NCBI GenBank assembly: GCA_012512465.1
Contig: JAAZED010000038.1
Coordinates: 1-25,453 of the forward strand
Length of the DNA: 25,453 nt
Reading direction: 5' to 3'
Source of the DNA: Oxalobacter sp.
Lineage (GTDB): Bacteria; Pseudomonadota; Gammaproteobacteria; Burkholderiales; Burkholderiaceae_D
The position numbers and the translations under genes were made by a program. Every line of letters begins with the position of its first letter. Position 1 is the first letter of the stretch. Shown piece after piece: positions 1 to 25,453 of the stretch. The notes under the pieces were generated by a model. That model had not been told where the DNA came from. It worked only from the letters and a program-made list of their open reading frames with translations, and made no database searches.

Positions 1-459
1 CCCGCCAATGAAAACGCCATCAGAAGAGAGCGTATCAATGGTTGTTGCCGTGCCACAGGTCACGACAACCAGATTTTCATTCGGGAAAAGCGAGCAGGCG
101 CCGACCAGTGAGGCAAAGCGATCGCTGCCAAGCTGGGAAAAATCGTCATAGCTGTTTTTCACGCCGGCAAGTACTGGGGCGGAAGCAAACCATGCAATAT
201 TATCCGGCTCAGGCTGCAGCTTCCTGATGAGGTCTGTGAGTCTTTCTTTTGCTGTGATGCCTGCGACATTGGAAATCAAAACCCGGCTAACAGCGCGTTC
301 CGGTTTTACCTGCTGCCACAAATCATACAGTGTGTCGGTTTCATGGTGCGGTGTTTCGCCGGTATGCAGCCAGGATGCCGGACCGGTGCCGGCAGACATG
401 TCGGCTGGTGCAAGTGCCCATTTTATCAGCGAGTTTCCTGCATCAATCAACAAAAGCAT
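1..459 (-). CDS. coaX: Type III pantothenate kinase, 5' part only (runs off the window start)
   Basis: CoaX phosphorylates pantothenate, the first step of coenzyme A synthesis, in the cytoplasm. Reading the minus strand from the ATG at 459 gives 153 codons that stay open to base 1, so the C-terminal part is missing. Visible motifs are the N-terminal phosphate-binding loop (LLIDAGNSLIKWA, residues about 3-15), the GSDRFASLVGA segment (about residue 113 on), and the nucleotide-binding TCGTATTIDTL followed by GVFIGG at the window edge. These are the acetate-kinase-fold motifs of type III kinases, not of CoaA. The start lies 8 bases after the birA stop, so the two are almost certainly co-transcribed; birA-coaX pairing is common in Burkholderiales. 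Identification is firm; only the missing end is unknown. Confidence 0.92.
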   Translation of the reverse strand, partial: MLLLIDAGNSLIKWALAPADMSAGTGPASWLHTGETPHHETDTLYDLWQQVKPERAVSRVLISNVAGITAKERLTDLIRKLQPEPDNIAWFASAPVLAGVKNSYDDFSQLGSDRFASLVGACSLFPNENLVVVTCGTATTIDTLSSDGVFIGG

Positions 460-467
460 CGTCTGCC

Positions 468-1268
468 CTATTCATTATCCTGTCGAAGGGAAACCTCTCC
501 GGCACTGAAAGCCGTCCGGTTGCCATTTTCCTCAAGAATCAACCGGCCATATTCGTCAATGCCGGCAACCATTCCAGAGTGTTTTGGCTGGCCATCCCGA
601 AATACGATGACCTTTTTTCGGTCATACGCATGCAGCGCGTTCCATGAGGTCACAAACGCGGCAAGACCATCGCTTTCAAATTGCGTAAAAGTGCCCACCA
701 GTTGATTCAGCAAAGTGGCCACCAAAAGATTTTTATCCATATTGGAAAGCCACAATGCTTCTGCAGCCGGCTGGCTGATTTGTGTTTCCAGCTCATCTGG
801 CAGTTGCAGATTGATTCCGATTCCGATAATAACCCAATTTTTATCCGGGGCCTGCCTGTTTGGCTCGGAAGAGCGTTCGACAAGGATACCGGCCAGTTTT
901 TTCCCATCCTTTAATACGTCGTTTGGCCATTTGAGTGTGACAAGAACACCCAGTTCCCGCAGCGAACGGGCAAGAGAAACACCAATAACCAATGGCAGTC
1001 CAGCCAGTTCGGCTGCCGGACGCAGAAAAGGCCATGCCAGTGAAAATGTCAGTGAGGCATCAGGTGCTGAATGCCAGGTTTTACCGCCGCGCCCCCGGCC
1101 GGCTGTCTGGCGTCGTGCCAGAAGCATTGTGGGAGAAGAAAGGGCAAAAGCGCGTTTCAGAAGGTCGGTATTGGTCGAGCCGGTTTCATCAATAATTTCA
1201 ATCGCAATTTTCCTGGCTTGCCGGTCAAGGCCTGCGGCGATACGATTGGCGCTGATGGCTTCAGTCAT
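468..1268 (-). CDS. birA: Biotin--[acetyl-CoA-carboxylase] ligase, monofunctional (no HTH)
   Basis: BirA activates biotin with ATP and transfers it to the biotin carboxyl carrier protein of acetyl-CoA carboxylase. Clear motifs are ETGSTN near the N-terminus, the biotinyl-AMP loop GRGRGGKTW, KWPNDV, KLAGILVE and IGIGIN, followed by a C-terminal SH3-like domain ending in GEVSLR. There is no room for the N-terminal winged helix of E. coli BirA, so this enzyme should not act as the bio-operon repressor. I chose the ATG at 1268 (266 residues) because homologous sequence begins there; an in-frame GTG at 1376 would add 36 residues with no domain character. No strong ribosome site is seen at either start. 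It is transcribed divergently from the MCE operon; the 1269-1498 gap must hold both promoters, but I see no convincing pair of hexamers. Confidence 0.9.
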   Translation of the reverse strand: MTEAISANRIAAGLDRQARKIAIEIIDETGSTNTDLLKRAFALSSPTMLLARRQTAGRGRGGKTWHSAPDASLTFSLAWPFLRPAAELAGLPLVIGVSLARSLRELGVLVTLKWPNDVLKDGKKLAGILVERSSEPNRQAPDKNWVIIGIGINLQLPDELETQISQPAAEALWLSNMDKNLLVATLLNQLVGTFTQFESDGLAAFVTSWNALHAYDRKKVIVFRDGQPKHSGMVAGIDEYGRLILEENGNRTAFSAGEVSLRQDNE

Positions 1269-1498
1269 AAAGGCGAAATACGGATTGGACAGCGGTTTTG
1301 TTTTCTTAAATGGGGTTATTTTACATGCTGGAAACTTTCCGGTCAGGCGTTCAACCATTATCATCACAGCAAACACATGAATTTGAGCGGTAATTGATTA
1401 TTCCGTTATGTTACCCTCACAAAATGCATTACAGTCAGCAAAATGTGGATTGCGGTGTTGCAAACATGACAGGGCATCGTTAAATAGAAGGAATGCTA

Positions 1499-2620
1499 AT
1501 GCGTAAGGCAATGGCCCCGAAACTTCAGGTCGCAGGAAAAAACCAGGTAATGGCCAGCGGTTGCTGGCGGGTGGAATCGCTTGCATCCAAAGGAGCGCTT
1601 CCTGTCATCCGCTCAACCATGAAAACCGTTGCAGGAAAGCAGGATGTTTCGTGGGATCTGTCGCAGATATCAGAATTGGATTATATCGGTGCGCAGTTTT
1701 TGTGGGATGCCTGGGGACACCAGTTGCCTTCACACCTGACAATGCATCCTGAACATCAGGTGCTTTTTGATCGTCTGAAAAAGGCGGGCGACCTGAGTTT
1801 AAGCCAGGTTAAAAAAGAGCCGGTCCGCCTTGCCGCCATGGCGAAAAGATTGTGGAGCACCCTTCACAGCCATTTTATTGATCTGGTTACCCTGACGGGG
1901 CAATTTATGCTGGACTGTTACCAGTTTGCCAAAAATCCACTGCGGGGGCCCTGGAAAGAAATATCAGCCAATATTTATAATACGGGGAGCCGCGCTATTG
2001 GTATTACGGCACTGGTTGGTATTCTGATTGGTGTTGTCCTTTCCTATCTGTCCGCGCAACAGCTGCATAATTTTGGCGGCGACCCTTATCTTGTGGATTT
2101 GCTGGGTATTGGCATTACCCGTGAACTGGGCCCCTTGCTTGCCGCGATTCTTGTCGCCGGCCGTTCGGGATCATCCATGACAGCGCAGATAGGCGTTATG
2201 CGCGTGACAGAAGAACTGGATGCCATGCAGGTCATGGGCATGTCACATGGTTTCCGGCTTGTTTTGCCGAAAGTGCTGGCCCTGTCTGTTGTGATGCCGC
2301 TTTTAGTGATGTGGACAAATATCGTGGCGCTGATTGGCGGCATGATGGCAGCCCAGGCCTCCATCGGGCTGTCAGCCAGCTATTTTATTTCCGCTCTGCC
2401 GGCATCGGTTCCTCCGGCCAATCTGGCGATTGGCCTGGGCAAAGGCATCGTTTTTGGCGCCTTGATTGCGTTGGTTTCCTGTCATTTCGGACTCAGAATC
2501 AAGCCTAATACGGAGAGTCTTGGACAGGGGACAACCAGTGCGGTTGTTACCGCCATTACCGTTGTGATTTTGGCGGATGCCGTTTTTGCCATCGTGCTTC
2601 AGCATGTGGGGTGGTCATGA
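1499..2620 (+). CDS. MlaE-family ABC transporter permease with N-terminal STAS-like domain
   Basis: This is the permease of an MCE-type (Mla-like) ABC transporter that moves phospholipid or another hydrophobic substrate between inner and outer membrane. Residues about 1-110 form a STAS-like soluble domain (SWDLSQISELDYIGAQFLWDAW resembles the STAS core), followed by a MlaE domain with about five membrane segments and the family signature GITRELGPLLAAILVAGRSGSS plus MRVTEELDAMQVMG. In E. coli the STAS partner is a separate protein, MlaB; here it is fused. Two ATGs are possible (1493 and 1499). I prefer 1499 because AGAAGGA lies at a normal distance from it and directly abuts 1493. The stop overlaps the next gene's ATG (ATGA). 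First gene of a five-gene run. Confidence 0.9.
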   Translation: MRKAMAPKLQVAGKNQVMASGCWRVESLASKGALPVIRSTMKTVAGKQDVSWDLSQISELDYIGAQFLWDAWGHQLPSHLTMHPEHQVLFDRLKKAGDLSLSQVKKEPVRLAAMAKRLWSTLHSHFIDLVTLTGQFMLDCYQFAKNPLRGPWKEISANIYNTGSRAIGITALVGILIGVVLSYLSAQQLHNFGGDPYLVDLLGIGITRELGPLLAAILVAGRSGSSMTAQIGVMRVTEELDAMQVMGMSHGFRLVLPKVLALSVVMPLLVMWTNIVALIGGMMAAQASIGLSASYFISALPASVPPANLAIGLGKGIVFGALIALVSCHFGLRIKPNTESLGQGTTSAVVTAITVVILADAVFAIVLQHVGWS

Positions 2621-3426
2621 GTGAACATGGCGCCGACAATGTGATCCAGATTGAAAAGCTGTGGACCCGGTTCGGGGATAATGTCGTTCATCAGGACCTG
2701 GATTTGACTATACAGCAGGGGGATATCGTATCACTGGTCGGCGGATCGGGATCCGGCAAAACGACCCTGTTAAGAGAAATGCTGGGCTTGCAAAAGCCGA
2801 GTCAGGGAACCGTTTCGGTTTTGGGCATGGATATTGCCAATGCCACGAATGAAAAGAAAAAACAGTTGTATAACCGGTGTGGCGTGTTGTTTCAGCAGGG
2901 CGCGCTTTTTTCGTCCCTGTCTGTCATGGAAAATGTTGCCTTGCCCATGCGGGAATTGCGGGCACTGCCGGATAAATTGATTGAAGAATCGGTTTTGCTG
3001 AAACTGCAGATGGTTGGTCTGCAACCCGGTGATGCCATGAAAATGCCTTCTAACCTTTCAGGCGGGATGATAAAAAGAGTCGCGCTGGCAAGAGCGCTGT
3101 CACTGGAGCCGGAATTGCTTTTTCTGGATGAGCCGACGGCGGGCCTTGACCCGCTGCTCTCGGACAGCTTTGTCGAGCTGATACAGTCCCTGCATGATGA
3201 GCTGGATCTGACAGTTATTATGGTATCGCACGATCTGGACTCCATTTTGCAGTTATCGTCTCATATTGCGGTACTGGCAGACAGGCATGTTATTGTAAAC
3301 GGAACGCCGCAGGAGGTAATAAAAGTGGATCATCCTTTCATTCATGAGTTTTTTCTGGGTGATCGCGGTAAGCGTGCCCTTGCAGGTGTGCCGGATTTGG
3401 TGATTCCTGGGCAGACAGGAGGATAA
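2617..3426 (+). CDS. MlaF-like ABC transporter ATP-binding protein
   Basis: Cytoplasmic ATPase subunit that powers the MCE transporter. It carries the full set of ABC motifs: Walker A GGSGSGKTT, signature LSGGMIKRVALARAL, Walker B ELLFLDEPTAGLD and the H-loop VSHD. The signature LSGGM followed by basic residues, and the C-terminal LGDRGKRA element, are typical of MlaF/Ttg2A-type ATPases. The ATG at 2617 overlaps the permease stop as ATGA, so the two are likely translationally coupled; a GTG at 2611 in the same frame is less likely. The MCE gene starts 3 bases after this stop. Length (269 residues) is normal for the family. Confidence 0.93.
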   Translation: MSEHGADNVIQIEKLWTRFGDNVVHQDLDLTIQQGDIVSLVGGSGSGKTTLLREMLGLQKPSQGTVSVLGMDIANATNEKKKQLYNRCGVLFQQGALFSSLSVMENVALPMRELRALPDKLIEESVLLKLQMVGLQPGDAMKMPSNLSGGMIKRVALARALSLEPELLFLDEPTAGLDPLLSDSFVELIQSLHDELDLTVIMVSHDLDSILQLSSHIAVLADRHVIVNGTPQEVIKVDHPFIHEFFLGDRGKRALAGVPDLVIPGQTGG

Positions 3427-3429
3427 ATA

Positions 3430-4308
3430 ATGGAAAGTAAATCTCACGCGCTGATGGCAGGGCTTTTTACGCTGGCATTGCTGGCGGCAGTCCTTTTGGG
3501 TGGGTGGTGGCTGAACCGGGATAAAACAGAGATGATTCCCTATGTGATGGCAACCAGGCTGTCGGTTGCCGGCTTGAGCCCGCAGGCAGCTGTCCGCTAC
3601 CGGGGTCTTGATGTCGGCAAGGTGTCTGAAATCCGTTTTGACACAGCGGTTCCCGGGCAGATCCTGGTGTATTTCGGTGTTCGTCCTGAAACGCCCATGA
3701 CCGAATCCACCTTTGGCATGCTGGCTTATCAGGGGGTGACAGGAATCGCTTATGTTGAACTCAACGATGATGGTTCACGTCCCCAGCCGCTGCCCAGTTC
3801 GGAGACGCGTATTGCCCAGATCGAGATGCGCGCAGGGCTGATGGCGGATTTGCAGACCAAGACCAATGCCATACTGGATGAAACCCAGAAATTGACGAAA
3901 GAAATGGCATCGCTTTTCAAACCTGAAAACCAGGAGCTGCTGATCAGTACGCTGAAAAGCATTAACAAGGCGGCAACCGAAATTGAAAAATCCTCCCGTG
4001 ATCTTCAGCCGACATTGGCCAAATTGCCTGATGTGGCTGACAAGACAGGGCGAATGATGGATTCGGTGACGGCGCTTTCTACCGAATTGGGCGATTTGAG
4101 CCAGAACCTGACTTCTTTTGTCGGTAGCAGTAATCCGGGGGAGTCGATGACACAGTTGCAGTCACTGGCAGAGGATTTGCATACCTCATTGCAATCAATC
4201 AATACAACACTTGATCAGTTCAGCCAGCGGCCAGCCGGCCTGCTTTTTGGCGCGCCCGGCCCTGCGCCCGGCCCGGGTGAAGCCGGATACAGTGCCTCAT
4301 CAAACTAA
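3430..4308 (+). CDS. MCE-domain (MlaD-like) substrate-binding protein
   Basis: Periplasmic, inner-membrane-anchored lipid-binding subunit of the MCE transporter. Residues about 6-30 form a single membrane anchor (LMAGLFTLALLAAVLLGGWW). One MCE domain follows at about 37-115 with conserved elements VAGLSPQAAVRYRGLDVGKV and GVTGIAYVEL. The rest is a long helical region with heptad-like leucines and ends in a short proline/glycine-rich tail (GAPGPAPGPG). At 292 residues it is longer than E. coli MlaD (about 180) because of this helical extension, which resembles Mce/YebT-type needle or tunnel regions and the PqiB C-terminus. The ribosome site AGGAGG at 3417-3422 fits the ATG at 3430. Confidence 0.9.
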   Translation: MESKSHALMAGLFTLALLAAVLLGGWWLNRDKTEMIPYVMATRLSVAGLSPQAAVRYRGLDVGKVSEIRFDTAVPGQILVYFGVRPETPMTESTFGMLAYQGVTGIAYVELNDDGSRPQPLPSSETRIAQIEMRAGLMADLQTKTNAILDETQKLTKEMASLFKPENQELLISTLKSINKAATEIEKSSRDLQPTLAKLPDVADKTGRMMDSVTALSTELGDLSQNLTSFVGSSNPGESMTQLQSLAEDLHTSLQSINTTLDQFSQRPAGLLFGAPGPAPGPGEAGYSASSN

Positions 4309-4325
4309 TCTGCGGGGAAACTGCC

Positions 4326-4949
4326 ATGATGAAACCACGCCATCTTTTCTTTTCCAGCCTGTTGGCAGCCTGTTGCCTGTTCCTGTCAGGTTGTGCGCTC
4401 CAGTCATCGCAGCCGCCTGCCACCCTGTATGATCTTGGCCCGTCATCGTCGATGCCGTCTGACCGGCTGTTGCCGGATGATATACCAACATTGGTTGTTT
4501 TCCGGGTTAACGCTTCAGATTGGCTGAACAATACCAAAATGTATTATCGGCTGGCGCATGTGAATGACCAGCAGACCCGTTTTTACACGCTCAGTCGCTG
4601 GAATGAATCTCCCCCCAAGCAGTTTCGTGATCGCCTGAAATCCCGTATAGTCTCGGCCGGAGGAGAGATTGGTGGCGCAAGGGCGCCCCGAGCGGGGCAG
4701 TTGCGGCTGATCGTTAACATTGAGGATTTCAGCCAGTATTTTACCGATGACTCACACAGTGAGGGAAGAATTGCTTTGCGGGTTTCGGTGCTGGGCAAGG
4801 ATGGCCTTGTGGCGCAGAAGAGTTTTCTTCATGCGGTAGCGGCGTCGACCCCGGATGCACCGGGAGGCGCAAAAGCATTGTCCGTTGCAACGGATGAAGT
4901 GATTGCCGAGATATTGCTCTGGATTGTGGAAAATTATAAAAAAGGATAA
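4326..4949 (+). CDS. PqiC-like ABC transport auxiliary lipoprotein (DUF330/ABC-type auxiliary lipoprotein)
   Basis: Predicted outer-membrane lipoprotein that docks the MCE protein. A signal peptide ends in the lipobox LSGC with the lipidated Cys at residue 23. The mature part begins ATLYDLGPSS, which fits the YxLG start of PqiC/YmbA proteins, and the VVFRVNASDWLNNTKMYYRL segment is the usual first strand and helix of that fold. The closing segment AVAASTPDAPGGAKALSVATDEVIAEILLWI is also typical. Function (docking to an MCE tunnel) is inferred from E. coli PqiC. Two adjacent ATGs (4326, 4329) are possible; GGGGAA at about 4313 favours the first. It lies 17 bases after the MCE gene. Confidence 0.86.
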   Translation: MMKPRHLFFSSLLAACCLFLSGCALQSSQPPATLYDLGPSSSMPSDRLLPDDIPTLVVFRVNASDWLNNTKMYYRLAHVNDQQTRFYTLSRWNESPPKQFRDRLKSRIVSAGGEIGGARAPRAGQLRLIVNIEDFSQYFTDDSHSEGRIALRVSVLGKDGLVAQKSFLHAVAASTPDAPGGAKALSVATDEVIAEILLWIVENYKKG

Positions 4950-4961
4950 ATCCGGATAGCG

Positions 4962-6092
4962 ATGTCACAGCCGTGCTCCCCGCCGTTTCACCGGCCGTCT
5001 TCTTTTTTGCGGGCGGCGTTACTGGTTTATGTTTTCCTGATTGTTTATGCCAGTCTTTATCCTTTTTCCGGCTGGCAGTTTGCGGGTATTTTTCCTCTTG
5101 CCTACCTGTATGCGCCGTTACCGCGCTACTGGACCTGGTTTGATGTCCTCATCAATGTTGCCGGATATGTTCCACTGGGTATTTTGCTTGCGACAGCAGT
5201 ATCTCCCCGGTTAAGAGGCTTCAAGGCGTTTATTTTTGCCCTGATTGCGGGCACACTGCTGTCTCTTGCCATGGAAGGATTGCAGGCTTACCTGCCAAGC
5301 CGTGTGTCTTCCAATCTGGATCTGATGACCAACGCCGGAGGAACGTTTATCGGCGCTTTTCTCGGCACGGTCCTCTCGCAGCTTATCTTCCGGGAAGACC
5401 GTATGCATTACTTCATCCAGCGCTGGCTGCGCTTTACGTCCAGTCGCGTGCTGATCATCCCCATGCTGTGGCCACTGGCACAGATTTATCCGCAAAATTA
5501 CCTTTTCGGCCATGGCGAGATTTTTCCGGTGATGTCAGAGTGGCTGTCCGCTTTTCTGGGGTATCCGGTTGACCTTTCGCTCAAGGTGATGGGCGGTGTT
5601 CAACTGACAGCCGAGCAGTACTGGCTTTCCGAGACCATTATTACGGCAACGGGACTGACGGGGGCGATCCTGATTTTGTTGTGTGTCCTGCAGAAAACCG
5701 CACCACGTATTCTGCTGGCCGGATTGATGCTTGCCTTTGCGCTGTTGTTCAAGGTGATGGCCTGTGCGCTCTTTTTTGAGCCGAAAAATGCGCTGGTATG
5801 GTTGACTCCCGGTGCTATCGGCGGTTTGCTGGTCGGCTTTCTGATGCTTTTCGGTCTGATTTTCACCCCAGCGCCGGTTCAGCGGCGAATGGCAATTTAT
5901 ATGCTGTTGATTTGCCTGGTGACAGTGAATATCCTGCCGGACAATCAGTATTTTGTCTCGACGCTGCAGACCTGGTCCCAGGGGAAATTCCTGAACTTTA
6001 ACGGCGCGGCCCATTTTATGGCGATGATATGGCCTTTTATGGCACTTTGGTTTTTATTCCGCTCGATCGTCAACCTGCGGTATAGTAAGTAA
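4962..6092 (+). CDS. VanZ-like family multi-pass membrane protein
   Basis: Integral membrane protein of 376 residues with roughly ten hydrophobic segments. The N-terminal 130 residues match the VanZ pattern: a first helix with VYASLYPFSGW, then DVLINVAGYVPLGILLA, a helix with SLAMEGLQAYLPSR, and SSNLDLMTNAGGTFIGA, which are the conserved polar residues of the VanZ family. The C-terminal half holds further membrane helices of unknown role. VanZ proteins of this size occur in many Proteobacteria and their function is not established; glycopeptide resistance should not be assumed. The ATG lies 12 bases after the lipoprotein stop, so it is probably part of the MCE operon, hinting at an envelope role. 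Confidence 0.85.
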   Translation: MSQPCSPPFHRPSSFLRAALLVYVFLIVYASLYPFSGWQFAGIFPLAYLYAPLPRYWTWFDVLINVAGYVPLGILLATAVSPRLRGFKAFIFALIAGTLLSLAMEGLQAYLPSRVSSNLDLMTNAGGTFIGAFLGTVLSQLIFREDRMHYFIQRWLRFTSSRVLIIPMLWPLAQIYPQNYLFGHGEIFPVMSEWLSAFLGYPVDLSLKVMGGVQLTAEQYWLSETIITATGLTGAILILLCVLQKTAPRILLAGLMLAFALLFKVMACALFFEPKNALVWLTPGAIGGLLVGFLMLFGLIFTPAPVQRRMAIYMLLICLVTVNILPDNQYFVSTLQTWSQGKFLNFNGAAHFMAMIWPFMALWFLFRSIVNLRYSK

Positions 6093-6106
6093 CATGAACC
6101 GTCACC

Positions 6107-6129
6107 CCAGCGCTTTGCCAGGGCGCTGG
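6107..6129 (+). other. Intercistronic hairpin between VanZ gene and hydrolase
   Basis: CCAGCGC at 6107-6113 pairs perfectly with GCGCTGG at 6123-6129 around a 9-base loop. There is no T-run after it, so a Rho-independent terminator is unlikely; it could be a Rho-dependent end of the MCE operon, a processing barrier or chance. Confidence 0.35.
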
Positions 6130-6172
6130 CACATCGGCGAAGGCTGATGATTATCAGGAGAAGCAGATTCAG

Positions 6173-6796
6173 ATGAATGCAAACACAAAAAAATTTCATA
6201 TTGCCGGACCTGCCGGCCAGATTGAGTGTGCGCTGGATCTGCCGGCCGATCAGCCGGTTGGCATCGCGCTTTTAGGGCATCCGCATCCGCTTTATGGCGG
6301 CACCATGGATAACAAGGTGGTACAGATCATGGCCCGGGCTTTTGTTGATCTGGACTATGTGACGGTGCGAATGAATTTCCGTGGTGTCGGCAGTTCACAG
6401 GGGGCGCATGCCCAGGGGGTGGGAGAGGCTGATGATATGGCGCTTGTTCTTGAGCATGCCCAAAAACAGTACCCCGGATTGCCGGTTGTTCTCGGCGGCT
6501 ATTCCTTTGGTACCTATGTCGTTTCTCTCCTGCAGCAGAAAATGGCATCTGAAGGGGCTCCTCCGGAGCGCATGGTGCTGGTCAGTGCAACCGCCGGGAA
6601 ATGGGCATTGGATTCGGTACCAAAAAATACGCTGCTGATTCATGGTGAAACCGATGACATTGTTCCGCTGCCGGATCTTTTCCAGTGGGCGCGGCCGCAG
6701 GATCTGCCGGTTGTTGTCGTTACAGGAGCGGATCACCTCTTTAATCGCAAGCTGCACCATATTCATGACATTATTGATGCCATGTGGCAGCGCTGA
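6173..6796 (+). CDS. Alpha/beta hydrolase (COG2945-like)
   Basis: Small cytoplasmic serine hydrolase of 207 residues. The catalytic elements are visible: HPHPLYGGTMDNKV (residues 36-49) at the oxyanion region, NFRGVGSSQG at 68-77, nucleophile elbow GGYSFG with Ser111, acidic residue in GETDDIVPL (Asp161/162) and His188 in GADHLF. This pattern fits the COG2945 group of predicted hydrolases; the substrate is unknown. A CAGGAG sequence lies 12 bases upstream of the ATG, a somewhat long spacing. The gene is separated by 80 bases from the VanZ gene and by about 80 from dacA. Confidence 0.85.
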   Translation: MNANTKKFHIAGPAGQIECALDLPADQPVGIALLGHPHPLYGGTMDNKVVQIMARAFVDLDYVTVRMNFRGVGSSQGAHAQGVGEADDMALVLEHAQKQYPGLPVVLGGYSFGTYVVSLLQQKMASEGAPPERMVLVSATAGKWALDSVPKNTLLIHGETDDIVPLPDLFQWARPQDLPVVVVTGADHLFNRKLHHIHDIIDAMWQR

Positions 6797-6799
6797 TTT

Positions 6800-6808
6800 T
6801 GGTACAAT
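6800..6808 (+). promoter_or_regulatory. Possible extended -10 promoter for dacA
   Basis: TGGTACAAT fits an extended -10 element (TGn followed by TACAAT). No good -35 hexamer is found at 16-18 bases, which extended -10 promoters tolerate. A start near 6815 would give a leader of about 63 bases before dacA. Prediction only. Confidence 0.35.
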
Positions 6809-6877
6809 GCAGTCCTTTACGACAAGTATCTGATTTTTGGCGAAAAGGTGATCCCGACTTTCGCCGGTATGTTTTAC

Positions 6878-8035
6878 ATGATGAAAAAAACACCCTCTTT
6901 CTTTCTGGCGCTATTACTGTTTTTTAGTGTCATAACGGTTTCCCACGCGCAAACCGCATCTCCTCCGACAATCGTTGCCCGGTCATGGCTCCTTCTTGAC
7001 ACTGTCAGCGGACAGATACTGGCGTCACGGGATGCCTACAAGCGTATTGAGCCGGCATCGCTGACCAAGCTGATGACGGCTTATCTTGTTTTCAGCGCCA
7101 TCAAGGAAGGGCGATTGAGCCTTAACCAGTCGGTGACGGCATCAGACCAGATATGGAAACTGGACAAGGGCAGCTCGAAAATGTTCATTGAACCGCGTAC
7201 ACCGGTCAAAATCCAGGATCTGCTGTATGGCCTGATTGTGCAATCGGGCAATGATGCGGCCATGGCGCTGGCAGAGGCGGTTTCCGGTGATGAGGCCGCT
7301 TTTGTCGCGCTGATGAATCGTGAAGCCGAACGCATGGGGATGAAGTCCACGCATTTCAGTAATCCGCACGGGCTACCGGACAAGGACAACTATTCCACAG
7401 CATATGATCTTTCGATCCTGGCAATCAACCTGATTCGTGACTATCCTGAGCTGTACAAGATTTATTCGGTTCGCGAATTTACCTACAACCGTATTCGCCA
7501 GCGTAACCGCAATCGTCTGCTGTGGTTGGACCCGACAGTGGATGGCATGAAAACCGGCCATACCGAAGCCGGCGGATACAGCCTGATTTCCTCGGCCAAA
7601 CGGGAAAGCGCAACGGGTGAACGGCGCATGATGACCGTCGTCATTGGTGCAAGTTCGGATCAGATGCGAGCCCAGGAAAGCCTGAGGCTTTTGAACTGGG
7701 GCTTCGAGAATTTCGATACCGTCAAATTATTTGACAGAAAGCAGGTTATTGCCACACTGGATGTCTGGAAAGGCTCAAAAAGCAAGCTGCCGGTCGGTTT
7801 TAACTTTGATGCTTATGTCAGTGTTCCCAAAGGAGCCGCTTCCCGTCTGAAATCGGTGCTGGAGCGCAAAGAGCCTTTGGTGGCGCCGATTGATGAAAAC
7901 AGCCGTGTTGGTACGCTGAAGATGACGCTGGATGGCAAGGTCATCTCGGAGTTGCCTGTGGTTGCGCTGGAACAGGTGAATGTTGCCAGCTTCCTCGGCC
8001 GGATCTGGGATACCGTCCAGTTGTGGTTTAAATAA
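6878..8035 (+). CDS. dacA: D-alanyl-D-alanine carboxypeptidase (PBP5/6 family)
   Basis: Periplasmic low-molecular-weight penicillin-binding protein that removes the terminal D-Ala of peptidoglycan pentapeptides. From the ATG at 6878, a signal peptide is followed by a likely cut at SHA-QT (after residue 24). All three active-site motifs are present: SLTK at 61-64, SGN at 123-125 and KTG at 225-227. The C-terminal PBP5_C domain and a closing amphipathic helix (VNVASFLGRIWDTVQLWFK) should tether it to the inner membrane, as in E. coli PBP5. Length (385 residues) is normal. Starts at 6848 (GTG) and 6869 would put extra residues before the signal peptide; ribosome sites are weak for all. Gene order dacA-ybeD-lipB-lipA matches E. 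coli closely, which supports the name. Confidence 0.92.
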   Translation: MMKKTPSFFLALLLFFSVITVSHAQTASPPTIVARSWLLLDTVSGQILASRDAYKRIEPASLTKLMTAYLVFSAIKEGRLSLNQSVTASDQIWKLDKGSSKMFIEPRTPVKIQDLLYGLIVQSGNDAAMALAEAVSGDEAAFVALMNREAERMGMKSTHFSNPHGLPDKDNYSTAYDLSILAINLIRDYPELYKIYSVREFTYNRIRQRNRNRLLWLDPTVDGMKTGHTEAGGYSLISSAKRESATGERRMMTVVIGASSDQMRAQESLRLLNWGFENFDTVKLFDRKQVIATLDVWKGSKSKLPVGFNFDAYVSVPKGAASRLKSVLERKEPLVAPIDENSRVGTLKMTLDGKVISELPVVALEQVNVASFLGRIWDTVQLWFK

Positions 8036-8046
8036 AGGAGAATGCG

Positions 8047-8319
8047 ATGCAGTCCAATCGCAATGAAGAACTGATTGAATACCCCTGTGATTTTCCGATC
8101 AAGATCATGGGTGCCACGCATGATGATTTTCTGACGACCGTGACCAACGTGGTCCGGATCCATGCCCCGGATTTTGATGCCACGACGGTAGAGACCCGGA
8201 CGTCGACAAAGGGCAATTACCTCAGTGTGACAGCAACGATCAAGGCAACCAGCCGCGCGCAGTTGGATAACCTTTATATGGCGCTCACATCACATCCGAT
8301 GGTCAAAGTCGTTCTTTGA
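8047..8319 (+). CDS. ybeD: DUF493 / YbeD family protein
   Basis: Small cytoplasmic protein (90 residues) of the YbeD/DUF493 family, an ACT-like fold of uncertain, possibly regulatory, function that is usually encoded between dacA and lipB. Family features are the start region EYPCDFPIKIMGATHDDFLTTV and the closing LYMALTSHPMVKVVL. The ribosome site AAAGGAG lies at a good distance from the ATG at 8047. It begins 11 bases after the dacA stop. Confidence 0.9.
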   Translation: MQSNRNEELIEYPCDFPIKIMGATHDDFLTTVTNVVRIHAPDFDATTVETRTSTKGNYLSVTATIKATSRAQLDNLYMALTSHPMVKVVL

Positions 8320-8401
8320 TACTGTCCAGCAGGCAAAGGCAGCTGTTTTTGCCGCTTCACCAGGGATAGACGAATACATGTGAACGGGAAAGGCAATGGC
8401 C

Positions 8402-9130
8402 ATGACAAACGCCATCATTGTTCGTGATTTTGGATTAATGCCTTATGACGTGGTATTTGCGGCAATGAAAGCGTTCACCGGAAATCGAACAGCAGATACA
8501 ACGGATGAAATCTGGCTTTTGGAACACCCGCCGGTTTATACCCTGGGGCAGGCGTCGGATCGTTCTCATTTGCTCGACACGAAAAATATCCCGGTTTTCC
8601 AGGCAGACCGGGGGGGAGAGGTTACCTATCATGCGCCCGGCCAGGCCGTTGTCTATTTGCTGATTGACCTGAAAAGACGGATGGGAAACCGTTTGCTTGT
8701 CAGGGAATTTGTCCGGAAAATTGAGCAGGCCGTTATTGATACGCTGTCTGCCTATCATCTGGCGGGGGAGCGCAAAATGGGCGCACCAGGGATTTACCTT
8801 GCAGCGGATTGGGTCGATCCTTTCTGGCAGGGGGCCAAAATTGCCGCGCTGGGCCTCAAGGTGCAGCGTAACGGCTGCACTTATCACGGACTTTCCCTGA
8901 ATGTTGCCATGGACCTGCAGCCTTTTTCCGGGATCAATCCTTGTGGCTATCCCGAATTGACATCCGTGGATATGAAAACGCTGGGAAAGGACTGTTCGGT
9001 TACTCAGGTGCAGCATGAACTGGCCATGGCGCTGTGCCGCAGCCTGGGCACCAGGGCGGATTTTCAGGACAGTGCCGCATTGCCTGTTGTATTGCAAAGC
9101 ATGGAGGGGGATCTTCATGGCAGAAAGTGA
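8402..9130 (+). CDS. lipB: Lipoyl(octanoyl) transferase
   Basis: LipB moves octanoate from octanoyl-ACP to lipoyl domains, the first step of endogenous lipoate synthesis. Signature elements are [23 protein letters not shown], the conserved lysine in [11 protein letters not shown] followed by [11 protein letters not shown], and the nucleophilic cysteine in [10 protein letters not shown] prefer the ATG at 8402 over 8396 because the AAGG element ends 8 bases before it; the two differ by two residues. The C-terminus carries about 30 residues beyond the catalytic core. The last 14 bases overlap the start of lipA. Confidence 0.93.
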
Positions 9131-10058
9131 AAAACAAAAAGGGGCAGAAAAAACAGCGCGGATTCCGGTAAAAATCGTGCCGGCAGAGCCACTGCCCAAA
9201 CCGGACTGGATTCGGGTGAAAGCCGGGTCGCCATCCACGCGCTTTTATGAAATCCGGGATCTGCTGCGAAAACAGCATCTTGTGACGGTGTGCGAAGAGG
9301 CCAATTGTCCAAACAAGGGAGAATGTTTCGGGAAAGGTACGGCCACCTTTATGATAATGGGGGACAAATGTACCCGCCGGTGTCCTTTTTGTGATGTAGC
9401 GCATGGCCGGCCGGATGCCCTTGATGCGGGGGAGCCGGAAAAACTTGCGCAAACGGTCGCGCTGCTGAAGCTTTCCTATGTGGTCATCACGTCGGTGAAC
9501 CGGGATGATCTGCGTGACGGAGGGGCTTCTCACTATACGGCGTGTATCCGGCATATCCGTGACATATCGCCTGATACCCGGATTGAAATCCTGACACCGG
9601 ACTTCCGCGGGCGGGAGCAAAAGGCCCTGGATATGCTGGGACAGACGTTGCCGGATGTGATGAATCACAATCTGGAAACGGTACCCCGTCTTTATCGTCA
9701 GGCCCGTCCCGGTGCCGATTACGCCCATTCCCTGATGCTCCTGAAACAGTTCCGGCAGCGTTTTCCGGATGTACCGACAAAATCCGGGTTGATGGTCGGC
9801 CTGGGAGAAACCGATGAGGAAATCCTGCAGGTCATGCAGGATTTACGTGATCATGACGTGGATATGCTGACGATCGGGCAATACCTGATGCCGTCGCGCC
9901 ATCATTTACCGGTGACACGCTACGTTCATCCAGACACATTTTCCCGCTTTGAAGAAGCCGCACGCTGCATGGGGTTTGTCCATGCGGCGGTGGGGGCGCT
10001 GGTTCGCTCAAGCTATCATGCCGACCGGCAGGCGCATGAAGCCGGTATTTGTAAGTGA
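9117..10058 (+). CDS. lipA: Lipoyl synthase (radical SAM)
   Basis: LipA inserts two sulfurs into octanoyl groups on lipoyl domains using two [4Fe-4S] clusters. The auxiliary-cluster motif [12 protein letters not shown] is at residues 59-70 and the radical-SAM motif CTRRCPFC at 85-92; the closing RSSYHA supplies the serine ligand. The ATG at 9117 is chosen because GGAGGGGG sits 6 bases upstream and the protein then has 313 residues, normal for LipA; an open frame extends further upstream only because it overlaps lipB. Co-translated with lipB, so octanoyl transfer and sulfur insertion are made together. Confidence 0.95.
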
Positions 10059-10085
10059 TCCGGATCCATCAAGGTGCATCGTCGC

Positions 10086-10114
10086 TTGACTTTTTCTCTT
10101 TTATTACCCACAAT
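10086..10114 (+). promoter_or_regulatory. Possible hcp promoter (-35 TTGACT, -10 CACAAT)
   Basis: TTGACT at 10086-10091 and CACAAT at 10109-10114 are separated by 17 bases and match the sigma-70 consensus at 5/6 and 4/6 positions. Initiation near 10121 would place the predicted repressor operator over the start site. A second candidate -10, TATAAA at 10126-10131, lies in the loop of the inverted repeat but has only a poor -35. Confidence 0.4.
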
Positions 10115-10152
10115 TCAAACATTCATATAAAATGAATGTTTGAATTGTGGGT
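10106..10152. repeat. Perfect 21-bp inverted repeat with 5-base centre upstream of hcp
   Basis: The arm at 10106-10126 (ACCCACAATTC...ATTCAT) is the exact reverse complement of 10132-10152, around a centre of ATAAA. It lies between lipA and hcp. It contains an NsrR-like operator at its core. As RNA it would form a 21-bp stem just before the hcp ribosome site (AAGGGG at about 10164). Arms this long are more than an operator needs. Confidence 0.9.
10118..10140. promoter_or_regulatory. Putative NsrR operator
   Basis: Half-sites AACATTCATAT and AAATGAATGTT, separated by one base, agree at 17 of 22 positions with the enterobacterial NsrR consensus as I recall it (AAGATGCATTT, one base, AAATGCATCTT). 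It lies in front of hcp, a classic NsrR target, and an NsrR-like gene sits at the end of the same cluster. The match was made by eye. Confidence 0.55.
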
Positions 10153-10174
10153 GTGAATTTTTAAGGGGTAGAAA

Positions 10175-11833
10175 ATGTTTTGTATACAATGCGAGCAAAC
10201 GCTCAATTCGCCGGTTGCCAAGGGATGTATCTTTGCGCAGGGTATGTGCGGCAAAACAGCCGAGGTATCAGACCTTCAGGATGTTCTTGTTAAATATCTC
10301 CAGGGAATTTCATTCTGGGCGAAGCTGGGTGCCGACTACGGCTATCATCATCCGCAGGTCAACCGCTGGAGTCCCCAGGCATTTTTTTCTACGCTGACCA
10401 ATGTCAATTTTGATCCTGTCAGAATGTATGAATTCATTCAGGAGGCAAGACACTATAAATCGGCACTGGAAAAAGAGGTGAAAGCGGTTGTTGCCGATCA
10501 TTCGGGCGTGATACCGCCATTGACGGTAGCGGCGTTGATGGATATTCCTGCTGCGCAGGAAGCTGTCATCCAGTTTGCCCCCATGGCATCATTAAACCAG
10601 GAAAAAAAGAGTCTGGATGATGTGCTGGGCGCTTACCTGCTTTGTCTTTACGGGCTTAAAGGGGTTGCCGCTTATATGGAGCATGCAGCGGTTTTGGGAC
10701 AAACGGATGATGAGGTTTATGCCCAGTATCATGGCATCATGAGCTATCTGGGTGATTCTCCTGACGATTTGCAGGAGTTGCTTCAGACCGCCCTGCAAGT
10801 CGGGGAGCTGAATTATCGCGTGATGTTCATGCTGGACAAGGGAGAGACATCCCGTTTTGGTGATCCCGAACCTACCCAGGTGAATGTCGGGCATGTCAAG
10901 GGGAAATGTATCCTGGTTTCCGGGCATGATCTTGAGGATCTTTATGAAATTCTCGTGCAAACGCAAGACAAGGGAATCAATGTCTACACGCACGGAGAAA
11001 TGCTGCCGGCGCATGGTTATCCCCAACTGAAAACGTTTAAGCATCTGGTCGGGAATTACGGCACGGCCTGGCAAAAACAGCAGACGGAATTTGCCGATTT
11101 TCCCGGTGCAATTGTGATGACATCAAATTGCATTATCAATCCGGATGTCGGCGGTTACAAGGATCGCATTTTCACGCGCAGTATTGTCGGCTGGCCTGGT
11201 GCCCGCCATATTGTCGGCGAGGATTTCAGCGAGGTTATTGATTGTGCGTTGTCCCTTGAGGGGTTCAGGGAGGATGCGCGTCCCCATCTGATTACCGTGG
11301 GGTTTGGCAGAGCGGCGCTGGCACAGGCGGCTCCTGCCGTGATACAGGAAATCCGGGCGGGTAGCATCAAACATGTCTTTTTGGTTGGAGGGTGCGACGG
11401 AGATAAACGGGATCGCAATTATTACACGGATTTTGCCCAAAAGACGCCGGAAGACACGCTGATGCTGACACTGGCATGTGGCAAATACCGGTTCAATTAT
11501 CAGGATTTCGGCAATATCAACGGTATCCCCCGCTTGCTGGATGTCGGGCAGTGCAATGATTCTTATTCCGCGATTCAACTGGCGCTGGCGCTGGCAGAAG
11601 AGTTCCAGTGCGGTGTTAATGATTTGCCGCTGACGCTGGTTGTCTCATGGTTTGAACAAAAGGCAATAGCGGTTTTGCTCACGCTGCTTGCTCTGGGAGT
11701 CAGGGGCATTTACCTGGGGCCAAGCCTGCCGGTATTTTTGACGCCGGATCTGCTTGAAATGCTGGTCGAAACATTTGATATCCGGCCTATTTCCGATGCG
11801 GACTCCGATCTGAAGGTTATGCTCAATTCCTGA
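10175..11833 (+). CDS. hcp: Hybrid cluster protein (hydroxylamine reductase / NO reductase)
   Basis: Hcp reduces hydroxylamine and, in E. coli, acts as a high-affinity anaerobic NO reductase. The N-terminal cysteines at residues 3, 6, 18 and 25 follow the CX2CX11CX6C spacing of the E. coli-type [2Fe-2S] class, not the CX2C-type [4Fe-4S] class of strict anaerobes such as Desulfovibrio. Hybrid-cluster ligand regions are visible: [49 protein letters not shown] and DVGQCNDSY. Length (552) matches the family. The ribosome site AAGGGG lies 6 bases before the ATG. Expression is likely controlled by the NsrR-like operator at 10118-10140. Electrons should come from the Hcr protein encoded next. Confidence 0.95.
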
Positions 11834-11851
11834 ACAGGCTTTCTACTTTTT

Positions 11852-11885
11852 AAGGCATTTCGCTCCAAAACGGGTGAAATGCCTT
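11852..11885 (+). repeat. Inverted repeat in the hcp-hcr gap
   Basis: AAGGCATTTC at 11852-11861 pairs perfectly with GAAATGCCTT at 11876-11885; wobble pairs extend the stem by about four more, leaving a CAAAAC loop. No T-run follows, so it is unlikely to be a full terminator. It may stabilise the hcp message or set the hcp:hcr ratio. The arms also resemble NsrR half-sites lacking two bases. Confidence 0.6.
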
Positions 11886-11906
11886 GTGAAATACGAGGTA
11901 ACCAGC

Positions 11907-12998
11907 ATGCAGAAAAACAACCCAAATCCAGATGGTTTGACACTGATCAGCACCGTTGAAGAAGCGGCCGATACAAAAAGCTTCTTCTTCAGGCATCCTG
12001 CGACCGGGAAAATCCGGTTCAAGCCGGGACAATTCATCAATATTGGTGTTCAGATAGACGGTAAGCCGCATTATCGTTCTTATTCCATCAGTTCCCTGCC
12101 GGAAGATGAGCTCATGCAACTGACCATCAAACGGGTAGAGGGAGGGCTGGTTTCCAACTGGATGATTGACCAACTGAAGGTCGGCGAGTCGGTCAGCATG
12201 CATGGTGTTGCCGGCGCCTTCAATATCATTGACCAGCCGCCAGCCGAGCATATTGTGTTCATCAGTGCCGGCTGTGGTGTTACACCCGTGATGTCGATGG
12301 CGAAATATATCCTCTCCCACAAAGAGACAGGGGTTAAATCCATCCAGTTCATCCATTGCGCACGAGATCGCGAAAATATTATCTATCAGGATGAAATCCT
12401 TTCGCTGGAAAAAAATCATCCGGATTTCCATGCGTTTTTTTATCTGAGTGCAGCAAGGGAGGATCAGGTTGCTTCTCCCTATCGCGCAGGACGGTTAAAT
12501 AGCGCTTTTTTGTACTCGCATTTGAAAGATATCGTAAATAACAGTTCGGTTTATCTTTGCGGCCCCATGGAATTTATGGACATGGTCAAAAAGGGGTTGA
12601 TGGAAATTCATTTTGATTTGGCCTGCCTTTTTCATGAAGACTTCACTTTCAATTGTGAGGTGTTGCCTGGTTTGGCGGCATTCTCCGTTCAGGAAACGGT
12701 GGAAAATGGTCATGGCGGCAATACATACAAGGTCACTGCGCCGGACTTCGATTTTGATGGGGAAGCGCAGGAGGGCGAAATCCTGCTGGATGTTCTGCAA
12801 AATGGCGGGGTTCCCATCATTGGCGCTTGCCGCGTCGGCCTTTGCGGTGCTTGTAAATGTCGGGTAAAATCCGGCGATGTCAAACTGACAACGGATCCTG
12901 TTGCCAGCGGTATTCTGACACAGGCAGACAGGGAAGAAGGGTATACGCTGGCTTGTGTCAGCCTGGTTATCGATGATGTTCAAATTTCGCTTAAGTAA
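11907..12998 (+). CDS. hcr: NADH:Hcp oxidoreductase (FAD, [2Fe-2S])
   Basis: Hcr passes electrons from NADH to Hcp. Domains in order: FAD-binding ferredoxin-reductase barrel with HYRSYSISS (residues about 52-60), NAD-binding domain with SAGCGVTPVMSM and later YLCGPMEFM, and a C-terminal plant-type ferredoxin domain with GACRVGLCGACKC and a final Cys in TLACVS, i.e. CX4CX2C plus Cys. I use the ATG at 11907 because GAGG lies 9 bases upstream; the frame is open back to 11874 but the added residues are not conserved-looking. It follows hcp by 73 bases, including the hairpin. The two proteins form a known functional pair. Confidence 0.93.
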   Translation: MQKNNPNPDGLTLISTVEEAADTKSFFFRHPATGKIRFKPGQFINIGVQIDGKPHYRSYSISSLPEDELMQLTIKRVEGGLVSNWMIDQLKVGESVSMHGVAGAFNIIDQPPAEHIVFISAGCGVTPVMSMAKYILSHKETGVKSIQFIHCARDRENIIYQDEILSLEKNHPDFHAFFYLSAAREDQVASPYRAGRLNSAFLYSHLKDIVNNSSVYLCGPMEFMDMVKKGLMEIHFDLACLFHEDFTFNCEVLPGLAAFSVQETVENGHGGNTYKVTAPDFDFDGEAQEGEILLDVLQNGGVPIIGACRVGLCGACKCRVKSGDVKLTTDPVASGILTQADREEGYTLACVSLVIDDVQISLK

Positions 12999-13064
12999 AA
13001 GTAAAAAGTCGGGGCAGGCGGATGTTTGTCCGGCAGGTGTTTTACAGGGTTGCAGGGTTCGTTT

Positions 13065-13490
13065 ATGCAACTGACGCAGCAAACTGATTATGCTTTACGT
13101 GTTTTGATGTATGTTGCCGCCAATCCGGACCGGCTGGTGAATATCACGGAAATTTCCGATTTTTACCAGATATCCAGAAGTCATCTGGCCAAAATTGTTG
13201 CCAGTTTGGGGCGCAGCGGGTATCTGAAAAGTATCCGGGGAAATAACGGGGGGATTCGTCTGAAAAAACAGGCGGATGAGATTAATATCGGGGAGGTTGT
13301 GCGCCGGTTTGAGCCGCTGGGAATTCTTGAGTGCATGGGGAAAGGCGGGCGTTGCGTGGTTGCCAGAAACTGTATGCTGAAAAGAATTTTTATAGAGGCG
13401 ACCTCGCGTTTTCTGGAGACAATCGACCAGTACCATCTCAATGACCTGCTTGAAAATGGCATGCTGCTGCAACAGTTCCGGAACCGGTAA
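13065..13490 (+). CDS. nsrR: Rrf2-family NO-sensing regulator, NsrR-like
   Basis: Winged-helix repressor that likely binds an Fe-S cluster and senses nitric oxide. From the ATG at 13065 it is 141 residues and begins MQLTQQTDYALRVLMYVA, the usual NsrR/Rrf2 start; Asp8, a cluster ligand in Streptomyces NsrR, is present. The recognition region ISRSHLAKIVASLGRSGYLKS and the wing RGNNGGIRL are clear. Cysteines at 90, 97 and 103 match the three cluster ligands, but the spacing CX6CX5C is one or two residues longer between the first two than in NsrRs I recall. Placement after hcp-hcr suggests autoregulated control of this cassette. IscR is excluded by the N-terminal sequence and the context. Confidence 0.85.
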   Translation: MQLTQQTDYALRVLMYVAANPDRLVNITEISDFYQISRSHLAKIVASLGRSGYLKSIRGNNGGIRLKKQADEINIGEVVRRFEPLGILECMGKGGRCVVARNCMLKRIFIEATSRFLETIDQYHLNDLLENGMLLQQFRNR

Positions 13491-13540
13491 TAAATAAAAT
13501 CCGGGCGCTCCTGGATTTTGTTGCGTCAAGGTTTGTTTAT

Positions 13541-13573
13541 GCAGCGCCATTCACCTTGGGTAAATGGCGCTGC
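13541..13573. repeat. Hairpin between the convergent nsrR-like and Type IIG-like genes
   Basis: GCAGCGCCATT at 13541-13551 pairs perfectly with AATGGCGCTGC at 13563-13573 (11 bp) around an 11-base loop that can partly pair further. It sits between two genes that converge, a good place for a bidirectional terminator, but neither strand has a T-run after the stem. Confidence 0.55.
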
Positions 13574-13580
13574 TGCCAGC

Positions 13581-15194
13581 CTAGCGCTGCTCAATCAGGG
13601 CGATATCATCCTCATCGAGCCCGAATGCGTCATAAATAAACTGATCCATTTCACCAGTATATCTGTCCAGGACAAAATTGAAGTCATCAATGTTGGTTTT
13701 TTCCTGCTCAAAATAAGCCACCCACGTCGGGAGGTCATTGGCTGGAATATCAACGCCGAATGACGAGATGATTTCTCTCCGGAAGGTATCAAAATCAAGC
13801 TCAAACCAGTTCAGCAGACGATCACTCAGCTTTGCTCCCAGTTTTTCCGGTGAAAGGTTGAATGCCGTCATACCCTGAAAATGGAGAATACAGTCACGGC
13901 GGTCCTGGGCTTTTTCCATACAGAACTGGGCGATTTGACCGACTCTGCCACGAGAGAGTCCGTCGGCATCGGGAATCGGCAGGGATTCTACATGGTGCGC
14001 CTGTAATTCGTACTTGCCGTCGTCCGTCTGACGGGCCAGCGTGGTAATCAGCTTGGACAGGGCCGTTGAATTCAGGAGACCAAACAGGTAGTAATCCGCG
14101 TTGGAAATGGTGTGACTCTCATTGCCATACTGTGCGAGTTTTTCGCCGATAACAAAGCCCGGTTCGGACTGAATACGGCCGATACCCATACGAAAGTCGG
14201 TAGTGGTGGGGATATCGGTATTTTCCGTATGATCAAGCTCATACCATTTCTGGTCACCTTCCCGCTTCTCGAGTGTTTCCTTGAACTGCTCAAGATATTT
14301 TTTAACAGCAGGATATGCGTCAATATCCACTTTTCCCTTGGGCGTGTAGATGAGCCAGTGAAGGCGGGTACCGGAATGCCATCTTTTCAGGCTGTCTCCG
14401 GGATAAAATGCCTGCAGGATTTCCTTGGATTTCGGGTCTTCCTTCTCAAGCTGGCTATAGGTTTTCTGGTCGATAACAAAGGCATCATTGATACTGACGG
14501 CGGGCCCTGGCTGGATCGGGCCATAAACGTCCTTGAGTGTTGGATGCTTGCGCATCAGCTTGTCCTGCAGCCCGGTGGTAACACTGTCATGCAACCATTG
14601 GGCAATCTTCCCGGACAGCATGTTTTCCGCATTCAGCAGGGTATAAAACCGCTGGTATTCGGTGGCGTCTTCGGCCATTTTTACCAGAGAAAAACGCTCA
14701 TAAGTGGTGCGTTTATGCATCAGCGAATACAGCCTGACCTCATCCAGATTGGAGAGCAGGAAAAACTCCCGCTCAGGCATTTCTTCTGCATGCTGCCGGG
14801 CCAACTGAACCAGGCTCAGCTTTTCGTCACCAGAAACAACATCCAGGCTGGAAGAAGTCGGCCCCATCAGTTTGACGAGTGTTACCATCCGGTTTTTATT
14901 TTTTTCAAACTGTCCGAGCGCTGCGTCAAAGTAGCTGTCCAGTGTTTTCATGTCTTTCAGCGTATAGGCACTGCCGGTGGATTCGGGCTGATATCCCAGG
15001 ATATCCACAAGAATCTTCTGCAGGAATGCCGCATGCTGGGCCGTCTTGTCCTGTTTGTTCAACTCGGCAATGTTTTTTGCCCAGTCCTGAAGAATTTGCT
15101 GGTGGGCAGGGGGAACAGCCCCCTCTTTGAGGACGCTGGTCAAAACCTGTGTATGGAAAAGATTCTGGTTGGTAAAGGTATTTGTGTTTTCCAT
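13581..15194 (-). CDS. Type IIG restriction-enzyme-like protein without methyltransferase domain (TaqI-like C-terminal specificity domain)
   Basis: 537 residues. Residues about 30-200 resemble the N-terminal nuclease region of Type IIG (Eco57I/MmeI-like) enzymes: FLQKILVDILGYQP, DAALG at 90-94, a GP-containing strand at 104-112, then LSLVQLARQHA and FFLLSNLDEVRLYS. The catalytic ElK strand is changed: TLVKLMGP stands where one expects a pattern like aviElKGP, so the acidic residue and lysine are lost by my alignment. Residues about 231-410 match the TaqI-like specificity domain: NDAFVID, LKRW, WLIYTPKG, YPAVKKYLEQFKETLEKR, YYLFGLLNS. The C-terminus (MDQFIYDAFGLDEDDIALIE) matches the family end. 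The usual 450-600 residue methyltransferase with NPPY/F between these parts is absent. The start has AGGA 6 bases upstream. The role is unknown. Confidence 0.72.
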   Translation of the reverse strand: MENTNTFTNQNLFHTQVLTSVLKEGAVPPAHQQILQDWAKNIAELNKQDKTAQHAAFLQKILVDILGYQPESTGSAYTLKDMKTLDSYFDAALGQFEKNKNRMVTLVKLMGPTSSSLDVVSGDEKLSLVQLARQHAEEMPEREFFLLSNLDEVRLYSLMHKRTTYERFSLVKMAEDATEYQRFYTLLNAENMLSGKIAQWLHDSVTTGLQDKLMRKHPTLKDVYGPIQPGPAVSINDAFVIDQKTYSQLEKEDPKSKEILQAFYPGDSLKRWHSGTRLHWLIYTPKGKVDIDAYPAVKKYLEQFKETLEKREGDQKWYELDHTENTDIPTTTDFRMGIGRIQSEPGFVIGEKLAQYGNESHTISNADYYLFGLLNSTALSKLITTLARQTDDGKYELQAHHVESLPIPDADGLSRGRVGQIAQFCMEKAQDRRDCILHFQGMTAFNLSPEKLGAKLSDRLLNWFELDFDTFRREIISSFGVDIPANDLPTWVAYFEQEKTNIDDFNFVLDRYTGEMDQFIYDAFGLDEDDIALIEQR

Positions 15195-15407
15195 AGATAT
15201 TCCTAGATGAAAAAAGTGTTAAGGTCAGAACAAGCCGACAGATGCCGACGATGACATGAACCCGTTATAAGGTACGGATAACCGATAGTGTAATCGTGAA
15301 AATTGAAATAGCACAATATGCAGGAAAAGATTTGCGCCATGCGTTAACAAAAGCCGGGAATAGCCGATAAGATAACTATCCTGAAAAGCGTTTCACAAGA
15401 ACTGTCT

Positions 15408-15413
15408 TATAAT
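15408..15413 (+). promoter_or_regulatory. Possible -10 element for the hemerythrin-GGDEF gene
   Basis: A perfect TATAAT lies 54 bases before the ATG in the AT-rich 273-base gap between the divergent genes at 15194 and 15468. No good -35 at 16-18 bases is found. I see no other clear element in this gap. Confidence 0.35.
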
Positions 15414-15467
15414 CTGAAGCTAATAGGGGTTGTCACTGTTCTGATACCAAGGGTACCTGAGCCGATA

Positions 15468-17288
15468 ATGAATAACATAATGTCATCGATCAAATGGAAT
15501 GAAAGCCTGAATCTGGGTCTGGGCGAAATTGATACGACGCACAGAAGACTGTTTGAGCTTGTCCACGAGCTGGCAAGAACAGAATCGGGAGAGTCAGGAC
15601 AGATTTTTGATGACTTGCGACGTTATGTACTGTATCACTACCAGCACGAAGAAGAATTGATGCAATCGCATCATATTGATCCAGAATACCAGAGAGCACA
15701 TCTGGTGTTCCACAGTTATTATATCAGTACGATTGATCAAATTGGAAGCCTTATTAACGAAGGCTTTATGGTTGAGCTCGACCGCATTCTGATTTTTCTG
15801 CTGAAATGGTTGAAATGGCATATTTCCAGCATGGATGTTCTGCTGGCAAAAAAGATTCATGAGCCGGATTCCGAGCGGGTGCAGCAGGAAATGGCGGTAT
15901 TGAGGGCAGGGGACTTCAGTGATGTGTATTATGAGCTGGGCCAGAAAATTCTGGAACTTTCCGAGCTCGCCCGGCGGTTGGACAATGAAACCTCTCGCCG
16001 CAAGCTCATTGAGCTGGATTTTGCGCTTTCCAATGCCCGCCTGCATGCCATGGTCAATTTTTCCCACAGTTGGGAGTACTGGGAAGAACCAAATGGAAAG
16101 ATCATTTATACCTCTCCCTCCTGCGAGCGGATCACCGGTTATGCCGCCGGGGAGTTTATTGAAAATCCGGAGCTCATCTACGAGATTATCCATCCGGAAG
16201 ACCGTCATATCATGGAGGCGCACCGCCTGGACAAAGAGATGCATGAGGATGGCGAACACGAGTTGCCATACCGTATTATCCGGCGGGATGGCACCGTCAA
16301 CCGTGTCGGCCACAGCTGCCATGCGGTTTACAGCAGTGCCGGCCGTTTTCTTGGTCGGCGGGGGAGCATTCGCGACAGAAATGAGCGGTATTTCCAGGAC
16401 GAGCAACAGCGTCTGGCTGAAACACTCTTTACCTCCGTTAATGAAGCGGTTCTGGTGACAGACCAGAAGGGGCGTATTCTTCGCGTCAATCCTTCCTTTA
16501 CCCGGATTACGGGCCGAAGTTTTGAGGAAGTGCATAATCAGGATGCGACCTGCCTGTTTGATGATGGTGACGTGCCCGGCCATATCCAGCAGACAGCCGA
16601 TCGGGTGGAAACAACCGGCTTCTGGCAGGGCGAGATTTTGGGACGGCACAAGGACGGTCATATTTACGATGGCTGGATTTCCATTTATTGCGTCAAGAAT
16701 ACCGAGGGTCAACTCGTAAACTATGTGCTGGTTTTTTCGGATATCAGCGAGCGCAAAAAGAACGAAGACCGGATCTACCGTCTGGCCCACTTTGACCTGC
16801 TGACCGGCTTGCCCAATCGTGCGCTGCTGCTGGATCGTCTCCAGCAGGGGTTGCTTAAGGCAAGGCGGGAAGCGGCGTTACTGGCGGTCATGTTTGTTGA
16901 TCTGGACAAGTTCAAGCTCGTCAATGACACGCTGGGCCATTATATTGGCGACTTGCTGCTCAAGGGGGTAGCTGAGCGGCTAAAAGCGTGTCTTCGCGAA
17001 TCGGACACCGCTGCACGCATTGGCGGTGATGAGTTCATTGTCCTGCTTCCGGCCGTCCAGTCAGAAGACGATGCCCGGCGGGTCGGGAATAACATGCTGG
17101 ATCGGATTCGCGAGGACTACCTGCTGGATGGCAACAGGGTAAATATTGGTGTCAGCATTGGTATTGCGCTTTTTCCCATGCATGGCAATACGCATGAAGA
17201 GTTGATGACGAATGCGGATGCCGCCATGTATCAGGCCAAGCATGGTGGCGGACCTTCCGTTATTTCATACGGCGAACTGCAGAAATAG
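15468..17288 (+). CDS. Diguanylate cyclase with N-terminal hemerythrin and two PAS domains
   Basis: Predicted cytoplasmic c-di-GMP synthase controlled by a di-iron oxygen- or NO-binding domain. Residues 1-130 are a bacteriohemerythrin with all seven ligands: His25, His57, Glu61, His78, His82, His118 and Asp123. A linker helix leads to PAS 1 (about 185-305, with YTSPSCERITGY and IIHPEDR) and PAS 2 (about 315-435, with NPSFTRITGRSFEEV, ending in SDISERKKNEDR). The GGDEF domain (about 436-600) has DLLTGLPNRALLLDRL, VDLDKFKLVNDTLGH and an intact RIGGDEFIVLLPA; RESD five residues before GGDEF is a canonical inhibitory I-site. No EAL domain and no membrane segment. An alternative ATG at 15480 would remove four residues; neither start has a strong ribosome site. 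Confidence 0.93.
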   Translation: MNNIMSSIKWNESLNLGLGEIDTTHRRLFELVHELARTESGESGQIFDDLRRYVLYHYQHEEELMQSHHIDPEYQRAHLVFHSYYISTIDQIGSLINEGFMVELDRILIFLLKWLKWHISSMDVLLAKKIHEPDSERVQQEMAVLRAGDFSDVYYELGQKILELSELARRLDNETSRRKLIELDFALSNARLHAMVNFSHSWEYWEEPNGKIIYTSPSCERITGYAAGEFIENPELIYEIIHPEDRHIMEAHRLDKEMHEDGEHELPYRIIRRDGTVNRVGHSCHAVYSSAGRFLGRRGSIRDRNERYFQDEQQRLAETLFTSVNEAVLVTDQKGRILRVNPSFTRITGRSFEEVHNQDATCLFDDGDVPGHIQQTADRVETTGFWQGEILGRHKDGHIYDGWISIYCVKNTEGQLVNYVLVFSDISERKKNEDRIYRLAHFDLLTGLPNRALLLDRLQQGLLKARREAALLAVMFVDLDKFKLVNDTLGHYIGDLLLKGVAERLKACLRESDTAARIGGDEFIVLLPAVQSEDDARRVGNNMLDRIREDYLLDGNRVNIGVSIGIALFPMHGNTHEELMTNADAAMYQAKHGGGPSVISYGELQK

Positions 17289-17321
17289 CGACACTTTCCT
17301 GTCAAACGGTTTTCCGGGAGA

Positions 17322-18026
17322 CTATTTCTTTTTCGCCGTGTTTTTCTGGCTTTCCTGCCGCTCTTTCAAAATGCGCGCTACCAGATTGTCCATCACCTTC
17401 ATGGTCATGACCTGGGCTTCTTCTTCCGTACCTGAAAAATTATTGCCTTCGCTGACAATGGCAAGAGAGGTCACATATCTGCCGTCGATCACAATAGTCG
17501 GAACACCCTCGATCTGGTAGGCCGATTGCATCTGAACAGCACCATCACACAAGGACTGTACGGTAAAAGAGCGGTACATTTCCAGGAACTTGTTCCGGTC
17601 AATACCGTTTTTCTGCACATAATCCGCTATCTGCGTTTCATTCCTGAGCCGGGTCCGCTTTACCTGGACGGCATCAAAAATTTTATGGTGCAGCGAGTTG
17701 GTCATCTTGCCCATGGCTGACAGGGTATAAAACAGCCGCTGCTGCAGGGCCATATTGTCGTTGAAGTTGATATGGACCCGTTTGAATGTCACATCGCGAT
17801 TGTGTTTTTCCATCCACTTGACGAGTGCCGCATCAAATAAATAACAATGCGAACAGAAGTAGCCGAAAAATTCGATGACTTCCACTTTTTTTCCGGTTTC
17901 AGCCGGCAGCGGCTTTTCCAGTGTCAGGTAATCCACGCCATTTCTGGGCGCATCGGGAGAGGACACTGCCATACAGGTGACAATACTGAGTCCGATAGCG
18001 AGAAAAAGGCGGTGAATTTTTTTCAT
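17322..18026 (-). CDS. dsbA: Thiol:disulfide interchange protein DsbA family
   Basis: Periplasmic oxidase that introduces disulfide bonds. A signal peptide (MKKIHRLFLAIGLSIVTCMAVSS) precedes a thioredoxin fold with the active site FGYFCSHC (Cys58 and Cys61) and the cis-proline loop EGVPTIVIDGRY. The dipeptide Ser-His differs from the Pro-His of E. coli DsbA; CSHC is usual in Burkholderiales DsbA. The tail after the fold is unusually rich in lysine and glutamine (QESQKNTAKKK). AGGGAA lies 7 bases before the ATG. It begins 17 bases after the SPOR gene, which itself follows argS, so the three form one transcription unit. Confidence 0.92.
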   Translation of the reverse strand: MKKIHRLFLAIGLSIVTCMAVSSPDAPRNGVDYLTLEKPLPAETGKKVEVIEFFGYFCSHCYLFDAALVKWMEKHNRDVTFKRVHINFNDNMALQQRLFYTLSAMGKMTNSLHHKIFDAVQVKRTRLRNETQIADYVQKNGIDRNKFLEMYRSFTVQSLCDGAVQMQSAYQIEGVPTIVIDGRYVTSLAIVSEGNNFSGTEEEAQVMTMKVMDNLVARILKERQESQKNTAKKK

Positions 18027-18043
18027 GATGGCTTCCCTGTTTG

Positions 18044-18592
18044 TTACTGGGCGCGGGAGGTGGTAAATTCAATCCCGTTTTCGCGGAGTTTGTCCTGTGT
18101 CGCGGTCAGCGCGCTCTGGGTATATGGCCCGAGATGAACCCGGTACAGGCTGCCATTTTGGGACTTGACTTCCTTTATCCGGGCTTCAATGCCGATGAGA
18201 GCCAGCTTGGCCCGCATGTTTTCTGCATCATTTTTTTCACGATAAGCACCGGCCTGGAGATAGGCGGTCGGCTTTTCACTTTCTGTAGCACTCTTTGCGG
18301 CATCCGCCTGGGCCTCTGCCTCGGCAGAGGCGTTCTTGTAAGCTTCCTTTGCGGCGTCACGGTTGCCGTACATCGGCTGGTTCGGGTCCGAGAAAGGGGT
18401 AGGCGCTTCAGAGAGTGATTTACCCTGTTTACTGAGCTTGCTGTTAAACGGCATGGGCGATCGCGTGATAATCATGGCAATGATGATTGCGATGACCAGT
18501 CCGGCGATCAGTCCGCCAATGAAACCCAGCACGGTATTGTTTTTCCAGAGGATATCGTATTGGAATTTTTTCTGAGGTTGTTTGCGAGCCAT
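18044..18592 (-). CDS. SPOR-domain membrane protein (FtsN-like)
   Basis: Bitopic inner-membrane protein of 182 residues. A short basic cytoplasmic start (MARKQPQKKF) precedes one membrane segment (residues about 19-43, VLGFIGGLIAGLVIAIIIAMII), an Ala/Glu/Lys-rich linker, and a C-terminal SPOR domain (about 108-182, YLQAGAYREKNDAENMRAKL ... YRVHLGPY). SPOR domains bind denuded septal peptidoglycan, so a role in cell division is likely. Position directly after argS (5-base gap) and before dsbA is typical for Burkholderiales. It lacks the conserved N-terminal motifs needed to call it FtsN itself. Confidence 0.9.
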   Translation of the reverse strand: MARKQPQKKFQYDILWKNNTVLGFIGGLIAGLVIAIIIAMIITRSPMPFNSKLSKQGKSLSEAPTPFSDPNQPMYGNRDAAKEAYKNASAEAEAQADAAKSATESEKPTAYLQAGAYREKNDAENMRAKLALIGIEARIKEVKSQNGSLYRVHLGPYTQSALTATQDKLRENGIEFTTSRAQ

Positions 18593-18597
18593 TTTCG

Positions 18598-20307
18598 TTA
18601 CATTTTGTTGGGGGCAGAGACACCTAAAAGTGCCAGCCCGTTTCTCAATACCTGTCTTGTTGCGTCCAGAAGTGCCAGCCTGGCCATTCTGAGAGATTCA
18701 TCATCAACCAGGAAGCGTTCTGCATTGTAATAGCCATGCAGTGTCCCTGCCAGATCGCGCAGGTAAAAAGCGATCTGGTGTGGCCCCAGTTCATGCAGGG
18801 CATGCGTCAATGCATCGGGGTAATCCGCCAGCCTGCCTAAAAGGGTATATTCATACGGTGATGTCAGAACAGACAGGTCTGCCTTTTCCAGTTGGGATTC
18901 ATCGCCACCCCATTGTTCAAATACCGAACAGATACGCGCATGCGCATATTGTATGTAATATACGGGATTTTCATCTGATTGCTCGAGCGCCAGATCCACA
19001 TCAAAAACAAATTCGGTATCCGCTTTTCTGGAGATCAGGAAGAAACGCACCGCATCCCTGCCGCGGGTGATATCACTATTGCCGGACCACTCAATGAGAT
19101 CCCGGACGGTAACATAAGAACCTGCCCGTTTCGAGATTTTCACTTCCGCGCCGTCTTTCATGACGGTGACCATCTTGTGGAGCACATAGTCCGGGTAATT
19201 TGCCGGGATTCCCATATTGACTGCCTGCAGTCCGGCTCTTACCCGTGCGATGGTGCCATGGTGGTCACTGCCCTGCACGTTAATGACGGTGTCAAATCCG
19301 CGCTGCCACTTATTGATATGGTAAGCGACGTCTGGAACATAGTAGGTGTAGCCGCCATCCGACTTTCTCATGACACGGTCCTTGTCGTCCCCGTAATCGG
19401 TCGTTTTCAGCCAGAGTGCTCCACCATCCTCAAAGGTTTTTCCTGCTCTGGCGAGGGTGCTCACCGTGTCATCCACTTTGCCATCGGTATAAAGGGAGGA
19501 TTCAAGATAGTAGTTATCGAAATGAATGCCAAAGGCATTGAGATCGTTATCCTGCTCATTTCTCAGGTAAGTGACGGCAAATTGCCGGATGCCATTGATA
19601 TCATCCGGATTGCCGCTGGCAATGACCGCTGGGCAGTCTCGTGCCGTGATGGTTTTTTTTGCCAGAAAGTCAGCCGCAATATCCGCAATATAGTCACCGT
19701 TATAGGCATCTTCAGGCCAGCCGGTATCGCCCGGTTTCAAGCCGCGTGCCCGTGCCTGGACGGATCGCGCAAGATTTTCAATCTGGACACCGGCGTCGTT
19801 GTAGTAAAACTCGCGGGTTACTTCATATCCCTGCGAAGCAAAGAGTGCTGACAGGGCATCGCCGAGTGCCCCCTGCCGGCCATGCCCGACATGCAGCGGG
19901 CCGGTTGGATTGGCTGAGACAAATTCAACCATGACCTTTTTGCCATCACCTTCATGTCCGCGGCCATAGTTTTCTTTTTGCTGCATGATGACCTTGACGA
20001 CAGCCTGTTTGGCGGCAGGGGTTATCCGGAGATTGATAAATCCAGGCCCCGCCACATCGGCGGATTCGATCAGGTCTTCACGACCAGGCTGGGCCAGTAT
20101 GCCGCTGACGATTTCGGCAGCCAGATCCCGCGGATTTTTCTTCAGTGGCCTGGCAAGCTGCATGGCAATATTACAGGCGACATCACCATGAGACGGGTCG
20201 CGGGGGCGTTCAAGCGATAGGGATGGACGTGTGTCCAGACCGCTTAACAACGGTGCCAGGGCATTTTCAAGCAGATGAATGATTTGCTGTTTTTGTTGTT
20301 CTAGCAT
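18598..20307 (-). CDS. argS: Arginyl-tRNA synthetase
   Basis: Class I aminoacyl-tRNA synthetase that charges tRNA-Arg. The start [17 protein letters not shown] and [17 protein letters not shown] belong to the N-terminal Add-1 domain; the HIGH-like motif is HVGHGR in [14 protein letters not shown]; the KMSKS-like region is [15 protein letters not shown], a usual arginyl variant; and the C-terminal DALR domain begins near [11 protein letters not shown] use the ATG at 20307 (569 residues); an in-frame GTG at 20319 is possible, and neither has a good ribosome site. First gene of the argS-SPOR-dsbA unit. An ATTATA/TATAAT element on this strand at 20373-20378 could be its -10, without a convincing -35. 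Confidence 0.95.
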
Positions 20308-20468
20308 GGAAATAAACACAGAGGAAGGTCTGTGCGAAACGACAATAATGTTAAGTGGGAGTAAAGCCGATAATTATAATCCCCCTTTATCAATAAGGTC
20401 TCGTTTTATAAGGGAAAAAGTAAAAATTAATCGGTTTTTCCTTTCTCGTTCGTCCGGGAAGGCGCTGT

Positions 20469-20502
20469 AAAAAAAGGCCTTTCCTTTCAGGCAGGCCCTT
20501 TT
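20469..20502 (-). terminator. Rho-independent terminator of the Spy-like gene
   Basis: On the minus strand, AAAAGGGCCT and AGGCCTTTTT form a stem with one mismatch around a 12-base loop, followed directly by a T-run. It lies 19 bases after the stop at 20521. Confidence 0.8.
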
Positions 20503-20520
20503 GTTCAAAAGCATTCGAGA

Positions 20521-21021
20521 TTATTTGTTTGCCGGTCTGGACTTTTTCTGGGTACGATCCCTTGCTTTTTCACGCCACTTTTTCGGTGACGTTTCCGCAT
20601 CAAACACTTTTTGCTGTTCTGGTGTCAGAGTGGCATAGAAGGTTTTCAGGGAAGCCAGTTGCGCTTCCATTTTTGCCTGACGTTCTTTCATGAACTCCAG
20701 CCCTTTTTCCATGCGCTGGGGCGCTGTCATGCTGTCAAAGTCAATCGCTGTCCGTTTGGGTGGCGTCAGGGTTTTTGCGGTGGCATCCGTATAGGTCTTC
20801 CATGCGCCTTCCTGGCTGGCGGAGAGCTTGAGCTTGTCGTGCAATTCGGCCTGTTTTTTTTCCATGAATGCTTTCCAGCGTTCTTCCTGGCGGCCATCCT
20901 CACCATACCCCGGGCCTGTTTCCATGTCCGGTCCGGCAGCAAAGGCGGTAGCGGCAAATCCGGCCGTGCCCATACAAATGGCAGCAGCAATTGTCATCAG
21001 CGATTTGTTCCATTTTTTCAT
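20521..21021 (-). CDS. Spy/CpxP-like LTXXQ-motif periplasmic protein
   Basis: Predicted exported protein of 166 residues. The signal peptide (MKKWNKSLMTIAAAICMGTAGFAATAFA) should be cut near AFA-AG. The mature protein is a charged, helix-rich chain with one clear LTPEQQ (LTXXQ) motif near residue 134 and a related helix pair around KLSASQEGAWKTY, as in the Spy/CpxP family of periplasmic chaperones and stress sensors. The C-terminus is very basic (EKARDRTQKKSRPANK). GGAAA precedes the ATG with good spacing. It is a single-gene unit ending in a clear terminator. Chaperone function is inferred from the family; metal binding is not evident. Confidence 0.8.
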   Translation of the reverse strand: MKKWNKSLMTIAAAICMGTAGFAATAFAAGPDMETGPGYGEDGRQEERWKAFMEKKQAELHDKLKLSASQEGAWKTYTDATAKTLTPPKRTAIDFDSMTAPQRMEKGLEFMKERQAKMEAQLASLKTFYATLTPEQQKVFDAETSPKKWREKARDRTQKKSRPANK

Positions 21022-21202
21022 GGCATTTCCTTTCTGTAAGCTTTAAAAGAGAGCACGTCCAGTATAAAAACAGAAATTGGCACAATGATAGCGATTACTT
21101 CAAAGGGAATGTAACAATTTGTGTGTGTCTGAGCCGGATCAAACCGGTTGTGTCGAGAGAAAAACGCGAAAAGCAAAAAAACATTTTGTTGCAAATGGCT
21201 AG

Positions 21203-21424
21203 ATGTTTAGTCCCAGTACGATAGGTACATATACAACTGGGACGAAGAAAGCAATCGGATGGCTGAAGGGAAACAGGCACCCTTATATGGGAGAGTGGGC
21301 TAAGGCAGATGAAAACACGGCCATTGCCATATGGAGTATTGATGGATACCGCCAGGCAATGGAATATGACCTCAGAGAATTCAATCGATGCAAGGAAGTG
21401 CGAGGCAGGTGGGTAATATATTGA
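21203..21424 (+). CDS. Small hypothetical protein, doubtful
   Basis: A 73-residue ORF containing MGEWAKADENTAIAIWSIDG and YDLREFNRCKEVRGRW, which read like normal soluble protein, but there is no ribosome site at 21203 and no family is recognised. A later ATG at 21287 is possible. A terminator in the same direction lies 150 bases downstream. It may be a gene remnant. Confidence 0.3.
   Translation: MFSPSTIGTYTTGTKKAIGWLKGNRHPYMGEWAKADENTAIAIWSIDGYRQAMEYDLREFNRCKEVRGRWVIY
21210..21243. repeat. 8-bp inverted repeat
   Basis: GTCCCAGT at 21210-21217 is the exact reverse complement of ACTGGGAC at 21236-21243, with an 18-base centre. It overlaps the start of the doubtful small ORF. It could be an operator or a structured RNA element; no T-run follows. 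Confidence 0.5.
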
Positions 21425-21570
21425 ATACCGCTCCTTATTGAGGATAAAACGGTAAAATCCAGCTTGTGCCCGACTTTCTGAAACCTGCGCCAGCAAACGC
21501 TTTTAGAACGACGAAACAAAGATTCGGGCAAACAGTCTGAGCCCCCTTGACAGTACGGTATAACAGAGAC

Positions 21571-21595
21571 AGCACAGCGCCGCTGTGCTTTTTAC
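21571..21595 (+). terminator. Rho-independent terminator
   Basis: AGCACAGC and GCTGTGCT form a perfect 8-bp stem with a GCC loop, followed by TTTTTACTTTT. It reads in the plus direction and ends whatever is transcribed between about 21.05 and 21.57 kb, supporting some transcript there. Confidence 0.8.
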
Positions 21596-21655
21596 TTTTG
21601 TAAGAGAAGGCCGTCATGCCTCATCTTATCAACCGGAACTGGAAAGGAATTAAGA

Positions 21656-22423
21656 ATGACAGCAGGTATTACATGGGGACATCAGGAAGATGACGATTAT
21701 CTGGGCGACTCCGCCAAGATAGCCGCTTTCGATATGCCCAACCTCTGGGACCCGGATAATGACCCACACCCCAACACGAAAGTCATGAACACTCTTATGG
21801 ATTTCGGGAAGAGATACATCAACAGCGATCCGACTGGTGGTACCGGCTTTACGCCGACAGTCTTAAAACCGGCACAACATGATTCGGGCACCTACGCACC
21901 CCCATCACAGCAAACCAACAATCAGGGTTTGCTTGCCAATACGGAAAAACCGGCAATATCACCTTCACCGGCAATAAAGTACGCCAGCGTGAAGGTGCCA
22001 GATATGAGCAAACCCACAGTCACACCGTATTCGTCTGCCAGCAGCACGTCACCATTCAGCGCCAACCTGACAAAAACACTTGGTTCGATAGACGAAGCTG
22101 ACACAATGGCAGGAAGTGCAACGGGGGATTTACTTGGTGCGATTGGCGGGCAATATCTCAAGCGCGGAAACCATGATGTATTTGAGATGCCCAACCGGGC
22201 TGAAGCGACTTTTACCGGTGATCTCCTGGGGATGACAGCAAAAGCAACCGGCAGGGCAATCATCAACTCAGGTGGTGATGTTGCACAGCATGACAGTCAG
22301 ACGGATTACAACCTGCATCACAGCCAGAACCCCGAAGCTTATCGGCAACAGGTGAGCAAAACACTGAATGACGCTGGAGATGCATGGATGCCATACGACC
22401 GCCAAAGTTGCACTCGGCATTAA
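21656..22423 (+). CDS. Orphan protein, N-terminal part (probable frameshift)
   Basis: 255 residues, no family recognised. The ribosome site AAAGGA lies 7 bases before the ATG, so translation is likely. The N-terminal 50 residues are acidic; residues about 60-145 are low complexity, rich in Ser, Thr, Pro and Ala (PSQQTNNQG, VPDMSKPTVTPYSSASSTS); a Gly/Ala-rich stretch follows (GSATGDLLGAIGGQYL, GDLLGMTAKATGRAI). No signal peptide and no membrane segment. The last residues (QSCTRH) look out of frame, and the adjacent frame continues into the next ORF with protein-like sequence, so the two are probably one gene of about 430 residues broken by one base near 22398-22402. Composition resembles phage or effector proteins, but this is only an impression. 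Confidence 0.6.
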   Translation: MTAGITWGHQEDDDYLGDSAKIAAFDMPNLWDPDNDPHPNTKVMNTLMDFGKRYINSDPTGGTGFTPTVLKPAQHDSGTYAPPSQQTNNQGLLANTEKPAISPSPAIKYASVKVPDMSKPTVTPYSSASSTSPFSANLTKTLGSIDEADTMAGSATGDLLGAIGGQYLKRGNHDVFEMPNRAEATFTGDLLGMTAKATGRAIINSGGDVAQHDSQTDYNLHHSQNPEAYRQQVSKTLNDAGDAWMPYDRQSCTRH

Positions 22424-22955
22424 TGGACTATTAACTGATGCCGAAGCAAAAATGCCGACAGCAGTTGAGGTGGCGCATGAAGTCAGGCGTAATCGCTGGG
22501 AGCGAGAAAATGCTATTGGCGATATGATGACACGCCGGGATATTCGTACCGATACACCAGAAAACCAAGCCAGTGACACAGAAGCCTATCTTTCCCAGAC
22601 ACTGATCGGAACGCACTGGGTCAATCTTGCCAAGGTCTATGCCTATCGGGGAAAGCCATTCATGATGTCCAATGCCGTGGATATGCTGGACAAATCGTTT
22701 GATACCTGGGCAGACAACATCATTGAAAAAGGCGACCATAGTTATTTGAATGCCCTCATGAAAACCATCCGTGAAGATCATCCAACGACTGATGATGTGT
22801 TGATTAACCTGATCGCCAAATTCATGGGAGGAAATAATGGCGATGCTGTCCTGTTCCTGTGGGATAGCATGAAAGAGGCTGACAGGCACGAAATGATGAA
22901 ACAGGTCAAGGAACGCCAGAAAACCAAACTGGGAATCGAAAGCGAAAAGAAATAG
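22368..22955 (+). CDS. Orphan protein, C-terminal part (probable frameshift)
   Basis: 195 residues in the frame one base ahead of the upstream ORF, overlapping it by 56 bases. From about residue 12 (AKVALGINGLLTDAEAKMPTAVEV) it is a helical, charged protein ending ERQKTKLGIESEKK. The first residues (MTLEMHGCHTT) look like read-through of the wrong frame, and no ribosome site precedes the ATG at 22368. No family is recognised. A terminator 38 bases after the stop closes the unit. If the upstream ORF was once continuous with it, the junction would read MPYD-AKVALGING. Confidence 0.55.
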   Translation: MTLEMHGCHTTAKVALGINGLLTDAEAKMPTAVEVAHEVRRNRWERENAIGDMMTRRDIRTDTPENQASDTEAYLSQTLIGTHWVNLAKVYAYRGKPFMMSNAVDMLDKSFDTWADNIIEKGDHSYLNALMKTIREDHPTTDDVLINLIAKFMGGNNGDAVLFLWDSMKEADRHEMMKQVKERQKTKLGIESEKK

Positions 22956-22992
22956 CTTTGCTGCCATGACATGATTTTTGGGTAGTCTCGGA

Positions 22993-23019
22993 GAAATCCG
23001 TCACGGGTTTCCTTTTTTT
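22993..23019 (+). terminator. Rho-independent terminator after the orphan gene
   Basis: GAAATCCG and CGGGTTTC form an 8-bp stem (one G-T pair) with a TCA loop, followed by CTTTTTTT. It lies 38 bases after the stop at 22955. Confidence 0.75.
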
Positions 23020-23101
23020 CTGTGTTTCCAGATGTCTCAAGACAAGCAGGGAACGGTCCGCTATTATGTCAGGGTCATCAACTATCAGTCGAGGATTTGT
23101 C

Positions 23102-23956
23102 GTGACCATTCTCAAACATGTATTTGTCTCCATACTCCTGACTACCGTCTTTGCCATTGCGTTCCTTCCGGCACATGCTGGCGACACGGAAGATGCTATC
23201 AAACTGCTGAAAGCCAAACAGCCAGAAAAAGCATTTCAATTCTTCAAAAAAGCGGCAGAAGCAGACGATGCAGAAGCGCAAGCCTATCTTGGGGGGATGT
23301 ATCTGGAAGGGACAGGAACCCAAAAAAACCTGAGAATGGCAGCACTCTGGATGAAAAAAGCGGCAGATCAGGGAAATGTCACAGCAGCGCATGACATGGG
23401 CCATTTCTATGAAGAAGGCATCGGTGTATCAAAAAACCTTGAAAAAGCTGCTGTGTACTACAAAAAATCCGCTGAACTCGGTGATAAGGATGCGCAGAAC
23501 AAAATGGGGGAATACTACCTTGAGGGTAAAGGCGGCTTAACAAAAAATGAAATCGAATCTTTCAAGTGGTACATGAAATCAGCAAAGCAGGGCCATCCCG
23601 TATCAGAATACAGTGTCGGCAGGGCTTATGATCTCGGTGAAGGCGTCAAACAGGACAAAAAAGAAGCGGAAAAATGGTATACAGCTGCTTCCAAGCAAGG
23701 CCATGCAGCATCCATGAACAATCTGGCATATCTTTACCTAAATGGTGACGGTGTGAAAAAGGATATTGAAAAAGGGCTTTCACTAACACGAACTGCTGCG
23801 GAGAAAGGTCAGGTTGATTCACAGTATGCCCTTGGTACCTATTATGCAGAAGGCCGGTTTGTGAAGAAAGATGTAGGGGAAGCCAAAAAATGGTTTGGGA
23901 AAGCTGCGGCACAAGGTGACGAGGAAGCAGAGAAGGAACTCATGAAGTTGAAGTAA
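23102..23956 (+). CDS. Exported Sel1-repeat (SLR) protein
   Basis: 284 residues with a signal peptide (VTILKHVFVSILLTTVFAIAFLPAHA, cut before GD). The rest consists of about six Sel1-like repeats of 36 residues, each with the pattern A-x-LG-x-x-Y-x-x-G-x-G-V-x-K-D-x-x-x-A-x-x-W-x-x-x-A-A-x-x-G, for instance AYLGGMYLEGTGTQKNLRMAALWMKKAADQG. Such proteins are helical scaffolds for protein-protein contacts, often in the periplasm. I use the GTG at 23102 because GAGGA lies 6 bases upstream and it gives a standard signal peptide; the ATG at 23066 would add 12 residues before it. The IS481 element begins about 7 bases after the stop. Confidence 0.88.
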   Translation: MTILKHVFVSILLTTVFAIAFLPAHAGDTEDAIKLLKAKQPEKAFQFFKKAAEADDAEAQAYLGGMYLEGTGTQKNLRMAALWMKKAADQGNVTAAHDMGHFYEEGIGVSKNLEKAAVYYKKSAELGDKDAQNKMGEYYLEGKGGLTKNEIESFKWYMKSAKQGHPVSEYSVGRAYDLGEGVKQDKKEAEKWYTAASKQGHAASMNNLAYLYLNGDGVKKDIEKGLSLTRTAAEKGQVDSQYALGTYYAEGRFVKKDVGEAKKWFGKAAAQGDEEAEKELMKLK

Positions 23957-24959
23957 ATTGAATGTCAACTATTTCATAAAGTGTGCGATTGACAGACATC
24001 ATTTCAATTTTCTGACAGCCAAATCGCGGATAACTCTGTTCCTGAATGCGCTCTTTTTCTGGATAAAAGTTTTCCAGTACTTTTTCAGAAAAAGGTGTAT
24101 CGTCGATCAACTCGTGAAATCGATCCACAGGTGTTTTTCCATTATGGGCACTGTGAGGACGGTCCCAGTTGTAGTAATGCTGCCACTCTGCCAAAAGGGA
24201 GTGTAGCTCTGGATCATCCAGTCTGATGGTGGCATAAAATTCAGCTTGGTCTGTTTTCTGCGAACGTTCAACCTTTCCATTCAGATGCGGAGAGCCGGGT
24301 TTGTTGGGGCGAAATTTGATGCCGTATTCCCTGAATTTTTCCTGGACCTTGATGGCAAAAAATTCCTGACCTCTGTCAGTCTGAACGCGCTGAACAGGAA
24401 AGGGCATTTCATCTACCACATGCTCAATAAAATCAAGAGTATTGGCTGCTGTGCGACGGCTGTATAGCCTCAAGACCCTGTAACGGGTGCAATCATCTAT
24501 GGCCGTGTATTGAAATAGTCCTGACGCTATTTTGCAGGTGTCCATCTGGACACGATCACCGGGAATCGGGCGCTCATACCGGATAAATCCTGCTTTTTTT
24601 CGGATTTTCAGAACAGGTTTTACCTGGTTGCGTATGAGTATTTTGTGGATAGTTGCCAATGACAAAGACAGATCGTGGAGGCGCATTATTTCAGCCTGAA
24701 TCCTGCGAGCACCAAGATTACGGGAACGCCGTATTTCAAGGATGATTTCTTCTTCCTGAGGGCTGACTTTTTGGGCTGGTGAATTTTTTGGGCGGCGACT
24801 CTGGCTGACAAGTCCTGCTACCCCGTGTTCCTGATAGCGTTTCCACCATTTCCTCAGAGTTGGTCGGGATATGCCGCATCTTCGGCAGACCAACCCGGCA
24901 TCACCCGTTTTCTCATAGAGTTGCACCCACTGTAATCTCTGTTGTATTTCTCGTTTCAT
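23940..24959 (-). CDS. IS481-family transposase with a probable C-terminal frameshift
   Basis: 339-residue DDE transposase. The N-terminal helix-turn-helix (LVCRRCGISRPTLRKWWKRYQ) is followed by an rve integrase core with the catalytic triad Asp in QMDTCKI, Asp in QTDRGQEF and Glu in NGKVERSQKT, and YYNWDRPHSAHNGKTP, the usual IS481 end of the core. After ERIQEQSY the reading frame continues for about 27 residues that do not look conserved and stops inside the 3' end of the Sel1 gene. Removing one base at 24028-24029 (TATCCGCGA to TATCGCGA) restores YRDLAVRKLK and a stop at 23999, the ending I recall for close relatives. The core is intact, so activity is possible. Confidence 0.9.
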   Translation of the reverse strand: MKREIQQRLQWVQLYEKTGDAGLVCRRCGISRPTLRKWWKRYQEHGVAGLVSQSRRPKNSPAQKVSPQEEEIILEIRRSRNLGARRIQAEIMRLHDLSLSLATIHKILIRNQVKPVLKIRKKAGFIRYERPIPGDRVQMDTCKIASGLFQYTAIDDCTRYRVLRLYSRRTAANTLDFIEHVVDEMPFPVQRVQTDRGQEFFAIKVQEKFREYGIKFRPNKPGSPHLNGKVERSQKTDQAEFYATIRLDDPELHSLLAEWQHYYNWDRPHSAHNGKTPVDRFHELIDDTPFSEKVLENFYPEKERIQEQSYPRFGCQKIEMMSVNRTLYEIVDIQFTSTS

Positions 24960-24999
24960 GAACGCATGTTACAGTGAAACGATGTGTATGAATCACACA
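23963..24999 (-). mobile_element. IS481-family insertion sequence (ends approximate)
   Basis: About 1.04 kb element holding one transposase gene. Both proposed ends begin TGT reading inward and share TTCATA, then a looser match of the form TTnACnG..ACAT (left TTGACAGACATC; right TTTCACTGTAACATG). The alignment needs small gaps, so the exact ends are uncertain by several bases, and I could not identify a convincing target duplication. It is inserted between the Sel1 gene and the chemotaxis receptor gene. Confidence 0.65.
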
Positions 25000-25016
25000 A
25001 ATAATCTAGCGGAAGC

Positions 25017-25053
25017 ATTAAAAGCGCATGGGCATTACCCATGCGCTTTTAAT
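25017..25053 (-). terminator. Strong hairpin after the chemotaxis receptor gene
   Basis: ATTAAAAGCGCATGGG at 25017-25032 pairs perfectly with 25038-25053 (16 bp) around a CATTA loop. The outer A/T pairs supply a T-stretch on either strand, so it can terminate in both directions. It lies 23 bases after the receptor stop at 25077. Confidence 0.8.
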
Positions 25054-25076
25054 GCGATACTCCTTCCACGTTATTA

Positions 25077-25453
25077 TTAAAATTCTGTCCAATCCCCTCC
25101 ATCACCATCTGATAAAGTAGTCACAGGCGTTGGTTTGGCAAGCACTTCCAGTTGCCGGGCTGCCGGTTTGGCAAGCGCTTCCAGTTGTCGGGTTGCCGGT
25201 TTGGCCGCAGATTTAGCAGCTGGTCGGGCTGCTCCCGACGATGGCAGCGCAGCACGGGACGCGCCACCACCGTTCCCGACATTAAATATACTCACCACGC
25301 CAACCAGTGCACGGGCCTGGTCCTGCAGGCTCTCGGCTGCCGCCGCTGCTTCTTCTACCAGTGCTGCATTCTGCTGCGAGACGGTGTCCATTTCGGTCAC
25401 TGCCTGGTTGACCTGCTCAATACCCTGGACCTGTTCCTGCGTGGCCATGGTGA
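25077..25453 (-). CDS. Methyl-accepting chemotaxis protein, C-terminal part (runs off the window end)
   Basis: The frame is open to the window edge, so the apparent start at 25448 is internal; residues read ...MATQEQVQGIEQVNQAVTEMDTVSQQNAALVEEAAAAAESL, the end of the MCP signalling coiled coil and methylation region. An Ala/Pro/Lys-rich flexible tail follows with a 33-base tandem repeat. The protein ends DWTEF, an xWxxF pentapeptide of the type that tethers CheR/CheB in E. coli receptors (NWETF). The sensory and membrane parts are outside the window, so the ligand cannot be guessed. Confidence 0.9.
   Translation of the reverse strand, partial: TMATQEQVQGIEQVNQAVTEMDTVSQQNAALVEEAAAAAESLQDQARALVGVVSIFNVGNGGGASRAALPSSGAARPAAKSAAKPATRQLEALAKPAARQLEVLAKPTPVTTLSDGDGGDWTEF
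25132..25205. repeat. 33-bp tandem repeat, about 2.2 copies, in the MCP tail
   Basis: Copy 1 at 25132-25164 and copy 2 at 25165-25197 agree at 30 of 33 bases, followed by 8 bases of a third copy. The repeat unit encodes an 11-residue block of the type RQLEALAKPAA and keeps frame, so it lengthens the flexible linker before the DWTEF pentapeptide. Confidence 0.85.

Follow-up and report, generated by a model that had tools for sequence, protein, structure and literature searches.

A methyltransferase-less Type IIL/IIG relative in Oxalobacter: a maintained gene and candidate domesticated pseudo-restriction enzyme

Restriction systems leave behind mostly solitary methyltransferases or specificity subunits, in which DNA reading is kept. 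The protein described here, hereafter the shell, resembles the Type IIL/IIG enzymes (MmeI, DrdV), with which it shares the order of a nuclease-like fold, a TaqI_C-type specificity (TRD) fold and a C-terminal helical domain. It differs from them in having neither the spacer nor the methyltransferase, in a degraded nuclease motif, in an acidic TRD, and in being a single-copy gene at a fixed locus. CamA, the orphan adenine methyltransferase of Clostridioides difficile, has a methyltransferase and reads DNA but has no nuclease part, which makes the shell its mirror case, and M.BseCI is a methyltransferase, a domain that the shell does not have. We know of no characterised system that works like the shell. 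BrxX/PglX of BREX joins a methyltransferase domain to a positively charged groove in the lower jaw (accessible part of PMC11842806), in contrast to the acidic TRD and C-terminal domain of the shell.

The shell family was undescribed in the literature searched on Oxalobacter restriction-modification and on methyltransferase-less or domesticated Type IIG enzymes, which is not proof of absence, and no account of the structure entry Esub1 turned up in the literature on Esub1/paratox. The words "restriction" and "endonuclease" are absent from the accessible main text of an Oxalobacter proteome paper (PMC4764995), as are "restriction", "methyltransferase" and "defense" from that of PMC9812493.

The window, that is, the whole stretch of 25,453 nucleotides analysed here, comes from an Oxalobacter sp. 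assembly. The shell is tentatively read, with slightly less than even confidence and from sequence comparison, as a domesticated pseudo-restriction enzyme that would act as a non-catalytic binding scaffold through protein contacts, and not as an enzyme or DNA reader. The gene and its parts are as follows.

13581..15194, minus strand: shell gene, 537 aa, a putative pseudo-restriction enzyme without methyltransferase (from the open reading frame, homologues and dN/dS)
14610..15167, minus strand: nuclease-like N-terminal domain, catalytic motif lost (residues 10-195)
14541..14609, minus strand: junction helix, site of the missing spacer and methyltransferase (residues 196-218)
13965..14540, minus strand: TaqI_C-type specificity (TRD) fold whose base-contact columns have drifted (residues 219-410; from profile matches)
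13584..13964, minus strand: C-terminal helical domain, rich in residues fixed in shells only (residues 411-537)

The reading frame starts with ATG, has no internal stop and is preceded by a ribosome-site AGGA ending six bases 5' of the ATG, so that the intact 537-codon frame with its ribosome site, as described in the initial annotation, was seen again. The three-part domain order given there also stands, with the specificity part beginning nearer residue 219 than the proposed 230.

Homologues were searched among 5.8 billion proteins, with 7996 candidates scored. The length window of 0.55-1.75 times the query shuts out enzymes longer than about 940 aa, and a count of same-length forms alone therefore proves no absence of longer ones. 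Among the 42 homologues listed, 33 are shells, comprising 31 of 507-538 aa and two partial ones (P0025 and P0032) that were omitted from the 31-member analyses; the remaining nine (P0034-P0042) are fragments of full-length enzymes or other architectures and stand outside the shell counts. Of the 33 shells, 20 belong to A1 and seven to A3. The 31 full homologues bear out a conserved methyltransferase-less form. Two of the nine others, P0038 and P0039, carry TaqI_C specificity domains with TPR-type repeats and no methyltransferase domain among their precomputed domain matches; P0039 additionally matches PF13676, which we take to be TIR_2, and the two represent another methyltransferase-free use of a TRD, perhaps in defence.

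The descent of the shell was traced against FL138, a full-length relative encoded as a 1146-aa frame at locus L111 of the Burkholderiales genome G138. BLASTP aligned the two proteins in two blocks, shell residues 10-207 with FL138 residues 22-224 (36% identity) and shell residues 201-535 with FL138 residues 804-1137 (35% identity), which overlap at shell residues 201-207. The intervening FL138 residues 225-803 (about 580 residues, with DPACGSG and NPPY inside) have no counterpart in the shell, which confirms the absence of a methyltransferase first noted from the window alone. Within this missing stretch lie the MmeI-type helical spacer, matched by PF20465 at a sub-threshold 21.6 versus 27 bits, and the methyltransferase, matched by Eco57I at 527-691 and N6_Mtase at 474-707, numbered from the protein's Met, which lies 14 residues into the 1146-aa frame.

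For wider comparison, the best 120 of 4180 matches to P0036 were taken; from the 119 other than the query, the 116 of at least 950 aa were aligned with FL138 and P0041, giving 118 full-length sequences. P0041 was left out of the charge and entropy analyses (n=117), and 61 of the 118 were used for the tree. The methyltransferase domain (motif I, NPPY) is a gap in 33/33 shells, as against its presence in 118/118 of these full-length sequences (116 of them from the best 120 of 4180 matches). Among the 61 full-length rows of the tree, the 31 full shells group together as a single clade (support 0.997).

Profile matches also uphold the proposed relation to Type IIG domains. The nuclease domain of HsdR matches shell residues 19-209 and that of DrdV residues 31-194, while residues 203-537 match the specificity regions of CamA, M.BseCI, MmeI and BrxX. 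Among solved structures, M.BseCI alone matched the shell profile significantly (E 4.9e-8 across residues 213-414), and the PADLOC model REase_MTase_IIG (PDLC03609) matched across residues 199-536 at 6e-13. TaqI_C scored 21.9 bits in the window protein, under its cut-off of 26.5, and was found in 14/20 shell members at E 0.1 or better. The shell thus has the nuclease-like N-terminal fold, the TaqI_C-type TRD fold and the family descent of Type IIL/IIG enzymes, with neither the methyltransferase domain nor the PD-(D/E)XK catalytic residues; the methyltransferase domain that marks orphan DNA methyltransferases of the CamA type is missing as well. Judged by these comparisons it is a Type IIL/IIG restriction-modification descendant; as it lacks two defining features (the methyltransferase and the nuclease residues), classing it as a restriction enzyme is not warranted. 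The public name "type II restriction endonuclease" on at least three shells (P0006, P0007 and P0013) is a misleading annotation.

The nuclease motif was examined in an alignment of the 33 shells with the 118 full-length relatives, in which 32 shells have a residue at the motif. Three positions of the window protein are informative.

14925..14927, minus strand: D90, the sole nuclease-motif residue retained (32/32 shells with a residue there)
14871..14873, minus strand: K108, replacing the catalytic Glu (K in 31/32 shells, R in 1/32)
14865..14867, minus strand: M110, replacing the catalytic Lys (Lys in 0/32 shells)

All five motif residues (D, E, K, Q and Y) are present in 118/118 full-length relatives (116 of them from the best 120 of 4180 matches). 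In the shells the motif Gln is found in 3/32 and the motif Tyr in 0/32. The degraded ElK strand reading VKLM, which had been pointed out from the sequence, corresponds to the FELK strand of the relatives with the replacements E108K and K110M. A putative ion pair between Asp90 and Lys108 would occupy the place of the catalytic metal and keep the dead fold stable. In MmeI, replacement of D70, E80 or K82 by Ala abolished endonuclease activity, according to the accessible part of PMC4833311.

The shell occurs in 9/13 Oxalobacter genomes, and its open frames there span 525-555 aa, apart from two pieces in G008, where the copy is split by contig ends. Its borders in the window are two conserved genes.

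17322..18026, minus strand: dsbA-like gene, marking the upstream edge of the ancestral locus (synteny)
9117..10058, plus strand: lipA, downstream border of the ancestral locus (synteny)

At loci L010-L015 (L015 being that of the Oxalobacter formigenes strain HC-1) the shell lies between the argS-dsbA side and lipA, the gene order of G040 is as in the window, and the two G008 pieces adjoin the dsbA-like gene and lipA. Across eight loci the codons are uninterrupted (522-537). The gene is missing in G001, G003, G004 and G010. In G004 and G010 the dsbA-like gene is directly beside lipA with nothing between, a clean empty site that offers a ready phenotype comparison. The G003 assembly has no shell, and its locus is interrupted by contig ends and an ORF that we take to be transposase-like (contig read up to its last 1.7 kb); in G001 the contig stops before the locus, so that the absence there is uninformative. 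The record JAMPER010000001.1 (L010), titled as an Alistipes senegalensis MAG, shows the gene order of Oxalobacter, and its shell is 96% identical to that of an Oxalobacter MAG; the title is probably wrong.

The shell tree and a five-gene neighbour tree are identical in topology for eight taxa. In an argS tree with outgroups the genus splits in two (node support 95), into the window's group (89) and a group of HOxBLS, COB56 and HC-1 (100), both of which hold shell-bearing genomes. The argS tree nests the shell-less clade of G003, G004 and G010 within the second group (89), and the five-gene tree places this clade next to that group. Either placement implies that the shell was present in the ancestor of the genus and was then lost once. 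One Oxalobacter clade appears to have lost the gene, and since it is missing there, it is dispensable in that clade.

Profile searches of overlapping samples of 399 genomes of the order (eight matched) and 369 of the class (13 matched), own genome included, recovered no shell in the other 398 and 368 genomes, respectively: no frame of about 540 aa with both halves is present in the seven order and 12 class genomes matched besides the own one. Both halves were matched in G138, G493 and G701, within frames of 1068-1146 aa. A recent strain-specific deletion was considered and rejected, as the shell form is spread through the genus and monophyletic; a full-length gene was found at the locus in none of the relatives read.

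Whether DNA reading has been kept bears on an alternative reading of the shell as a DNA-binding regulator or decoy, in which the TRD would retain its recognition of a sequence and the dead nuclease domain, Lys sitting at the metal site, would clamp DNA uncut. The accessible part of PMC8187626 names 13 base-contacting residues in the CamA TRD. Ten were mapped by hand to the shell through profile and pairwise alignments, R425 being omitted for an insertion, and S472 and A473 were added for a 12-column version. The base contacts Y642 and K645 of MmeI (PMC4833311, accessible part) fall on shell columns 229 and 232, two of the CamA-mapped set, in a mapping that is weak (10.3 bits). Over 31 shells, the ten contact columns have a mean entropy of 2.23 versus 1.32 for the whole TRD (20,000 draws, P 0.0001), and this variability is seen again with 12 columns and when the shell clades are taken singly (P 0.003 for n=20 and P 0.005 for n=11). 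The same ten columns in the 117 full-length sequences, from the best 120 of 4180 matches, give 1.41 versus 1.41 (P 0.49). The high entropy could also reflect a changing DNA specificity rather than none, a point that counts against the scaffold reading.

The net charge of the TRD is -7.0 in the shells (range -10 to -4; acidic in 31/31) and +3.4 in the full-length set (n=117, range -3 to 9; best 120 of 4180 matches), with no overlap. Residue 391 is Arg in 95/117 full-length sequences of that same best-120 set versus Asp or Glu in 24/31 shells. DNA-mimic anti-restriction proteins (Ocr/ArdA) are marked by a strong negative charge that imitates DNA phosphates; the whole shell carries -15 to -25 across about 530 residues, acidic but thinly spread. 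As a control within the genus, charge was computed for six of eight Oxalobacter frames (L059 and L065 were omitted, as no NPPY/F/W was found) from 150 residues past NPP to the end; five, of confirmed MmeI type, have a charge of -4 to +3, and a sixth, longer frame has -6, compared with about -17 for the TRD plus C-terminal domain of the shells. As these frames are far less acidic, the acidic shell TRD is not a genus-wide composition effect. Conserved basic TRD columns were retained at 11/17 versus 56/101 for other conserved columns (Fisher 0.60), so that the shift in charge does not amount to a clean loss of conserved residues that contact DNA, which likewise weighs against the scaffold reading.

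With mapped base-contact columns this variable and a TRD acidic in 31/31 shells, the sequence-specific DNA-binding role suggested in the initial annotation is weakened, and the regulator or decoy reading seems unlikely, though it deserves some weight. MmeI moreover holds DNA between its TRD and its methyltransferase domain (PMC4833311, accessible part), and the shell is without that half. DNA reading in the shell is likely lost or weakened, not absent, as far as these alignments indicate, and a weaker or changed contact with DNA may persist.

A second alternative makes the shell one half of a split restriction-modification system with its methyltransferase encoded elsewhere. There are precedents for such splitting among Type IIB and Type I systems, and several Oxalobacter genomes carry N6 DNA methyltransferases. 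The 13 Oxalobacter genomes were therefore searched for a methyltransferase in trans with PF02384 (N6_Mtase) and PF07669 (Eco57I), and 25 PF02384-matching frames, four of them cut by locus ends, were compared all against all by BLASTP. The only N6_Mtase match common to the shell-bearing G002, G011, G007 and G008 is a protein of 293-352 aa that scores as PrmC, a protein methyltransferase, above the curated cut-off (G002 and G011 copies). Other pairs, including one from G011 and G007 at 35% identity, link single shell-bearing genomes only, and G000 (85% complete) lacks any match to N6_Mtase and has a single short one to Eco57I. No DNA methyltransferase of N6_Mtase or Eco57I type is common to the complete shell-bearing genomes G002, G011 and G040. 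Together with the lost nuclease motif and the lack of a neighbour gene, these results leave a split system very improbable.

MmeI-type enzymes in the same genomes bear on a third alternative, an anti-restriction poison subunit, whose dead nuclease domain would pair with its counterparts in Type IIL enzymes entering the cell and so block the dimer needed for cleavage. The nuclease-like fold is retained with its motif gone, in keeping with such a role, and MmeI cleaves at least as a nuclease-domain dimer (accessible part of PMC4833311). By the Pfam MmeI models, such enzymes are found in four Oxalobacter genomes, the shell-bearing G005 (L056) and G006 (L071) and the shell-less G004 (L066 and L070, the latter with most of the MmeI N-terminal domain missing) and G010 (L067), numbers too small to test for an association with the shell. 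No MmeI-type-sized frame was found among the N6_Mtase matches of the shell-bearing G002, G011 and G040, which speaks against the poison subunit, as does the vertical, genus-old inheritance of the gene, which is unusual in arms-race genes. On balance the poison subunit is improbable.

Selection on the shell was measured in the NALB7823/NALB7813 pair, the only informative one, as most pairs are dS-saturated and the window and G040 are near-identical (dS 0.011). The dN/dS is 0.094 at a dS of 0.175, and 0.10, 0.08 and 0.09 for the N-terminal, TRD and C-terminal parts, respectively; in the same pair the neighbours argS, dsbA, lipA and lipB give 0.07, 0.10, 0.18 and 0.32. The shell is a maintained gene under purifying selection, and the suspicion that it was not a decaying gene is supported by a value like those of neighbouring core genes in this one pair. 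A slowly decaying, functionless remnant would fit three ancestral activities that look lost or weakened and a clade without the gene. It is hardly credible, given intact frames at eight loci, this dN/dS, the conservation of an upstream element within one clade, and the 27 residues that are newly fixed.

These residues are fixed in at least 29/31 shells and present in at most 10% of full-length relatives (best 120 of 4180 matches). Fifteen of the 27 (434, 441, 443, 444, 446, 494, 497 and 498 among them) lie in the C-terminal helical domain, which makes up 127 of 528 columns (Fisher p 0.0003), three in the TRD, and seven in the nuclease-like domain, including K108 and F89 (beside D90). For the scaffold reading, a genus-old Type IIL enzyme would have lost its helical spacer and methyltransferase, its nuclease motif would have degraded and its DNA reading would be lost or weak, and the C-terminal helical surface would bind a conserved protein partner. 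The likeliest kind of partner may be an assembly of DNA-processing proteins, as the shell fold derives from one. That a restriction-modification enzyme gave up cutting, methylation and the reading of DNA and was selected as a structural protein with a new C-terminal interface is plausible but falls somewhat short of an even chance. Against the scaffold reading it must be counted that no partner was found, and that 116 of the 118 full-length sequences were chosen by closeness to the single relative P0036. If true, it would mean that defence enzymes can become ordinary cell parts by shedding every ancestral activity, a phage-defence enzyme being recycled as the mirror image of the orphan methyltransferases, and a fold-only descendant would be a clean case for what the surfaces of restriction-enzyme scaffolds can bind.

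The region 5' of the shell ATG holds one further feature.

15282..15301, minus strand: conserved upstream element TTTCACGATTACACTATCGG (present as a single copy in each of 5/5 clade-A genomes searched)

The pattern shared by clade A at this place, TTTCACGATTACACTATYGG, was found with up to three mismatches once in each of five genomes of clade A, two of which are of one species, and was absent, at the same tolerance, from the two clade-B genomes searched; the pattern reversed, as a control, gave a single occurrence in one genome. The element is a putative promoter, and it was not among the predictions of a promoter scan of the window.

In the window's species the shell is separated from dsbA by a GGDEF gene and from lipA by an Rrf2-Hcr-Hcp group; with these flanks it stands alone, and the earlier statement that no partner gene is adjacent holds good. 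The group at 10175-13490 encodes a prismane-type Hcp, an Hcr-like reductase and an Rrf2-family regulator, presumably a nitrosative-stress type cluster, and among the loci read this insertion is confined to the window's species (the window and G040). The protein encoded at 15468-17288 is of PAS-PAS-GGDEF type with a sub-threshold N-terminal hemerythrin match; its gene is found at that place also in L012 and G040, and not in L010, L011 or L013-L015. Farther along the window, two overlapping ORFs of 255 and 195 aa at 21656-22955 have no Pfam match at E 0.001, and an intact-looking transposase ORF with an integrase core (rve) is located near the window end at 23940-24959.
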